Source: Collinsella bouchesdurhonensis
Lineage (GTDB): Bacteria > Actinomycetota > Coriobacteriia > Coriobacteriales > Coriobacteriaceae
Assembly: GCF_900155365.1 (NCBI RefSeq)
Contig: NZ_LT699739.1
Span: forward strand, 180,333 to 244,332
Length of the DNA stretch: 64,000 bases
Direction of reading: 5' to 3'
The translations under genes and the position numbers were made by a program. Within the stretch, counting starts at the first letter, position 1; each line of letters starts with the position of its first letter. This document shows, piece by piece, positions 1-64,000 of the stretch. A model generated the notes under the pieces. That model worked only from the letters and a program-made list of their open reading frames with translations. It did no database searches and was not told the DNA's origin.

Positions 1-1
1 C

Positions 2-2527
2 TCTATCCAGGATGCCATCATCCGTATGGCGCGCATGCGCGGTAAGTCCACGCGCTGGGTGCTCGGTACCGATCACGCGGGTATCGCCACGCAGACCAAG
101 GTCGATAAGAAGCTCAAGAGCGAGGGCATCAGCCGCCTGGAGATCGGTCGCGACAAGTTTATCGACGCCTGCTGGGATTGGACCCATGAGTACGGCGGCA
201 TCATCGTCGAGCAGATCAAGCGCATGGGCTGCTCGGTCGACTTTGACAACGAGCGTTTTACCATGGATGCCGATTATGCCGAGGCTGTGCGCCGCGTGTT
301 TTGCGATTGGTATCACAACGGCTTGATCTATCGCGGTAAGCGCATCGTCAACTGGTGCCCCAACTGCACCACCGCTATCTCGGACGACGAGGCCGAATAC
401 CATGACGAGCACGGCCATCTGTGGCACCTGCGCTACCCGCTCTCCGAGCCGGTGAATGGCCAGGATTACATTGTTGTTGCCACCACGCGTCCCGAGACCA
501 TGCTGGGCGATACCGGCGTGGCCGTCTCTCCCAAGGATCCCGAGAAGGCCGCCTTTGTGGGCAAGACCGTCAAGCTGCCTATCGTCGACCGCGAGATCCC
601 CATCTTCTCCGATTATCACGTGGACGCGAACTTCGGTTCCGGCTTCGTCAAGGTCACTCCTGCGCACGACCCCAACGACTATGCTATGGGTCAGGCTCAC
701 AACCTGCCGCAGATCAATATCTTTGACGAGCATGCGGTGGTCGTCGAGGGCTACGGCGAGTTCTCGGGCATGAACCGCGATGAGTGCCGTGAGGCCGTTG
801 TCGCATGGTTTGAGGAGCACGGCCTGCTCAATCACGTTGAGGATCTCGACCACTCCGTTATGCATTGCTATCGTTGCGACGCTGCGCTTGAGCCCTGGCT
901 TTCCGAGCAGTGGTTCGTCGCTGTCGATAAGCTCAAGGGGCCGGCACTCGATGCCGTCAACTCCGGCAAGGTGACGTTCCACCCCGCGCGCTGGACGCAG
1001 ACCTACACCACCTGGATGGAGAACCTTAAAGACTGGTGCATCTCCCGCCAGCTGTGGTGGGGCCATCGCATCCCTGTCTTCTACTGCGAGGACTGCGGTT
1101 GGGAAGATGCCCTGCTCGAGGATACCGACGTGTGCCCCAAGTGTGGCGGACACCATGTGCATCAGGACGAGAACGTGCTCGATACCTGGTTCTCTTCTCA
1201 GCTGTGGACCTTTGCCACCCAGGGTTGGCCGCAAAAGCCCGAGCAGCTTGAGGGCCATCATCCCACTACGGCGCTCGTCACCGCACGCGACATCATCGCC
1301 TTGTGGGTTGCTCGCATGATCATGAGCTCGCTGTACTTCCTGGACGAGGTCCCCTTTAAGGACGTGGTGATCTATCCCACCATCCTTGCCAAGGACGGTA
1401 GCCGCATGTCTAAATCCAAGGGCAACGGCGTGGACCCCATGGACCTCATCGGTATGTACGGCGCCGACGCCATGCGCTTCAACCTGCTCACGCTGTGCAC
1501 CACCAATCAGGACGTGAAGTTCGACGCCAATATCGATAAGAAGACTAAGCAGCTCATTGACAGCCCCCGTACCGATCAGGCAAAGAGCTTTGTGACCAAG
1601 ATCTGGAACGCAAGCCGCTTTTTGCTTATGAACATGGAGGGCTACACGCCCGGCGAGCCTGTGGCAGAGACCGCAGCCGATGCCTGGATGTTCAGTCGCC
1701 TGGCCAAGGCCGTGAAGATGGTTACCGAGGGTATCGAGAACTACACCTTTGGCGACATGGCGCGTGGCGTTCAGACCTTCTTCTGGAACGAGGTCTGCGA
1801 CTGGTACGTCGAGGTAACCAAGGCGCGTCTCAAGGACGATTCCACCCGCCTGCAGGCTCAGCGCAACCTCATGTTCGTGCTCGATACGTCCTTGCGCCTG
1901 ATGCATCCGCTTATGCCGTTTGTGACCGAGGCCATTTGGGATACCATGCCCGCCTCTGTGCTCGACGAGAAGGACGGTGCGCTCGAGCGCGCCGAGGCTT
2001 TGATGATCGCTGCTTGGCCCGAGCCCGCGAAGTACGAGAAGTTTATCGACGAGGACGCCGAGCGTTCCTTCGAGCTGCTTCGCTCCGTTGTCTCTGCTGC
2101 CCGCTCTACGCGTGCTCGCTATCGTCTGAGCCCCAAGGAGCAGCTGGTTGCCCTTGCTCGCATGGGCGTCGAGGATCAGCAGCGTTTCTCGACCATGACC
2201 GACCTTGCCGCAAGCCTGGGCAACCTGGAGCTTACGGTTGCAGGTGAGGATGCTGCCAAACCGGCTGCCTCTATCGGCGTGGTTGACGGCGGCGTCGAGG
2301 TCTTCATCGTGCTCGAGGGCAAGGTCGACCTGGCTGCCGAGCGTGCTCGCATGGAGAAGGAGATTGCTTCTGCCACCAAGGAGCTCACCGCTGCCGAGCG
2401 TACGCTTGCCAACGAGGGCTTTGTGGCTAAGGCTGCCCCTGAGGTCGTACAAAAGAAGCGCGACCGTGCCGCCGAGCTCAAGGAGACCATCACCGCTCTC
2501 CAGTCCCAGCTCGCCGACTTCGAATAG
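2..2527 (+). CDS. valS: Valyl-tRNA synthetase (5' end outside the window)
   Basis: Charges tRNA-Val with valine in the cytoplasm. The frame is open from base 2, so the true start and the HIGH-type motif lie upstream and about 841 residues are visible. The first visible residues run into GTDHAGIATQ, a class I ValRS signature. Further on are WCPNC in the CP1 editing insertion, two Cys pairs (CEDC and CPKC, about bases 1087-1145), the KMSKS-type loop SRMSKSKGNG near base 1410, and an Ala/Glu-rich C-terminal coiled coil from about base 2310. The stop is followed at once by the 37-bp repeat and then a terminator. The internal ATG at base 26 is not the start, because ValRS homology continues before it. 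Confidence 0.97.
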   Translation, partial: SIQDAIIRMARMRGKSTRWVLGTDHAGIATQTKVDKKLKSEGISRLEIGRDKFIDACWDWTHEYGGIIVEQIKRMGCSVDFDNERFTMDADYAEAVRRVFCDWYHNGLIYRGKRIVNWCPNCTTAISDDEAEYHDEHGHLWHLRYPLSEPVNGQDYIVVATTRPETMLGDTGVAVSPKDPEKAAFVGKTVKLPIVDREIPIFSDYHVDANFGSGFVKVTPAHDPNDYAMGQAHNLPQINIFDEHAVVVEGYGEFSGMNRDECREAVVAWFEEHGLLNHVEDLDHSVMHCYRCDAALEPWLSEQWFVAVDKLKGPALDAVNSGKVTFHPARWTQTYTTWMENLKDWCISRQLWWGHRIPVFYCEDCGWEDALLEDTDVCPKCGGHHVHQDENVLDTWFSSQLWTFATQGWPQKPEQLEGHHPTTALVTARDIIALWVARMIMSSLYFLDEVPFKDVVIYPTILAKDGSRMSKSKGNGVDPMDLIGMYGADAMRFNLLTLCTTNQDVKFDANIDKKTKQLIDSPRTDQAKSFVTKIWNASRFLLMNMEGYTPGEPVAETAADAWMFSRLAKAVKMVTEGIENYTFGDMARGVQTFFWNEVCDWYVEVTKARLKDDSTRLQAQRNLMFVLDTSLRLMHPLMPFVTEAIWDTMPASVLDEKDGALERAEALMIAAWPEPAKYEKFIDEDAERSFELLRSVVSAARSTRARYRLSPKEQLVALARMGVEDQQRFSTMTDLAASLGNLELTVAGEDAAKPAASIGVVDGGVEVFIVLEGKVDLAAERARMEKEIASATKELTAAERTLANEGFVAKAAPEVVQKKRDRAAELKETITALQSQLADFE

Positions 2528-2529
2528 CA

Positions 2530-2569
2530 AATGTGACAAAAAGTCGACAGGTTTAATTCGTCACATTTT
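2530..2569 (+). repeat. Nested inverted repeat, copy 1
   Basis: Starts 3 bases after the valS stop. Its outer arms are TGTGAC and GTCACA and its core is GACAGGTTTAAT. Over 37 aligned positions it differs from the copy after pepP (5436-5472, read on the minus strand) at three positions. Both copies point the same way relative to the gene they follow. Confidence 0.8.
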
Positions 2570-2601
2570 CATCGCTCGTCCACATGTGGGGACTCGATGT
2601 G

Positions 2602-2639
2602 AAAATGTGACAGAATAAACCTGTCTTCTACGTGTCACG
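2602..2639 (-). repeat. Nested inverted repeat, copy 2 (inverted)
   Basis: A more divergent copy in the opposite orientation to copy 1. It is separated from copy 1 by about 32 bases that contain the 10-bp palindrome CCACATGTGG. Read on the minus strand it keeps GACAGGTTTAT and CTGTCACATTTT. Together copies 1 and 2 could fold into a large composite hairpin. Confidence 0.7.
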
Positions 2640-2652
2640 TTTTGGGTAATTG

Positions 2653-2684
2653 AGAGCGCGCTGGCTTGGCTGGCGCGCTCTTTA
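2653..2684 (+). terminator. Intrinsic terminator of valS
   Basis: AGAGCGCGC (2653-2661) pairs perfectly with GCGCGCTCT (2673-2681) around an 11-base loop and is followed by TTTA. The T-run is short. A possible TTG start at 2666 for folC would lie inside this hairpin, which argues against that start. Confidence 0.7.
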
Positions 2685-2713
2685 TTCATCGTCAACGAAA
2701 GGTCTTGCACCCT

Positions 2714-4069
2714 ATGTATACGGTTCCGTTTTCCTACCCTGTTTTCTCGTTTGAGAAGGCTGTTTCGCTTGCCTGCGATACCGGCGTGATTTCGAGCGAT
2801 GCAGGCCCGCTGCTGGAAACGGTCGTCGAGATGCTCGATGAGCTTGAACGACCGGATGCTCACTTTGATTGCATCCAGATTGCAGGCACCAACGGCAAGA
2901 CCTCTACGACCCGCTTTACCGCAGCGATTCTTCGTGGTGAGGGCCTACGTTGCGCGCTCTATACCTCTCCGCAGCTCGTCCGTTACCCCGAGCGCATGGA
3001 AATCGACGGCGCCCCCATCTCGGATGAGCTCTTCGCGCAGGGTATTTCGGCTGCATATGAGGCTGGCCGACGCGTTAACGAGCGACGCGCCGCGGCGGGG
3101 GAGAATATTTTTACCATTACACCCTTTGACCTGCTCACGGTGGCAGCTTTGACTGTTTACGCTCTCGAAGGTGTCGACGTTGCCGTGCTCGAGGTGGGCA
3201 TGGGTGGCCGCTGGGATGCCACGAGCGCTACCGACCCACATGTTGTTGCCATCACCGGCATTGGTCTCGATCACATGCGCATCCTGGGTAACACGCTTGC
3301 CGAGATCGCAGGAGAGAAGGCTGCTGTTATCAAGCCGGGACGCTCCGTCATCTTGGGCGAGGGCGTGCATGAGCCCAGTGTGTGGCGGGTTATGGAGGAT
3401 CGTTGCCGTGAGTGCGAGGTTTCACCCGTCGTGTCCTCGCATGAGATTTTGAAGCGTCCGGCGCATTTGGGCGACACGCTCGATTTTGCCTGCGAGACTT
3501 CACGAGCCCGTTATGAATGTTCCCTCTATAAGCCTCTCTACCAGGCGCAAAATGCATCGTGTGCCATTTTTGTTGCGGAGGAGTATTTGGGCCGTGCCCT
3601 CGACGCGGAGGCGTTGGACGCTTCGCTTGCCGCATGTCCTACGCCTGGTCGCTTTGACGTGCTGCAAAACGAGCCGCTGATTCTTATCGACGCTTGTCAT
3701 AACCCGCAGAGCTGCGAGAATTTTGTCTCCTCGCTTGACGAGATCAATCCCGATGCGGCGCTGCGCCCTCTGTTGCTTACCGCGGCCCTTGCCGATAAAG
3801 ACGTGAGCGGTATTGTCGATGTTTTGGTTCCTGCGTTTCCGCGCATTGTTGTGACACAGACGATGAGCGATCGCGCGATTTCCGCCCAGGACTTGGCTCA
3901 ACTTGTTCTCGATAAGCTTGAGGAGCTTGGCCGTCCCTCCTCCGATCTGATAGAAGTCGTGCCGTCCGTATCGGATGCGGTGGAGCGTTTGGCCGCGGCG
4001 GGGGAGGCCTTTGTGGCTGCCGGCACCATTACCCTTGCCGGCGAGGTTGCGGGCATCATGCGTGGCTAG
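2714..4069 (+). CDS. folC: Folylpolyglutamate / dihydrofolate synthase
   Basis: Adds glutamate to folates and, in bifunctional members, makes dihydrofolate from dihydropteroate; cytosolic and ATP-dependent. This start gives 451 residues, typical for the family. The Mur-ligase-type P-loop GTNGKTST is near residue 57, followed by the family stretch EVGMGGRWDAT near 160 and DACHNP near 325. I chose the ATG at 2714 because the open frame upstream runs through the valS terminator, and AAAGG lies about 11 bases before it. Whether it has one or both activities cannot be told from sequence. Confidence 0.93.
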   Translation: MYTVPFSYPVFSFEKAVSLACDTGVISSDAGPLLETVVEMLDELERPDAHFDCIQIAGTNGKTSTTRFTAAILRGEGLRCALYTSPQLVRYPERMEIDGAPISDELFAQGISAAYEAGRRVNERRAAAGENIFTITPFDLLTVAALTVYALEGVDVAVLEVGMGGRWDATSATDPHVVAITGIGLDHMRILGNTLAEIAGEKAAVIKPGRSVILGEGVHEPSVWRVMEDRCRECEVSPVVSSHEILKRPAHLGDTLDFACETSRARYECSLYKPLYQAQNASCAIFVAEEYLGRALDAEALDASLAACPTPGRFDVLQNEPLILIDACHNPQSCENFVSSLDEINPDAALRPLLLTAALADKDVSGIVDVLVPAFPRIVVTQTMSDRAISAQDLAQLVLDKLEELGRPSSDLIEVVPSVSDAVERLAAAGEAFVAAGTITLAGEVAGIMRG

Positions 4070-4115
4070 CCTTTCGCGTTTGCCTGCGCGCGGGCAAATT
4101 GTTCTTTAAGGTTCA

Positions 4116-4187
4116 ACCTCAAGTCAAATTAACCTTAAAGTTGAGGTTGAGATATGGTGCATCTGTATAGAACCTTGAAGCTCAGGT
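4116..4187 (+). promoter_or_regulatory. Two MerR-type dyads upstream of the RlpA-like gene
   Basis: ACCTTAAAGTTGAGGT (4132-4147) and ACCTTGAAGCTCAGGT (4172-4187) are the same 16-bp imperfect dyad, spaced 40 bases start to start, which is close to four helical turns. A half-site, ACCTCAAG, lies at 4116-4123. The ACCT...AGGT form resembles operators of MerR-family regulators. The regulator is not identified and none is encoded in the window. Confidence 0.5.
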
Positions 4188-4206
4188 TGAAGTTGAGTCG
4201 TATCGC

Positions 4207-4231
4207 TATACTGTTATCTCAATGAGATAAC
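4207..4231 (+). promoter_or_regulatory. -10 element followed by a 19-bp palindrome (probable operator)
   Basis: TATACT at 4207-4212 is a good -10. Directly after it, 4213-4231 is a perfect 9-1-9 palindrome, GTTATCTCA-A-TGAGATAAC, covering the likely transcription start. That is a classic repressor position. No good -35 at 16-18 bp is visible; TTGAAG at 4187-4192 is only 14 bases upstream, which would fit an activator-dependent promoter using the dyads just upstream. Confidence 0.55.
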
Positions 4232-4255
4232 GACGATTGAGGCGGTACTTCTCTT

Positions 4256-5356
4256 ATGTATGTGAATTCGGCAACCTCCACTTCCCGCAAGAGCGGCTTT
4301 GCGCGCATCGCGTGCGTTGCCGGTCTGACGGCTGTGCTCGTGGGGGGAAGCTGCCTGGGTGTGGCTCCGTGTAGCGCATACGCTGCCACTGCACAGACCG
4401 AGACCGAGCTTGCAGCCTTGACCCAGCAGGTCAATTCCGCTGCCACCACGTATCAGCAGGCAACCGATAGGGTTAACGAGCTCAACGAGCAGATCAGCGA
4501 AATGGCTGATGAGATTCTGGATTTCGAGCAGAACAAGCTGCCCGAGCAGCAGCAGAAGGCATCCGATGCTGCGGCGAATCTCTATAAGCTGCACGTTGCA
4601 TCTCCCAATGTCATGTCGATGCTGCTCAATTCCGCTTCTCTGGGCGACCTTATCACGCAGGGAAAGTACCTCACCACTATCCAGGACGACAACACCGCTG
4701 AGCTCGAGCGCCTCAATGCCATGCATGAGGAGCTTGAGGCAAAGATGGAAGAGCTTTCTTCCGCTAAGGATGAGGCCGAGCAGGAGCAGCAAAAAGCTTC
4801 CGACGCCTTGACTTCAGCTCAGTCCGCTCAGGCCCAGATGGCAGCTCGCGCTCAGAGCGAGGATGCTGCTGAGGCTGAGGCAGCTCGCAAGGCCGCCGAG
4901 GAGGCGGCCGCTACGACCGCTCAGATGCAGCAGCAGGGTAGCGTCTCTAACTCTAACGGTAGCAGCCAGGGCAGCAATGCCGGAAGTGCTGGAAGCGCTG
5001 GCTCTGGTTCTTCGACTCAGCAGCCCTCCGGTACCGGCGGTTCTTCTTCTGGCACTACGTCCACGAGCAGCTGGAAATCCGGCGTCGCTTCGTATTACGG
5101 CATCGGCGATGGCTTTATGGGTGGCACGACCGCGTCTGGTGCCATTGTTACCGAGTCTTCGATGGGCGTAGCCATGCTCAACGTGCCGCTCGGCACCTAT
5201 GTCGAGATCAGCTATGGCGGACGTTCCGTTATCGCTGTGGTCAATGACCGTGGCCCGTATGTCCATGGCCGTGTGATCGACATGCAGCCTGCAGTGGCCC
5301 GTGCGCTTGGTTTCCTCTCCGTGGGCGTGGGTACTGTCCAGTATCGCTTCCTCTAA
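4256..5356 (+). CDS. Exported coiled-coil protein with C-terminal RlpA-like double-psi beta-barrel
   Basis: 366 residues. The N-terminus is a signal peptide: a basic stretch, a hydrophobic core near residues 18-32, and a likely cleavage after SAYA near 43. Residues 50-190 are a Gln/Glu/Ala-rich coiled coil like that of CwlO-type cell-wall hydrolases. A Ser/Gly-rich linker runs to about 270. The C-terminal domain (about 272-366) matches the RlpA/double-psi barrel family, with SGVASYYG, PLGTYVEI, VNDRGPYV and RVIDMQ. Some RlpA proteins are lytic transglycosylases, with a catalytic Asp in the NDRGP segment. I infer a secreted peptidoglycan-associated protein. The ribosome binding site is weak (GAGG, 13 bases away). 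Confidence 0.8.
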   Translation: MYVNSATSTSRKSGFARIACVAGLTAVLVGGSCLGVAPCSAYAATAQTETELAALTQQVNSAATTYQQATDRVNELNEQISEMADEILDFEQNKLPEQQQKASDAAANLYKLHVASPNVMSMLLNSASLGDLITQGKYLTTIQDDNTAELERLNAMHEELEAKMEELSSAKDEAEQEQQKASDALTSAQSAQAQMAARAQSEDAAEAEAARKAAEEAAATTAQMQQQGSVSNSNGSSQGSNAGSAGSAGSGSSTQQPSGTGGSSSGTTSTSSWKSGVASYYGIGDGFMGGTTASGAIVTESSMGVAMLNVPLGTYVEISYGGRSVIAVVNDRGPYVHGRVIDMQPAVARALGFLSVGVGTVQYRFL

Positions 5357-5378
5357 GGTGAGTGCTTACATAAACGTC

Positions 5379-5413
5379 AAAAGGACCGTCGATTGTATCG
5401 GCGGTCCTTTTTT
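5379..5413 (+). terminator. Intrinsic terminator
   Basis: AAAGGACCG (5380-5388) pairs with CGGTCCTTT (5402-5410), with extra inner pairing, and is followed by TTTT. It ends the RlpA-like gene. It lies beyond the end of pepP on the other strand and may also act for that operon. Confidence 0.85.
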
Positions 5414-5435
5414 ATCAGCTTTCGGCAAATGGCAG

Positions 5436-5472
5436 AATGTGACAGATTAAACCTGTCGTCTTTTTGTCACAT
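5436..5472 (-). repeat. Nested inverted repeat, copy 3
   Basis: Read on the minus strand it starts about 5 bases after the pepP stop. It has outer arms TGTGACA and TGTCACA and an inner pair GACAG and CTGTC around GTTTAAT. It differs from the copy after valS at 3 of 37 positions. The 3' arm can pair with either the outer or the inner 5' arm. Confidence 0.8.
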
Positions 5473-5477
5473 ATCGA

Positions 5478-6572
5478 CTAGCTGTCACGGAGGGTGATGG
5501 GGGCGTGAGAGTAGCTGTTGAGAATCTCGACGCCGTGTTCGGTGACGAGGGCTAGGTCTTCGATGCGCACGCCGGTGCGGCCGGGAAGATAGATGCCCGG
5601 CTCGATGGAAAACGTCATGCCTGGCTGCACCGTATCGGTATTGGCAAGCGAGACGTCGCCCGGCTCGTGGTCTTGCAGGCCAATCGAGTGACCCAGGCGG
5701 TGCGTGAAATACTCTCCGTAGCCTGCCTGCTCAATAACGTCGCGTGCAGCACGATCGAGGTCGCAGAACCGCACACCGGGGGCAATGAGCGCCTCGGCGG
5801 CTTCGTTTGCGCGGCGTACCACGTCATAGATGTGTGCCGTCTCCTCGTCGGGCTCTCCCCAAAAGAACGTGCGCGTCATGTCCGAACAGTAATTGCGGTA
5901 GCGTCCACCGATATCGAACAGCACCACATCGCCTCGCTTGAGCACGGTGTCATCGGGTTCATGATGCGGGTCGCCCGCATTGGCGCCAAAGCTCACGATG
6001 GGAGGAAACGAGAACGCGTCGCAGCCGTGGTTGCGATAGAGCTCGAGCATCTGATCGGCTATCTCGCGCTCCGTTACACCTTCGTGCACAAGCTGGATGG
6101 CGTCGGCTATCACAGCGTCGTTTGCAGCGGAAGAGATACGCATCAGGTTTTGCTCTTCCTCGTCCTTGATGGCCCGCGCGGCGGTGACGGCAGAACTTCC
6201 CAGGAAGAATTCGCATGCGGCATGGCGCTCGATCAGGGGCATCAAAAAGCCTGAACGCATGACTTCATCGATTCCGAGCGGCTTTGCGGGATCGATTTCT
6301 TGCGCGATGGCTTTGGCAACAACATCGGTATCGGTATGGTAGGCAACGCGCGCGTTTTCATACTCTGGTAGCTGATGCAAAGCGTTGACCATGATGACGG
6401 GCTCTTTGCCGCGCGCAAGTAGCACACCGCAAAAGCGCTCGAACATATCGGCATAAAATCCCGTAAGGTAATAGATCGACCACGGATCATTAATCAATAT
6501 CTGGGCATCGGCATGCGATGCTTCAAGATTCTTTAGCACGCGCTCGACGCGCTCCATATTCACCTGTGCCAT
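5478..6572 (-). CDS. pepP: M24-family Xaa-Pro aminopeptidase
   Basis: A cytosolic dinuclear-metal aminopeptidase that removes N-terminal residues before proline. The 364 residues have the usual creatinase-like N-terminal domain (about 1-125) and a pita-bread catalytic domain. Metal-binding segments are visible in order: SDMTRTF near 230, HRLGHSIGL near 294, IEPGIY near 324 and RIEDL near 338. I chose the ATG at 6572 because GGAG lies 8 bases upstream; a longer frame to 6620 would abut the upstream stop. It follows the FAD oxidoreductase by 48 bases, suggesting one transcript. Exact substrate range within M24B is unknown; prolidase is an alternative. Confidence 0.9.
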   Translation of the reverse strand: MAQVNMERVERVLKNLEASHADAQILINDPWSIYYLTGFYADMFERFCGVLLARGKEPVIMVNALHQLPEYENARVAYHTDTDVVAKAIAQEIDPAKPLGIDEVMRSGFLMPLIERHAACEFFLGSSAVTAARAIKDEEEQNLMRISSAANDAVIADAIQLVHEGVTEREIADQMLELYRNHGCDAFSFPPIVSFGANAGDPHHEPDDTVLKRGDVVLFDIGGRYRNYCSDMTRTFFWGEPDEETAHIYDVVRRANEAAEALIAPGVRFCDLDRAARDVIEQAGYGEYFTHRLGHSIGLQDHEPGDVSLANTDTVQPGMTFSIEPGIYLPGRTGVRIEDLALVTEHGVEILNSYSHAPITLRDS

Positions 6573-6620
6573 GAGAAAACTCCAATCAGGTTTACTGCAT
6601 CGTGATGCTTGGATGGGCAA

Positions 6621-8051
6621 TTACTTTACGGGACCGCTCACAATCTGCGAACCAGCGTCTTCGAGCAGCACATCCTCCGGTGTGCAATTGAGCTCGCGAG
6701 CAAGAATCTCGACGACGCGGCTTTGGCAAAAACCGCTTTGGCAGCGTCCCATCCCCGCGCGGCAACGGCGCTTAACGCCTTCGACCGAAACCGCCCCGGG
6801 TGTGCGATGGATGGCTGCGATGACTTCTGCCTCGGGCACGGTTTCGCAGCGGCAAACTATCTTGCCCCAGAAATGGTCTTTTTGGATGAGCTCGTCTTGC
6901 GCGTCGATATCCAGCTGGTCAAAGTCGACTGGCGGCCGACGGAGGGGCTGATAGTCTGAGCGCTCATGCAGCACAGCTCCGTCTTCGCGCAGCAGCCCCT
7001 CGACCTTCTGTGCAATGGCGGGCGCGCTTGCCACGCCGGGCGACTGGATGCCTGCGACTTGAATAAAACCGGGCACGAGTGCGGATCGGCGGATGAGGAA
7101 GTCGTTGAGACCATCGATGACGGCGCGTCCTCCGGCAAAGGCGCGGATTACACGGCGCGTATCGAGCGAGGGAACGAGTTTTTGCGCTCCGTCCAGCAGC
7201 TTTTGCATATCATCTGCATAGGTGTCGGTATCGCCTGGCTCGCGGATGGCGGCGGTGGCGGTGACAACCGTGTTGCCGTGAACGGTTCCGGTAACGATCA
7301 CGCCCTTGCTCACGGGAGTGGGAGTGGGGTAGAGCGGCATGTACGGGTGTACCTCGCGGTCGAGCACGAGGATATTGCCTTGTCTCCATACGAGATTGAA
7401 TTTCTCGGCACCTGCCATGCGCGAGATTTCGGCGCAACCGTTACCTGCGGCGTTGACGATACGTTGCGCCCAGAGACTTCCGGCGCTCGTCTCGACCTCG
7501 AATCCATCATTTTTCGCCGCGATTTGCGTGACCTTGTGAGTGCGTAGGAAATCGACCCCATTCGCTGCGGCGTTTTCTGCAGCGCTGATCGCAACGTCAA
7601 AGGGGTCGACATAGCCCGTCTGCGGACACCAAAGGGCGGCAACCGCCATCTCGCTTGCGCGGGGCTCGAGCTCGTGGATGCGTTTGGGATCAACGATCGC
7701 AAGACCGCTTACCCCGTTTTTCATGCCCTGCGCGCGCAGGCGATCGAGCGTGCGCCTATCTTCGTCATTAAATGCAAGAACCATGGACCCTGGACGCTCG
7801 AAAGCAAAGCCGAGTTCTTGCGACCATTGGGAATAGAGTTCGCATCCACGTGCATTGACCTTGGCTTTCATAGATTCGGGCTTGGGGTCGTATCCGCCGT
7901 GGACCAGCCCTCCGTTTGCCTTGCTGCTGCCGCATGCAATATCGTTTGCGGCTTCGACCACGGCGACATTCACATCGTAGCGGGCAAGCTGGCGAGCGAT
8001 GCAGCATCCAACGATACCGCCGCCGATGATTGCGATGTCATAGCGTTGCAT
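6621..8051 (-). CDS. FAD-dependent oxidoreductase of the GlpA/DadA type with C-terminal [2Fe-2S] BFD-like domain
   Basis: 476 residues. The N-terminus has an FAD-binding dinucleotide fold, IIGGGIVGCCIARQLAR near residues 8-24. The middle resembles the glycerol-3-phosphate dehydrogenase / L-2-hydroxyglutarate oxidase superfamily. The C-terminal 80 residues carry CRC near 397-399 and a later pair, RCRAGMGRC near 427-436, the spacing of a BFD-like [2Fe-2S] domain. I infer electron transfer from an alpha-hydroxy or glycerol-phosphate type substrate to a partner that is not encoded nearby. The start at 8051 has GAGG a few bases upstream. It is the first gene of a two-gene minus-strand unit with pepP. 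The true substrate cannot be read from the sequence. Confidence 0.8.
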   Translation of the reverse strand: MQRYDIAIIGGGIVGCCIARQLARYDVNVAVVEAANDIACGSSKANGGLVHGGYDPKPESMKAKVNARGCELYSQWSQELGFAFERPGSMVLAFNDEDRRTLDRLRAQGMKNGVSGLAIVDPKRIHELEPRASEMAVAALWCPQTGYVDPFDVAISAAENAAANGVDFLRTHKVTQIAAKNDGFEVETSAGSLWAQRIVNAAGNGCAEISRMAGAEKFNLVWRQGNILVLDREVHPYMPLYPTPTPVSKGVIVTGTVHGNTVVTATAAIREPGDTDTYADDMQKLLDGAQKLVPSLDTRRVIRAFAGGRAVIDGLNDFLIRRSALVPGFIQVAGIQSPGVASAPAIAQKVEGLLREDGAVLHERSDYQPLRRPPVDFDQLDIDAQDELIQKDHFWGKIVCRCETVPEAEVIAAIHRTPGAVSVEGVKRRCRAGMGRCQSGFCQSRVVEILARELNCTPEDVLLEDAGSQIVSGPVK

Positions 8052-8283
8052 GAGGCCTCGATTCCCTGACGCCGAATTCTGCTTTCCATGGTACCCCATG
8101 TAGGCTATTAAAATCGTCGTTTGGGCATACGGACCGCTGACGCATCGCTAGAGATTCTTGCAGATATTTTCCCGGTATCTATGTCAATAGCGTGTCTGTA
8201 TTAGGAGATTGGCGAGAGGGGGAGTAGAATAGCAAAGCAATTATGACCTTCCTGCTCGCTGGAGGATTCGAAAGGTAACTCGC

Positions 8284-8715
8284 ATGTCTAAGTACATCCA
8301 AGAGCTCATGTCGCCGCAACTCATGATGGCGATCTATCTGTTCGTTGGTTTTATCGCCGCTCTGTACATCCTTTCCGTGGTGTATGTGTTTATCGATGCC
8401 AAGCGCCGTGGCGTTAACGCCTTTTGGGCCTGGGGCATCGTTTCTCTTATCCCGTTCGTGGGTCTTATCGCTTATCTGGTGCTGCGTCCCAACTCTTATA
8501 TTGCAGACCGCGAGGAGCAAGAACTCGATATGGCGCTGCGCGAGCGCCAGCTTGCCCAGTACGGCAGCTGCCCCAAGTGCGGCAGCCCCATCGAGAAGGA
8601 CTTTGTGGTGTGCCCCGTGTGCAACACCCAGGTGCGCAACGTCTGCCCCAGCTGCCATCGTCCCCTCGATGCCCACTGGAAGGTGTGCCCCTACTGCCGA
8701 ACTCACATTCAATAG
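8284..8715 (+). CDS. Two-helix membrane protein with C-terminal double zinc ribbon
   Basis: 143 residues, function unknown. Two hydrophobic segments, about residues 12-36 and 46-67, resemble the small N-terminal membrane domain seen in cardiolipin-synthase-like proteins. After a charged helix come four CxxC knuckles: CPKC, CPVC, CPSC and CPYC (about residues 97-140), enough for two zinc ribbons. I infer a membrane-anchored protein with a cytoplasmic metal-binding tail. AAAGG lies about 8 bases before the ATG. It is divergent from the FAD oxidoreductase and followed by a strong hairpin. Confidence 0.8.
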   Translation: MSKYIQELMSPQLMMAIYLFVGFIAALYILSVVYVFIDAKRRGVNAFWAWGIVSLIPFVGLIAYLVLRPNSYIADREEQELDMALRERQLAQYGSCPKCGSPIEKDFVVCPVCNTQVRNVCPSCHRPLDAHWKVCPYCRTHIQ

Positions 8716-8756
8716 CGCACGCGCCGCTTGCCGGTTGTATAAGTGCGCCAGTGTTT

Positions 8757-8785
8757 GCCCGCCGCTCCAACACGGAGCGGCGGGC
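8757..8785 (+). other. Strong hairpin between the zinc-ribbon gene and thrS
   Basis: GCCCGCCGCTCC pairs perfectly with GGAGCGGCGGGC around AACAC. There is no T-run; instead ACTTGTATAAT follows, so a -10-like TATAAT (8790-8795) begins five bases after the stem. It could be a Rho-independent-like pause, a processing site or an upstream boundary of the thrS promoter. Confidence 0.6.
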
Positions 8786-8845
8786 ACTTGTATAATCATT
8801 GCTTGCGTAACGTGAGCGATTACTCGATACGGAAGGAACAATCGT

Positions 8846-10609
8846 ATGAAGGCCCTCTATAACGATGGAACGCTGGCCGAGCTGCCCGAGGACGAAGTAA
8901 CGCACGTTGTTCGTCACTCTGCTGCCCATGTCATGGCCCAGGCTATCAAGCGCCTCTATCCCGAGGCCGATTTTGCCTATGGTCCTGCTACCGACAACGG
9001 CTTCTACTACGATATCGATTTGCCCGATGGCCAGAAGATCTCCGAGAACGATTTCCCCGCCATCGAGGACGAGATGAAAAAGATCGTGAAGGAGAACCTC
9101 AAGTTTAGCGTGTACGAGCTGCCCCGCGCCGAGGCTATCGCCCTTATGGAGGAGCGCGGCGAGAAGTATAAGGTCGAGCACATCGGCGACCTCGATGAGG
9201 ACGCTCGCATCACCTTCTACCAGCAGGGCGAGTACATCGACATGTGCGTCGGTCCCCACGTCTGCTATACCAAGGCGCTCAAGGCCTTCAAGCTCACCGG
9301 CGTTTCCGGTGCCTATTGGAAAAACAACAAGGACAACAAGATGCTCACGCGCGTGAACGGCGTTGCCTTTGCCACCAAGGAGGAGCTTGACGAGCACATG
9401 CGCCTGCTCGAGGAGGCCAAGAAGCGCGACCATCGTAAGATCGGCGCCGAGATGGACCTCTTCATGATGCGCGACGAGGCACCGGGCTTCCCGTTCTTCC
9501 TGCCCAACGGCATGGTCCTTAAGAATACCCTGCTCGATTACTGGCGCGAGATCCATCACGATGCCGGCTACGTCGAGATTTCCACGCCGCTTATCATGAA
9601 CAAGCAGCTTTGGAAGACCTCCGGTCACTGGGATCACTACAAGGACAACATGTACTCCACCCTCATCGATGACGAGGAGTACTGCATCAAGCCCATGAAC
9701 TGCCCGGGTGGCGTGCTTGTGTACGCTGCTAAGCCGCACTCTTATCGCGAGCTGCCCATTCGTGCGGGCGAGATTGGCCTTGTCCATCGTCATGAGCTGC
9801 GCGGTGCTTTGCATGGCCTGTTCCGCGTTCGCTGCTTCAACCAGGACGATGCGCACCTGTTCGTGCGTCCCGACCAGCTCACCGACGAGATCGTGGGCGT
9901 CGTGAATCTGATTGACTCCGTGTACCAGAAGTTTGGCTTTAAGTATCACCTGGAGCTCTCCACGCGCCCCGATGACTCCATGGGCTCGGATGAGGACTGG
10001 GAGCGTGCCGAGCAGGGCCTGCGCGATGCCCTCGAGCAGCTTGGCAAGGACTACGAGGTCAACGAGGGCGACGGCGCCTTCTACGGCCCCAAGATCGACT
10101 TCCATCTGGAGGATTCGCTCGGTCGTACCTGGCAGTGCGGTACCGTGCAGCTGGACTTCCAGATGCCTATCAACTTCAACCTCGAGTACACCGATGCCGA
10201 TGGTTCCAAGAAGCGCCCCATCATGCTGCATCGCGTGTGCTTTGGCTCCATCGAGCGCTTTATTGGCATTTTGATCGAGCACTATGCGGGCAAGTTCCCC
10301 ACGTGGCTTGCTCCGGTGCAGGTGGATGTCCTTCCTGTCTCCGAGAAGAGCCGCGCCTACGCCAACGAGGTCGCAGCTAAGCTCGATGCCGCCGGTATTC
10401 GCGTGAAGGTCGATAACCGCGACGAGAAGATCGGCTACAAGATCCGTGAGGCTCGCGGTATCGATCGCGTTCCTTATATGCTCATCCTGGGCGAGAAAGA
10501 GGCCGAGGCCGGCAACATTTCCGTCCGCGATCGCTCCAACGAGACGGTTCCCTCCACGGTCGACGAGTTTATCGCCAAGGTTACCGAGGAGATTCGCACG
10601 CGCGCATAG
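8846..10609 (+). CDS. thrS: Threonyl-tRNA synthetase lacking the TGS domain
   Basis: Charges tRNA-Thr; class II synthetase. At 587 residues it is about 55 shorter than the usual 640 because it starts almost directly in the editing domain: RHSAAH lies at residues 23-28. The editing domain runs to about 210. The catalytic core has MNCPGG near 283 (zinc ligand Cys), HRHELRGALHGL near 314 and IMLHRV near 460. The anticodon-binding domain starts near VDVLPVSE (about 493). AAGGA lies 8 bases before the ATG, and I see no in-frame upstream start that would add a TGS domain. A terminator follows. Confidence 0.96.
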   Translation: MKALYNDGTLAELPEDEVTHVVRHSAAHVMAQAIKRLYPEADFAYGPATDNGFYYDIDLPDGQKISENDFPAIEDEMKKIVKENLKFSVYELPRAEAIALMEERGEKYKVEHIGDLDEDARITFYQQGEYIDMCVGPHVCYTKALKAFKLTGVSGAYWKNNKDNKMLTRVNGVAFATKEELDEHMRLLEEAKKRDHRKIGAEMDLFMMRDEAPGFPFFLPNGMVLKNTLLDYWREIHHDAGYVEISTPLIMNKQLWKTSGHWDHYKDNMYSTLIDDEEYCIKPMNCPGGVLVYAAKPHSYRELPIRAGEIGLVHRHELRGALHGLFRVRCFNQDDAHLFVRPDQLTDEIVGVVNLIDSVYQKFGFKYHLELSTRPDDSMGSDEDWERAEQGLRDALEQLGKDYEVNEGDGAFYGPKIDFHLEDSLGRTWQCGTVQLDFQMPINFNLEYTDADGSKKRPIMLHRVCFGSIERFIGILIEHYAGKFPTWLAPVQVDVLPVSEKSRAYANEVAAKLDAAGIRVKVDNRDEKIGYKIREARGIDRVPYMLILGEKEAEAGNISVRDRSNETVPSTVDEFIAKVTEEIRTRA

Positions 10610-10655
10610 TGCTTTTGTGCGATTCTGCCTTGGCGGACGAATGATGTAATTGATG

Positions 10656-10686
10656 CGCCCGGCGGATTGATTCCGCCGGGCGTTTT
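10656..10686 (+). terminator. Intrinsic terminator of thrS
   Basis: CGCCCGGCGG (10656-10665) pairs perfectly with CCGCCGGGCG (10673-10682), followed by TTTT. Confidence 0.9.
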
Positions 10687-10711
10687 GTGTATAGGTCGAT
10701 AGGGGAGTTTT

Positions 10712-11593
10712 TTGACTGCGCTGGAACATTATGCAAATCGGCTGCATGCCCGCGCCGCGCGGGTGTGCGAGGCGGCAAGCTCCTTGGAGGCGCTGCGGAA
10801 GGTTGGCATCTTGAGGGAGGGCGCCGTTGCTGGTGTCTTTGCAAACGGAGAAGTTCCTGAGATATGCAAGCCTGCGTTTTCTTTGGGGGGCGAACCGCCG
10901 CTCTTTTTCCTTGAAGATGCCGTGCATGGCGAGCATCTTCGGGTGCCCGATGTGCGTTCGTTGGCTGCTGCCGCGCATGAGGCGCATGCCTCTTTGGTGC
11001 TCGATATCTCCAGTCCTACTTCATTTGGTTGTGATCCGCTCGATGCCGGCGCATCGGTTTGCGTTGAGCGTTTGCGCGCCGGGGTCTATGCGGTTTGTGT
11101 AGCACGCTCGGGAAAGCGAGGCCGTGTTCTCGATTCGTATGCCGAACAGGCATTCCGTTCGCTCGTGCCAGAAGGAGATAACTCTGCCGCCTGTCGGGAT
11201 GCTCTTGAGCGCGCGTACAGCTCTTCGTATCAACAAAGTCTTCAGAAGCGGTTTGACTTCGCTCGTGCCTTTGCCGAGTACGCCGCGGCGAATCCGCTAA
11301 TCGATTCCTGCTGGTATCCGGGGCTAGCTTCGCATCCCGACCATGCTTCCGCAGCAAGCCTGCTTCGTCATGGTTTTGGCTTTCTTGTCTCCATTGGACT
11401 TTCTGGCGAAAGCAGTTCACTTCGAGTTTTTCAGCTTCTTGGCGGCACCGAGGCGGAACAGTTACTTCTTTTGGGTGGCACGACAGTGACTCTTTTGAAA
11501 GGGGAGAGCGGCTCATATCTTCTTTTCAACATGGGTGAAGGTAACGTGTTCGAGCTTATCGATCAGGTTGATAACGCTCTTCGCAAGGTTTGA
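10712..11593 (+). CDS. Degenerate Cys/Met-metabolism (cystathionine gamma-synthase-like) protein
   Basis: 293 residues from a TTG start with GGGGAG five bases upstream. The middle is arranged as in the cystathionine gamma-synthase family: a segment like the family's LE-NP-...D turn (LEDAVHGEHLRVPDV), then LVLDISSPTSF where the family has the PLP-contacting Asp. The stretch that should carry the PLP lysine reads VCVERLRAG and has none. The C-terminus, GEGNVFELIDQVDNALRK, matches the family's last helix. The N-terminal quarter is missing. I infer a non-catalytic or repurposed homologue; the function is unknown. Codon use looks like that of its neighbours. Confidence 0.6.
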   Translation: MTALEHYANRLHARAARVCEAASSLEALRKVGILREGAVAGVFANGEVPEICKPAFSLGGEPPLFFLEDAVHGEHLRVPDVRSLAAAAHEAHASLVLDISSPTSFGCDPLDAGASVCVERLRAGVYAVCVARSGKRGRVLDSYAEQAFRSLVPEGDNSAACRDALERAYSSSYQQSLQKRFDFARAFAEYAAANPLIDSCWYPGLASHPDHASAASLLRHGFGFLVSIGLSGESSSLRVFQLLGGTEAEQLLLLGGTTVTLLKGESGSYLLFNMGEGNVFELIDQVDNALRKV

Positions 11594-11667
11594 GTTAGGT
11601 AATCAGGCAGCGTCACCGTGCGGTGTATACTTTTGCGCTCATCGTTTGCTTCTGGGGAGGGGCGGCA

Positions 11668-12237
11668 ATGCTCTTTGATAGCGCCGATATTGTTGAGAGC
11701 GTCTTTTTAGGTGTGGCGCTTGCCATGGATGCCATGGCGGTCACGCTGGCCAACTTGCTGGCAGAACCTCATATGCCGAAGGTAAAAAAGATTGCCATGC
11801 CGCTTGCATTCGCCGTCTTCCAGATGGCCATGCCCGTGTTTGGCTACTTTGGCGGTATGCTTATGGCTTCGTATATCGATGCCTATGCCGGTATCGTTTC
11901 GTTTGTTATCCTCGGCATCGTGGGCGGCAAGATGATTCGAGAAGCGTTGCAGGAGATGCACAGCCCAGGTGAAGCCGCATCCTCGCACCTTACCTGGTGT
12001 GGGCTCTTTGTCGAATCCATCGCCACCTCCATCGATGCCTTGATCGTTGGCGTTTCGTTTGCCGCAACGGGTAAGAGCATTGTCCTGTACAGCTCGATGA
12101 TCGGTGCCACGACCTTTGGATGCTGCCTTGCGGTGCTTGTGCTGGGCAAAAAGCTTGGAGAGCGTTTTGGCGTCCATGCTCAGGCGGCGGGCGGCGCGGT
12201 GCTGGTTTGCATCGGTCTTAAAGCGCTGCTCATCTAA
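11668..12237 (+). CDS. mntP: MntP-family manganese efflux pump
   Basis: An inner-membrane exporter that lowers cytosolic manganese. With the ATG at 11668 it has 189 residues, the normal family length, and GGGGAGG lies 7 bases upstream; the GTG at 11623 lacks such a site. About six hydrophobic segments are visible. The family repeats are present: ALAMDAMAVTLAN near residues 13-25 and SIATSIDALIVG near 119-130, each with an intramembrane Asp. No yybP-ykoY riboswitch fits in the short upstream gap. Confidence 0.9.
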   Translation: MLFDSADIVESVFLGVALAMDAMAVTLANLLAEPHMPKVKKIAMPLAFAVFQMAMPVFGYFGGMLMASYIDAYAGIVSFVILGIVGGKMIREALQEMHSPGEAASSHLTWCGLFVESIATSIDALIVGVSFAATGKSIVLYSSMIGATTFGCCLAVLVLGKKLGERFGVHAQAAGGAVLVCIGLKALLI

Positions 12238-12351
12238 TTTCTGCAAAGGGATAGTGGCTGCCTGGATGCGCCATTTAGCCTGCGTACCAAGTTTCATCTC
12301 CGGTGTCGAAGACTCCGTGGACTTTAGGCAAAAAGCTGTTTTGTTAAGGCA

Positions 12352-12379
12352 TTGCGCGTTAAGATAACAGCGCTATATA
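12352..12379 (+). promoter_or_regulatory. Predicted guaB promoter
   Basis: TTGCGC (12352-12357) and TATATA (12374-12379) with a 16-bp spacer, about 65 bases before the guaB start. The rest of the 12238-12448 gap shows no clear terminator for mntP and no recognised riboswitch. Confidence 0.5.
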
Positions 12380-12448
12380 TAGGGCGCGACGGTAGGGCTG
12401 GGTCCACGGGGCTTGCAGCTAGTCGTCGGCGATGTTAGAAGGAGAAAC

Positions 12449-13960
12449 ATGGCAACGTTCTTTCCCGGTGAGTCCCACACTTTTTCTGAGTATCTGCTCG
12501 TACCTGGCTATTCCTCATCGGAATGCATCCCCAACAACGTTTCTCTCAAGACGCCGCTGACGCGTTTCAAGCGCGGCGAGAAGCCCGCAATTACCCTTAA
12601 CATCCCCATGGTTTCGGCCATCATGCAGTCCGTTTCCGGCGTGGACATGGGCGTTGCCCTGGCCACCGAGGGCGGCATGTCCTTTATCTATGGTTCTCAG
12701 ACCCCCGAGTCCGAGGCTGCCATGGTCAAGGCCGTTAAGGATCACAAGGCCGGCTTCGTCGAGTCCGATTCCACGCTCACTCCCAAGATGACCATGTCCG
12801 AGGTCATGGCTCTCAAAGATAAGACGGGTCACTCCACCATGCCCGTCACCGACGACGGCACCCCTCGCGGTAAGCTTCTGGGTATCGTGACCAGCCGCGA
12901 TTACCGTCCTTCCCGTGACGATCACTCCGCTTTGGTCGAGACCTTCATGACCCCGCGCGAGAAGCTCATCGTGGGCGACAAGAACATCACCCTTAAGAAG
13001 GCAAACGACGTTATCTGGGAGAACAAGCTCAACGCTCTTCCCGTCGTCGATGATTACGATCACCTGATCGGCATCGTGTTCCGCAAGGACTATGACAGCC
13101 ACAAGACCAACCCCAACGAGCTGCTTGATGCCAACAAGCGCTACATGGTTGGCGCCGGCATCAATACCCGCGATTATGCCGAGCGCGTGCCCCTGCTGGT
13201 CGAGGCCGGTGCCGATGTCTTGTGCATCGACTCTTCCGAGGGCTTCTCTGAGTGGCAGAAGCGCACCATCGAGTGGGTCCGCGCCAACTACGGCGAGGAT
13301 GTCAAGGTGGGCGCCGGTAACGTTGTCGACGCCGAGGGCTTCCGCTTCCTGGCCGACTGCGGTGCCGACTTCATCAAGGTCGGTATCGGTGGCGGTTCCA
13401 TCTGCATTACCCGCGAGACCAAGGGCATCGGTCGTGGCCAGGCCACCGCTCTGATTGATGTTTGCCGTGCTCGCGACGAGTACTTCGAGGAGACCGGCGT
13501 CTACGTGCCCGTGTGCTCCGACGGCGGCATCGTTTACGACTACCACATGACGCTTGCGCTCGCAATGGGTGCCGACTTCATGATGCTCGGCCGTTACTTC
13601 GCTCGCTTTGACGAGAGCCCGACCGACCGCGTGAACGTCAACGGCCAGTACATGAAGGAGTACTGGGGCGAGGGCTCTGCGCGCGCCCGCAACTGGCAGC
13701 GCTATGACCTGGGCGGCGCCGCAAAGCTCAGCTTTGTCGAGGGTGTCGACTCTTATGTGCCCTACGCTGGCTCTCTTAAGGACGGCGTCAACGGTACGCT
13801 CTACAAGGTCAAGTCCACGATGTGCAACTGCGGTGCGCTTTCCATCCCCGAGCTGCAGGAGAAAGCCCGCCTGACCTTGGTGTCCTCCACCTCTATCGTC
13901 GAGGGCGGCGCCCACGACGTCGTGGTTAAGGACACCCAGCAGACGGTGAGCTACCGCTAA
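12449..13960 (+). CDS. guaB: IMP dehydrogenase (Tritrichomonas foetus-like form)
   Basis: Oxidises IMP to XMP with NAD+, the committed step to GMP. It has 503 residues from the ATG at 12449 (AAGGAG five bases upstream). Two CBS domains lie near residues 100-220. The catalytic loop [18 protein letters not shown] places the nucleophile at Cys319. The NAD-site Asp is residue 261 (CIDSSEGF), and the flap [18 protein letters not shown] puts the Arg-Tyr pair at 418-419. These differ from the common bacterial GPGSICTTR and GMGS forms but fit the numbering I recall for the T. foetus enzyme. A terminator follows at 14058. Confidence 0.95.
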
Positions 13961-14057
13961 GCGCACCTTCAATTGGTGCATCTGCGGTACCGAGAAGCCC
14001 GTCTGTTTTGAATGGGTTTCAAGCAAAGGCTGAATTTTCGCCACGTTATTGAGATAA

Positions 14058-14090
14058 AGCGAGATGCCTGCAAGTCGCAGGCATCTCGCT
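14058..14090 (+). terminator. Intrinsic terminator of guaB
   Basis: AGCGAGATGCCTGC (14058-14071) pairs perfectly with GCAGGCATCTCGCT (14077-14090) around a five-base loop, followed by TGTTGTATTT. It lies about 100 bases after the guaB stop. Confidence 0.85.
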
Positions 14091-14125
14091 TGTTGTATTT
14101 GCTATCATCAACCAAGTTAACCCTA

Positions 14126-14243
14126 GGGTCGGTCGGCTAGGCTTTGCTCGCTGCAAGTTCCGCACGAGCCGAAGGTCACTTAATGTGGCCTTCGTGCGAG
14201 CAGGACTGTCCGCAGCGGTGAGTAAAGCCTGGCCGACCGACCC
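14126..14243 (+). ncRNA. Candidate structured RNA: long near-complete hairpin before leuS
   Basis: About 118 bases folding back on themselves. Arm 14126-14149 pairs with 14219-14243, then CGCTGC with GCAGCG (14149-14154 / 14212-14217), AGTTC with GGACT (14156-14160 / 14203-14207), CGCACGA with TCGTGCG, and GAAGGTCAC with GTGGCCTTC around TTAAT. I count about 49 pairs with small asymmetric loops. The four arm differences are all G-U on the plus strand. There is no T-run, no T-box core and no SRP domain-IV core. CAAGTTAA occurs just outside each end (14113-14120 and 14248-14255). It could be a leuS leader, an independent small RNA or a small mobile inverted repeat. Confidence 0.55.
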
Positions 14244-14266
14244 CAATCAAGTTAAAAGGAGCCGAT

Positions 14267-16837
14267 ATGTGCGACTGCACAGATCATAAGGAAGAGATTC
14301 CTGCCTACGATGCGAAAACCATTGAGGAAAAATGGGTGAAGGCCTGGGACGACGAGAACCTTTTTGCCGTCGATACCGATCCGGCTAAGCCCAAGAAGTA
14401 CGTGCTCGAGATGTTCCCGTACCCCTCTGGCGACCTTCACATGGGCCATGCGCGCAACTACACCATTGGCGACGCCATGGCGCGCCAGGCTCGCATGCGT
14501 GGCTTTGATGTGCTGCATCCCATTGGTTTTGACGCCTTTGGCCTGCCCGCCGAGAACGCCGCTATCAAGCACAATACCCAGGCTGCGGCTTGGACCTATA
14601 AGAATATGGATCAGGCACTCGCCACGATGAAGCGCATGGGCTTTTCCTATGACATGGATCGCTTGGTCAAGACCTGCAGCCCCGATTACTATCGCTGGGG
14701 CCAGTGGATTTTCGAGAAGCTGTGGGAACGCGGACTGGTCTATCGCAAGAAGAACCCGGTCAATTGGTGCCCCAAGTGCGAGACGGTGCTTGCTAACGAA
14801 CAGGTGACCGAGGGCCGTTGCTGGCGTTGCGACTCCGAGGTGGAAAAGCGCGACCTCGAGCAGTGGTACATCAAGATCACCGCGTACGCACAGGAGCTCC
14901 TCGACGACCTGGAGAAGCTTCCCGGCTGGCCCGAGCGCGTCAAGCAGATGCAGGCCAACTGGATCGGCCGCTCCGAGGGCGCTGAAGTGGACTTCACCCT
15001 TTGCGATGCCGCGGGCAACCCCATCGAGGGCGACGAGGGCAAGATCACCGTCTTCACCACGCGTGCCGATACTCTGTTTGGCAATACGTTCTTCCTGCTT
15101 GCGCCCGAGTACAAGGGCCTGATGGAGATGGTCGAGGGTACCGAGTACGAGGACGCTGTGCGCGAGGTCGTAGAGGGTGCCAAGCACATCTCCGCCGTCG
15201 AGCGCGCTCAGGGTACCTTGGAAAAGCATGGTGCCTTTACGGGCCGCTATGTTGTGAACCCTGTTTCCGGTGCCAAGGTACCGGTCTGGGTTGCCGACTA
15301 CATCATTTCCGACTACGGCACCGGTGCCGTTATGGCCGTTCCCTGCGGCGACCAGCGCGACTTTGAGTTTGCCAAGAAGTACGATCTTCCCATCGTGCCC
15401 ATCATCCTCTCCGATGATGATCCCCTGTATGATCAGCTCAAGGACGAGAAGTCCACGGTTGTCACCTCGGTTGACTGGGATGAGGCCCTCACCTGCGAGG
15501 GCACGCTTGTCCAGTCCGGTAAGTACACCGGCATGGTAGGCGGCAAGCACTCTGAGGGCGAAGCGGCTATCGTCGCCGACCTCGAGGCTGCCGGCACCGG
15601 TAAGCGCTCCGTGCAGTATCGCCTGCGCGACTGGCTCATCTCGCGTCAACGCTACTGGGGCAATCCCATTCCTGCCATTCACTGCGAGCATTGCGGTATC
15701 GTTCCTGTTCCCGAGGACCAGCTGCCGGTGACGCTGCCCGAGAATCTCGACCTCGGTGCCGGCGAGACGCTTGCCGAGTGCCGTGATTTCTACGAGACCA
15801 CCTGCCCGGTGTGCGGTGCCCCCGCTCGTCGTGAGACGGATACCATGGATACCTTTACGTGTTCTAGCTGGTACTATCTGCGCTACACCGACCCGCACAA
15901 CACCGAGCTCCCGTTTAGCAAGGATGCCGCGAACCATTGGATGCCGGTCGATAACTATATTGGCGGTATCGAGCACGCTATCCTGCACCTGCTCTACAGC
16001 CGCTTCTTCACCAAGGCGCTGCGCGATATGGGTCTGCTCGACGTGGATGAGCCTTTCACCAACCTGCTGTGCCAGGGCATGGTCAAGGACGAGAACGGCG
16101 ACACCATGTCCAAGTCAAAGGGCAACGTCGTACCTCCTTCGAGCGTGATCGAGCCCTATGGTGCCGATACCATGCGCTTGGCGATTCTCTTCATCGCTCC
16201 GCCCGAGAAAGACTTCGACTGGGATCCCAAGGCCGTGGCGGGCGCCAATCGCTTTATCAAGCGCGCCTGGAACATCGTGTGGCGGCTTGCAAACGATGGC
16301 GACGCGAACGCTGTGCTCGACACGTCCGTGTTCTCCGATGCCGACATGAAGCTCTATCGCGAGCGTCATCGCACGATTGCCCGCTGCACCCAGGACTTCG
16401 ACCGTCAGCAGTTCAACACGGCAATTTCTGCCGTGATGGAGCTCGTCAATGCCGCCAGCACCTATCTCAATGCCGTGGTTGTTGGCGAGCGCAACGCTGC
16501 TCTGTGCAGGCTTGTTGCCACCGACATCGTGTCGGTTTTGGCTCCTGTATGCCCCTTCTGGGGAGACGAGCTGTGGCACGAGGCCCTGCACAACGAGGGC
16601 AGCGTCTACACCGCTCCTTGGCCGGAGTTCGATTTGAGCGAGGCCGTTGAGGACGAGGTGGAGATTGCAGTCCAGGTGCTCGGCAAGATGCGCGCGCACG
16701 CAAAGGTTCCGACCGGTGCCACGCCCGAGCAGATGCGGGCGGCCGCCGAAAGCGTTGCCTCCAAGTGGCTTGAGGGCAAGACGGTCGTCAAGGCCATTTG
16801 CGTTCCCGGAAAGCTTGTGAACCTGGTGGTTAAATAG
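14267..16837 (+). CDS. leuS: Leucyl-tRNA synthetase
   Basis: Charges tRNA-Leu; class I synthetase of 856 residues, the normal bacterial size. The HIGH-type motif [11 protein letters not shown] is near residue 54 and MSKSKGN near 613. A zinc-ribbon-like WCPKC...CWRCD is near residues 167-190. The CP1 editing domain carries TTRADTLFG near 261. The ATG at 14267 has GGAG six bases upstream. It lies directly after the long hairpin, with no promoter that I can place confidently, so expression may come from a promoter overlapping the guaB-leuS gap. Confidence 0.97.
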
Positions 16838-16898
16838 CGATTTGTGCAAATAATGTGATGCAAATCGGTGCCGCCAACGTTGGTATCACTTGATTTCT

Positions 16899-16926
16899 TT
16901 GCATCTAGCTGCAGGTTTGCTATACT
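16899..16926 (+). promoter_or_regulatory. Predicted promoter of the rimP-nusA-infB operon
   Basis: TTGCAT (16899-16904) and TATACT (16921-16926) with a 16-bp spacer. Transcription would start near 16933 and read into the attenuator-like hairpin at 16954. Confidence 0.65.
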
Positions 16927-16953
16927 TGCGTAGCAATTGAAGTTAAGCCGTGA

Positions 16954-16983
16954 GAAGTGGGGTTTCGACCCCGCTTCTTTTTT
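16954..16983 (+). terminator. Leader terminator / attenuator ahead of rimP
   Basis: GAAGTGGGG pairs with CCCCGCTTC around a short TTTCGA loop, followed by TTTTTT. It sits between the predicted promoter and rimP, so it would reduce read-through into the operon. A GAAGTGGG-type hairpin before rimP-nusA is common in Gram-positive bacteria, where NusA levels may feed back on it; that regulation is inferred here. Confidence 0.75.
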
Positions 16984-17000
16984 GTATGAGGAGGTGTTGC

Positions 17001-17495
17001 ATGGTCAAGACCAAGGTAGAGCAGAGCATCATCGATGCGCTCGAGGCAGTAGCCGCCGACCACGGTGTCGATATCGTCGACGTCGAGGTCGTAGGTGCCA
17101 CCAAGGCGCCGTGTGTCCGCGTGAGGATCGATAATCTCGATGGCGAGTCCATTTCGCTCGATGAGGTGACCGCGCAGAGCAGCTGGGTAAGTGATGTTGT
17201 CGAGGGTTTGGATCCCATTTCGAGCAGCTATACGCTTGAGGTCTCTTCCCCGGGCATGGCTCGTCCCCTGCGTCGTCCTTCGGACTTCCAGAAGTTCATT
17301 GGTGAGCGCTGCGAGCTTTCGACCATTGCAACCGAGGGCCAGCGTCGATATAAGGGCATCATCGCTGCGGCCGACGAGGCTTCTGTCACCCTTGAGACCG
17401 AGGATGGGGAGCAGACGAGCATCTCCTTTGACGACGTGAAGAAATGTACCTTGAAGCCGACCTTCGACTTCAAGAAAGAGAAGGGCGGTAAATAG
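17001..17495 (+). CDS. rimP: Ribosome maturation factor RimP
   Basis: Assists 30S subunit assembly. It has 164 residues with the two-domain RimP layout: an N-terminal alpha/beta domain containing VVGATKAPCVRVRID (about 31-45), LEVSSPGMARPLR near 77-89, and a C-terminal Sm-like barrel. The ATG at 17001 has GAGGAGG about seven bases upstream, and upstream in-frame codons would read through the attenuator hairpin. It is the first gene of the operon and is followed by nusA after two bases. Confidence 0.93.
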   Translation: MVKTKVEQSIIDALEAVAADHGVDIVDVEVVGATKAPCVRVRIDNLDGESISLDEVTAQSSWVSDVVEGLDPISSSYTLEVSSPGMARPLRRPSDFQKFIGERCELSTIATEGQRRYKGIIAAADEASVTLETEDGEQTSISFDDVKKCTLKPTFDFKKEKGGK

Positions 17496-17497
17496 AT

Positions 17498-18763
17498 ATG
17501 GCAGCATCCGAGATGATGGAAGCCCTCATGGCCCTGTGCCAGGAGAGGCATATCGATCAGCTTTACCTCATCGATCGTCTGGAGCAGTCGCTCGCTAAGA
17601 GTTACGCTGAGATTCTTCACCTGGATTGGGGCGCGAAGGTCACCATCGACCGTTCCACCGGCAAGATCTATGTGTACAAGCTGATCCCCGACGACGACTC
17701 CATGGACGAAGAGGGCAATTACACCCGTTTCGAGGAGATTGACGTCACGCCGAAGGACACCTCTCGCATCGCAGCCCAGCACGCCAAGGCGGAGATCAAC
17801 GCCATTGTGCGCAATTCTGCTCGTGAGCAGATCTACGAGGAGTTCTCTGGCCGTATTGGCGATATCATCACCGGTACCGTGCTGCAGTCCACGCCCGACT
17901 TCACGATTGTCAAGATTCGCGAGGGCGTCGAGGCCGAGCTTCCGCACTTCGACCTTCACCGTTACGAGGATGAGCGCAATGAGCGCCCCATGGGTGAGCG
18001 CTACCTGCACAACCAGCGTCTGAAGGCCGTCATCATCGACGTGCGCGATCCCAACTCCACCGTGCCGCCCGTGCGCGGCGAACACAGCCGTCCGCCCATC
18101 GTCATCTCCCGTACGCACCCGGCCCTCATCAAGCGTCTCTTCGAGCAGGAGGTGCCCGAGATCTACGAGGGCACCGTTGAGGTCAAGTCCATCGCCCGCG
18201 AGCCGGGCCAGCGATCCAAGGTCGCCGTCCACTCGCTGGACGATCGTCTGGATCCCGTGGGCGCCTGCGTTGGCCCCAAGGGCAGCCGCGTGCGCGCTGT
18301 CGTGGGTGAGCTTCGCGGTGAGCGCGTGGACGTCATTTTGTGGAATGCCGATCCCGCCGTCTACGTTGCCAACGCATTGTCCCCGGCCAAGGTCACCCGC
18401 GTGCTGATTGACGAGGAGAAGAACTACGCCGGCGTCATCGTTCCCGACGACCAGCTTTCTCTCGCTATTGGCAAAGAGGGCCAAAACGCACGTCTCGCTG
18501 CCCGCCTGACTGGCTGGCACATTGACATCAAGAACGAGACGCTCGCAGCCGATATCTTGAAGAACGTTCCCGTTATCGAGGAGCAGCCGGCAGACGACCT
18601 GTTGTCCGACGATGAGCCCGAGCGCTGTGCGTATGTTAACGAGGACGGCATCCGCTGCCGTAACCAGGCTCGTCCCGGTTCGCGTTTCTGCGGCGTGCAC
18701 GATCCCGTGAACATGGGTGAGGGCGAGTCCGATTACATCTCGGAAGCCGAGGATCTGATCTAG
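17498..18763 (+). CDS. nusA: Transcription factor NusA with a C-terminal Cys3His motif
   Basis: Binds RNA polymerase and controls pausing, termination and antitermination. 421 residues: NusA N-terminal domain (1-115), S1 domain (about 120-195), and two KH domains with [14 protein letters not shown] near 258 and [15 protein letters not shown] near 322. The last 50 residues are unusual: after an acidic linker, Cys377, Cys387, Cys398 and His401 form a zinc-knuckle-like motif with basic residues between. No ylxR (rnpM) gene follows, although it usually sits between nusA and infB; the 86-base gap before infB has only small GC-rich hairpins. Confidence 0.96.
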
Positions 18764-18849
18764 CGGGAAGGCGCGTTCGCGCCCAGCCGCTTGTCTGAAA
18801 GGAACCCGCAAGATCATGGGCGCCCTGCGCGCCCGAAAGGTAGGTGTTT

Positions 18850-21531
18850 ATGGCAAAGGTTCGTGTTTCAACCCTCGCCAAAGAATTTGGAATGACCTCC
18901 AAAGAGATGCTGGGGCATCTCGCGGAGATGAAGATTCCCGCCAAGGGCGCATCGTCTGCCCTTGAGGACGCATATGTATCCATGGTGCGCAAGAAGCTCG
19001 CTCCGATTCTTGAGGCCCGTGCTGCCGAGATCGAGGCCGAGAAGCGCGCCGAGGAGGAGGCTGCTGCCGAGGAGGCCAAGCGTGCCGCCGAGGAGGCCGA
19101 GCGCGAGCGCATTGCCGCCGAGGCCCGCCGCGAGGAAGAGCGCAAGATTTCTGAGGCTGCGCGCGCTGCCGAGGAGGCTGCCCGCGCCGCTGCCGCCGAG
19201 GCCGAACGCATTGCCCGCGAGAAGGCCGAGGCCGAGCGCCGCGAGGCAGAGCTCGAGGCGAAGCGTCGCGCCGTTCCCGCAAGTGATTCCGGTTCTCGTT
19301 TCCGTTCCCTTCTGGACCAGATCGCCGCTCAGGAAGAGGTCTTGAAGGAGAAGAAGCAGGAGAGCGCCAAGAAGGAGGAGGCCCGCGAGGATCGTCGTGG
19401 CAACCGCGACAACAACCGTCGTGGCGGTCGCCGTGCTCCCCAGAAGTCCGAGGATGCTCCCGCTCGCAGCTCCCGTCGTTCAAGCACTCCCTCCATGCCT
19501 GCCGGTATGGACTTCCCCAACCCCGATAAGCAGGGCAAGGGCAAGAAGCAGCACAAGGGTCACGCAGCTGGCGAGGAGGACCGCTACTCCCGCATGGCTC
19601 GCGAGGCCGAGGAATACAGCCGCGAGAAGGTTCTCGAGGAGGCACGTGCCGCCGTCGAGGAGGCTTCGCGTGAGTCTACCGGTCGCCGTAAGAAGCGCAA
19701 GGAAAAGCGTGAGCGCGAGGCAGCTCGCGTCCAGGAGGAGAAGAAGATCGAGGAGGCTTTGGCTCAGGGTATCAATCCCGAGGAGCTTGACGCCGTCCGC
19801 GTCTCCCAGGGCGTAACCGTAGCCGAGCTCGCCGAGGCCCTCGAGGTCCCCGCCAATGACATCATCAAGCGCCTGTTCCTGTTGGGCACTCCGCTTACCA
19901 TGACGCAGACCATGAGCGACGACCTTGTCGAGCTCGTGGCTGACGACCTGGGCCGTCAGGTCAAGATCATCACTCCGGAGGAGGAGAACACCTTCTCGTT
20001 CTATGATGACCCGGCAGACCTTAAGAGCCGTGCCCCCGTGGTTACCGTCATGGGTCACGTCGACCACGGCAAGACGTCGCTGCTCGACGCCATTCGTAAC
20101 ACCGGTGTCGCCGCTGGCGAGGCCGGTGGCATCACGCAGGCCATCGGTGCTTCCCAGGTCTTTATCAACGGTCGCAAGATCACCTTCATCGATACCCCGG
20201 GCCACGCCACCTTTACGGCAATGCGTGCCCGTGGTGCCAAGGTTACCGACATCGTCATCTTGATTGTTGCTGCCGACGACGGCGTTATGCCTCAGACCAT
20301 CGAGTCCATCAACCATGCGAAGGCCGCTGGCGTACCCATTGTCGTTGCCGTCAACAAGATTGATAAGCCCGGTGCGAACCCCGATAAGGTTCGCCAGGAG
20401 CTCACCGAGTACGGCATCATCCCCGAGGAGTGGGGCGGACAGAACATGTTCGTCAACATCTCGGCCAAGAAGAAGATCGGTATCGACGAGCTTCTCGAAA
20501 CCGTCATTCTCCAGGCCGACGTCCTCGAGCTTAAGGCCAACCCCGACACCTTCGCTTCGGGCAATGTGCTGGAGGCCAAACTCGACAAGGGCCGCGGCTC
20601 TGTTGCCACCGTGCTCGTGACCCGCGGTACCCTGCACGTGGGCGACACGCTCGTGGCCGGTCTTACCTATGGCCGCGTGCGCGCCATGCTCGACCCCAAG
20701 GGTCGTCCCGTCACCGAGGCAGGTCCCTCCGACGCTGTCGAGATCCTTGGTCTTCAGTCCGTCCCGAACGCGGGCGACGAATTCCGTGTGTTCGAGGATG
20801 AGCGCGAGGCCCGCGCGCTTGCCGAGCAGCGTTCGCTTAAGGCGCGTATCGAGGAGCAGAGCCACGTTAAGCACGTTACGCTCGAAAACCTCTTCGACAC
20901 CATGGCCGATGCCGAGGTCAAGGAACTCAACCTCATCATCAAGGCCGACGTCCAGGGTTCCATCGAGGCCCTCAAGGACTCGCTGGACAAGATGGACCAG
21001 TCCGAGGTTCGCATCAACACGATTCACGCCGCCGTCGGTGCCATCAACGAGACCGACGTCGTCCTCGCCGATGCCTCCAACGCCATTATCATTGGCTTTG
21101 GCGTGCGTCCCGATGGCAAGGCCCGTTCTGCCGCCGAGCATCAGGGCGTCGAGATTCGCTGCTACGATGTTATCTACAAGGCGCTTGAGGACCTCGACGC
21201 CGCTCGTATCGGCATGCTCAAGCCGACCGAGGTTGAGGTTTCTACCGGCCTTGCCACCGTTGTCGACACCTTTAAGGTGCCCAAGGTTGGCATTGCCGCC
21301 GGTGTCCGCGTCGAAGAGGGCGAGATCGCCGCGACCGACTCCGTGCGCCTCGTACGCGACGGTATCGTTGTCTTCAACGGTCAGATCGCTTCGATGCGCC
21401 ACTACAAGGACGAGGCCAAGAGCCTTCGCAGCGGTACTGAGGGCGGTATCGGCCTCGAGAACTTCCAGGACATCAAGCCCGGCGACCAGATCGAGGGTTA
21501 CCGCATCGATCAGGTTGCCCGTACCGAGTAG
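18850..21531 (+). CDS. infB: Translation initiation factor IF-2
   Basis: GTPase that brings initiator tRNA to the 30S subunit. 893 residues from the ATG at 18850 (AAAGGTAGG upstream; a GTG two codons earlier is possible). An IF2N domain is at about 4-52, followed by a long Ala/Glu/Arg charged region to about 300. A second IF2N domain ([19 protein letters not shown]) is near 321. The G domain has [12 protein letters not shown] near 402, DTPGHATF and NKIDK. Domains II-IV follow to the end. Confidence 0.97.
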
Positions 21532-21546
21532 GAAACAGAGGGTATC

Positions 21547-21963
21547 GTGAAGCAAAACGCCGCCACTCGCCGTACTGGCGAGCAACTGCGCGAAAAGCTC
21601 GGCACCATCTTGCTGTTCGAGATCTCCGATCCGCGTCTTGACCTTGTTACCCTTACGGGTTGCGAGGTCAGCCTGGACCGCTCCTTCGCGCGCGTTTACG
21701 TGTCATGTGAAGCCGATCGCTACGATGAGGTGCTCGAGGCGCTGGATAGCGCTAAGGGCAAGATTCGTAAGCTGTTGTCTCGCGCACTCGATTGGCGTGT
21801 GGTTCCCCAGCTCGATTTCAAGATTGACCGTTCCACCGATCAGGCCGAGGCTATCGCCGAGGCGCTCAAGGTCGTGCCCGAGACTATGTCGATCGAGAAA
21901 GATGAGGAAGGCTACCCCATCGTGGATTTCGTTTCGCTGGAGGGCGATACCGACCATGAGTAG
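21547..21963 (+). CDS. rbfA: Ribosome-binding factor A
   Basis: Binds the 30S subunit and promotes late 16S rRNA maturation. 138 residues from a GTG with AGAGGG just upstream. It has the single KH-like fold of the family, with EISDPRL near 27-33 and the terminal RSTDQAEAIAEAL helix. It lies 15 bases after infB, and its last codons overlap the next start by 8 bases, so the two are probably translationally coupled. Confidence 0.92.
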   Translation: MKQNAATRRTGEQLREKLGTILLFEISDPRLDLVTLTGCEVSLDRSFARVYVSCEADRYDEVLEALDSAKGKIRKLLSRALDWRVVPQLDFKIDRSTDQAEAIAEALKVVPETMSIEKDEEGYPIVDFVSLEGDTDHE

Positions 21964-22996
21964 CATCTCCTGCTCCTGCGGCGAAGAGGGCTTGGACGCT
22001 CCCGAGCCCTCCTTCGTGTGGGACAGCGTTGTCGAAAAAATCGAAGATGCCGAGACGATCGTCATCTGCGGTCATGTCAATCCCGACGGCGACGCCATCG
22101 GTTCAACGCTGGCGCTTGGTCAATCCTTGCGCCGGCGCTATCCGCAGAAGGCTATTTCATGTCTTCTGCCCACCGAGGCGCCCGTTCCGCGCGTTTATCG
22201 CTTCTTGCCGGGAGCGACCGACATGACCCCGGCGTCTTCCTATCCGCTCAATCCCGACCTGTTCATCTCGGTGGATGTTCCGACGATCGAGCGTTTGGGC
22301 GATGCGGCTGCGATTGCGATGCGCTCGGAGTATGTGGTCACGATCGACCATCATCCCGCCCGCTCGGAATTCGCTGACGTTGTAGTGCGTCGTCCCGAGG
22401 CTGCTGCCTGCGCTGTTATCATCGATGATTTCTTGATCTTTGCCGGCTATCCGGTTGATCCCGATGTGGCAAACTGCCTGCTTACGGGCCTTGTTACCGA
22501 CACTGGGCGCTTTCAGTACCAAAATGCCAATTGCGAGGCGTTTACCTGCGCTTCGCGACTGGTCCATGCTGGTGCCGACCCCGCTCTTGTAGCCCTTCGC
22601 GTCTATCAGAGCCAGCGCCTGGAGTACCTGCATCTGGAAAGCGTCGTCATGGGCCGCATCGAGGCTGCAGCGGAGGGGCGCATCACCTATAGCTATGCGC
22701 TTGCTTCCGATCTTGCCAAGCATGGCGTTTCTCCCGATGAGTGTGATGGCTTGGTTGACGTCGTGAGGTCCATCGACGGGTCTATTGTCTGCTTGTTCCT
22801 GCGTGAAGTGGGGGAGGGCGAGATTCGCGGCAACTTGCGTTCAAAATGCTCGCTCGATGTCTCGCAAATCGCCGCTCGGCACGATGGCGGTGGCCACGCG
22901 GCTGCTGCCGGATTTACTTTCTATGGCACGGTGGAGGAGGCGTTGGACGCCCTTCTTCCCGAGCTGATCGAACTCGTTCACACGCTCGATGCGTAA
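21956..22996 (+). CDS. nrnA: DHH/DHHA1 phosphoesterase (nanoRNase NrnA family)
   Basis: The family degrades oligoribonucleotides of 2-5 nt and/or dephosphorylates pAp. 346 residues from the ATG at 21956, which overlaps the rbfA stop. The DHH domain has HVNPDGDAIGS near residues 41-51 and the DHH triad in TIDHHPARSEF near 130. The DHHA1 domain ends in GGGHAAAAGF near 314. An rbfA-nrnA-truB order is common in Gram-positive genomes. The first 25 residues contain a CSC motif of unknown role. Confidence 0.9.
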   Translation: MSSISCSCGEEGLDAPEPSFVWDSVVEKIEDAETIVICGHVNPDGDAIGSTLALGQSLRRRYPQKAISCLLPTEAPVPRVYRFLPGATDMTPASSYPLNPDLFISVDVPTIERLGDAAAIAMRSEYVVTIDHHPARSEFADVVVRRPEAAACAVIIDDFLIFAGYPVDPDVANCLLTGLVTDTGRFQYQNANCEAFTCASRLVHAGADPALVALRVYQSQRLEYLHLESVVMGRIEAAAEGRITYSYALASDLAKHGVSPDECDGLVDVVRSIDGSIVCLFLREVGEGEIRGNLRSKCSLDVSQIAARHDGGGHAAAAGFTFYGTVEEALDALLPELIELVHTLDA

Positions 22997-23005
22997 AGGT
23001 GATGC

Positions 23006-23935
23006 ATGGTTAAGCGCATTCCTTCTGATATCAATCTTTTATTTGCCGTCGACAAGCCCCTCGGGTGCACGTCTCACGATGTCGTTTCGCGCGTGAGGCG
23101 GGCCTTGGGGGTTCGTCGTGTGGGCCATGCGGGCACGCTTGACCCGTTGGCCACCGGTGTCATGGTGCTTGGTGTTGGGCAGGCGACGCGTCTGCTTGGC
23201 ATGCTTACGCTCGATCGCAAAAGCTATATTGCTTCTGTTTCCTTTGGAAGCGAAACCAATACCGATGACTCCGAGGGCGAGGTCACGCGCACGGCACCTG
23301 TTGACGCTAAACTCAAGGACGAGGCGTATGCCCGTGGCGTCTTGGATTCGTTTGTGGGGCCTCAGATGCAGGTTCCCCCGGCATTCTCGGCGATTTCCGT
23401 CAACGGCGTTCGCGCCTACAAGCGTGCGCGTGCAGGAGAGAACGTGGATCTTCCCGCCCGTCCTGTCGAGATTTTCGAGCTTCAGCTCCTCTCGGTTCTG
23501 GTTGACGGGGAGCAGGTGGTTTGGAATATCGCCTGTACAGTGAGTAAGGGCACCTATATTCGCTCGCTTGCACGCGATATCGGGCGTGCCGCTCAAAGTG
23601 CGGCTCATATCGTCTCGCTGCGACGTAGCGCCTCGGGCTCCATTTCCCTGGCTCATGCAATTGAGCTTGAAAATGTGAGTGTAGATGCTCTTCGTGCGCA
23701 TGCCATCGATCCTGTCTCCTCGCTGGGCTTGGGTAGAGTCGATTTGCCGTCCGAAGCGCTCGCTCGCATTCTTAACGGTCAGACCATCGACGCTGGCTCT
23801 TTTAGTGAATGTCTACCCGAGGGGTCTCCTTGTGCCCTTGTGGTCGAAGGGCAGATGCGCGCAATTGCCTGCTTAGAGCAGCGACGTTATGTTATGCGCG
23901 ACGTATTTCCGCAGGGTATCGAAGGTGTGTCATGA
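23006..23935 (+). CDS. truB: tRNA pseudouridine-55 synthase
   Basis: Isomerises U55 in the T-loop of tRNA. 309 residues. The catalytic motif is HAGTLDPLATGVM near residues 41-53, with the nucleophilic Asp. KSYIASVSFG near 72 and the C-terminal TruB/PUA-like part follow. The start is ten bases after the previous stop. Its stop codon overlaps the ribF start (ATGA). Confidence 0.94.
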   Translation: MVKRIPSDINLLFAVDKPLGCTSHDVVSRVRRALGVRRVGHAGTLDPLATGVMVLGVGQATRLLGMLTLDRKSYIASVSFGSETNTDDSEGEVTRTAPVDAKLKDEAYARGVLDSFVGPQMQVPPAFSAISVNGVRAYKRARAGENVDLPARPVEIFELQLLSVLVDGEQVVWNIACTVSKGTYIRSLARDIGRAAQSAAHIVSLRRSASGSISLAHAIELENVSVDALRAHAIDPVSSLGLGRVDLPSEALARILNGQTIDAGSFSECLPEGSPCALVVEGQMRAIACLEQRRYVMRDVFPQGIEGVS

Positions 23936-24939
23936 GTCATCCCGATGCATTTTCGTTAAGGCGCGACTTCATGCTCGGTAAAGCTTCGGCACCTATCTAT
24001 GCCCTCGAGGACGCCGCCGCTCTTTCACGCTGCGCATGCGCGGTCGCTATCGGTGCGTTTGACGGCGTGCATCGTGGGCATCGGCATCTTATTGATCAGA
24101 TGGTTGCCGATGCACATGAGCGCGGAGTCGCTGCTATCGCGGTAACCTTCGATCCCGATCCCGATACCGTAGTGTCTGCTGCCCCTGCGCCCAAGCTGAC
24201 GCTCGTCGCCGACCGACTTCGTCTGCTCGCCTCGTCGGGTGTCGATGCCGTCTGTGTGGTTCCCTTTGACTCCGCCCTCGCGTCTTTGGACCACGATGCC
24301 TTTTTTACGCGCGTTCTCCTTCCGGTTCTCGATATTCGTTCAGTCCATGTGGGTTCGAACTTTCGCTTGGGACATCGTGGAGCTTCTGATGTGAATGTCA
24401 TTCGTGACTGGGCGTGCAGTCGTGGAATTGAAGTATTTGGGCACGAGCTGGTGCGCGAAGACGGCGACGCTGTGAGCGCGACGCGTATTCGCTCGCTTAT
24501 TGCCTCTGGCTCCATGGAGATGGCTGCGGCAGAGCTTGGTCGTACGTATGCGGTGCGCGGGCGTGTCGCTCGCGGTCGCGGCGAGGGGCACAAGATGGGC
24601 TTTCCTACGGCCAATGTTGTGATTGATCCGAGCATTCTCGCTCCTCAAGAAGGGGTCTATGCCGGCTTTGCCTGTCTTGGCGAGGAGGCATGGCCTGCGG
24701 CTATCAACGTTGGTTTGCCGCCGACGTTCAAGGGTGTCCCGGGCTCGGCAAAGCTCGAAGCCAATATTGTCGGTTTTTCGGCCGATATCTATGAACGAGA
24801 CATCGCCCTCTCGTTCTCTAAACAGTTGCGCCGCTCCCGTCCGTTCGATTCGCTCGATGAGCTTATCGCGACGGTCGAGGGCAATATTCAAGATGTTCGC
24901 GATCTCTATGGTGAGGGGAGGTACGATCTTCGCGCATGA
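23932..24939 (+). CDS. ribF: Bifunctional riboflavin kinase / FAD synthetase
   Basis: Converts riboflavin to FMN and FMN to FAD. 335 residues from the ATG at 23932, overlapping the truB stop as ATGA. The nucleotidyltransferase domain has GAFDGVHRGHRHLI near residues 41-54 and GSNFRLGHRG near 141. The flavokinase domain begins near 205 with GRGEGHKMGFPTANV. The end overlaps dnaG, again as ATGA. No FMN riboswitch is visible, as expected for an internal operon gene. Confidence 0.94.
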   Translation: MSHPDAFSLRRDFMLGKASAPIYALEDAAALSRCACAVAIGAFDGVHRGHRHLIDQMVADAHERGVAAIAVTFDPDPDTVVSAAPAPKLTLVADRLRLLASSGVDAVCVVPFDSALASLDHDAFFTRVLLPVLDIRSVHVGSNFRLGHRGASDVNVIRDWACSRGIEVFGHELVREDGDAVSATRIRSLIASGSMEMAAAELGRTYAVRGRVARGRGEGHKMGFPTANVVIDPSILAPQEGVYAGFACLGEEAWPAAINVGLPPTFKGVPGSAKLEANIVGFSADIYERDIALSFSKQLRRSRPFDSLDELIATVEGNIQDVRDLYGEGRYDLRA

Positions 24940-26984
24940 TCAGTGATGAAGATAAAAATCGCGTTCGTGCAGCGACCGATTTGGTTGCGCTCGTTCAGGA
25001 GACCGTGGAGCTTCGTCCCCGCGGCCATGAGTTTTGGGGCTGTTGCCCCTTCCATGGCGAGAAAACCCCCTCGTTTCATATCATCCCAGCGACGCAGGTG
25101 TGGCACTGCTTTGGCTGCGGTGAGGGCGGAGACTGCTTTACCTACATCATGAAGCGCGAGAACCTTTCGTTTCCCGAGTCCATTCGCTATCTTGCGGAGC
25201 GCGCGGGCATCGAGCTTCAGGAAGAAGCGTCCTTTACGCGTCGCGGTACGAAGCGCGCACGTCTTGTCGAAGTGTGCGAGGCGACGTGCGACTTTTACCA
25301 TACGATGCTCATGCGCGGCAAGGACGGTCGCGGACGCGAGTATTTTGCGAGCCGCGGTTTGGGCTCGGATGTGTGTCAGCGCTATCGACTCGGTTTTGCT
25401 CCGGGCCGTGGCGCACTCGTCAACCATCTGCGCTCCCAGGGTTTTTCGCCTCGCGAGATGATCGATGCGAATGTTGCCATCGACCGCCGCGGAGGCCTTG
25501 CCGATCGCTTCTACGATCGCGACATGTTTCCCATCTTTGATGAACAGGGAAAATGCATTGCCTTTGGTGGGCGCATCATGGGGGCGGGGGAGCCCAAGTA
25601 TCTCAATACGTCCGAGACCCCGCTTTTTCATAAGAAGCGAAATCTTTATGGTTTTAACTGGGCAAAAGAGCATATCGTTGCCGCAAACGAGGCCATTGTG
25701 GTCGAGGGCTACACCGATGCCATCGCCTGCTGGGAAGGCGGCATTAAAAATGTCGTCGCTACATTGGGCACAGCGCTCACAGAGCATCACGTCAAGACGC
25801 TTACGCGTTTTGCCAAGAAGATTATTTACCTGTTCGACGGCGACAATGCGGGTCAGAAGGCAGCCGAGCGCGCCATCCAGTTTGTCGAGACGGGCTCTAT
25901 TGATTTGCGCTGCGTAATTTTGCCCGACAATATGGACCCGAACGACTACGTTAACGCTAAAGGCGGTTCTGCTTTGCGTCAGCTGCTCGACGAGTCCGAA
26001 CCGTTGCTTGACTTTGTGTTTCGCAAACTCGAACAGCGTGCCGACGCTTCTACTCCTGCGGGGCGTGCACGCGCCCTCGAGGATGCGTGTCGTTTGATCT
26101 ATCCGCTGCGTGCAAGCTATATGATCGACACGTATTTTGTGCGTATTGCCGATCTTCTGGGTGTCGATGTCGATATGGTGCGCACGGCTTCCAAGCGTGT
26201 GTTCAATGACGTTGCCCGTGAGGAAGAGCGGGCTCAGCAGCGTGAAGCCGCTCGGGAACGCTATCAGCAAAACGCCTCAAGATCTATGCCGCGTGCTGGC
26301 CGAGAGCCGGTGCCCGCTGTCGATTTTGCCCCCGGCATCCCTCCTGTCGACGAAGAGCCCTATGAGCCCTATGACTATCTCCCTGCAGAGGCCCAGGGTG
26401 CGATGTCTGCTCCTTTTGCCGGGTCTTCCGTCGCCCCTGCGGCGCCAGCTGCCGCGGCCCCGATTTATACGGACCTTGAGCGTCGCTCGCTTGCGGGGGA
26501 GCGTGAGCTGCTTTGTCTTATGACGAGTCATCTGGATAGCTTTAGGCCGTATGGGGATAGAATCTGCGAGATCGACTGGGTCGATTCGCGTCATGAGGCG
26601 ATCGCTTGGGCCGTTCTCGCAACACCGGAAGGTGCCGGACCCGCTGAGGTCATGGATGCGGCTCGTGCCGTTTGCGAGGATGCGGCTTCTCTTGTGAGCG
26701 CCGGTACCATTGGCGTGACCAGCGAGCACCCAACCGAGACGAACATCGTGTTTTTGCTCGATACGCTTGAGCTCAACACGTTGCGCCGCCGCATGCGAAC
26801 GGCACAGGCGCGCTTGCGTTCGGATTCGGGCATGGACGCCGCGACGCGTCGAGAGCTAGCAATTCAGGCAACGCAGGATGCCGCCCGCGTTCGCGAGCTT
26901 GCCTCTGCCGTCGAGGGCGTTGCTGACCCATTTCGGACGCTTTCAGAGCAACTGAATCAACCAAGCGCCGCGTCTAATGCGTGA
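24936..26984 (+). CDS. dnaG: DNA primase
   Basis: Makes RNA primers at the replication fork. 682 residues. The CHC2 zinc finger is CCPFHG near 35 and WHCFGCG near 55. The catalytic core has KYLNTSETPLF and the TOPRIM segments VVEGYTDAIA (about 253) and YLFDGDNAGQKAA (about 304). A low-complexity Ala/Pro linker near 445-510 leads to the C-terminal helicase-binding domain. It is the last gene of the operon; no strong terminator is seen before rpoD. Confidence 0.96.
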   Translation: MISDEDKNRVRAATDLVALVQETVELRPRGHEFWGCCPFHGEKTPSFHIIPATQVWHCFGCGEGGDCFTYIMKRENLSFPESIRYLAERAGIELQEEASFTRRGTKRARLVEVCEATCDFYHTMLMRGKDGRGREYFASRGLGSDVCQRYRLGFAPGRGALVNHLRSQGFSPREMIDANVAIDRRGGLADRFYDRDMFPIFDEQGKCIAFGGRIMGAGEPKYLNTSETPLFHKKRNLYGFNWAKEHIVAANEAIVVEGYTDAIACWEGGIKNVVATLGTALTEHHVKTLTRFAKKIIYLFDGDNAGQKAAERAIQFVETGSIDLRCVILPDNMDPNDYVNAKGGSALRQLLDESEPLLDFVFRKLEQRADASTPAGRARALEDACRLIYPLRASYMIDTYFVRIADLLGVDVDMVRTASKRVFNDVAREEERAQQREAARERYQQNASRSMPRAGREPVPAVDFAPGIPPVDEEPYEPYDYLPAEAQGAMSAPFAGSSVAPAAPAAAAPIYTDLERRSLAGERELLCLMTSHLDSFRPYGDRICEIDWVDSRHEAIAWAVLATPEGAGPAEVMDAARAVCEDAASLVSAGTIGVTSEHPTETNIVFLLDTLELNTLRRRMRTAQARLRSDSGMDAATRRELAIQATQDAARVRELASAVEGVADPFRTLSEQLNQPSAASNA

Positions 26985-27035
26985 AGTTGTGTTGAGCAGG
27001 TTGAATTATCCCACATGGGGTATACAAGCCTGTGC

Positions 27036-27041
27036 TAAAGT
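27036..27041 (+). promoter_or_regulatory. Possible extended -10 of rpoD
   Basis: TGCTAAAGT (27033-27041 with the TG) fits an extended -10, about 35 bases before the rpoD start. TATACA at 27021 with TTGAAT at 27001 is an alternative, but its spacer is only 14 bp. The assignment is weak. Confidence 0.3.
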
Positions 27042-27073
27042 AATGTGTCCTGTGTGCTATGAAGGGAGAATCT

Positions 27074-28411
27074 GTGCCAAATAAGACTGAGAGCATGGGG
27101 AACGAGATCAAATCTCAAATCGCCACGCTTCTTCTCAAGGGTGCTGAGAACGGTAGTGTTACCGAAGACGATGTCCAGGGAATGCTCAAGGATATCAGCG
27201 TCAGTGAAGAGCAGCTCAACGCCGTCTATGGCATTCTCCGTGAACAGGGTATCAACGTTGTGTCCGCAGATGACGACGTTGTGATTGGTGCCGATGACGA
27301 TGACCTTAGCGCCGGTACCGATGACCTTGATGACGATCTGGATGACGAGGACAACGAGGACCATGACATCAGGGTGGCCAAGCGCGCTGATGCCGAGATG
27401 GCTGCCGCCAAGCCTAAAAAGAAATCGCGTTCGCGTACGAGCCGTTCTCGCTCTCGCACGCGTGGCGTTGACGCTTCGACCGTCATGCTCACCGGCGACC
27501 CGGTGCGCATGTATCTTAAAGAGATCGGTAAGGTTGACCTGCTCACCGCTGCCGATGAGGTCGACTTGGCTATGAAGATCGAGGCTGGTCTTGAGGCGTC
27601 GAACAAGCTTGAGGCTGCCGAGAATGGCGAGATTGAGCTCACGCGCGCCGAGATGCGCCGTCTTACACGTGTCGAGAACGTGGGCCTTGAGGCCAAGCAG
27701 GCACTCATCAGCGCAAACTTGCGCCTGGTTGTCTCTATCGCCAAGCGCTACGTTGGCCGTGGCATGCTCTTCCTCGATTTGATTCAGGAGGGCAACCTTG
27801 GCTTGATTCGCGCGGTCGAGAAGTTCGACTATGAGAAGGGCTTTAAGTTCTCCACGTATGCCACGTGGTGGATTCGCCAGGCTATCACCCGTGCCATTGC
27901 AGATCAGGCTCGTACCATTCGCATCCCGGTCCACATGGTCGAGACCATCAATAAGCTTGTCCGCGTGCAGCGTCAGCTTTTGCAGGACCTTGGTCGCGAC
28001 CCGACCCCGGAAGAGATCGGCGCCGAGATGGACATGAGCGCTGACCGTGTACGCGAGATCCAAAAGATCAGCCAGGAGCCCGTTTCCCTCGAGACTCCTA
28101 TCGGTGAGGAAGAGGATTCTCAGCTAGGCGACTTCATCGAGGACTCCCAGGCGGTCGTTCCGCCCGATGCGGCGAGTTTCTCGATGCTTCAGGAGCAGCT
28201 CACGCAGGTCCTCGATAGTTTGGCCGATCGTGAGCGCAAGGTTATTGAGCTTCGCTTTGGCCTTGTTGACGGTCATCCTCGTACGCTCGAGGAAGTTGGT
28301 CGCGAATTTGGCGTTACGCGTGAGCGTATTCGTCAGATCGAGTCCAAGACGTTGGCCAAGTTGCGCCATCCCAGCCGTTCGAGCAAACTCAAGGACTATA
28401 TTGAGTCCTAA
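27074..28411 (+). CDS. rpoD: Primary sigma factor RpoD (SigA)
   Basis: Directs RNA polymerase to housekeeping promoters. I prefer the GTG at 27074, because AAGGGAGAA lies just before it and the ATG at 27059 would sit on that site; this gives 445 residues. Region 1.1 is near 10-60, then an acidic Asp-rich tract (about 70-100) and a Lys/Arg/Ser tract (about 110-130). Sigma region 1.2 starts near [10 protein letters not shown]. Region 2 has the family stretch [20 protein letters not shown], and region 4 has the helix-turn-helix [17 protein letters not shown] near 406. A terminator follows. Confidence 0.97.
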
Positions 28412-28417
28412 ATTTCA

Positions 28418-28445
28418 AAGCCCTGTCTTATGACGGGGCTTTTTT
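28418..28445 (+). terminator. Intrinsic terminator of rpoD
   Basis: AGCCCTGTC (28419-28427) pairs with GACGGGGCT (28432-28440) with one G-U pair, followed by TTTTT. It begins seven bases after the rpoD stop. Confidence 0.9.
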
Positions 28446-28512
28446 ATGATAAACAGGAGCGACATCTAGGGTGATATCGCTCCTGTTTTGAGTTTGAAAA
28501 TCGGGGGATAAT

Positions 28513-28540
28513 AAAAAAGCCCACCTCAAAAGGCGGGCTT
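28513..28540 (-). terminator. Intrinsic terminator of tRNA-Asn
   Basis: On the minus strand AAGCCCGCCT pairs with AGGTGGGCTT around TTTG, followed by TTTTT. It lies nine bases beyond the CCA end of the tRNA. Confidence 0.85.
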
Positions 28541-28548
28541 GAAGTTTC

Positions 28549-28623
28549 TGGCTCCTCGAGTAGGACTCGAACCTACAACAGCGCGGTTAACAGCCGCGTG
28601 CTCTACCATTGAGCTATCGAGGA
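28549..28623 (-). tRNA. tRNA-Asn (GTT)
   Basis: A 75-base cloverleaf read on the minus strand, with CCA encoded. The acceptor stem is TCCTCGA / TCGAGGA. The D arm is GCTC...GAGC. The anticodon stem is CGCGG / CCGCG with loop CTGTTAA and anticodon GTT (plus-strand bases 28589-28591). The T arm is GTAGG-TTCGAGT-CCTAC. It has its own promoter and terminator. Confidence 0.96.
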
Positions 28624-28652
28624 ATGGTGTGTGCTGCTGAGCAACAAAATTT

Positions 28653-28680
28653 AGTATAGGGGAAAGTTTTGAGGATGCAA
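28653..28680 (-). promoter_or_regulatory. Promoter of tRNA-Asn
   Basis: On the minus strand TTGCAT (28675-28680) and TATACT (28653-28658) are spaced by 16 bp, about 30 bases before the tRNA. Confidence 0.75.
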
Positions 28681-28808
28681 GAACTATTTTAAAATTTTTT
28701 TCGGTATCCACTTTATTCGGTGTTGTGTCGAATTCGGCTCAATCTGACGCCGCCCCCTTGAAGAGGGGGACCGTTTGCCGTTGCGTTGGTGGTTTCGTAT
28801 ATGTTCGC
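28681..28808. other. Non-coding gap between the tRNA-Asn and pyr promoters
   Basis: It contains an A/T-rich stretch and one small hairpin, CCCCCT (28753-28758) with AGGGGG (28764-28769). I see no gene or recognised regulatory RNA here. Confidence 0.5.
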
Positions 28809-28836
28809 TTGACAAGCGTGCGGGGCAGTCTAGACT
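28809..28836 (+). promoter_or_regulatory. Promoter of the pyr operon
   Basis: A perfect TTGACA (28809-28814) and TAGACT (28831-28836) with a 16-bp spacer. Transcription should start near 28843, leaving a leader of about 138 bases before pyrR. Confidence 0.85.
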
Positions 28837-28907
28837 GAATACGACCATTAAGCGCGTACGAGATACTCGCATGGAGACAACCTCATTGAGTGTTCATCTG
28901 TCTTTCG

Positions 28908-28945
28908 AGATGCCGTTCGCCTTGGTGGTCGGCATCTATTTTTTT
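28908..28945 (+). terminator. Attenuator terminator in the pyr leader
   Basis: AGATGCCG (28908-28915) pairs with CGGCATCT (28930-28937) and is followed by ATTTTTTT. Lying between the promoter and pyrR, it would stop transcription unless an upstream leader segment competes. Control by PyrR binding the leader RNA with UMP is the known mechanism in Gram-positive bacteria and is inferred here. I did not recognise the PyrR-binding loop consensus with certainty. Confidence 0.75.
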
Positions 28946-28980
28946 ATGCGCCCTGTACGCATGAATCGGGAAGGAGATCG

Positions 28981-29565
28981 ATGGAACAGTCTTCACCCAA
29001 AGCGATCATCATGGACGAAGTCGCCGTCTCGCGTGCTATCAAACGCATCGCGCATGAGATCGTCGAGCGCAACGAAGGATGCGAAGACCTCGCACTCGTT
29101 GGCATCGTTACCCGTGGCGACTTGCTGGCAAAGGAGCTTGCACGCCAGATTGAGGAGATCGAGGGCGTCAAGGTTCCTCTGGGACGCCTCGACATCAGCT
29201 TCTATCGCGACGATTACCTCACGCATTTCTCTCCTGAGGTTCACGCGACCGACATCCCCTTCGATGTCAACGATAAGCGCATCGTGCTTGTCGACGACAT
29301 CCTCTACACCGGTCGAACCATCCGCTCGGCTCTTGACGCGCTGATGGACTTGGGTCGCCCCTCTCGTATCGAGTTGGCTGTCCTTGTTGATCGTGGCCAT
29401 CGCGAGCTGCCCATCTCTCCGGATTTTGTTGGTAAGAACGTCCCCTCGTCCCATGAGGAGAACGTACGTCTGTATCTGAAGGGGCCCGACTCGCATACCG
29501 CGGTCGAGATCTTCGATGTTAAGCCGGGCGACCGCGTCGGTTCAGCTCCGCTGGGAGGGGAGTAG
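28981..29565 (+). CDS. pyrR: PyrR bifunctional regulator / uracil phosphoribosyltransferase
   Basis: Senses UMP and attenuates the pyr operon by RNA binding; it can also make UMP from uracil and PRPP. 194 residues, slightly longer than the usual 180. The PRPP-binding motif VLVDDILYTGRT is near 102-113, with GIVTRGDLLA near 40 and ELPISPDFVGKN near 141. GGAAGGAG precedes the ATG. It is the first gene of the operon, followed by pyrB after three bases. Confidence 0.95.
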   Translation: MEQSSPKAIIMDEVAVSRAIKRIAHEIVERNEGCEDLALVGIVTRGDLLAKELARQIEEIEGVKVPLGRLDISFYRDDYLTHFSPEVHATDIPFDVNDKRIVLVDDILYTGRTIRSALDALMDLGRPSRIELAVLVDRGHRELPISPDFVGKNVPSSHEENVRLYLKGPDSHTAVEIFDVKPGDRVGSAPLGGE

Positions 29566-29568
29566 CGA

Positions 29569-30513
29569 ATGTCCTTCAACCATAAACACCTCATCGACAT
29601 CACTGAGTATTCCGATGTCGATATCATGACGATTCTCGAGACCGCAAAGGCGTTCTCGGCTGTGAATGAGCGTGCCATCAAGAAGGTCCCGACCCTTAAG
29701 GGCAAGACCATCGTCAACATGTTCAACGAGCCCTCTACGCGCACGCGCAGCTCTTTTGAGCTTGCTGAGAAGCGCCTTTCGGCCGACAGCCTGAACTTTG
29801 GTGGATCTTCCACCTCGACGGTCAAGGGCGAGAGCCTGATCGATACCGTCGAGACGCTCAACGCATACAAGATCGATTGCATCGTCGTGCGCGACAAGCA
29901 CGCGGGCGCTCCTTACATCGTGAGCCAGAATACACCCGCAAGCGTTATCTGCGCTGGCGACGGCAAGCACAATCACCCCACCCAGGCTCTGCTTGACCTT
30001 TACACCATCTGGGAGCACAAGGGCAGCTTCGAGGGCCTGAAGGTCGGCCTGGTGGGCGACATCAACCACTCCCGTGTTTGCGGCTCCCTGCTTCCCGCGC
30101 TGAAGATCATGGGCTGCGAGACGTACGCCATCGCTCCGGGCACCCTTCTTCCGCCCGCGCCGGAGGTTTTGGGCATCGATCACGTTTCCTCTTCGCTCGA
30201 TGACGTTCTTCCCGAGCTTGACGTTGTCTACATGCTGCGCGTGCAGCAGGAGCGTCTCGAGGGCTCGCCGTTCCCCAGCATTCGCGAGTACCACAATCTG
30301 TTTGGTCTTACGCGTTTTCGCGAGCCGCTGATGAAGCCCGATGCGATCGTCTGCCACCCCGGTCCTATCAATCGCGGCGTCGAGCTCGATTCCTATATGG
30401 CCGATAACCCGTCGCGCTCGGTGATCCTGGAGCAGGTCTACTCCGGTATCTGCGTGCGTATGGCTGCCCTGTACTTGCTGCTTGGAGGTTCCGATAATGG
30501 CCTTTCTGCTTAA
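29569..30513 (+). CDS. pyrB: Aspartate carbamoyltransferase catalytic subunit
   Basis: Joins carbamoyl phosphate to aspartate in the first committed step of UMP synthesis. 314 residues, the normal catalytic chain length. The carbamoyl-phosphate motif STRTRSSFE is near residues 54-62, GGSSTSTVKGES near 81, and NHPTQALLDLYT near 136. No pyrI regulatory chain is nearby, so control is probably through PyrR. The end overlaps pyrC by 17 bases. Confidence 0.96.
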   Translation: MSFNHKHLIDITEYSDVDIMTILETAKAFSAVNERAIKKVPTLKGKTIVNMFNEPSTRTRSSFELAEKRLSADSLNFGGSSTSTVKGESLIDTVETLNAYKIDCIVVRDKHAGAPYIVSQNTPASVICAGDGKHNHPTQALLDLYTIWEHKGSFEGLKVGLVGDINHSRVCGSLLPALKIMGCETYAIAPGTLLPPAPEVLGIDHVSSSLDDVLPELDVVYMLRVQQERLEGSPFPSIREYHNLFGLTRFREPLMKPDAIVCHPGPINRGVELDSYMADNPSRSVILEQVYSGICVRMAALYLLLGGSDNGLSA

Positions 30514-31786
30514 ATCCGCCCATGTGGTCGACCCTGCTGCCGGCCTTGACGAAGTCTGCGACGTCTTGATCGAGGGCGACAAGATCGCTGCTGTCGCATC
30601 CAACCTCGAAGCCGGGGACGCCGCCGTCCTCGATATGTCGGGCAAGTATCTTGTTCCTGGTCTTGTCGATATGCATGTCCATCTTCGCGAGCCCGGCTAT
30701 GAGCACAAAGAGGATATCGAGAGCGGTACCCGCGCCGCTGCCAAGGGTGGCTTCACGGGCGTTTGCTCCATGCCCAACACCGATCCTGTTGCCGATAACG
30801 GCTCTGTTATCGAGTATGTGAAGGCTCGCGCTGCCGCTGTCGGCCATTGCCGCGTCTTCCCTTCGGGCGCTTGCTCGCGTGGCCTCAAGGGCGAGGCTCT
30901 TTCCGAGATGGGCGACATGGTCGCTCACGGTGTCGTTGCCTTTACCGATGACGGCCGCGGTGTCCAGGGTTCTGGCATGATGCGCCGCTGCATGGATTAC
31001 GGCAAGATGTTCGGCAAGGTCTTTATGAGCCACTGCCAGGACGAGGACCTTGTGGGCGACGGCCAAATCAACGAGGGTGCCGTTTCCACGCGTCTGGGCC
31101 TGCTTGGCTGGCCTGCACAGGGTGAGGAGATTCAAATCGCCCGCGACATCGAGCTCGCTAAGCTTACCGGTGCCAAGCTGCATATCCAGCACATTTCCAC
31201 CGCTTACGGCCTTGAGCTTGTTCGTCGCGCCAAGGAAGAGGGCATCGAGGTTACCTGCGAGGCGACCCCGCATCACATGTTCTTGTCCGAGGATGATCTT
31301 GACGAGACCTATAACACCTCTCTCAAGGTCAATCCTCCGCTGCGAACCCAGGCAGATGCCGAGGCGATTCGCCAGGGCGTTATCGACGGCACGGTCGACG
31401 TCATTGTTACCGATCACGCTCCCCATGCTGCATGGGAGAAGTCGCGTGAGTTTGAGCTCGCTCCCTTTGGCATGACCGGTCTGGAGACCTCCCTTGCACT
31501 TGTCCTCACCAACATGGTGCGTACCGGCAAGATGGGCTATGATCGCCTGGTCGAGGCCATGAGCATCGCGCCTCGCCGCATTCTGGGCCTAGATCCCGTC
31601 TCCATCCGTCCTGGCTCCGTTGCCGATATTACCGTGTTCGATCCTGAGCTCACCTGGACTGTGGGCGAGGACGGCTTTGAGTCCAAGGCTGCTAATTCCG
31701 GCTTTACCGGCGTTGAGCTTACCGGACGTGCTACCGACGTGTTTGTTGGCGGCAAGCAGACCCTCGCTGGCGGCGCAGTCTGCTAA
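30497..31786 (+). CDS. pyrC: Dihydroorotase
   Basis: Cyclises carbamoyl aspartate to dihydroorotate; zinc amidohydrolase. 429 residues, the class I (Gram-positive) type. The metal motif DMHVHLREPGYE is near 57. Later ligands are in MSHCQDED, HIQHISTA and TDHAPHA (Asp near 304). GGAGG lies about seven bases before the ATG at 30497, inside the end of pyrB. A terminator-like hairpin follows before pyrK. Confidence 0.96.
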   Translation: MAFLLKSAHVVDPAAGLDEVCDVLIEGDKIAAVASNLEAGDAAVLDMSGKYLVPGLVDMHVHLREPGYEHKEDIESGTRAAAKGGFTGVCSMPNTDPVADNGSVIEYVKARAAAVGHCRVFPSGACSRGLKGEALSEMGDMVAHGVVAFTDDGRGVQGSGMMRRCMDYGKMFGKVFMSHCQDEDLVGDGQINEGAVSTRLGLLGWPAQGEEIQIARDIELAKLTGAKLHIQHISTAYGLELVRRAKEEGIEVTCEATPHHMFLSEDDLDETYNTSLKVNPPLRTQADAEAIRQGVIDGTVDVIVTDHAPHAAWEKSREFELAPFGMTGLETSLALVLTNMVRTGKMGYDRLVEAMSIAPRRILGLDPVSIRPGSVADITVFDPELTWTVGEDGFESKAANSGFTGVELTGRATDVFVGGKQTLAGGAVC

Positions 31787-31801
31787 GATTGCTTTCGTCA
31801 C

Positions 31802-31838
31802 ATGGGCGGCGCCCTTGATGGGATGCCGCCCATTTTTA
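31802..31838 (+). terminator. Terminator-like hairpin inside the pyr operon
   Basis: ATGGGCGGC (31802-31810) pairs perfectly with GCCGCCCAT (31825-31833), followed by TTTTATT. It lies between pyrC and pyrK and may lower expression of pyrK-pyrD-pyrF relative to pyrR-pyrB-pyrC. I see no strong promoter between it and pyrK. Confidence 0.75.
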
Positions 31839-31876
31839 TTTCGATCCAATGCGTCTGTGAGAGGATTGGAGTGTCC

Positions 31877-32671
31877 ATGCCCACACCATCTCCTGCCCGA
31901 ATCCATGACTTCGAGGTCGTTTCGAACGACAAGATCGCCGACGGCATCTACTCGATCGTCATTTCGGCTCCCAAGCTCGCTACAATGCTCGAGCCTGGTC
32001 AGTTCGTCAACATCGCCGTCCCCGGCGTCTCGGCAAATCTGCTTCGCGTACCGTTGAGCTACGCCAAGGCAGACCCTGAGGCCGGAACCGTTGAGATCTG
32101 GTATGCCGTTGTAGGGGAGGGCACGCGCAACCTTTCTCTTATGGAGCCCGGCTCCACCTCCAACCTCTTGGGCCCTGGTGGCCATGGCTGGCGCGTTCCC
32201 GAGGGCGCGGCCCGTGCGCTGCTCGTTGCCGGCGGCATCGGCGTTCCCCCCATTCTGGGCGCCGCGACCATCCTTTCCCGGATGGGCGTGGCTTTTGACG
32301 TTTGTCTTGGTGCGGCTAGCGCCTCCAAGATCGTGGGCGTCGACGAGCTTCGTGCGCTTGGTGCCAAGTCTGTGAGCATCTCCACCGATGACGGCACTGC
32401 TGGCGCTTGCGGTTTTTGCACCGATCCCGCTGCGGCGCTTCTTGCCAAGGGCGGCTACGACTATGTCGCCTCTTGCGGCCCTGCTCCCATGATGAAGAAG
32501 GTCGCGCAGGCAGCTGCCGATGCCGGCGTCTACTGTGAGGTCTCCCTTGAGCGCATGATGAGCTGCGGCTTTGGTGCCTGCAATACCTGCAATGTCGAAA
32601 CGGTCGATGGCATGAAGGGCGCCTGCATGTGCGGCCCCGTCTTTGATGCCTCCAAGGTGGTGGTCTTCTAA
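31877..32671 (+). CDS. pyrK: Dihydroorotate dehydrogenase electron-transfer subunit
   Basis: Carries electrons from PyrD to NAD+ through FAD and a [2Fe-2S] cluster. 264 residues. FAD-binding residues are in LRVPLSYA near 56, and the NAD-binding segment is LLVAGGIGVPPI near 116. The cluster cysteines near the end are in MSCGFGACNTC and then CMCG. I chose the ATG at 31877, with TTGGAG just upstream. The next gene starts directly after its stop. Confidence 0.94.
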   Translation: MPTPSPARIHDFEVVSNDKIADGIYSIVISAPKLATMLEPGQFVNIAVPGVSANLLRVPLSYAKADPEAGTVEIWYAVVGEGTRNLSLMEPGSTSNLLGPGGHGWRVPEGAARALLVAGGIGVPPILGAATILSRMGVAFDVCLGAASASKIVGVDELRALGAKSVSISTDDGTAGACGFCTDPAAALLAKGGYDYVASCGPAPMMKKVAQAAADAGVYCEVSLERMMSCGFGACNTCNVETVDGMKGACMCGPVFDASKVVVF

Positions 32672-33592
32672 ATGAGCGTTAACATGGCTGTCGATTTCGG
32701 CGGCGTTAAGATGCAAAACCCCATTAACACCGCAGCCGGCACTTTTGGTTACGGCTGGCAGTTCCAAAATTTCTTCGATGTTTCCAAGCTCGGAGCCATC
32801 ACCACCAAGGGTTGCGCTGCCGAGCCCTGGCCTGGCAACCCCGCTCCGCGTATGGCTGAGGTCCGTGGTGGCATGATCAACTCCGTCGGTCTGCAAAACC
32901 CCGGCGTTCGCGCGTTTGCCGAGGAGTCCGGTCCTTGGCTCGACCAGCTGAGCAAAGATGGCTGCCAGGTTATCTGCCAGGTGTGTGGCCACTCTACTCC
33001 CGAGTACGTGCGCGCACTCGAACTCTTTGATGAGCTGTGCCCTTGGGCTGCGGGCTTTGAGATCAACGTCAGCTGCCCCAATATCGCTGCCGGCGGCGCT
33101 GCCTGCGGTTCTACTCCCGAGGGTGCGGGCGAGGTCATGCGTGCCTGCCGTAAGGTTACCGATCGCCCCCTCTTCGTAAAGATGGCTCCGGCCAACGTTG
33201 TCGATGTAGCGCGCGCTCTCGAGGCTGAGGGTGCCGATGGCCTTTCCATCATCAACTCCATCCAGGGTATGGCTATTGATGTCAATACTCGTAGGTCCAG
33301 GGTCGCAAAGCCTAAGGGCGGCCTTTCGGGTCCCCTTTGTCATCCCATCGCGGTCCGAATGGTGTGGGAGGTTGCCCAGGTGGTCGACCTGCCCATCAAC
33401 GGCGTCGGTGGCGTTATGACCGGCGAGGATGCCGCTGAGTTTATCCTTGCGGGTGCTACTTGCGTTTCTGTTGGCATGGCAAACTTCGTCGATCCGACGG
33501 CCTCCCTGCGCATCGCAGGCGAGCTCGAGCAGTGGGCGGAGTCCCAGGGCGTATCCGATATTAACGAGCTGGTGGGTGCATTCGAATGCTAG
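32672..33592 (+). CDS. pyrD: Dihydroorotate dehydrogenase, class 1B catalytic subunit
   Basis: Oxidises dihydroorotate to orotate with FMN; it works with PyrK and NAD+. 306 residues. TAAGTFGYG near 14-22 and TTKGCAAEPWPGNP near 44 are PyrD-B signatures. The active-site base is the Cys in NVSCPNIAAGG near 133. FMN binding is in GVGGVMTGEDAAEF near 246. It starts immediately after the pyrK stop and overlaps pyrF by 7 bases. Confidence 0.95.
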   Translation: MSVNMAVDFGGVKMQNPINTAAGTFGYGWQFQNFFDVSKLGAITTKGCAAEPWPGNPAPRMAEVRGGMINSVGLQNPGVRAFAEESGPWLDQLSKDGCQVICQVCGHSTPEYVRALELFDELCPWAAGFEINVSCPNIAAGGAACGSTPEGAGEVMRACRKVTDRPLFVKMAPANVVDVARALEAEGADGLSIINSIQGMAIDVNTRRSRVAKPKGGLSGPLCHPIAVRMVWEVAQVVDLPINGVGGVMTGEDAAEFILAGATCVSVGMANFVDPTASLRIAGELEQWAESQGVSDINELVGAFEC

Positions 33593-34311
33593 ACGCAGAC
33601 GCACGCGATCGCGTGATTATTGCCCTCGATTGCGACCGCGATCGAGCGTTGGAGCTTGGACATGCCCTTGCCGGTAAGGCATCGTGGATCAAGATTGGCA
33701 TGACGCTGTACTACGCCGAGGGTCCTGCCATCGTCGAGGAGTTCAAGTCCCTTGGGTTCAAGGTCTTCTTGGACCTCAAGTTTTATGACATTCCGCATCA
33801 GGTCGAGGGTGCTGCGCGCTCTGCGGCTCTTGCCGGCGCCGACTTGCTATCCGTCCATGGCTCCGGCGCTTCCGCTATGTTGCGCGCTTGCCGTGAGGGT
33901 GCCGAGCAAGCTGCGACTGTTCGCGGTGATCGTCCGCGCTTGGTTGCCATCACCGTTCTTACAAGCATGGATCAGGATTGCCTGGCCGAGATCGGTGTTG
34001 ACCATCCCGTGGCCGAGCAAGCGGATCGTCTTGCACGTCTGGCGCAGGCCTCCGGCATCGACGGCGTCGTTTGCTCTCCGCGCGAGGCCGCACACATGCG
34101 TGAGCTTCTTGGGCCCGATGCGCTCGTCGTCACTCCGGGCGTGCGCCCTGCGGGCGCCGATTTGGGCGATCAAAGCCGCGTCGCTACGCCGTCCGACGCG
34201 ATCAGCGCCGGTGCCAGCCATATTGTTGTTGGCAGGCCCATCACTGCAGCTTCCGACCCCCTTGCTGCCTACGAGGCTATTGTTTCCGAGCTGGTTGAGA
34301 AGGTCGAATAG
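33586..34311 (+). CDS. pyrF: Orotidine 5'-phosphate decarboxylase
   Basis: Decarboxylates OMP to UMP, the last step of the pathway. 241 residues. The catalytic DxKxxD is in LDLKFYDIPHQV near 61-71, and LVTPGVRP near 184 is also typical. It is the last gene of the operon. The expected partner pyrE, which makes OMP from orotate, does not follow it and is not in the window. Confidence 0.95.
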   Translation: MLDADARDRVIIALDCDRDRALELGHALAGKASWIKIGMTLYYAEGPAIVEEFKSLGFKVFLDLKFYDIPHQVEGAARSAALAGADLLSVHGSGASAMLRACREGAEQAATVRGDRPRLVAITVLTSMDQDCLAEIGVDHPVAEQADRLARLAQASGIDGVVCSPREAAHMRELLGPDALVVTPGVRPAGADLGDQSRVATPSDAISAGASHIVVGRPITAASDPLAAYEAIVSELVEKVE

Positions 34312-34325
34312 GGCACAGGGCGAAT

Positions 34326-34422
34326 ACGGGGCATTAAATATGCAGGCAGTGCGCGTGCGTTCTATGGAATAACGTCCATAAGCTGCATGTTTTTATTTGC
34401 CTGCTTGTACTTTATGCCCCGT
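34326..34422 (+). other. Structured intergenic region between pyrF and mihF
   Basis: Three nested inverted repeats. ACGGGGCAT (34326-34334) pairs with ATGCCCCGT (34414-34422), GCAGGCA (34342-34348) with TGCCTGC (34398-34404), and TATGGA (34363-34368) with TCCATA (34375-34380). ATGCAG (34340-34345) could pair instead with CTGCAT (34383-34388). There is no T-run directly after the outer stem. It could be a pyrF 3' end, a separate RNA or a DNA structure. Confidence 0.5.
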
Positions 34423-34452
34423 TCGTCTAAAGTAAGTTCCTGCAAAAGCCGT

Positions 34453-34485
34453 TTGACAGGCATTTTCCCTGCAAAACGCTACTAT
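34453..34485 (+). promoter_or_regulatory. Possible mihF promoter
   Basis: TTGACA (34453-34458) and TACTAT (34480-34485) are good hexamers, but the 21-bp spacer is too long for a normal sigma-70 promoter. One of the two may be fortuitous, or an activator may be needed. Confidence 0.3.
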
Positions 34486-34518
34486 CGTTCATAAAACCAA
34501 TCCTATTTGGAGGTTCGA

Positions 34519-34827
34519 ATGCCGCTCCCTCAGCTCACTGATGAACAGCGCAAGGCCGCTCTCGAGAAGGCTGCTGCTGCCCGCCATGCGCGTGCAGAGC
34601 TTCGTGAGAAGATTAAGAAGGGTGACGTCTCCCTCGAGTCCGTGCTCAACTCCGATGATCCCATCGCTTCCCGCATGAAGGTTTCCACCCTCATCGAGTC
34701 CCTTCCCGGCTATGGCAAGGCTAAGGCTGCAAAGATCATGGAGGAGCTTGGCATTTCCGCCACTCGTCGCGTTCAGGGTCTCGGCGTTCGTCAGCGCGAG
34801 CAGCTGCTTGAGCAGCTCACCAAGTAA
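34519..34827 (+). CDS. mihF: Actinobacterial integration host factor MihF
   Basis: Small nucleoid-associated DNA-binding protein found in actinobacteria. 102 residues, the normal size. The N-terminus is an Ala/Arg-rich helix, followed by VSLESVL near 36 and the helix-two-turn-helix part with SLPGYGKAKAAKIMEELG near 60-77. I chose the ATG at 34519, with GGAGG six bases upstream. It is placed directly before gmk and rpoZ, as in other actinobacteria. Confidence 0.92.
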   Translation: MPLPQLTDEQRKAALEKAAAARHARAELREKIKKGDVSLESVLNSDDPIASRMKVSTLIESLPGYGKAKAAKIMEELGISATRRVQGLGVRQREQLLEQLTK

Positions 34828-35397
34828 GTGAGTGCTTTCACGCCCAAGCTTTTTGTGATTTCCGGACCGTCAGGTGCAGGAAAGGGAACGTTGGTCGCCC
34901 GGGTGCGCGACCTTCACCCTAACCTGGGCCTGACGGTTTCCGCTACCACAAGAGAGCCTCGTCCCGGCGAGGTCGATGGGGTTAATTATCACTTCTTATC
35001 CGAGGAAGACTTTCGCCATCGCATCGATGCCGATGAATTTGTCGAATGGGCAAATGTCCATGGGCATATGTACGGCACTCCTGCTTCTGAGGTCAAAAAG
35101 AATCTCGATGCGGGAAATTCCCTCATTATCGAGATTGATGTTCAGGGAGCCTTCCAGGTCAAGGAACGTTTCCCCGAAGCTGTTTTGATTTTTATCATGC
35201 CACCTTCTCTTGAGGTTTTGGCCGAGCGCCTGCGCAATCGCGGCACCGAGACGGAGGAGTCCCTCTCGCTTCGCCTTGCCAATGCCAGCCACGAGATTGA
35301 ACTGAGCGACCGCTACGATGACGTTGTGGTCAACGACGATTTGGACGATGCGACAGCCGAGTTGCTGAATGTCATCCAACAGCACGAAAGGAATTGA
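34828..35397 (+). CDS. gmk: Guanylate kinase
   Basis: Phosphorylates GMP to GDP. 189 residues from a GTG that begins on the base after the mihF stop. The P-loop GPSGAGKGT is near 12-20. TTREPRPGEVDGVNY near 41 is the GMP-binding segment. No clear Shine-Dalgarno is seen, so translation is probably coupled to mihF. Confidence 0.95.
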   Translation: MSAFTPKLFVISGPSGAGKGTLVARVRDLHPNLGLTVSATTREPRPGEVDGVNYHFLSEEDFRHRIDADEFVEWANVHGHMYGTPASEVKKNLDAGNSLIIEIDVQGAFQVKERFPEAVLIFIMPPSLEVLAERLRNRGTETEESLSLRLANASHEIELSDRYDDVVVNDDLDDATAELLNVIQQHERN

Positions 35398-35404
35398 GGC
35401 CATC

Positions 35405-35683
35405 ATGTCTGTTGTTAAGCCTCGTATTGACGATCTGCTTGAGAAGACCGACGAGAACCGTTTCCTGCTCGCCGCTCTCGCTTCTAAGCGCGCATGCGAT
35501 ATCAATAGCATGCTGCGCGGCCAGCACAATCGCGTGCTTGCCGTCCAGGATGTCGACGATATCACTATCGCCATGTCCGGCAAGGACACGATTTCTATGG
35601 CTATGGAAGAGATTGAAAACGGTAACATCTCCTACGATCACGACCGTTTTGAAACCGCTATGGGTCATAAGGTCTCGGAGTAG
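35405..35683 (+). CDS. rpoZ: RNA polymerase omega subunit
   Basis: Assembly and stability subunit of RNA polymerase. 92 residues. The N-terminus VVKPRIDDLLEKTDENRF and the helix ALASKRACDIN near 24-34 are typical of omega. GAGG lies six bases before the ATG at 35405. Co-transcribed with gmk, as is widespread in bacteria. Confidence 0.92.
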   Translation: MSVVKPRIDDLLEKTDENRFLLAALASKRACDINSMLRGQHNRVLAVQDVDDITIAMSGKDTISMAMEEIENGNISYDHDRFETAMGHKVSE

Positions 35684-35686
35684 CCG

Positions 35687-36925
35687 ATGGCAAGTCGCGT
35701 ATGTCTGGTGCACTATCACGAGATAGGGCTTAAAGGCAAGAATCGCGCCCATTTCGAACGTATCCTCATGGATAACCTGAAGGCGGCCTTGGCCGCCTTT
35801 TCAGTCTCGACCATCGTTCGAATTTCTGGGCATATTCTCGTCACGTTTTCCGGGGCGGGTCAGGCAGAAGAGGCATTTGACCACATGCTTCGTGTCCCCG
35901 GTGTTGCTCGTGTATCGCTGGCGTTCCATACTAACCGTGAGCCTGCGGAGTATTGCGATGCGGCCGTTAAGGCTCTTGGCGAGTTTGGTGAGTTTCAAAC
36001 GTTTAAAGTCGCGGCAAGGCGCTCCAACACGGATTACCCCCTGACGTCAATCGACCTTAATCGTCAGGTGGGGGAGGTGCTCTGTGAGGCTTTTCCCGAT
36101 AAAAAAGTGCAGATGCATGATCCCGATGCCACGGTTCACGTACTCGTGGTGCAAGGAAGTGTGTACGTGTACGCAAAGAGCGAACGCGGCTGTGGCGGTC
36201 TTCCTCAGGGGAGTGCCGGTAAGGTTGTTACGCTTCTTTCTTCTGGTATCGATTCTCCTGTTTCTACCTGGATGCTTGCTCGTCGCGGTGCCGTGCCGGT
36301 GCCTGTTCATTTCTCCGGCCGTCCGCAGACTGCCGATACCAGTGAGTATCTGGTTCAGGATATTGTTCGTGCACTTGGACCCGAGGTTCAAATCGGTCGC
36401 GTCTACGTTGTTCCGTTTGGCGATTGTCAGCGCGAGATTTCGATCGCCTGTCCTAACGCCCTGCGCGTGATCATGTACCGACGTATCATGTATTCTGTGG
36501 CAGAACGTATCGCTCAAATTGAGGGAGCAAAGGCAATTGTCACCGGAGAGTCCCTGGGTCAGGTTGCCTCGCAAACGCTCGAGAACATTATGGCGGTCAA
36601 CGAGGTTGTGGATATTCCTGTTTTTCGCCCGCTTATCGGTTCCGACAAGCAAGAGATTATCGAGCGCGCCCAATCCATCGGTACGTTTGATATTTCCACG
36701 CAGTCTGCTCCGGATTGTTGCACGCTGTTTATGCCCAAGCGTCCCGAGACCCATGCACGCTTGGATGCCGTGCATGAAGCCTGGGACATGTTTGACCATG
36801 AGGCGATGATTGAGCATCTGGTCAAGCATGTCGAATATATCGACTTCAAGACCTCATGTTACCGTCGTCCCAAGGAGCTTTCACAGATCCATACCAGTCT
36901 TGCCCCCGCTGAGCAGGCCTGTTAG
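35687..36925 (+). CDS. thiI: tRNA 4-thiouridine synthase ThiI (no rhodanese domain)
   Basis: Adenylates U8 of tRNA for s4U formation and can take part in thiazole synthesis. 412 residues: an N-terminal ferredoxin-like domain, THUMP (about 60-165), and the PP-loop SSGIDSPVSTWM near 185. SDKQEIIERAQSIGT near 322 and the adjacent cysteines in PDCCTLFMPKRP near 342 are typical. There is no C-terminal rhodanese domain, so sulfur must come from a separate cysteine desulfurase not seen here. Confidence 0.94.
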   Translation: MASRVCLVHYHEIGLKGKNRAHFERILMDNLKAALAAFSVSTIVRISGHILVTFSGAGQAEEAFDHMLRVPGVARVSLAFHTNREPAEYCDAAVKALGEFGEFQTFKVAARRSNTDYPLTSIDLNRQVGEVLCEAFPDKKVQMHDPDATVHVLVVQGSVYVYAKSERGCGGLPQGSAGKVVTLLSSGIDSPVSTWMLARRGAVPVPVHFSGRPQTADTSEYLVQDIVRALGPEVQIGRVYVVPFGDCQREISIACPNALRVIMYRRIMYSVAERIAQIEGAKAIVTGESLGQVASQTLENIMAVNEVVDIPVFRPLIGSDKQEIIERAQSIGTFDISTQSAPDCCTLFMPKRPETHARLDAVHEAWDMFDHEAMIEHLVKHVEYIDFKTSCYRRPKELSQIHTSLAPAEQAC

Positions 36926-36973
36926 ATTTCATTGAGATTCTTGTAAGGTTGCGCTTCGGTATTTGATGTTGCC

Positions 36974-37023
36974 CATCCCCCTTTTCTCTTCCTTTGCAAA
37001 TATGGGTAGAGAGGAGGGGGATG
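36974..37023 (+). promoter_or_regulatory. Hairpin sequestering the comEA ribosome binding site
   Basis: Bases 36974-36989 pair with 37008-37023: sixteen continuous pairs, two of them G-U, around an 18-base loop. The 3' arm contains the comEA Shine-Dalgarno (GAGGAGGGGG), and the GTG start is four bases beyond the stem. The same region also offers CCCAT (36972-36976) with ATGGG (37002-37006), a smaller competing pairing. No T-run follows, so it is not a terminator. I infer translational control of the competence genes. Confidence 0.65.
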
Positions 37024-37027
37024 TTTC

Positions 37028-37717
37028 GTGGCTCAACATGTTCATAACAAGGCTTTGCTCGCGAGGGCATTTGCGCTTGCTCGTCAAAGGCCGCGCTATC
37101 TTTTGCTTGCGCTGCTTGTCTTGCTTGGTTTTCTTATTGCACTTTTTTGTGGGACCGCTGCCGCTCGCGGAGATCGCGATGCTTTAATTGAGCGCTCGAG
37201 TGACGAGGCCGTGCCATTGCCATCCGCTGAGTCAAAGGCATCTCCCTCTCCGGATTCTTCTTCGGAGAGCGCCGCGCTTATTGTCGATGTTTCGGGCGCC
37301 GTTTTGAATCCCGGAGTATATGAACTTAAGGAAGGCTCTCGGGTTGACGACGCCATTCAGGCGGCGGGGGGATTGTCAGAAGATGCCGACACTTCTGCCC
37401 TCAATCGTGCCTCACTTCTATCCGATGGAATGAAGATAACGGTTCCTCGCCAAGGAGAGGCGGCTCGGGAAGGCTCTCCGGCTGTTGGAGATGCGCAGGT
37501 TTCTTCGGATGCATCTACGGCAAAATCTCTGATCAATATCAATACCGCCTCGTCAGAAGAGCTTCAAACGCTGAATGGGGTTGGCCCATCGACGGCTGAG
37601 GCGATTATCGCCGACCGTGAGGAAAACGGCCTTTTTGCTACCACAGAAGACCTGATGCGCGTCTCGGGCATTGGTGATAAGAAGTTTGCGAAGATCAAGG
37701 ACGCGATATGCGTGTGA
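37028..37717 (+). CDS. comEA: Competence protein ComEA
   Basis: Membrane-anchored receptor that binds incoming DNA during transformation. 229 residues from a GTG. One hydrophobic anchor lies at about 24-44, then a Ser/Pro-rich linker. An SLBB domain (VDVSGAVLNPGVYEL, near 83-97) follows. Two helix-hairpin-helix motifs lie at the C-terminus (ININTASSEELQTLNGVG near 169 and LMRVSGIGDKKFAKIK near 211). The start lies just outside a strong leader hairpin. The end overlaps comEC. Confidence 0.94.
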   Translation: MAQHVHNKALLARAFALARQRPRYLLLALLVLLGFLIALFCGTAAARGDRDALIERSSDEAVPLPSAESKASPSPDSSSESAALIVDVSGAVLNPGVYELKEGSRVDDAIQAAGGLSEDADTSALNRASLLSDGMKITVPRQGEAAREGSPAVGDAQVSSDASTAKSLININTASSEELQTLNGVGPSTAEAIIADREENGLFATTEDLMRVSGIGDKKFAKIKDAICV

Positions 37718-40041
37718 AGCGCATGCCCGAGTTTCCTCCTCGCCCCTTTATACCGCCGCTTTTTTGGTGCGCGCTAGGTTCCATCGTTATATCGATGGTA
37801 ATGCTCGAGAATGCTTGGGAACGAGCTAGAGCGGGAAGATGGTGCGGCTTTTCTTTTATCCTGCCGGTTGTTGTTTCTTTGGTTTGCATTGCGTGTCTGA
37901 TGTGCACCCGTGTTATGCGTCATTGCAAGGCTGCAAGCCTATTGAAGGCATTGCGTCTTGCTTGTCTGTGCTTAATTGCGCTCGTTTGGTCGGTGTGCCT
38001 GTGGTCGAATGGTATGGCCACTCAGATTGAAGAGGTCAAAGGGACGGCAAGCTCCTATGTCTTTGAGGTTATCGGCGATTCTAATCCAGGGGAGTACGGT
38101 TTTTCCTATACTGCAGTGGCAAAACGAAAAGACGGATCAGGCACGACCTTTCGCGTGCGTGCGACGGGAGAGAAGAGCCAAATGCGCGGCGATCGGTTTT
38201 GCGCTGTTGGCAACTTTGCTGCTCTTGGCGATTCCGATTGGGCGCGTTCTCGGTTTTTTAAAGGTGAGGTGGCACGTCTATCGCTGCACAAGTGTTATCC
38301 GGCAGAGCATGAGGTGTCCAACGATGTTGTCCAGCGGGCACGACGTTTTCTTTTGAATCGTCTGAATCCGGATTCTACTGAAGAGGGCTCCTTGATCGCT
38401 GGTGTTCTTTGCGGCTATACGACCGAGCTGAATCGCGGGTCGATTCGGGAAGATTTTGCTGCATGCGGCCTATCTCATCTGATTGCTGTTTCGGGAAGCC
38501 ATCTGGCGATTGTTGCGTGTCTTGTACAAAACGTGCTTTGGCGGTGTGGTCTTGATTCGCGTAAATCGCGTGTCCTTATGCTTGGAGCCTGTTGCTTTTA
38601 CACATTGCTTACCGGTGCGGCGCCATCGACGATTCGTTCGGTTTGCATGGTTGGCTGTACAAATGTTTCGATGGGATCCGGTCGCCGCTCACACGCCCTC
38701 TCATCGCTTTCTTTAACGCTGATCGTCATGTTGGTCATCTGGCCAAATTTCGTATTCGATTTGGGATTTCAATTATCGGCGTTGAGTGTCGCGTCGATTT
38801 TGATATTCGGACGCTACGTCTCCTATGCTTTGCACGTGCTGCGGCTTCCATCGTTTATTGCCGAGGGCATGGGCATTACGCTGACGGCCCAGATCGCGAC
38901 GCTTCCCTTGACGACGTTGGTATTCGGTCAAATATCCCTCTTAGCCCCGGTGGCGAATGTGATTATCGCGCCTCTTATTTCACTTCTTTTGGTTTTAGGG
39001 GTCGTTGCGGCGACGGTCCTTTGGATTCCTGGCATATCGGCTTTTCTGGCATTGCTTCTTCATTTGTGCTCACGGGTCATTCTCTTTTTTGTTGGCGCCT
39101 TGGCTGCGGTCCCCTTTGCGAGCCTGTATGTTTCTCCACTACCTTATGCCTGGCTTGTACCGCTAACTTGCGCTGTTTTGCTTTATTGGTCGTGGCCTCG
39201 GCCAAGCGGACGAATTGTCCTCGTATTGTTTTCGCTTGTGGTTGCGCTTGTGGGCATCGACCTCCTCTATTGGGGGCGCTTTGCTCCACCGCAAATCACC
39301 GTTCTTGATGTTGGCCAGGCCGATTCCATCCTCATTCGTGATGGGGACCGCTGCGTTTTGATCGATGCGGGGGTAGACGATACCGTGCTTGAAGCGTTGG
39401 CTTCCGAGCGCGTCCTTTCTTTAGACGCCGTCTTGGTAACGCATTGGGATAAAGATCACTACGGAGGGCTATGCGATATTGCAAAACGATATTCTGTGGG
39501 AGAGGTCATCGTGGCTCAAGGGGCTGTCCAGCAGGCGCCTTCCGAGATTGAAGATAGCGGTTTGAATCTCGTTGAGGTTGAACGAGGCGATACTATCCAT
39601 GTGGGTAGGTTTGTCTGCACCGTAATGTGGCCCTGCGAGACGGTTGACGGGGACGATAACGAGGACTCCCTTGTACTGCTTGCGCGATATGTCGAAGGTT
39701 CGGCACATCTCAGCATGTTGTTAACGGGAGACTCCGAGGTTGATCAGGAGCATGAATATGCGCCTGCAGTAGGCGATATCGATATCCTGAAGTTAGGGCA
39801 TCACGGCTCTGCTAAATCGGTTGACATGTCGTTGCTTGAAGTGCTCGATCCGGAGGTTGCGATAGCATCGGCGGGGGCTCGTAACAGCTACGGTCATCCT
39901 GCGGATGAGTGCGTCGCTGCACTTCAAAACTACGGTGCCCGCTTTTACTGCACGATAGACGATGGCTCGGTTTCGTTTTTTCCTGACGCACGGGGAATAC
40001 GTGTGCATTGCTCTGGCTCAAGGGGCGCCGCGTTAGAATAG
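37708..40041 (+). CDS. comEC: Competence channel ComEC/Rec2
   Basis: Forms the inner-membrane channel for single-stranded DNA uptake. 777 residues. Several N-terminal hydrophobic helices precede the competence domain, which starts near 225 with EGSLIAGVLCGYTTEL and HLIAVSGSHLAIVAC. About ten membrane segments are visible. A C-terminal metallo-beta-lactamase-like domain starts near 533 (LDVGQADSILI), with THWDKDHYGG near 580. The ATG at 37708 overlaps the comEA stop; an ATG five codons later is equally possible. Confidence 0.93.
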   Translation: MRVKRMPEFPPRPFIPPLFWCALGSIVISMVMLENAWERARAGRWCGFSFILPVVVSLVCIACLMCTRVMRHCKAASLLKALRLACLCLIALVWSVCLWSNGMATQIEEVKGTASSYVFEVIGDSNPGEYGFSYTAVAKRKDGSGTTFRVRATGEKSQMRGDRFCAVGNFAALGDSDWARSRFFKGEVARLSLHKCYPAEHEVSNDVVQRARRFLLNRLNPDSTEEGSLIAGVLCGYTTELNRGSIREDFAACGLSHLIAVSGSHLAIVACLVQNVLWRCGLDSRKSRVLMLGACCFYTLLTGAAPSTIRSVCMVGCTNVSMGSGRRSHALSSLSLTLIVMLVIWPNFVFDLGFQLSALSVASILIFGRYVSYALHVLRLPSFIAEGMGITLTAQIATLPLTTLVFGQISLLAPVANVIIAPLISLLLVLGVVAATVLWIPGISAFLALLLHLCSRVILFFVGALAAVPFASLYVSPLPYAWLVPLTCAVLLYWSWPRPSGRIVLVLFSLVVALVGIDLLYWGRFAPPQITVLDVGQADSILIRDGDRCVLIDAGVDDTVLEALASERVLSLDAVLVTHWDKDHYGGLCDIAKRYSVGEVIVAQGAVQQAPSEIEDSGLNLVEVERGDTIHVGRFVCTVMWPCETVDGDDNEDSLVLLARYVEGSAHLSMLLTGDSEVDQEHEYAPAVGDIDILKLGHHGSAKSVDMSLLEVLDPEVAIASAGARNSYGHPADECVAALQNYGARFYCTIDDGSVSFFPDARGIRVHCSGSRGAALE

Positions 40042-40073
40042 GCACAGCATAACGATGATATAAAGGAGGTATT

Positions 40074-41036
40074 GTGGCGGAGGCTCCACTGCTTTGCGGC
40101 TATCTGATTGTCGGTGCCGATGAGCTCAAGCGCTCTCGCGCCGTGGCCCGCATGAAAGCGCGCTTGGAGAAGAGCGGCATGGCCGCATTCAATCTCGACG
40201 AGCGCGATATGACACATGATCCGCAGATTGCCGACATCATCGCCTCTCTAAACACCTTTCCCATGGGGTCTGATTTTCGTCTTGTTATTCTCAATGGTTG
40301 CGACAAGTTGCCCAAGGCGGTAAGTGAGCCTTTGGTCTCTTATTTTGAGAATCCTTCGCCCACTACCGTTTGCCTGATTGTGGCCAACACCCTTGCAAAA
40401 AGCACGCGTCTTTATAAGGCGGTCGCAAAGCTTGGGCCCAAAGCTCTTGTTGATTGCGCGCCCAAAAAGGGTCGAGAGGTTCCGCAGCAAGTTGTCTCTA
40501 TGGCTCGGGCTTACGGCAAGACGATCGACATCATGGCCGCCGAGGAACTGGTGAGCAGAGTTGGCGAGAATTCCCGCATGCTCGACAATGAGCTCAAGCG
40601 GCTTTCTGCCATGTTGGAGGGGGAGAGCATCTCGCGCTCCGATATCGAGGCGCTGGTCGCTCGAACTGCCGAGGTCAAGCCATGGGACTTACTCAACGCG
40701 GTTTCGGCGCGCGATATGAAGCGGGCGCTTGAGCTCTATCAGCTTCAGCCGCCGCGCAGCGAGGTTCGACTTTTTTCGCTTTTGGTTACGCGTCTGCGCG
40801 AGCTTATCTGTGCCAAAGCGCTTGATGCTCGCGGGGAGGGCAGGAACCTTGCCCAGGTTTTGGGCCTTCAGGGCTGGCAGGTTCGAAACCATGTTGGCTG
40901 GGCGCGCAAGTACAGTATGGAAGAGCTCGTTTGCGCCTTGCGTACTGCCGTTGATGTCGAAGCGGCACTCAAGGGGTCTGCAGATTCCGAGCTTGCCCTG
41001 CGCCTTTGGATCATATCGCTCATCGAACGAAGCTAG
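40074..41036 (+). CDS. holA: DNA polymerase III delta subunit
   Basis: Opens the sliding clamp in the clamp-loader complex. 320 residues from a GTG with AAAGGAGG about five bases upstream. The family layout is seen: an N-terminal domain with YLIVGADELKRSRAV, LVILNGCDKLPKAV near 66, and a helical C-terminal part with KPWDLLNAVSARDMKRAL near 202. It lies 32 bases after comEC, a common neighbour. A bidirectional terminator separates it from rpsT. Confidence 0.9.
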   Translation: MAEAPLLCGYLIVGADELKRSRAVARMKARLEKSGMAAFNLDERDMTHDPQIADIIASLNTFPMGSDFRLVILNGCDKLPKAVSEPLVSYFENPSPTTVCLIVANTLAKSTRLYKAVAKLGPKALVDCAPKKGREVPQQVVSMARAYGKTIDIMAAEELVSRVGENSRMLDNELKRLSAMLEGESISRSDIEALVARTAEVKPWDLLNAVSARDMKRALELYQLQPPRSEVRLFSLLVTRLRELICAKALDARGEGRNLAQVLGLQGWQVRNHVGWARKYSMEELVCALRTAVDVEAALKGSADSELALRLWIISLIERS

Positions 41037-41037
41037 A

Positions 41038-41077
41038 AAAACCCGCGAAGCGTGATCGTCACGTTTCGCGGGTTTTA
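41038..41077. terminator. Bidirectional terminator between holA and rpsT
   Basis: AACCCGCGAAGCGTGA (41040-41055) pairs with TCACGTTTCGCGGGTT (41059-41074), with one G-U pair. There are A residues before it and T residues after it, so it can act for holA (plus) and rpsT (minus). Confidence 0.85.
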
Positions 41078-41138
41078 TAAAGAACGAGCCCACATTGCTG
41101 CGGACCCGTATAGCGCACGAATATGTGCAACCTGTAGG

Positions 41139-41402
41139 TTAGTTAAGACCGTTGACCAGGTTCTGGAGACCGGACTTGCGGTTAGCAGCCTGGTTCTTGT
41201 GGATGACGCCCTTGGCGACAGCCTTGTCGAGGGCGCGGGAAGCGCGGGTGCAAGCGGCGGAGGCAGCGGCCTTGTCGCCAGCCTCGACAGCAGCCTGAAC
41301 GTGCTTGGTCAGGGTCTTCAGCTCGGAACGAATCGCCTTGTTGCGAACGCGAGCGATCTCATTGGTGCGGATGCGCTTCTTCTGAGACTTGATGTTTGCC
41401 AC
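41139..41402 (-). CDS. rpsT: 30S ribosomal protein S20
   Basis: Binds 16S rRNA in the small subunit. 87 residues from a GTG with AAAGGA about nine bases upstream on the minus strand. The start [20 protein letters not shown] and the basic helical composition are typical. It is convergent with holA and adjacent to divergent lepA, the usual S20 neighbourhood in Gram-positive bacteria. Confidence 0.96.
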
Positions 41403-41478
41403 TTCTGGATTTCCTTTCGGTTTCTCTTCCGCCTTCTATCCGGCCTCTGAGACACGGTTGTTGAGGTCACAAGCGGGA

Positions 41479-41484
41479 AGTATA
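41479..41484 (-). promoter_or_regulatory. -10 element of rpsT
   Basis: TATACT on the minus strand, about 77 bases before the rpsT start. A weak TTCTCA lies 17 bp upstream. The leader between them is free of recognised motifs. Confidence 0.5.
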
Positions 41485-41598
41485 GCACGGGAAATGCTGC
41501 ATGAGAAGCGCGAATGCTATGGAATAGCCGTGTTTCTCACGATATATGCATGAGCGCCTAGGTGTTTTGCTCCCTATGGTTCGGGTATGATATCCCGC

Positions 41599-43407
41599 AT
41601 GGATACTCAAAATACTTCACATATCAGAAATTTCTCCATCGTCGCGCATATCGATCACGGTAAGTCGACGATTTCGGACCGCATTCTCGAGCTGACGAAT
41701 ACGGTCGATGAGCGTGACATGGAGGCGCAGCTTCTCGACTCGATGGATATCGAGCGTGAACGTGGCATCACCATTAAGAGCAATGCCGTTCGTGTCGACT
41801 ATACCGCCGACGACGGGGAGACCTATCAGTTCAATTTGATCGACACACCCGGCCACGTTGACTTTACGTACGAGGTCTCGCGCTCCCTTGCGGCGTGCGA
41901 AGGCGCGGTGCTCGTTGTGGACGCCACGCAAGGTGTTGAGGCCCAAACGGTCTCCAACGCCTCGCTTGCCATGAACGCCGATCTCGACATTGTTCCTGCA
42001 ATCAACAAGATCGATCTGCCCAGCGCCCATCCCGATGAGGTAAAGACCGAGATTGAAGATGAGCTCGCCATTCCCGCCGATGACGCCGTGTGCGTTTCGG
42101 GCAAGACCGGCGAGGGCATCCACGACTTGCTTGAGGCTATCGTTTTTCTGATCTCGCCTCCAAAGGGCGATCTCCAAGCTCCGCTCAAGGCCCTTATCCT
42201 TGATTCCTATTTCGATGAGTATCGTGGCGTCGTCGCTACGGTACGCGTTTTTGACGGCTCGATCTCAAAGGGTGATCAGCTTGTGATGATGCAGGCAGAT
42301 GTCCCCTTCATGGTGGATGGAGTGGGCGTAAAGTGCCCTGCCGAGGTCCCCGTCGATTCGCTGTCCGTGGGCGAGGTCGGCTTTGTCGTCACGGGCCTAA
42401 AGGACCCCGAGGCTGTTCATGTGGGCGATACCCTGACGGCTCGAGACCGCTCTTGCGACGCTCCCTTGCCTGGTTACCGCGAGGCCAAGCCTATGGTCTA
42501 CACCGGCATCTTCCCTATCGACAACAAGGATTACGAGAATCTTCGCGACGCGCTCGAGAAACTGCACGTTAACGATCCCTCGCTTATCTGGGAGCCGGAG
42601 ACCTCCGTGGCACTTGGTTTTGGTTTCCGTGTTGGTTTCTTGGGTTTGCTGCATATGGAGGTTGTCAAGGAGAGACTCGAGCGAGAGTTTGCCCTTGAGC
42701 TCATCGCCACGAGCCCCAGTGTGGACTATCACGTCTTTAAGACCGATGGCGAGATGCTGGACGTTCGCAGTCCGCAAGATCTTCCCGATGTCACGCGCAT
42801 CGATCATATCGAGGAGCCGTTCTTGCACGCCAAGATCATCTGCCCGCCCGAGTACACCGGTGCGGTCATGCAGCTTGCTATCGAGCATCGCGGCATCACG
42901 ACCGATATGATCCATCTGACGAGCAAATCGGTTGAGATGCATTTCGACATGCCGCTCGCAGAGCTCATTCTTGATTTCTTCGATCAGCTTAAGAGCCGTA
43001 CCAAGGGGTATGCCTCGCTTGATTACGAGTTCTCGGAGTACCGCGTGAGCGACCTTGTCAAGCTTGATATCTTGCTTTCGGGCGACGAGGTGGACGCGCT
43101 CTCCTTTATTGTCCATAAGGACAAGGCATACGGTCTTGCTCGTGGGCTGTGCGATAAGCTCAAGGAGATTATCCCGCGTCAGCTCTTCGAGGTTCCCATC
43201 CAAGGCGCTATCGGCAACAAGGTTATTGCTCGTTCGACGGTCAAGGCGCGCCGCAAGGACGTTCTTGCCAAGTGCTACGGCGGCGACATCTCGCGTAAGC
43301 GCAAACTGCTCGAGAAGCAAAAAGAGGGCAAGAAGCGCATGAAGGCCATCGGCTCTGTCGAGGTCCCGCAAGAAGCATTCCTGGCGATTCTCAAGGTGGA
43401 CGAATAA
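41599..43407 (+). CDS. lepA: Elongation factor 4 (LepA)
   Basis: GTPase acting on ribosomes during translation or assembly. 602 residues from the ATG at 41599, the normal length. The G domain has [13 protein letters not shown] near 16, [12 protein letters not shown] near 87 and NKIDLP near 141. The LepA-specific C-terminal domain has [20 protein letters not shown] near 558. An ATG at 41587 would add four residues but overlaps a TATGAT -10-like element. Neither start has a Shine-Dalgarno. Confidence 0.96.
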
Positions 43408-44448
43408 TTGAAGACGGTTTCTTCCGCATCGGAGCGCATGCGTCTCTATTATCGCGAGCAGCCGTTTTTGCTTGCGCCCATGGCGGGCGTGACCGATGCT
43501 GCATATCGCATCATGTGCCGTCGCCATGGTGCAAAATTGGCCTTTTCCGAGATGGTGAGCGTCGCGGGCCTTGCTTACAAGAGCGAAAAGACTTGGGATC
43601 TTGTGTTGCCGGCGGCGGAGGAGCCCCAGATTTGCGTACAGCTTTTTGGCTCCAAGCCCGAGCAGTTCGCATCTGCCGTCGAGGCTGTTGAGGAACGGGT
43701 GGGGGAGAAACTCTCCTCCATCGACATCAATATGGCGTGTCCTGCTCGAAAGGTCGTTACCAAGGGCGAGGGCTCTGCGCTTATGAGAGATCCTGAGCTT
43801 GCGGCCCAGATTGCGGCTGCCGCTGTAGGCAGGGCGCATGTTCCCGTGACTTGCAAGATGCGTATCGGGTATGCCGCCGGCGAGCGCGTTGCTCCCGATT
43901 TCGCGGCACGCTTGGAGCAAGCTGGAGTTTCCGGTGTTGCCGTTCACGGTAGGTTTGCGACGCAGCTGTATACCGGCGATGCCGACTGGTCGATTATCGA
44001 CGATGTGGCGTCGCGCATCGATATTCCCGTTGTCGGTTCGGGCGACGTCTTTTCTGCTGAGGACGCCGTTCGCATGCTGACGACGACTGCGGCAAGTGGC
44101 GTATTCATTGCGCGCGGTACCTATGGCAATCCATGGGTGTTCGAAGATGCCATGAATATGCTTCAAGGTAATCCCGTGCAGCCTCATACGGAGCTGGAGC
44201 GTCTTGATGCGCTGCGCGAGCACCTTCGTCTTCTCCATGCACACGATGCCCATATGGCCCGTGCCCGCACCTTTGCAACGTGGTATCTCAAAGGGATGGC
44301 GCACGCCGCCGCATGGCGCGGGCGGGTTGTTCGCTGCCAGACGTTTGAGGACTTCATGCAGCTGGTCGATCTTATTGAGAAAGACGTGCGCGTTTGTGCC
44401 GCCCTCAAGGCTGAGGGACAGGCCGTGCCTGCGCTCTTTGAGATGTAA
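43408..44448 (+). CDS. dusB: tRNA-dihydrouridine synthase (DusB family)
   Basis: FMN enzyme reducing uridines in tRNA. 346 residues from a TTG right after the lepA stop, with AAGGTGG eight bases upstream. An ATG at 43438 with GGAG is an alternative start. The FMN barrel begins LLAPMAGVTDAAYR near 19. The active-site Cys is in NMACPARKVVTKGEGSALM near 112, with ARGTYGNPW near 234. Confidence 0.93.
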   Translation: MKTVSSASERMRLYYREQPFLLAPMAGVTDAAYRIMCRRHGAKLAFSEMVSVAGLAYKSEKTWDLVLPAAEEPQICVQLFGSKPEQFASAVEAVEERVGEKLSSIDINMACPARKVVTKGEGSALMRDPELAAQIAAAAVGRAHVPVTCKMRIGYAAGERVAPDFAARLEQAGVSGVAVHGRFATQLYTGDADWSIIDDVASRIDIPVVGSGDVFSAEDAVRMLTTTAASGVFIARGTYGNPWVFEDAMNMLQGNPVQPHTELERLDALREHLRLLHAHDAHMARARTFATWYLKGMAHAAAWRGRVVRCQTFEDFMQLVDLIEKDVRVCAALKAEGQAVPALFEM

Positions 44449-44451
44449 ACC

Positions 44452-45678
44452 ATGGCGATTGAGGCCTTTTATCTGCACATTCCCTTCTGCCAATCGAAAT
44501 GTGCCTATTGCGATTTCGACTCGGTGGCTGCATGCAGCCTCGATGATGCTCGCGCGGCGCAAGCTTGCTATCTTGATCGGCTCACAAATCGCGTCGATGC
44601 TTTTGGTACCGCGGGTTTGCTCGATGGCGTTCGCACCGTCTACATAGGTGGAGGCACGCCTTCGCTTTTAGGAATGCGTTTGGTCGAACTGGTGCGTTCG
44701 GTGATGCAATGGTGTGCGCCCGAGGAGTTTACCTGTGAGGCAAACCCCGAGTCATTCACGAGCTCGCTTGCATTACAACTCGCACGTGCCGGCGTAACGC
44801 GTATCTCTTTGGGCGTCCAAAGCCTGCAGGAGGAGGAGCTCAAGGCCGTTGGCCGTATCCATAGCGCAGCGCAGGCGCTCGATGCGATTTGCTATGCGAA
44901 AGATGCGGGACTCGATGTCTCATGCGATTTGATGTGTGGACTTCCTCTCCAGACTCAAGACAGCTGGGCAAAGAGCGTGGCTGGCTTGATCGAAGCCGGA
45001 CCTTGCCATGTCTCAATCTATCCTTTGACTGTCGAAGACGGTACACCCCTTGCCTTGAAGGTGGATTCGGGTAGGCTGGTTCTTCCCGATGAGGATGAAC
45101 AGGCAGACGAGATGGAGCTCGCGAGGCGTTTTCTTGTGGAGGCGGGTTTTGCCCCCTATGAGGTTGCAAGTTATGCCTTGCCAGGGCATGCTTGCAGGCA
45201 CAACATCGCATATTGGACCGGCATTGAGTATCTGGGGCTTGGTCGCTCGGCTGCTAGCATGCTTTCTCGTGATACGTTTCGGATGTCTTCATCGTTATTT
45301 TCCGATCTTGCGCCTCGCGACGGCGCAGCTCGCATTCGTGTGCTTCAAACGGATGATGCTGCTTCTAACTTTGAGATTGAGCAGCTTGGCATTCGGGAGG
45401 CCATGGCCGAGGACTTGATGCTTGCATGCCGAATGACTCGTGGTATACCTCAAGAGCTGCTTCTTCGGGCTTCTGCTGTCTTTGGGAAACAAATTGTGGC
45501 GGATACGTGCGCGCGGGCGATAGAACTCGGTTTGGCGACATGGGGGGCGCCTGACGGGGAAAACTACGTTGATGCCTCGAGCGGGGGCGTGGACCTTTTC
45601 CCTGGTGCGCTTGCCCCCACACAACAAGGGTGGCTTGAGGGCAATGAGCTCTTTGGGCTCTTTTGGAATTTGGCATGA
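44452..45678 (+). CDS. hemW: HemW-type radical SAM heme chaperone
   Basis: 408 residues. The radical SAM motif CQSKCAYCDF is near 13-22, with the extra Cys typical of HemW rather than HemN. VYIGGGTPSLL near 64 and DLMCGLPLQT near 162 follow. The HemW C-terminal domain runs from about 290. HemW transfers heme to apoproteins; older annotation calls it coproporphyrinogen oxidase. It lies three bases after dusB and upstream of the J-proteins, close to its usual place beside heat-shock genes. Confidence 0.9.
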   Translation: MAIEAFYLHIPFCQSKCAYCDFDSVAACSLDDARAAQACYLDRLTNRVDAFGTAGLLDGVRTVYIGGGTPSLLGMRLVELVRSVMQWCAPEEFTCEANPESFTSSLALQLARAGVTRISLGVQSLQEEELKAVGRIHSAAQALDAICYAKDAGLDVSCDLMCGLPLQTQDSWAKSVAGLIEAGPCHVSIYPLTVEDGTPLALKVDSGRLVLPDEDEQADEMELARRFLVEAGFAPYEVASYALPGHACRHNIAYWTGIEYLGLGRSAASMLSRDTFRMSSSLFSDLAPRDGAARIRVLQTDDAASNFEIEQLGIREAMAEDLMLACRMTRGIPQELLLRASAVFGKQIVADTCARAIELGLATWGAPDGENYVDASSGGVDLFPGALAPTQQGWLEGNELFGLFWNLA

Positions 45679-45740
45679 TGGTTCGCTACAATAGCGTTCA
45701 TCTGCGGTAAGGCTGGACTCGGCTAGAAAGGTAGCCCTCT

Positions 45741-46829
45741 ATGGCTACGATGAACGAAAAAGACTATTACGCCATCCTGGGCGTATCCAAAGACGCCACG
45801 GCGAAAGAAATTCAAAAGGCTTTTCAGCTCAAAGCGCGCAAGCTTCATCCCGATATCAACAAAGAGCCCGACGCCGAGGAGAAATTCAAAGAGGTCTCCG
45901 AGGCTTATGCGGTTTTGTCCGACGAGCAGAAGCGCGCTCGATACGATGCTATGAGATCGGGTAACCCCTTCGCGGGCGCGCAGGGGCCTTCCGCATCTCC
46001 GTATCGGGGCGGCTATGCAGGCGGCATGGGCGGGTTCCCCTTTGGCTTCCCATTTGATGGAGCGGGCTATGGCCCCCGCCGAGGTTCCTCGGCATTTAAT
46101 CCCGAGACGGGTGCCGACGTTGTGGTGGATGTTGACCTTAGCGCCGAGCAGGCGAAAAACGGCGCCCGCCGCGCGGTCAAATATCGCAGATATGAACCGT
46201 GCACGCGCTGCTCGGGGATGGGCTCTGTATCCTCTGAGCATTCGCACACCTGCCCTAGTTGCGGGGGTTCGGGTGCCATCGAGACCGATATGACCTTTCT
46301 CTTTGGCGGCGGCACCTTTAGGATCGTATGCCCCGAGTGCGGCGGCTCCGGCAAGGTCATTTCCGATCCTTGTCCGGACTGCGCGGGCACGGGGCGTACA
46401 CCCGTTGTGACCGAGGCCGTTATTGAGTTTCCTGCCGGCACTCATGACGGCGACCTTATTCGCGTCTCCCAGATGGGTCATGCCGGCACCAACGGAGCGA
46501 GCGGCGGCGACCTCGTTGGCCGCGCGCGCGTTTCGGCGGAGCGCCTTGAGGGCAAGGCGGCCATTGGTTTTTATATCGCGGGCGTCGTCTTGCCATTTTT
46601 GGTTCTCTCGGCGTTAACCGGCGTGTTTGCCTATTTTAGCGTGCTCGTTTTGCCGCTGATCTTTGGCGTGGTTCTTGTTGTCTCCGATGGCATCACGCAT
46701 CGCAGCGGTCTTTGGTGGAAGCGGGGTGGCACGCAGCTTGTCAATGGATTTGTTAACGGACTTTTGTTCGCTATCATGTCCGTTGGCTTCACACGTTGCG
46801 GGGCATCGATGATGACGGGCATTCGTTAG
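45741..46829 (+). CDS. Membrane-anchored DnaJ-like protein
   Basis: 362 residues. The J domain is complete (residues 8-72) with HPD near 35. A short Gly/Phe/Pro-rich region follows. Four zinc-finger repeats lie between about 153 and 218: [24 protein letters not shown] and CPDCAGTG. The substrate-binding domain is cut short near 265 and replaced by hydrophobic segments at about 273-318 (two helices) and 333-351. I infer a J-protein that recruits DnaK to the membrane. It directly precedes a normal dnaJ, so it probably arose by duplication. AAAGG lies ten bases before the ATG. Confidence 0.82.
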
Positions 46830-46939
46830 CTGTGCGCTTGGCTCACCTGAGTGTTTTGGGCCTGCATGATATGGGTATAGACGTTTGCGTTGGCGCGGAT
46901 GCGCCCTGTGTTTGTAATGGTTTGGGGAGGATATAAGTC

Positions 46940-48076
46940 GTGTCGGAGAGCAGGGACTACTACGAGGTACTCGGTGTCGATAAGGATGCCGATCAGCGAA
47001 CTATCAAGAAAGCGTTCCTCAAGAAGGCTCGCCTCGTTCATCCCGACGTCTCGGACGATCCTGAGGCCGAAGAGAAATTCAAAGAGCTTAACGAGGCGTA
47101 CTCCGTTCTTTCTGATGAGCAGAAGCGCGCGAACTATGACCAATACGGCACAGCAGATGGCCCCATGGGTTCTGGCTTCGTTGACATCAGCGATATCTTT
47201 GGCGGGATGGGCGACGATATCTTCTCGTCCTTCTTTGGGGGCAATGCACGCTCCGGACGCGGTGCAAGTGTTCGAAAGAACGGTCGCGATATGGCCATCG
47301 CTCTTTCTGTAACGCTTGAAGAGGCCGCCCGTGGCTGCACGAAGACCATTAACTACGAGCGACTCGCTACATGCGAGGATTGTAACGGCACCGGTGCTAT
47401 CGACGGCGGCAAGCTTGTCACCTGTACACGTTGCGGCGGCTCGGGCTATGTGACCAAGGCCCAGCGTTCCCTTTTTGGCTATGTTCAGTCTTCCTCTCCT
47501 TGCCCGGATTGCCATGGCGAGGGCAGCATCATCGATCATCCCTGCGATGTCTGCATGGGTCAGGGCAGGGTTCCCACGCACGAAAAACTCGATATCGATG
47601 TCCCTGCGGGCGTTTCCACCGGCCGTCAACTCCGCGTTAAGGGCTACGGCGAGGCGGGTCTTCGCGGGGCGCCTTCCGGCGACCTTATCGTTACCATTCA
47701 GGTTGAGGAGCATGAGCGCTTCGTACGCCGCGGCGACGACCTGTACTGCGATGTCGCCGTTTCAATCGCGCAGGCGGCACTGGGTTGCAAAGTCCAGGTG
47801 ACGGGAATCATGCCCGATGAGACCGTGACCGTGACCGTTCCTGCTGGCACTCAGTATGGCGAGATGGTTAAGGCCGCCGAGTTTGGCATGCCGCGCTCCG
47901 GCGACGGCGCGCGCGGCTCTCTGTACGCTCGCGTTGTTATTACCGTGCCTAAGAAGCTCAACCGTGAGGCTCGTGAAGCTCTTGAGAAGTATGCTCGTGC
48001 CGTGGGCGATGAGTTCGAAGCTCCGCGGTCCGTGGGCGATCGAATTCGTGACGCCATCGACGACATCATCGACTAG
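46940..48076 (+). CDS. dnaJ: Chaperone protein DnaJ
   Basis: Co-chaperone stimulating DnaK ATPase. 378 residues from a GTG with GGGAGG upstream. The J domain has HPD near 34. A Gly/Phe region with FGGMGDDIFSSFFGG is near 76-90. Four CxxCxGxG-type repeats lie near 145-212: CEDCNGTG, CTRCGGSG, CPDCHGEG and CDVCMGQG. A full C-terminal domain ends with REALEKYARAVGDEF. Class I DnaJ. No dnaK or grpE in the window. Confidence 0.95.
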   Translation: MSESRDYYEVLGVDKDADQRTIKKAFLKKARLVHPDVSDDPEAEEKFKELNEAYSVLSDEQKRANYDQYGTADGPMGSGFVDISDIFGGMGDDIFSSFFGGNARSGRGASVRKNGRDMAIALSVTLEEAARGCTKTINYERLATCEDCNGTGAIDGGKLVTCTRCGGSGYVTKAQRSLFGYVQSSSPCPDCHGEGSIIDHPCDVCMGQGRVPTHEKLDIDVPAGVSTGRQLRVKGYGEAGLRGAPSGDLIVTIQVEEHERFVRRGDDLYCDVAVSIAQAALGCKVQVTGIMPDETVTVTVPAGTQYGEMVKAAEFGMPRSGDGARGSLYARVVITVPKKLNREAREALEKYARAVGDEFEAPRSVGDRIRDAIDDIID

Positions 48077-48087
48077 CGAGGAAGTAC

Positions 48088-49371
48088 GTGGCTGCACCGT
48101 TTGTTTCTGTAATTAACCTCGGTTGTCGTGTCAACCGTGTTGAAAGCGACCATATCAGCGCGGATTTGGCCCGTGCGGGTTTTTGCCTTGTTGACCCCGA
48201 GGATGCGCAGCTTGTTATTATCAACACCTGTGCTGTGACGGGGGAGGCCGAGGCGAAGACGCGCAAGGCGGTTCGTCATACGCTCTCACTTCCGAATGAG
48301 CCTCTTGTTATCGTTACGGGTTGCGTGGTTAACTTGCATCCTGATGTCCTTACCGACATCTCGTCGCGAGTCACCGCAGAGCCTTCCAAGGTTGCTGTTG
48401 TCGACCGCGCGCGTGAGCTCCTTTCGTATGATGCACGTCTTTTGGCCTGCACATCTCAAGGACCGGCCCCCCGCGATCTTGCCGATATGCTTGGTCGTTC
48501 GCGTTGGGGCATCAAGATCCAGGACGGATGCAACCACCGATGCACATATTGCATTGTCTGGAAAGCGCGCGGTCCCGAGCGTTCTGTTCCCGTTTCGGCT
48601 GTTTTGAAACAGATCGACGATGCGGTCCAGGCTAATATCCCCGAGGTGGTTCTTACGGGTGTGAATCTCGGCGCTTACGACGCGGAGGGTTCGGGAGATG
48701 CGCACGTCGAGATCGACGAGCTGCTCGATCGCATTTTGCGTGAGACCTCTGTGCAGCAGGTTCGCCTTTCTTCCATCGAGCCGATGGACGTTTCCGAAGC
48801 TCTGCTTAAGCGCATGGGGGAGTCGCCCGACCGTGTAGCCCCGTTTTTGCATCTGCCCATTCAATCCGGTTGCTCCGAGACGCTTCGTCGTATGGGCAGA
48901 CCCTATTCTGCCGAAGACCTGCTGGCTCTCATTGCTAAGATTCGCCGTTACGTTCCCGAAATCGCCCTTTCGGGTGATTTGATCGTGGGATTTCCAGGTG
49001 AAACCGATGAGGAATTCGATGCCACACTCGAGGTTATCGAGAAGATCGGCTTTGCCCGGCTTCATGTTTTTCGCTATAGCGCACGCCCGGGTACGCCCGC
49101 TGCAACGTATTCCGATCAGATTGATCCACAGGTTGCAGCTGCTCGTTCTGCACGCGTTCGCGAGCTTGTGCAGCGGTCTTCGCAACGCGACGCCGTACGG
49201 CGCATCTCCACGACCGAGCGCGCTGTGCTCGAATATGGCAATCGCGGTACACTGGGGTCGTTCCATCGCGTTGTTGTGGATGATGCGGACGCGGCGCAAG
49301 AGGGATCGCTGGTCCATGTTTGCATTGACTCGCTGGACGACTCTGGGATGCTTCATGCCCATCTGGTTTGA
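48088..49371 (+). CDS. mtaB: tRNA N6-threonylcarbamoyladenosine methylthiotransferase
   Basis: Converts t6A37 to ms2t6A in tRNAs reading ANN codons. 427 residues from a GTG with GAGGAAG upstream. The N-terminal cluster domain begins NLGCRVNRVESD near 10 and has INTCAVTGEAEAK near 46. The radical SAM motif is GCNHRCTYCIVWKARGPERS near 150. A TRAM-like tail follows from about 365. The CxVN form separates it from MiaB and RimO. Confidence 0.92.
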   Translation: MAAPFVSVINLGCRVNRVESDHISADLARAGFCLVDPEDAQLVIINTCAVTGEAEAKTRKAVRHTLSLPNEPLVIVTGCVVNLHPDVLTDISSRVTAEPSKVAVVDRARELLSYDARLLACTSQGPAPRDLADMLGRSRWGIKIQDGCNHRCTYCIVWKARGPERSVPVSAVLKQIDDAVQANIPEVVLTGVNLGAYDAEGSGDAHVEIDELLDRILRETSVQQVRLSSIEPMDVSEALLKRMGESPDRVAPFLHLPIQSGCSETLRRMGRPYSAEDLLALIAKIRRYVPEIALSGDLIVGFPGETDEEFDATLEVIEKIGFARLHVFRYSARPGTPAATYSDQIDPQVAAARSARVRELVQRSSQRDAVRRISTTERAVLEYGNRGTLGSFHRVVVDDADAAQEGSLVHVCIDSLDDSGMLHAHLV

Positions 49372-49395
49372 TGACGCTCGGGAAGGGGGAGCTTC

Positions 49396-50403
49396 TTGAA
49401 TTCGACTCAAGTGCGCGTAACGGTGCCCGAGGGAATCGACGCCGGTCTCATCACCGGTCCGCAAGACAGCTTGATCCGTGCTCTTGAGAAGCGTGCTCGG
49501 GCTGAGATTACCGTACGCGGCGCGACCATTTCTATAACGGGTCCAGCGCGCTGCTGTGAGGCGCTCGTCAAGCTATTTGAGCATCTATTTGAGCTTGCCG
49601 CCCTTGGTGATGCTCCTAATGTCGAGGATTCTGTGCGCCTTCTTGATTCGCTTCTCAAGCGAGGCGGGGACGCATCGGGCATGGCTCAAGACGTTGTCCT
49701 GACCTATCGCGGCAAATGCATTCGCCCAAAGACGGTGGGGCAGAAACGCTACATCGAAGCCATACGTTCCCATGCCATGACTTTTTGCATTGGGCCGGCG
49801 GGCACTGGCAAGACATACCTTGCCATGGCTATGGCTATCGCCGCACTTCAGCGCCACGATGTGGGCCGAATCGTCCTAACCCGACCAGTTGTCGAAGCCG
49901 GCGAGAACCTCGGCTTTTTGCCTGGCACGCTTGAAGACAAGGTTGATCCTTATGTGCGTCCGCTCTTTGATGCACTGCTCGATATGATGGATTCCGAGCG
50001 CGCATCCCAACTGGTGGAGCGAGGCGTTATCGAGATCGCCCCTTTGGCGTATATGCGTGGGCGTACGCTCAACGACGCTTTCGTTGTCCTGGATGAGGCA
50101 CAAAATACTACGCCCGAGCAGATGAAGATGTTCTTGACTCGCCTGGGTTTCAATTCGACGTTCGTTATTACGGGAGACGCCTCGCAGCGCGACCTTATCG
50201 GGCGCCCCGATGGCCTTTCTCATATCCAAGACATTTTGGGTGATCTTGAACAGATTTCTTTCATTCACCTGGACAGCGCCGATGTCGTGCGTCACTCGCT
50301 TGTGGGGCGCATCGTCGAGGCATATGACTCTTATGAACAAAAACGCGCCGTCGAGGGCGGGCGACACGGAAAGGGGAATGCTCATGGGCGTGCTCATCAG
50401 TAA
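49396..50403 (+). CDS. phoH: PhoH-family ATPase
   Basis: 335 residues from a TTG with GGGGGAG upstream. An N-terminal KH-like or R3H-like segment (about 1-90) is followed by the PhoH ATPase domain, with Walker A IGPAGTGKTYLAM near 132 and Walker B VVLDEAQNTTPEQ near 231. Family members are RNA-linked ATPases of uncertain role, almost always beside ybeY as here. The end overlaps ybeY by 20 bases. Confidence 0.92.
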   Translation: MNSTQVRVTVPEGIDAGLITGPQDSLIRALEKRARAEITVRGATISITGPARCCEALVKLFEHLFELAALGDAPNVEDSVRLLDSLLKRGGDASGMAQDVVLTYRGKCIRPKTVGQKRYIEAIRSHAMTFCIGPAGTGKTYLAMAMAIAALQRHDVGRIVLTRPVVEAGENLGFLPGTLEDKVDPYVRPLFDALLDMMDSERASQLVERGVIEIAPLAYMRGRTLNDAFVVLDEAQNTTPEQMKMFLTRLGFNSTFVITGDASQRDLIGRPDGLSHIQDILGDLEQISFIHLDSADVVRHSLVGRIVEAYDSYEQKRAVEGGRHGKGNAHGRAHQ

Positions 50404-50893
50404 CGATGCAAAGCTCGAGCAGCTGCTCGATACTGCCGAGATCGAATACATCGTTCATTTTGTTCTCGAGGCGGAGGGAGTCGCCCGCGAGGTCGAGATA
50501 TCCCTTTCCTTTGTCGACGAAGAGGAGATGCACGGTCTCAATCATCAATGGCGCGGCATAGATAAGACCACGGATGTGTTGTCGTTTGAATGCGATTCCG
50601 CCTTTGACGAGGATATTCCTCTTGATGAGGCGCTCGAGCTCGGTGATATCATCTTGGCACCCCAGGTGATAGCACGCCAGGCCCCGGAATTTGGCAACTC
50701 GGCTCAAGATGAGTGCCGCCTCATGCTCGTGCATGGCATGTTGCATCTTCTTGGCTACGACCACATCGAAGACGATGAAGCTGAGGCGATGGAGGCGCGT
50801 GAGGACGAACTATTGCGTCTTTTGGCTGCGGCACGCGGCGATGACCCCGCCTCAATAGAGGTTGGCCCCATTACTCGCCATACTCACGATTAA
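50384..50893 (+). CDS. ybeY: Endoribonuclease YbeY
   Basis: Metal-dependent RNase in 16S rRNA 3'-end maturation and ribosome quality control. 169 residues from the ATG at 50384 (AAGGGG seven bases upstream; the ATG two codons earlier is too close to that site). The motif HGMLHLLGYDH near 117-127 gives the three zinc-binding histidines. DVLSFEC near 62 is also typical. Confidence 0.93.
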   Translation: MGVLISNDAKLEQLLDTAEIEYIVHFVLEAEGVAREVEISLSFVDEEEMHGLNHQWRGIDKTTDVLSFECDSAFDEDIPLDEALELGDIILAPQVIARQAPEFGNSAQDECRLMLVHGMLHLLGYDHIEDDEAEAMEAREDELLRLLAAARGDDPASIEVGPITRHTHD

Positions 50894-50902
50894 GGAGCAC
50901 CC

Positions 50903-51280
50903 ATGATCCCCGGTTCTTCCAAGGACCATCCGTCGTTTGTCCGTTCATTTGGGTACGCCATCGAGGGGTTTATTACTGCGGTGCGCACGGAGCGCAACAT
51001 CAACGTGATGCTGCTCGTTGGCGCCTTAACCGTCATCGCGGGCCTTGTTATCGGCCTTGACCTTGCCTCGTGGTGTATTATCGCTATTTGCTGCGGACTT
51101 GTTATTCATGCGGAGCTGTGCAATACCGCTATCGAGGCCGTTGTCGATCTTGCCACGAGCGAGATGCATCCTTTGGCAAAACGCGCCAAGGATATCGCCG
51201 CGGCTTCGGTGTATGTGTTGTCGATTACCGCTGCCGTTGTGGGCATTCTCGTGTTCGCTCACGCCCTACACCTGATTTAG
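50903..51280 (+). CDS. dgkA: Diacylglycerol/undecaprenol kinase
   Basis: Small membrane kinase; Gram-positive members phosphorylate undecaprenol. 125 residues with an N-terminal amphipathic part, SFGYAIEGFITAVRTERN near 12-29, and three membrane helices. The active-site segment ELCNTAIEAVVDL is near 72-84. The ybeY-dgkA-era order is conserved in Gram-positive bacteria. The next gene starts eight bases after its stop. Confidence 0.93.
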   Translation: MIPGSSKDHPSFVRSFGYAIEGFITAVRTERNINVMLLVGALTVIAGLVIGLDLASWCIIAICCGLVIHAELCNTAIEAVVDLATSEMHPLAKRAKDIAAASVYVLSITAAVVGILVFAHALHLI

Positions 51281-51288
51281 GAGTTCTC

Positions 51289-52305
51289 ATGTCTGATATT
51301 GAAGAGTTCGATCCCTTTGAGGACCTGAGCGACGACGAACTCGATGCCCTGCTCGCGCAGGGTGCTGGTTTTGATGGTATCGACACCGAGGAAGCTCCTG
51401 CTGCGGATCGCGCGCAAGGCTTCCGAAGTGGTTTTGTCGCGCTGGTTGGTCGTCCGAATGCGGGCAAATCGACTCTGATGAACGCGTGCTATGGTCAAAA
51501 GGTAGCCATCACCTCGCCGGTGGCTCAAACGACCCGCCGACGCATGCGTGCCGTCGTCAATCGTCCGGGCTATCAGCTTGTCTTTGTGGATACCCCCGGT
51601 ATCCACAAGCCTAAAGACGGTTTGGGCTCCGAGCTCAATCGCAGCGCCTTGTCCGAGCTCAATGATGTCGACGTCGTGTGTTTCACCCTTGATGCCACTA
51701 AGCCATTTGGGCGCGGAGATGCCTGGGTTGCGGAAAAGGTCAAGCAGTCTTCTGCTCACAAGGTGCTCGTTATCACTAAGGCCGATCGCGCCGATCAGGC
51801 TCAGGTCATGGCTCAAATCGATGCGGCCCGCGAGGAGGTTGACTTCGAAGACGTCATCGTAACCTCGGCCAACGAGCGCTTCAATGTTGATGAGTTCGTT
51901 GACTTGCTATGCTCCTATCTTCCCGAGGGACCCATGTGGTTCCCGGAGGGAATGGGAACCGATACCACCGATGAAGTTCAGGTTGCCGAGTTCGTGCGCG
52001 AGAAGGTGCTGCTTCACACGCGCGAAGAAATTCCGCATTCTGTAGGCGTTATCTGCGATTATTTTGAGCGTACAAAGAAAGTCGTGCGCATTCATGCCAC
52101 CATCTTTGTCGAACGCGATGGACAAAAAGGCATCATCATCGGCCATAAGGGCGAGATGATCAAGCGTATCGGAACCGATGCTCGTTTGGATTTGGAGCGA
52201 CTTTTTGATTCCAAGGTGTTCTTGGAGTTGGACGTCAAGGTCAAGGCGGGCTGGCGTGATGATGCTGCGCAGATTCGTCGCTTCGGATATGCGGCTGACG
52301 AGTAG
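51289..52305 (+). CDS. era: GTPase Era with acidic N-terminal extension
   Basis: Binds the 16S rRNA 3' end in 30S assembly. 338 residues, about 40 longer than usual. Residues 1-45 are an Asp/Glu-rich extension ending near ADRAQGF. The G domain has GRPNAGKST near 55, VDTPGIHKP near 101 and ITKAD near 163. The KH domain is at about 225-330 with GIIIGHKGEMIKRIG. AGGAG lies five bases before the ATG. No closer start with an equally good site is visible, so the extension appears real. Confidence 0.95.
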   Translation: MSDIEEFDPFEDLSDDELDALLAQGAGFDGIDTEEAPAADRAQGFRSGFVALVGRPNAGKSTLMNACYGQKVAITSPVAQTTRRRMRAVVNRPGYQLVFVDTPGIHKPKDGLGSELNRSALSELNDVDVVCFTLDATKPFGRGDAWVAEKVKQSSAHKVLVITKADRADQAQVMAQIDAAREEVDFEDVIVTSANERFNVDEFVDLLCSYLPEGPMWFPEGMGTDTTDEVQVAEFVREKVLLHTREEIPHSVGVICDYFERTKKVVRIHATIFVERDGQKGIIIGHKGEMIKRIGTDARLDLERLFDSKVFLELDVKVKAGWRDDAAQIRRFGYAADE

Positions 52306-52308
52306 TTC

Positions 52309-53061
52309 TTGGCGGGCGGAAAGACATATCGTGTATCTGCAATCGTCCTCGATAAGGTGAAACTCAAAGAGTGTGACCTTATCCTGACGCTCCTTGCTTC
52401 TGATGGTCGGCAGCTTCAGGCAGTTGCAAAGGGGGCTCGTAAACCGGGCGGACGGCTGGCTGCACGTTCTGAGCTTTTTTGCACCGTTGACCTTTTGCTT
52501 GCCCGTGGCCGCTCGTTGGATATCATCTCTCAGGCCGAGTTGCTGGAAGCGCCTTTGGGGGCGGGTCCCGACTACGCACGGCTTATGGCGGCGAGTGCGG
52601 TGGTAGAAGTCGCCAAGCGCTGCTCATTTGAGGACGCCGAGGATCGATATATCTTTCCCATTACTCAGCGCGCTTTGGAGCTTTTGGGTTCGCCGCAGCT
52701 CGATGAGGTCCATCTCGATCTTTTGCTAGCGGCGTACGTATTCAAACTCCTGTCGCATATCGGCTATCGACCTGATTTTTCGGCGTGCGTATCTTGCGGT
52801 GACCCTGCACTTTCCTACTTCTCACCGCTTGCGGGTGGACTCCTGTGCGCCTCGTGCGCGGCGAGCGTTCCTGCGGCGGAGCCTGTCGACGCCGCGGCCG
52901 TTAACTGGCTGCGCTCGCTCATTGCCTTGCGTTTCGACGAACTGGCCAAAGTCGATATCGATGCCTCGACGGCGTCGATGCTTCTTTCATTTGCTCACCT
53001 ATGGGCGGCTACGCACCTCGATTGTCGCCTTCGTGCGCTTGAGTTCGCTTTGGGCAGGTAG
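52309..53061 (+). CDS. recO: DNA repair protein RecO
   Basis: Loads RecA in the RecFOR recombination pathway. 250 residues from a TTG three bases after era. The N-terminal OB fold has YRVSAIVLDKVKLKECDLI near 7-25. A zinc-finger pair follows, CVSCG near 160 and CASCA near 180, then a helical domain. No convincing Shine-Dalgarno is seen, so translation is probably coupled to era. Confidence 0.9.
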   Translation: MAGGKTYRVSAIVLDKVKLKECDLILTLLASDGRQLQAVAKGARKPGGRLAARSELFCTVDLLLARGRSLDIISQAELLEAPLGAGPDYARLMAASAVVEVAKRCSFEDAEDRYIFPITQRALELLGSPQLDEVHLDLLLAAYVFKLLSHIGYRPDFSACVSCGDPALSYFSPLAGGLLCASCAASVPAAEPVDAAAVNWLRSLIALRFDELAKVDIDASTASMLLSFAHLWAATHLDCRLRALEFALGR

Positions 53062-53078
53062 GGAAGTACATGTGCAGT

Positions 53079-53108
53079 TTGTGCGAAGGACCGCGGCTGT
53101 GCTACTAT
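53079..53108 (+). promoter_or_regulatory. Predicted rpsO promoter
   Basis: TTGTGC (53079-53084) and TACTAT (53103-53108) with an 18-bp spacer; transcription would start near 53115. Confidence 0.5.
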
Positions 53109-53177
53109 ATCGACCTGTTGGTACCCCGATCTTGGATGCACGCATCACCGGCGGCTTCCCAGCCCGGGGCGAATCGA

Positions 53178-53195
53178 GGCTTTGATTGCAAAGCC
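53178..53195 (+). promoter_or_regulatory. Hairpin in the rpsO leader
   Basis: GGCTTT (53178-53183) pairs with AAAGCC (53190-53195), ending about eight bases before the AAAGG of rpsO. Ribosomal protein S15 represses its own translation through leader structures in several bacteria; a similar role here is inferred only from position. Confidence 0.4.
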
Positions 53196-53213
53196 GTAAA
53201 CGAAAGGTGAAAC

Positions 53214-53492
53214 ATGACTGTTTCCAAGGAGCGCAAGGCCGAGCTCACCGCTCAGTTCGGCAACACCCCCGTCGACACTGGTAACCCCAAGGTCCAGGTT
53301 GCCATCCTCACCGAGCGCATCAAGGAGCTCACCGAGCACATGAAGAGCCACCAGAAGGACTTCCACACCCGTCGTGGTCTGCTCATGCTCGTCGGCCGTC
53401 GCCGTCGTCTTCTCTCCTATATCAAGAAGAACGACATCTTCGAGTATCGTGCCCTCATCAAGGAGCTCGGTATTCGCGACAACATCCAGTAG
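53214..53492 (+). CDS. rpsO: 30S ribosomal protein S15
   Basis: Primary 16S rRNA-binding protein. 92 residues; normal S15 is 88-90. VQVAILTERIKELTEHMK near 27-44 and the RRGLLMLVGRRRRLLSYIKK stretch near 53-72 are signatures. AAAGG lies before the ATG. It has its own predicted promoter and a terminator after it, and precedes pnp as in many bacteria. Confidence 0.97.
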   Translation: MTVSKERKAELTAQFGNTPVDTGNPKVQVAILTERIKELTEHMKSHQKDFHTRRGLLMLVGRRRRLLSYIKKNDIFEYRALIKELGIRDNIQ

Positions 53493-53505
53493 GGTTGTGC
53501 ATGTG

Positions 53506-53536
53506 AGGAGCGTACCTTCCGGTGCGCTCCTTTTTG
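53506..53536 (+). terminator. Intrinsic terminator of rpsO
   Basis: AGGAGCGTACC pairs with GGTGCGCTCCT (one G-U) around TTCC, followed by TTTT. Two further small hairpins lie between it and pnp, GAGCCG/CGGCTC (53543-53562) and GAACC/GGTTC (53573-53587). Confidence 0.88.
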
Positions 53537-53637
53537 TGTGAGGAGCCGGCACAAGTCGGCTCTTACGCTGTTGAACCATAGGGGTTCGACATGATTGTCC
53601 CGTGGGCAACGTGGCTTACGGAGATGAAGGAGAAATA

Positions 53638-55884
53638 ATGGCATTGGTATCTAAGACGTTTGAGCTGTATGGCAAGACGTACACCTTCGAAGCGGGCGAG
53701 CTCGCCAAGCAGGCGACTGGTGCTGCCCTCATCAAGCAGGGCGACACTACCGTGTTGCTTACGGCGGTGGTGTCCAAGGAGCGCAAGAACTACGACTTCT
53801 TCCCGCTCACCGTCGATTTCAACGAGAAGATGTACGCTGCCGGCCGCATTCCGGGCGGCTACCTCAAGCGCGAGGGTCGTCCCAGCGAGAAGGCTACGCT
53901 TACCGCCCGCATGATCGACCGCCCTCTGCGCCCGAGCTTCCCCGATGGTTTCCGCAACGAGGTCCAGGTTGTCGCGACCTCTCTTGTGGCCGATCAGTCC
54001 AACCCCTGCGACGTTATCTGCGTGATGGGCGCCTCTTTGGCCCTTTCGCTCGGCGGCGTGCCCTTCGAGGGCCCGCTTGCCTGCGTGCGCATTGGCCGCA
54101 ATCGCGAGACCGGCGAGTTCTTGGTCAATCCCACCTATGAGGAGCGCGAGAATTCCGATCTTGATCTTGAGCTCGGCGGCACCCGCGACTTCATCTCCAT
54201 GGTCGAGGCCGGAGCCGAGGAGGTTACCGAGGAGGACATGCTGGCCGCCATGCAGTTTGGCCAGGAAGCCCTCGGTGCTTTCTGCGATGCTCAGCTTCAG
54301 TTTATCGAGGAGTATGAGCGCGTCAACGGCGCCATCGTCAAGAAGGAGTATCCGCTCGACGAGCCCGTTGCCGAGGTGCACGATCGCATCTTTGCTCACT
54401 ACGACGAGATGGCCGCTGCTCTGTGCGATGCCGACAAGCTCTCCCGTATGGCCAAGGTCGACGCGGTGAAACAGGCCATCGTTGCCGAGTTCACCGAGGA
54501 AGAGCAGGTCGAGTGGGAGCGCGAGATTCCCGTCAACCTCAAGAAGCTTGAGAAGCAGGCTATGCGCACGATGGTCGTCGAGACCGGTGAGCGCGTCGAC
54601 GGTCGTGCTGCCGATGAGATCCGTCCCATCATGGTCAAGGACAACTACCTGCCCCTCGTCCATGGCTCCGGCCTGTTCCAGCGCGGTCAGACCCAGGTTC
54701 TCTCCGTGCTTTCCCTTGGCATGCTCAACGAGGGTCAGCGTCTCGATACCATCGAGCCCGTCGAGGGCAAGCGCTACATGCATCACTACAACTTCCCGCC
54801 CTTCTGTACGGGCGAGACCGGTCGCATCGGTAGCCCCAAGCGTCGCGAGATCGGTCACGGCAACCTTGCCGAGCGCGCTTTGCTTCCCGTTTTGCCCGAC
54901 GAGAACGAGTTCCCCTACGCTATTCGCGTGGTCTCCGAGGTCATGGAATCCAACGGTTCTTCTTCCATGGCTTCCACCTGCGGCAGCTGCCTTGCCCTTA
55001 TGGACGGTGGCGTGCCCTTGAAGCGCCCCGTTTCCGGTATCGCTATGGGTCTGATCCAGGAGGAGGGCAAGACCGTTGTCCTCTCCGATATCCAGGGCAT
55101 CGAGGACTTCCTCGGCGACATGGACTTTAAGGTGACCGGTACCGAGCGCGGCATCACGGCTCTTCAGATGGACAACAAGGCCACTGGCTTGACCTTCGAC
55201 ATCCTGCGTCGTGCTCTCGAGCAGGCCAAGGAGGGTCGTGCGTTCATTCTCGATAAGATGCTCCAGGTTATCCCCGAGCCTCGCCATGAGACTCGCCCCA
55301 CCGCTCCTCGTATCGCTTCCCTGCAGGTTCCTGTCGATAAGATCCGCGACGTCATCGGTAGCGGCGGCAAGGTCATTCGCGGCATTCAGGATGAGACCGG
55401 CGCCTCCGTGGACATCCAGGAGGACGGTACCGTTTATGTCGGCGGTACGGGCGACTCCGTCGATGCCGCTGTCGAGCGTATCAAGCTCATCATCAAGGTT
55501 CCCGAGCCCGGTGAGGAGTACACTGGTCGCGTTGTCTCCATCCAGCCGTTTGGCGCCTTTGTTTCCCTGCTTCCGGGCAAAGACGGCCTGCTTCACATCT
55601 CTCGTGTCGCCCAGGGCCGCGTCGATAAGGTTGAGGATGTTCTCAACGTGGGCGACGAGGTCAAGGTCCGTGTGCTCGAGGTTGATGAGCGCGGCAAGAT
55701 TTCTCTCGATCGCATCGATAAGCCCGAGGCTCCCGAGGGTTCTGCGCCTTCGCATGCCGAGCGTCGCGAGCGCACTGATCGCCCTGCGCGCCAGCGTCGT
55801 GACCGTGAAGGCGGACGCAGCCATCGCGCTCCCGGCGACCATGGCCAGGGCCGCACCCCGCGCCGTCATCATGAGGCTGAGTAG
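53638..55884 (+). CDS. pnp: Polynucleotide phosphorylase
   Basis: Phosphorolytic 3'-5' exoribonuclease. 748 residues from the ATG at 53638 (AAGGAG upstream). Two RNase PH domains are present, the second with KRREIGHGNLAERAL near 401. A KH domain (VIGSGGKVIRGIQ near 572) and an S1 domain (YTGRVVSIQPFGAFVSLLPG near 628-647) follow. The last 45 residues are an Arg/His-rich tail. A terminator follows. Confidence 0.97.
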   Translation: MALVSKTFELYGKTYTFEAGELAKQATGAALIKQGDTTVLLTAVVSKERKNYDFFPLTVDFNEKMYAAGRIPGGYLKREGRPSEKATLTARMIDRPLRPSFPDGFRNEVQVVATSLVADQSNPCDVICVMGASLALSLGGVPFEGPLACVRIGRNRETGEFLVNPTYEERENSDLDLELGGTRDFISMVEAGAEEVTEEDMLAAMQFGQEALGAFCDAQLQFIEEYERVNGAIVKKEYPLDEPVAEVHDRIFAHYDEMAAALCDADKLSRMAKVDAVKQAIVAEFTEEEQVEWEREIPVNLKKLEKQAMRTMVVETGERVDGRAADEIRPIMVKDNYLPLVHGSGLFQRGQTQVLSVLSLGMLNEGQRLDTIEPVEGKRYMHHYNFPPFCTGETGRIGSPKRREIGHGNLAERALLPVLPDENEFPYAIRVVSEVMESNGSSSMASTCGSCLALMDGGVPLKRPVSGIAMGLIQEEGKTVVLSDIQGIEDFLGDMDFKVTGTERGITALQMDNKATGLTFDILRRALEQAKEGRAFILDKMLQVIPEPRHETRPTAPRIASLQVPVDKIRDVIGSGGKVIRGIQDETGASVDIQEDGTVYVGGTGDSVDAAVERIKLIIKVPEPGEEYTGRVVSIQPFGAFVSLLPGKDGLLHISRVAQGRVDKVEDVLNVGDEVKVRVLEVDERGKISLDRIDKPEAPEGSAPSHAERRERTDRPARQRRDREGGRSHRAPGDHGQGRTPRRHHEAE

Positions 55885-55907
55885 TTAACTTTCTCTCTGA
55901 TTTATTC

Positions 55908-55938
55908 AAGGCATCCGCCACGTGCGGATGCCTTTTTT
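55908..55938 (+). terminator. Intrinsic terminator of pnp
   Basis: GGCATCCGC pairs perfectly with GCGGATGCC around CACGT, flanked by AA and TTTTTT. Confidence 0.92.
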
Positions 55939-55992
55939 GTTGAACAGTTCATATAGCAATGTGGTGTATGAGGCACGAAAGCGGCTGCTTGT

Positions 55993-56001
55993 TGGTATAC
56001 T
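55993..56001 (+). promoter_or_regulatory. Extended -10 promoter of rnj
   Basis: TGGTATACT is a perfect extended -10 (TGnTATACT). No good -35 is seen, which such promoters do not need. The leader to the rnj start is about 105 bases. Confidence 0.65.
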
Positions 56002-56111
56002 GGAATGCCGACTTCGTCTCTTTATTTCTCATTTCGTTTTTATCTGCAAGGTACGACGGCATTGCTGTCGAGTTTTTATTTCGTTTTCGAAGAAAGGATT
56101 TCGCAAAACAC

Positions 56112-57788
56112 ATGACGACAACAAAAAAGAATGCAGCTCCGCTCAAGATCATTCCCTTGGGCGGCCTTGACGGTATCGGCAAGAACATGACCGTTTTCGA
56201 GTGCGGTTCGGACATGGTTCTTGTCGATGCGGGCTTGATGTTCCCCGACGATTCTCAGCCCGGTATCGACCTTGTTCTTCCCGACTATACCTACGTCCTC
56301 GAAAACGAGGATAAGCTTCGTGGCATCATCATCACCCATGGCCATGAGGACCACACCGGCTCCTTGCCCTATTTGCTGCAAGACCTAAACAATAAGGTTC
56401 CTATTTTCTCCAGCAAGCTTACTTTGGGCTTTGTGGAGGGCAAGCTTTCCGAGTTCCGCATTCGCGCTCCTAAGTTCCGTGAGGTGAACGATGGCTCTCA
56501 TATCACGCTCGGGTGCATGACAATCGATTTCTTCTCTATGACCCACTCGATTCCGGGTGCTCTTGGCGTCTTTATCAAAACTCCGCAGGGTACAGTGCTT
56601 CATACAGGAGACTTTAAGCTCGATCAGACGCCTATCGACGGTGTCAGGCCCAATTACGGCGCTATTACCCGTTTTGCCAAAAGCGGTATCGACCTGCTTC
56701 TTTCGGACTCGACCAACGCCACCGTTCCTGGATTCACGAAGTCTGAGGCCGAAGTCGGACCCTCCCTCTACGAGGTTATTAAAAACGCCAAGGGCCGCGT
56801 ATTCGTGGCTTCCTTCTCCAGCCATATCCATCGTTTGCAGCAGATCTGCAACGCTGCTCGCGCCTGTCGCCGAAAGATCGTGGTGACGGGGCGCTCAATG
56901 CTTACGAACACGCGCGTTGCTCGTGAGCTTGGCTATCTCGATATTGAGGAGAAAGACCTCATCGACGCCTATGAGCTCTCTGGCGTACCCGATCGTCAGG
57001 TCCTCGTTATGTGCACCGGTTCTCAGGGAGAGCCGCTTTCCGCTCTTTCGCGCATGGCGAACGGCGAGCATAAGACGCTTTCTATTCATGAGGGAGATAC
57101 CGTTATCATCTCGGCTACTCCCGTTCCCGGCAACGAGAAGGCCGTTCAGCAGGTCATCAATAGCTTGGCCAAGCTCGGCTGCGATGTTTACGACAAGTCT
57201 CGTCGCCTGGTTCACGTCTCCGGCCACGGTAGCCAGGAGGAGCTCAAGCTCATGCTTGCCATGACGCATCCTAGCTATTTCATGCCTGTCCACGGTGAGG
57301 CTGTTCACCTGCGCGCCCATGCCGGTCTCGCTAGGAAAATGGGTATCCCCGAGGAGCGCATTTTCATCATGGATAATGGCGATACGCTCGAGATGCGTGA
57401 CGGCAAGGTAAAGCGCGGCCGTTCTGTCGAGTCTGGCGTTGTATACGTCGACGGTCTTCGTATCGGCGATACCGATCCGATTGTCCTTCGCGACCGCCAA
57501 AAGCTTGCTAACGACGGTATGGTCACCATCGTTGCGACCATGTCTCAAAAACATAAGAGGATCGAGGGCGTCGAGCTTTCCGCTCGTGGCGTTTCGTTCA
57601 CGATTGATGACGAATTTACCGCCGATGCCACCGACGCCATTTTGAAGATGGTCGAGAAGGGTTCGTTCAACTTTACGAGCAGCGGTACCGACGCGCTTCG
57701 TAAGGCTGTCCGAGACTCCATCTCCAACTTCATTTGGAACCGCACCAAGACCCGTCCGATGATCATTCCGGTTGTCATGGAGGTCTAG
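56112..57788 (+). CDS. rnj: Ribonuclease J
   Basis: Metallo-beta-lactamase/beta-CASP nuclease with endo- and 5'-3' exonuclease activity. 558 residues from the ATG at 56112. The active site has THGHEDHTG near 75 and DTGDFKLDQTP-like residues near 165. The beta-CASP motifs include VASFSSHIHRLQQI near 234 and GHGSQEELKLML near 373. Upstream in-frame codons extend through the promoter, so they are not coding. It lies next to pnp, a functionally related RNase. The end of the frame carries the ribosome binding site for ftsK. Confidence 0.95.
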   Translation: MTTTKKNAAPLKIIPLGGLDGIGKNMTVFECGSDMVLVDAGLMFPDDSQPGIDLVLPDYTYVLENEDKLRGIIITHGHEDHTGSLPYLLQDLNNKVPIFSSKLTLGFVEGKLSEFRIRAPKFREVNDGSHITLGCMTIDFFSMTHSIPGALGVFIKTPQGTVLHTGDFKLDQTPIDGVRPNYGAITRFAKSGIDLLLSDSTNATVPGFTKSEAEVGPSLYEVIKNAKGRVFVASFSSHIHRLQQICNAARACRRKIVVTGRSMLTNTRVARELGYLDIEEKDLIDAYELSGVPDRQVLVMCTGSQGEPLSALSRMANGEHKTLSIHEGDTVIISATPVPGNEKAVQQVINSLAKLGCDVYDKSRRLVHVSGHGSQEELKLMLAMTHPSYFMPVHGEAVHLRAHAGLARKMGIPEERIFIMDNGDTLEMRDGKVKRGRSVESGVVYVDGLRIGDTDPIVLRDRQKLANDGMVTIVATMSQKHKRIEGVELSARGVSFTIDDEFTADATDAILKMVEKGSFNFTSSGTDALRKAVRDSISNFIWNRTKTRPMIIPVVMEV

Positions 57789-57789
57789 G

Positions 57790-60564
57790 TTGGCTCGTTC
57801 CGGCAGCAAGACAAATACGGCGAAGGGCAATGCTTCGAAGAAGGCTTCACTTCGCGCAAATGAGCAGCGCGAAGAGGTCTATGTTGAGGCTGAGCCCCTT
57901 GCAGGCGATGGCGCAAATCGCGATATTGCGGGCGTTATCTTGGCAATTGTCGCCATCGCTTCGTTTATCGCTGTGGTGACTCCTGCAACGGCTCCTGTCA
58001 CGCAGGCTGTTGCAGCGTTCTATCACCTGGGCTTTGGCCTGGGTGCATATGTGCTGCCGCTTGCCCTTTTGGCTGCATCTGCTCTTGTCTTTTTGCGCGA
58101 TCGTGCGGTTGTTCCCGCGAGGACGTGCGTCGGTCTTGTCTTGATCTTCGTCTCTGTCATCTCCATGCTTTCCCTAGCTGTGCCGCATACCTCACTTTCC
58201 ACGGCAGGCATGTTTGAGCCGGACGTCTTGGCATCCTCGGGTGGTTATGTCGGTGCGTTTGTGGCAAGCGCGCTGCAGATGTCGGTGGGAAAGACCATCG
58301 GCTATGTTGTGCTTGTCGGTGTTTTGATGTTGGGCTTTGTTATCCTGGGCTTTTCGATTAGCTCGCTCGTGCGCGGTGCTTCCGAGCGTGCGCAGGAGTT
58401 TGTTCAGCGCAAGCACGTTGACGCTAACGAGACCCCCTGGGGTGATGCTGCTGCGGCACAGCGTGCTTCCCAGGCTGCGGCCAATCTCGGGGGCGTGGCT
58501 GCTGCAAGTGAGTCTGCTTCTGCCTCGAAGCTTTTTGATGCAGCTGGAGCGGCGGAAACAACCTTCCTAGGCGATCGTGCTAAGACGACGTTGCTTTCGG
58601 GCGAGCCTGATGATGCGGATGAAGATCCTTTTGTCGACCTGTCTGAACAGCTCGCTGCCGAGCGCGCCCAAACGACGCTCATTCCCGTGAAAGAGCGTTT
58701 TGTCGATGTCACCGACGAGGTCGATGCCATGCCTCCTGCTCCCGTGCCGCCGATTGTCCCCATGACGACGGTCGATGTTATTTCGGACGCTGCTGCCAAG
58801 CTCGCCGATTCCCCTAAGTCTGATGAGCCCTCTGAGCAGAGCGTCACGGCTGCCGAGCTGTCCGCAGCTTCCGTTGCCACTGTTGTGACCCCCGAAGGCA
58901 GCAAACCCATACCCGATTTCTTGATGGCTGCGGGCACTTCTGGCTCCCATGCTCCTTCTGCGCCATCTGGCCCTGTCGAAGAGGTCCCATCGGACATGCC
59001 GGCCGCAAAAGCTGCTTCAAAGCCATCGCTTTCTGCTGCAGCAAGCCAGGGGACTACTGTTTCTGCCGGTACTGATGGCGAGCGTCAGCTTCCTTCGGTG
59101 TCTATACTTCGGCATAACCCGGCGTCTGCCACCTCTGCTTCCTCGGCGAAGGAGCTTGAGCAGACTGCGGCGGCGCTTCAGTCGACGTTGGGCGAGTTTG
59201 GTCTTCATTCGCGTGTTGTTGGCTGGATTTCCGGACCGACGGTCACGACCTTTAAGGTGCAGCCCGGTGAGGGCGAGCGCGTGAGCCGAATTTCCAATCT
59301 GGAAGACGACATCGCGCTTTCCCTTGCATCCACTGCTGTGCGTATTTTCGCTCCTATTCCGGGTACGTCGCTTGTCGGAATCGAGATTCCCAACCGCACG
59401 CGTCAAAATGTCAATTTGGGCGATGTCTTGCCTTATGTTACGGGCGGACCGCTTGAGCTCGCTATTGGCCGCGATGCTGAGGGTGCTCCTATCGTGGCAG
59501 ATTTGGCCAAGATGCCGCATCTGCTTATCGCAGGCACCACTGGCTCGGGTAAGTCGGTCATGATCAACTCCATCGTCATGAGCCTTCTTATGCGGACGTT
59601 TCCCGAGGATGTTCGCTTAATCATGGTCGATCCTAAGCGCGTTGAGCTTGCGGGCTATAACGGTTTGCCGCATCTGTATGTCCCTGTTGTGACCGAGCCC
59701 AAGCAGGCTGCGAGTGCTCTTCAATGGGCGGTTTCTGAGATGGAGCGCCGCCTTAAGGTCTTTGAGCGCATCGGTGTTCGCAAGATCTCTACCTTTAATG
59801 AGAAGCAGGCTGCGGGCGAGTTCGAGCACTACGACAATCCGCCTGCCAAGATGCCGTATCTCGTTATCATCATCGACGAGCTCTCCGACCTCATGATGGT
59901 TGCTGGAAAAGATGTTGAGGCTTCCATTGTTCGCATTGCTCAGCTTGGACGCGCTGCCGGTATCCACCTTATCGTTGCTACGCAGCGCCCCTCGTCTAAT
60001 GTCGTTACCGGTCTGATCAAGGCTAATATCACGAACCGAATTGCCTTTAACGTGGCAACCGGTATCGACTCACGCGTCATTATCGATCAGACGGGCGCCG
60101 AGAAACTTACCGGTTATGGCGACATGCTTTTTTCTAAGGTCGATTGGGGCAAGCCAAAACGTATCCAGGGATGCTTTGTATCCGATGACGAGATCAACCA
60201 GGTTGTTGAATTCGTTAAAAGCCAGGGCGAGGCCGACTATCATGAGGAGATTCTCTCTGCTGTAACACCGGCGACCGTGGTGGGCGGAGCTTCCCATGAG
60301 CCCTCTGACGACGATCCGCTTATCTGGGAGGCGGCGCATATCGTCGTCGAGTCTCAGCTTGGCTCCACCTCGGGATTGCAGCGCAGGCTTAAGGTCGGGT
60401 ATGCGCGCGCGGGTCGTATTATGGATATGCTTGAAGAAAAAGGCGTTGTCGGTCCCCCCGATGGGTCTAAACCGCGCGAGGTCCTTCTTGACGAGGAAGG
60501 TCTTGCCGAACTTGAATCGGTCGAAGCTCGTATGAGCATGGACACTGATTTGGAGGGCTTCTAA
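57790..60564 (+). CDS. ftsK: DNA translocase FtsK/SpoIIIE
   Basis: Pumps DNA through the closing septum and aids chromosome resolution. 924 residues from a TTG with GGAGGT five bases upstream (in the end of rnj). Four membrane helices lie at about 45-195. A long Ala/Ser/Pro-rich linker follows to about 450. The motor has Walker A AGTTGSGKSVMINS near 582 and Walker B VIIIDELSDLMMVAGKD near 695. A C-terminal winged-helix gamma domain (STSGLQRRLKVGYARAGRIM, near 860) recognises orienting sequences. Confidence 0.95.
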   Translation: MARSGSKTNTAKGNASKKASLRANEQREEVYVEAEPLAGDGANRDIAGVILAIVAIASFIAVVTPATAPVTQAVAAFYHLGFGLGAYVLPLALLAASALVFLRDRAVVPARTCVGLVLIFVSVISMLSLAVPHTSLSTAGMFEPDVLASSGGYVGAFVASALQMSVGKTIGYVVLVGVLMLGFVILGFSISSLVRGASERAQEFVQRKHVDANETPWGDAAAAQRASQAAANLGGVAAASESASASKLFDAAGAAETTFLGDRAKTTLLSGEPDDADEDPFVDLSEQLAAERAQTTLIPVKERFVDVTDEVDAMPPAPVPPIVPMTTVDVISDAAAKLADSPKSDEPSEQSVTAAELSAASVATVVTPEGSKPIPDFLMAAGTSGSHAPSAPSGPVEEVPSDMPAAKAASKPSLSAAASQGTTVSAGTDGERQLPSVSILRHNPASATSASSAKELEQTAAALQSTLGEFGLHSRVVGWISGPTVTTFKVQPGEGERVSRISNLEDDIALSLASTAVRIFAPIPGTSLVGIEIPNRTRQNVNLGDVLPYVTGGPLELAIGRDAEGAPIVADLAKMPHLLIAGTTGSGKSVMINSIVMSLLMRTFPEDVRLIMVDPKRVELAGYNGLPHLYVPVVTEPKQAASALQWAVSEMERRLKVFERIGVRKISTFNEKQAAGEFEHYDNPPAKMPYLVIIIDELSDLMMVAGKDVEASIVRIAQLGRAAGIHLIVATQRPSSNVVTGLIKANITNRIAFNVATGIDSRVIIDQTGAEKLTGYGDMLFSKVDWGKPKRIQGCFVSDDEINQVVEFVKSQGEADYHEEILSAVTPATVVGGASHEPSDDDPLIWEAAHIVVESQLGSTSGLQRRLKVGYARAGRIMDMLEEKGVVGPPDGSKPREVLLDEEGLAELESVEARMSMDTDLEGF

Positions 60565-61973
60565 TGTCGAGTCGATTTGGAGGGATGCTTCGCGAACGTC
60601 GCCGCTCGTTGGGTCTCTCCATTCAACAGGTTGCCAATACAATCAAGATTCGTCCTCAAATCATCGAGTTTTTTGAGAACGGGGACTTTACCTCCATGCC
60701 GCCGCGCGGATATGCCCAGGGCATGATTTCGAGTTATGCACGTTATTTGGGCCTCAATCCCCGTGACGTTGTGAACGCTTATTTTGACGAACTCTATATT
60801 TTTGAGAATTCCGACGAGGGTCGTGCAGGCTCATATCATGAGCCCCCTGCGCTTGTTTCCACAAGAAGCAACCCCGTATCCACGCGTTTTATGGTTGTCG
60901 ATGGTTCCCCCGCGCCTTCTTCTTCGTCTTCGCGTTTTGGACAGCGCCCGCCGCAAGCAGGGTATGTTTCCGATACCACAACGGGGCATCAATCTCTTCG
61001 CGTGGGCGGAAACAGCCGCCGCAGACGCGCTCTTCCGCCTTCGAACGCAGCTGGTTATGGAGAGCGCGATGGCTATTCATCTGATCCTTCGGTAACGGCT
61101 CGCATGCCCGTCAATTCCCGTTCTGGATATCGCACCTCTCATTCCTCTCGTTCTCGTGGACAGCGCTCCGACTCACGGCGTCCGACGGGGCGCAACCGTG
61201 ACCCTCGCTCGCTCAATCAACGGGGCCAGGGGAGGGGGGCGGCCTCAAATGGTCGTCGCGGCTACTCCTCCACTGCTTCTTCCTCGCGTTCTGGTTACGG
61301 ACGCGGGCAGCGCCGAGGGTACGAGAGGCGTCCTTCATCTCCACTTGAGGTGCTGATGTCCAATCCCCGCATGTTGATGGCGGTCCTTGGTGTTGCGGCC
61401 CTGCTTATTATCGTGCTGCTGGTTTCTTTGATTCGCGGATGTACATCGCGGTCGGATCAGCCGGTGTCTTCGCTTCCGGCGGCTTCGGTCGATGCAGGTT
61501 CTGCGTCTTCTGCTTCTTCCACCAAGAAGAAGGTCGATGCCGCAGATTCCGATTCGAAGGGTTCCGACACCGATTCTTCTGGTGACAATGCATCCTCAGA
61601 TGCGGCCGATGATGACAAAACTGGCAGTGCATCGGGTGTCGTCGAGCAAAAGGTCGTCAAGATTTCTCTTGCAAAGGGGAAGACCTCTTGGATTGAGGTC
61701 AAGGTCGACGGCGTTTCTCAATATGCCGATACTCCCGTTGGTCCCTACGAGGCGGAATACACTCCCACTAAGTCGATTGAAATTACCGTCGATAACCCGA
61801 GCGATGTTCAGGTTACCGAAAATGGCGATAAGGTCCGTTGGGACAGCAAGACTTCCGGTGTTGGCCGTGTGACTATCACGGTTTCTCAAACCCCCTCGCC
61901 TTCTGCCGCAACCGATGAGACCACGTCTTCCGATTCCGACGACTCCTCCTCCGATTCTGATACCTCTAACTAG
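60564..61973 (+). CDS. RodZ-like membrane protein with N-terminal helix-turn-helix
   Basis: 469 residues, starting on the last base of the ftsK stop. The N-terminal HTH (LRERRRSLGLSIQQVANTIK, near 9-28) and the RGYAQGMISSYARYLGL stretch are typical of RodZ. Next comes a very long Ser/Arg/Gly-rich linker (about 90-260), then one membrane helix (about 270-292), an acidic Ser/Asp linker, and a C-terminal beta domain of the DUF4115 type (about 350-445). RodZ links MreB to the cell wall; no mreB is seen in the window, so the role is inferred from architecture. Confidence 0.8.
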   Translation: MSSRFGGMLRERRRSLGLSIQQVANTIKIRPQIIEFFENGDFTSMPPRGYAQGMISSYARYLGLNPRDVVNAYFDELYIFENSDEGRAGSYHEPPALVSTRSNPVSTRFMVVDGSPAPSSSSSRFGQRPPQAGYVSDTTTGHQSLRVGGNSRRRRALPPSNAAGYGERDGYSSDPSVTARMPVNSRSGYRTSHSSRSRGQRSDSRRPTGRNRDPRSLNQRGQGRGAASNGRRGYSSTASSSRSGYGRGQRRGYERRPSSPLEVLMSNPRMLMAVLGVAALLIIVLLVSLIRGCTSRSDQPVSSLPAASVDAGSASSASSTKKKVDAADSDSKGSDTDSSGDNASSDAADDDKTGSASGVVEQKVVKISLAKGKTSWIEVKVDGVSQYADTPVGPYEAEYTPTKSIEITVDNPSDVQVTENGDKVRWDSKTSGVGRVTITVSQTPSPSAATDETTSSDSDDSSSDSDTSN

Positions 61974-61995
61974 CATCTGATTGAAAGGTTGAACA

Positions 61996-62493
61996 ATGGC
62001 TAAAGATTCGAGCTTCGATGTTGTTTCCGAAGTAAATATGCAGGAAGTGGATAACGCTTATCAGCAATGTGCCCGCGAGATCACGCAGCGTTATGACCTT
62101 AAGGATTCCGGCGCCACTATCGATTTGTCGAAGGGCGATAAGCTCTTTACGATCGTCGCTCCCGCCGATTTTGTTGCCCGTCAGATTACCGACGTGCTCA
62201 ACTCGAAACTCATTAAGCGTGGCATCGACCTGAAGAGCATTTCGTGGGATGCTCCCCAGACGGCTTCGGGCGGTTCGGTGCGTGTTCTCGGTCATATCGT
62301 CGAAGGCATCGATCAGCCTACGGCCAAGAAGATCAACAAGGACATTAAGGATCGCAAACTTAAGGTCAAAGTCGTTATCGATGCCGATAAGTTGCGTGTG
62401 ACCTCTGCCTCGAAAGACGCCCTGCAAGAAGTCATTGCTTTCCTTCGTGATCAGGACTATGGTCAGCCTTTGCAGTTCACCAATTATCGCTAA
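61996..62493 (+). CDS. YajQ-family nucleotide-binding protein
   Basis: 165 residues, normal for the family. The start KDSSFDVVSEVNMQEVDNAY and the SIDLSKGD-like segment near 37 are typical, as is DIKDRKLKVKVVIDADKLRV near 116-135. The family is implicated in binding nucleotides, including cyclic di-GMP in some species; the function here is unknown. AAAGG precedes the ATG. Confidence 0.9.
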   Translation: MAKDSSFDVVSEVNMQEVDNAYQQCAREITQRYDLKDSGATIDLSKGDKLFTIVAPADFVARQITDVLNSKLIKRGIDLKSISWDAPQTASGGSVRVLGHIVEGIDQPTAKKINKDIKDRKLKVKVVIDADKLRVTSASKDALQEVIAFLRDQDYGQPLQFTNYR

Positions 62494-62514
62494 TGACCGC
62501 TAAGAGGGGTTTTC

Positions 62515-63861
62515 TTGTCTACTGAGTCTTTTGATACGTCCGTTCTTTATGTGACGTTGGGTTGCGCCAAAAACGAAGTCGATACCGACCGTATGCGTTC
62601 GCTGCTGAGTGCTGCCGGATACGGTGAGGCAACGGATGCGCAATCTGCCGACGTTGTCATTATCAACACGTGCTCATTTCTTGCTTCTGCAACATCCGAG
62701 AGCATCGAGACGACGCTGCAGCTAGCGGAGGAAGTCTCCGATGGTATCCGCAATGCGCCTATCGTAATGTGCGGCTGCGTCCCATCACGTTACGGAAGCG
62801 ATCTTCCCAACGAGCTTCCCGAGGTAGCGGCATTTGTTCGCACCGATGAGGAGGATGGCATCGTTGCGGTTGTCGATGAGGTGACCGGAACGGTTCGCTC
62901 GGGTACGGCTATGCTTCCTTCCATTAAGCGTACGGTGGAAGGAACCGTTGCTTACCTTAAGATTTCCGATGGCTGCGACCGTTTCTGCAGCTTTTGCGCC
63001 ATTCCCTATATTCGAGGACGCTACCATTCGCGCTCGGCTGTATCGATTCTCGAGGAAGCCAAGTCGCTTGTCGCCGGTGGCGTTCGTGAGCTTGTCCTCA
63101 TCGGCCAGGATACAGGCATTTGGGGTGAGGATTTCGATCAGACGGTCGAAGGACCCCATACCCTTGCCGAGCTTTTAATTGAGCTTGCAGAGGCGGTTCG
63201 TCCGGAGTCCGTTTGGATTCGTGTCCTCTATCTTCAGCCCGAAGGTATGACCGATGAGCTAATCGCGACGATTCGCGATACGCCTGAAGTGCTGCCCTAT
63301 ATTGATATTCCTGTTCAGCACTGCTGTGAGCGCGTTCTTTCTGCCATGAATCGTTCTGGTTCTGAAGAAGAGCTCGAGGCGCTCTTTGCGCGCCTGCGTC
63401 GTGAGATTCCCGATATGGTCATTAGGACCACGTATCTCACGGCATTCCCCGGTGAGACCGAGGACGAGGTTGACGCGATGCTTGATTTTATGGATCGCGT
63501 TGGCTTTGATTACACGAGCGTTTTCCCGTATTCTCCCGAGGAGGGAACACGCGCGTGCGAGATGCCCGATCAAATTGACGAGACCACGAAGGTGGAGCGT
63601 ACCCAGCGCGCAATCGACCTTGCTGAATCTCTTGGATTTGCCGCTACTGCATCTCATGTGGGCGAGACTTCGCTGGTTATCGTCGATGGTGTCGAAGAGG
63701 GCGAGGATGGCCCCGAGCTTATCGGACACGCATGGTTCCAAGCCCCCGATTGCGATGGCGCTGTCCATTTGGATATCACCGATGCCACTGTTGGCGATGT
63801 TTTGAACGTCCGTTTTGTCGATAGCTTCTGTTATGAGCTCGTTGGAGAGGTAGTTGAGTAG
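62515..63861 (+). CDS. rimO: Ribosomal protein S12 methylthiotransferase RimO
   Basis: Radical SAM enzyme that methylthiolates an Asp of S12. 448 residues from a TTG with AGAGGGG upstream. The cluster domain has TLGCAKNEVDTDRM near 14, INTCSFL and MCGC. The radical SAM motif is GCDRFCSFCAIPYIRGRY near 157-174, and ILYLQP-type VLYLQPEGMTDEL near 240 is RimO-like. A TRAM domain is at the end. It overlaps the predicted pgsA start. Confidence 0.94.
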   Translation: MSTESFDTSVLYVTLGCAKNEVDTDRMRSLLSAAGYGEATDAQSADVVIINTCSFLASATSESIETTLQLAEEVSDGIRNAPIVMCGCVPSRYGSDLPNELPEVAAFVRTDEEDGIVAVVDEVTGTVRSGTAMLPSIKRTVEGTVAYLKISDGCDRFCSFCAIPYIRGRYHSRSAVSILEEAKSLVAGGVRELVLIGQDTGIWGEDFDQTVEGPHTLAELLIELAEAVRPESVWIRVLYLQPEGMTDELIATIRDTPEVLPYIDIPVQHCCERVLSAMNRSGSEEELEALFARLRREIPDMVIRTTYLTAFPGETEDEVDAMLDFMDRVGFDYTSVFPYSPEEGTRACEMPDQIDETTKVERTQRAIDLAESLGFAATASHVGETSLVIVDGVEEGEDGPELIGHAWFQAPDCDGAVHLDITDATVGDVLNVRFVDSFCYELVGEVVE

Positions 63862-64000
63862 AAATATCATGGCCGATGCATCTAACAAGCAACTGAACAG
63901 CATTTGGACGCCGGCAAATGTCATCACGTGCGTTCGAATTCTCTTTATTCCGCTTTTTATGGCTCTCGCGCTGCTTTCGCATCACGGAGCCTTGGATTTC
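63854..64000 (+). CDS. pgsA: CDP-diacylglycerol--glycerol-3-phosphate 3-phosphatidyltransferase (3' end outside the window)
   Basis: Makes phosphatidylglycerol phosphate in the membrane. Only 49 residues are visible. SIWTPANVITCVRILFIPLF matches the conserved N-terminal family stretch (normally N-xPN-x-LT-x-x-R) and leads into a first membrane helix. I prefer the TTG at 63854, because GGAG lies six bases upstream; the ATG at 63869 has no site at a suitable distance. The TTG start overlaps rimO by 8 bases. A rimO-pgsA pair is common in Gram-positive genomes. Confidence 0.8.
   Translation, partial: MSRNIMADASNKQLNSIWTPANVITCVRILFIPLFMALALLSHHGALDF

Follow-up and report, generated by a model that had tools for sequence, protein, structure and literature searches.

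In phage T4 gene e and in the transposase genes of IS10 and IS50, the ribosome binding site (RBS) is hidden in read-through RNA, while in transcripts that begin at the start site of the gene itself the 5′ arm of the structure is missing and the RBS is open. Operators of the PhoB/OmpR family are tandem 11-bp direct repeats before activated genes. For competence genes, translation is hampered by a stem in Haemophilus influenzae sxy mRNA and in that of Vibrio tfoX, the latter with the small RNA TfoR (PMC3739930). Legionella RocR/RocC exerts control at the 5′UTRs of the comEA, comEC and comF mRNAs (PMC7973641), and in Micrococcus luteus, a member of the Actinomycetota, Flp pili are required for transformation (PMC4322843). 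Literature searches found no study on competence control in Collinsella or Coriobacteria.

The comEA-comEC locus considered here is within a 64,000-nucleotide stretch of the Collinsella bouchesdurhonensis genome (the window), whose features given below are all on the forward strand. comEA (37028-37717; Pfam HHH_3 and SLBB) has a GTG start and is followed by comEC (37708-40041; Pfam Competence and Lactamase_B). Upstream and co-oriented is thiI (35687-36925; an ORF matching Pfam ThiI), 102 nt from comEA. The TAG stop of thiI (36923-36925) falls within the first of three repeats described below, so there is no space for a separate thiI terminator. No terminator was detected upstream, and a scan of 36700-37300, which permits loops of 3–8 nt only, lists none at the comEA stem. 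This gene order is common: thiI is upstream of comEA and co-oriented in 120 of 137 comEA loci, as set by thiI homology since orientation based on ORFs is unreliable (antisense ORFs in GC-rich DNA). Collinsella vaginalis (L040, L217 and L219) has two comEA copies that share the same match score and are separated by ~3.2 kb, either a tandem duplication or an assembly artefact, and at another locus (L045; G009:C33:72975-73519) comEA is in two overlapping frames, possibly a frameshifted copy.

The original prediction placed 16 consecutive pairs between 36974-36989 (CATCCCCCTTTTCTCT) and 37008-37023 (AGAGAGGAGGGGGATG), with the Shine Dalgarno (SD) sequence of comEA in the 3′ arm and the start codon four bases from the stem. 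All of this is borne out. Two of the pairs are G-U and 14 are Watson-Crick, and RNAfold (z = −3.2 versus shuffles) returns the identical 16-bp stem and adds an inner helix of 3 bp and a 10-nt loop. The SD, AGGAGG, is at 37012-37017, and the bases between the stem and the GTG at 37028, TTTC (37024-37027), begin a T-rich tail that is here a weak U-tract. With E. coli-style thermodynamics and an E. coli-style anti-SD, comEA ranks first in SD opening cost (25.0 kcal/mol, the second being 17.2 and the 99th percentile of good-SD genes 14.3) among 402 scored genes, their starts script-chosen as were those in relatives, in a 464-kb background that is one annotation-free sample of the same genome. It is also first there in uninterrupted SD-containing pairing (16 pairs, the runner-up having 11), and because of these two ranks the hairpin is taken to be more than chance. 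Rfam has no family above gathering score for the comEA leader, just sub-threshold microRNA-hairpin matches. Elsewhere in the genome (G000:C11, ~4375, plus strand), a ruvC-like gene (MIILGIDPGLAHTGW...) has its SD opposite a complementary GCCTCCC ~40 nt upstream, with an opening cost of 16.1.

Every one of the 45 genomes of the genus has a ComEA, as do 242 of the 249 of the order. The search for the pairing in relatives that was proposed with the original prediction found it conserved and not lost. In Coriobacteriaceae the SD is in a stem in nearly all comEA leaders despite widely different arm sequences (examples are L098, with a 21-pair run, L103, L106 and L111), and such a stem is also found in much of the Atopobiaceae and in some other Coriobacteriia (L127, L168, L180, L201). 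It is absent from Eggerthellaceae comEA leaders. When arms were permuted among 35 non-redundant leaders of the family, own arms gave −21.9 and permuted arms −16.6 kcal/mol (z = −10.1), a mean loss of 5 kcal/mol when the 5′ arm is that of another species. For leaders from outside the family the difference is less marked (z = −4.0). The series C-G, U-G, U-A is found in L108, L115 and L114. Compensatory changes in sister pairs (4 observed versus 1.3 expected) are too few to decide, and the argument for covariation therefore rests on the arm exchange.

Three direct repeats of 11 bp, of the OmpR/PhoB type, precede the hairpin: box 1 (GTTAGATTTCA, 36921-36931), box 2 (TTGAGATTCTT, 36932-36942) and box 3 (GTAAGGTTGCG, 36943-36953). 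They were found by self-similarity, an EM motif and genome search. comEA leaders are self-similar at a lag of 11 (t = 5.0 in the family and 8.6 elsewhere) and at one of 22 (t = 2.6 and 5.1, respectively), the lag-11 signal being absent in 402 control genes, and the EM motif consists of three 11-bp boxes with a consensus of roughly GTnAGaTT. Over the 684 kb scanned with a PWM, the comEA site is first at 23.6 bits, by a model that includes this site, followed by a second site of 20.7 and a third of 16.3 bits. An IUPAC pattern search of the whole 1.88-Mb genome finds the first two of these only, one before comEA and the other before the Tad-pilus operon, and the reversed pattern has zero matches. 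The second triple-box site (G000:C15, about 361335-361470, minus strand; L262:16336-16470) is upstream of a Tad/Flp operon with Pfam matches for RcpC/CpaB, a ParA/MinD-like ATPase, a T2SSE ATPase and two T2SSF proteins. Boxes are found at the Tad operons of relatives also, with their position kept in many family members, and the SDs there are accessible, at a median opening cost of 6.3. In the Tad leader of this genome (L281), a small hairpin, GCAAAGAC-ACG-GGTCTTTGC, is just 5′ of the SD, which is outside it. The comEA repeats are a candidate operator for a regulator of the OmpR/PhoB type, and the genome has eight Trans_reg_C matches, seven of them above cut-off. The second copy suggests that the Tad pilus is co-regulated with comEA-comEC. 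An early reading of box 3 (TAAGGT) as the −10 element gave way to the three-repeat operator.

In 27 of 30 Tad leaders, [GC]ACAAT is exactly 78 bp after the start of the boxes, and seven bases past it there is a pyrimidine/purine step at −1/+1, as expected of a −10 element and a transcription start. In comEA leaders A..AT is at 78 (23 leaders) or 79 (13) bp, a total of 36 of 68, and its distance to the boxes is steadier than that to the start codon. The comEA element is weak, being at these positions in about half of the leaders and without the usual first T. In the window it is AAATAT (36998-37003), against a pattern of xANNAT in the family, and is part of the apical loop of the hairpin; as the element is at the apex, the predicted start, 7 bp on at about 37010 (±2), is inside the 3′ arm and downstream of the whole 5′ arm. 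The column of the predicted start is a purine in 84% of Tad leaders and in 87% of the comEA leaders carrying the element; the base before it in the window is G. A start downstream of 36989 had been named in the original prediction as what would count against it, and the anatomy of the promoter, read from sequence, predicts such a start. RNA beginning there would have its SD core opened at 3.8 kcal/mol in the window versus 21.1 with the full hairpin, and over 76 leaders the medians are 2.7 and 10.2.

A second candidate, element 1 (36958-36966, GGTATTTGA; Tad consensus ACTTTCTCA), is T-rich and also at a fixed distance from the boxes (columns 37–45 after their start); it is conserved in Tad leaders (L282-L309), weaker in those of comEA, and may be UP-like or a rival −10. 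The apex motif was at first taken for a site of RNA-protein or kissing-loop contact, a reading given up because the motif has the same box distance in Tad leaders, which have no conserved stem around [GC]ACAAT (p = 0.24). A small upstream ORF from an ATG in the loop was dropped as well, its frame relative to comEA varying among leaders and an SD being absent. In the Eggerthellaceae, at least one comEA locus (e.g. L216) retains the triple box (19.4 bits) but has neither the RBS hairpin nor a −10-like element at +78.

Hairpin strength depends on the surroundings. Across 87 non-redundant loci it falls as the thiI-comEA gap lengthens (rho −0.54, p = 9e-8) and is lower where thiI has a separate terminator, as scored with a simple home-made rule (rho −0.35, p = 0.001). 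It is higher the more Ts there are among the last eight bases 5′ of the start codon, a content that may itself slightly affect the computed opening cost (rho 0.48, p = 2.5e-6). All three relationships hold in phylogenetically independent contrasts (t = −4.2, −2.4 and 4.3, respectively). Such tracking of gap, terminator and tail is a better fit for insulation from read-through than for an inducible translational lock. The pattern has its exceptions: in several lineages a good thiI terminator and a moderate hairpin (10–15 kcal/mol) coexist, the T-tract behind some strong hairpins is poor, and in the window the tail amounts to TTTCGT only.

The computed hairpin, conserved and with matching arms, the boxes with their fixed spacing, and the correlations with gap, terminator and T-tail are most likely the marks of an insulator that straddles a promoter, acting by RBS block, thiI termination or both (either might dominate), and not of a switch that needs an opener. 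In RNA running in from thiI, both arms would be present and would fold so that the SD of comEA is hidden, and in the many lineages where the stem has Ts behind it, it probably terminates read-through transcription too. The promoter of comEA would span the DNA of the hairpin, from three boxes for a regulator that we infer to be of the OmpR/PhoB type, through the −10-like element in the loop, to a start in the 3′ arm. The mRNA made from it would begin near the SD, lack the 5′ arm and be open to translation. Production of comEA-comEC would then require activation of a promoter of a kind common to the Tad-pilus operon, the insulator being built where this promoter leaves a thiI terminator no space. 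On balance we think it probable that the hairpin insulates comEA-comEC in this way against thiI read-through, with its own promoter across the hairpin DNA and its own mRNA open. The burial and conservation of the SD on which the original prediction was based stand, but the need for something to unlock it probably does not: as the SD would open at ~4 kcal/mol from the predicted start, versus 21 with the hairpin, translation would call for neither a small RNA nor a protein nor a shift in temperature.

For the hairpin to be an inducible translational lock, the comEA mRNA would have to start at about 36973 with element 1 as its −10, carry the whole stem, and be opened by a small RNA, an RNA-binding protein or an RNase III cut, as in Haemophilus sxy and Vibrio tfoX. 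Element 1 is at a fixed distance behind the boxes, and if it is a real −10 the hairpin is in comEA's own mRNA, where the opening cost from 36973 is still 21 kcal/mol. SD pairing conserved across genera and the precedents among competence genes (PMC3739930, PMC7973641) are in keeping with this. However, the distance of the apex motif is fixed relative to boxes in DNA rather than to the SD or start codon and is common to Tad leaders without such a stem, and a strength that follows thiI spacing and terminators is unexpected for a switch. Arm sequences vary by species, so a trans-acting RNA would need to change with them. As for temperature, an imperfect stem, marginally stable close to growth temperature, would be expected of an RNA thermometer, which was dropped given an opening cost of 21–25 kcal/mol and 16 uninterrupted pairs; stems of 16–20 bp that are perfect and GC-rich likewise make one implausible. 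The lock is considered unlikely.

Somewhat less likely again is that the hairpin is a plain intrinsic terminator of thiI whose 3′ arm does double duty as the SD of comEA, RBS block being a side effect. The T-rich tails behind strong stems (e.g. L111, L127, L201), with the correlation that they reflect, and the trade-off with separate thiI terminators are as such a terminator would have them, but several of the strongest stems (L098, L107, L115, L179) lack a good T-tract, the window in part also, and the pairing always covers the SD. Pairing of a pyrimidine-rich promoter spacer with a purine-rich SD, as a by-product without function, would be in accord with the pyrimidine-rich sequence just before the −10 of Tad leaders and with the ~−16 kcal/mol at which swapped arms still pair. 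Yet pairing is far better between the arms of one leader than after swapping, the series C-G, U-G, U-A occurs in L108, L115 and L114, and the hairpin is first among 402 genes, which makes this reading highly improbable.

If the promoter-straddling insulator is extended to the order, DNA uptake in Coriobacteriales would be controlled through a regulon of two operons, those of comEA-comEC and of the Tad pilus, marked by a triple 11-bp operator and, at a fixed distance, an unusual xACAAT-like −10. An inverted repeat spanning the −10 and the start of comEA would restrict translation to RNA from the dedicated promoter, and in evolution such an insulator would trade off with the terminator of the neighbor. 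On this broader proposition we are evenly divided. A specific candidate operator is now proposed for competence in Coriobacteria, and comEA-comEC is tied to the Tad pilus as the likely uptake machine. In M. luteus comEA/comEC and tad genes serve transformation (PMC4322843), whereas the link in Collinsella is a promoter motif common to the two operons.

The stems of sxy and tfoX differ from that of comEA in being in the gene's own mRNA, where they must unfold, and in having as their target a regulator (PMC3739930). Repression by RocR/RocC and that proposed for the comEA hairpin are alike in being post-transcriptional and in acting on DNA-uptake genes at the 5′UTR, but in Legionella it is due to a trans-acting small RNA with a FinO-domain chaperone and is exerted on the gene's own mRNA (PMC7973641). 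A general caution follows: a hairpin that hides an SD upstream of a gene is not necessarily in the mRNA of that gene, and the transcription start should be located first. With PhoB/OmpR operators the comEA boxes have in common three direct repeats and an 11-bp period, but their consensus, GTnAGaTT, differs, and with a start at 37010 they would be further upstream than in classic pho-box promoters. The arrangement illustrates how a bacterium may silence a costly operon without space for a terminator. It resembles the T4 e/IS10 type in having the SD inside a stem and a co-oriented upstream gene, thiI; its place in that class hinges on the start of comEA transcription, which is predicted to be past the 5′ arm. 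It differs from T4 e, IS10 and IS50 in that the operon is a core chromosomal one for competence, the proposed −10 is in the loop, and the strength of the hairpin varies with the terminator of its neighbor.
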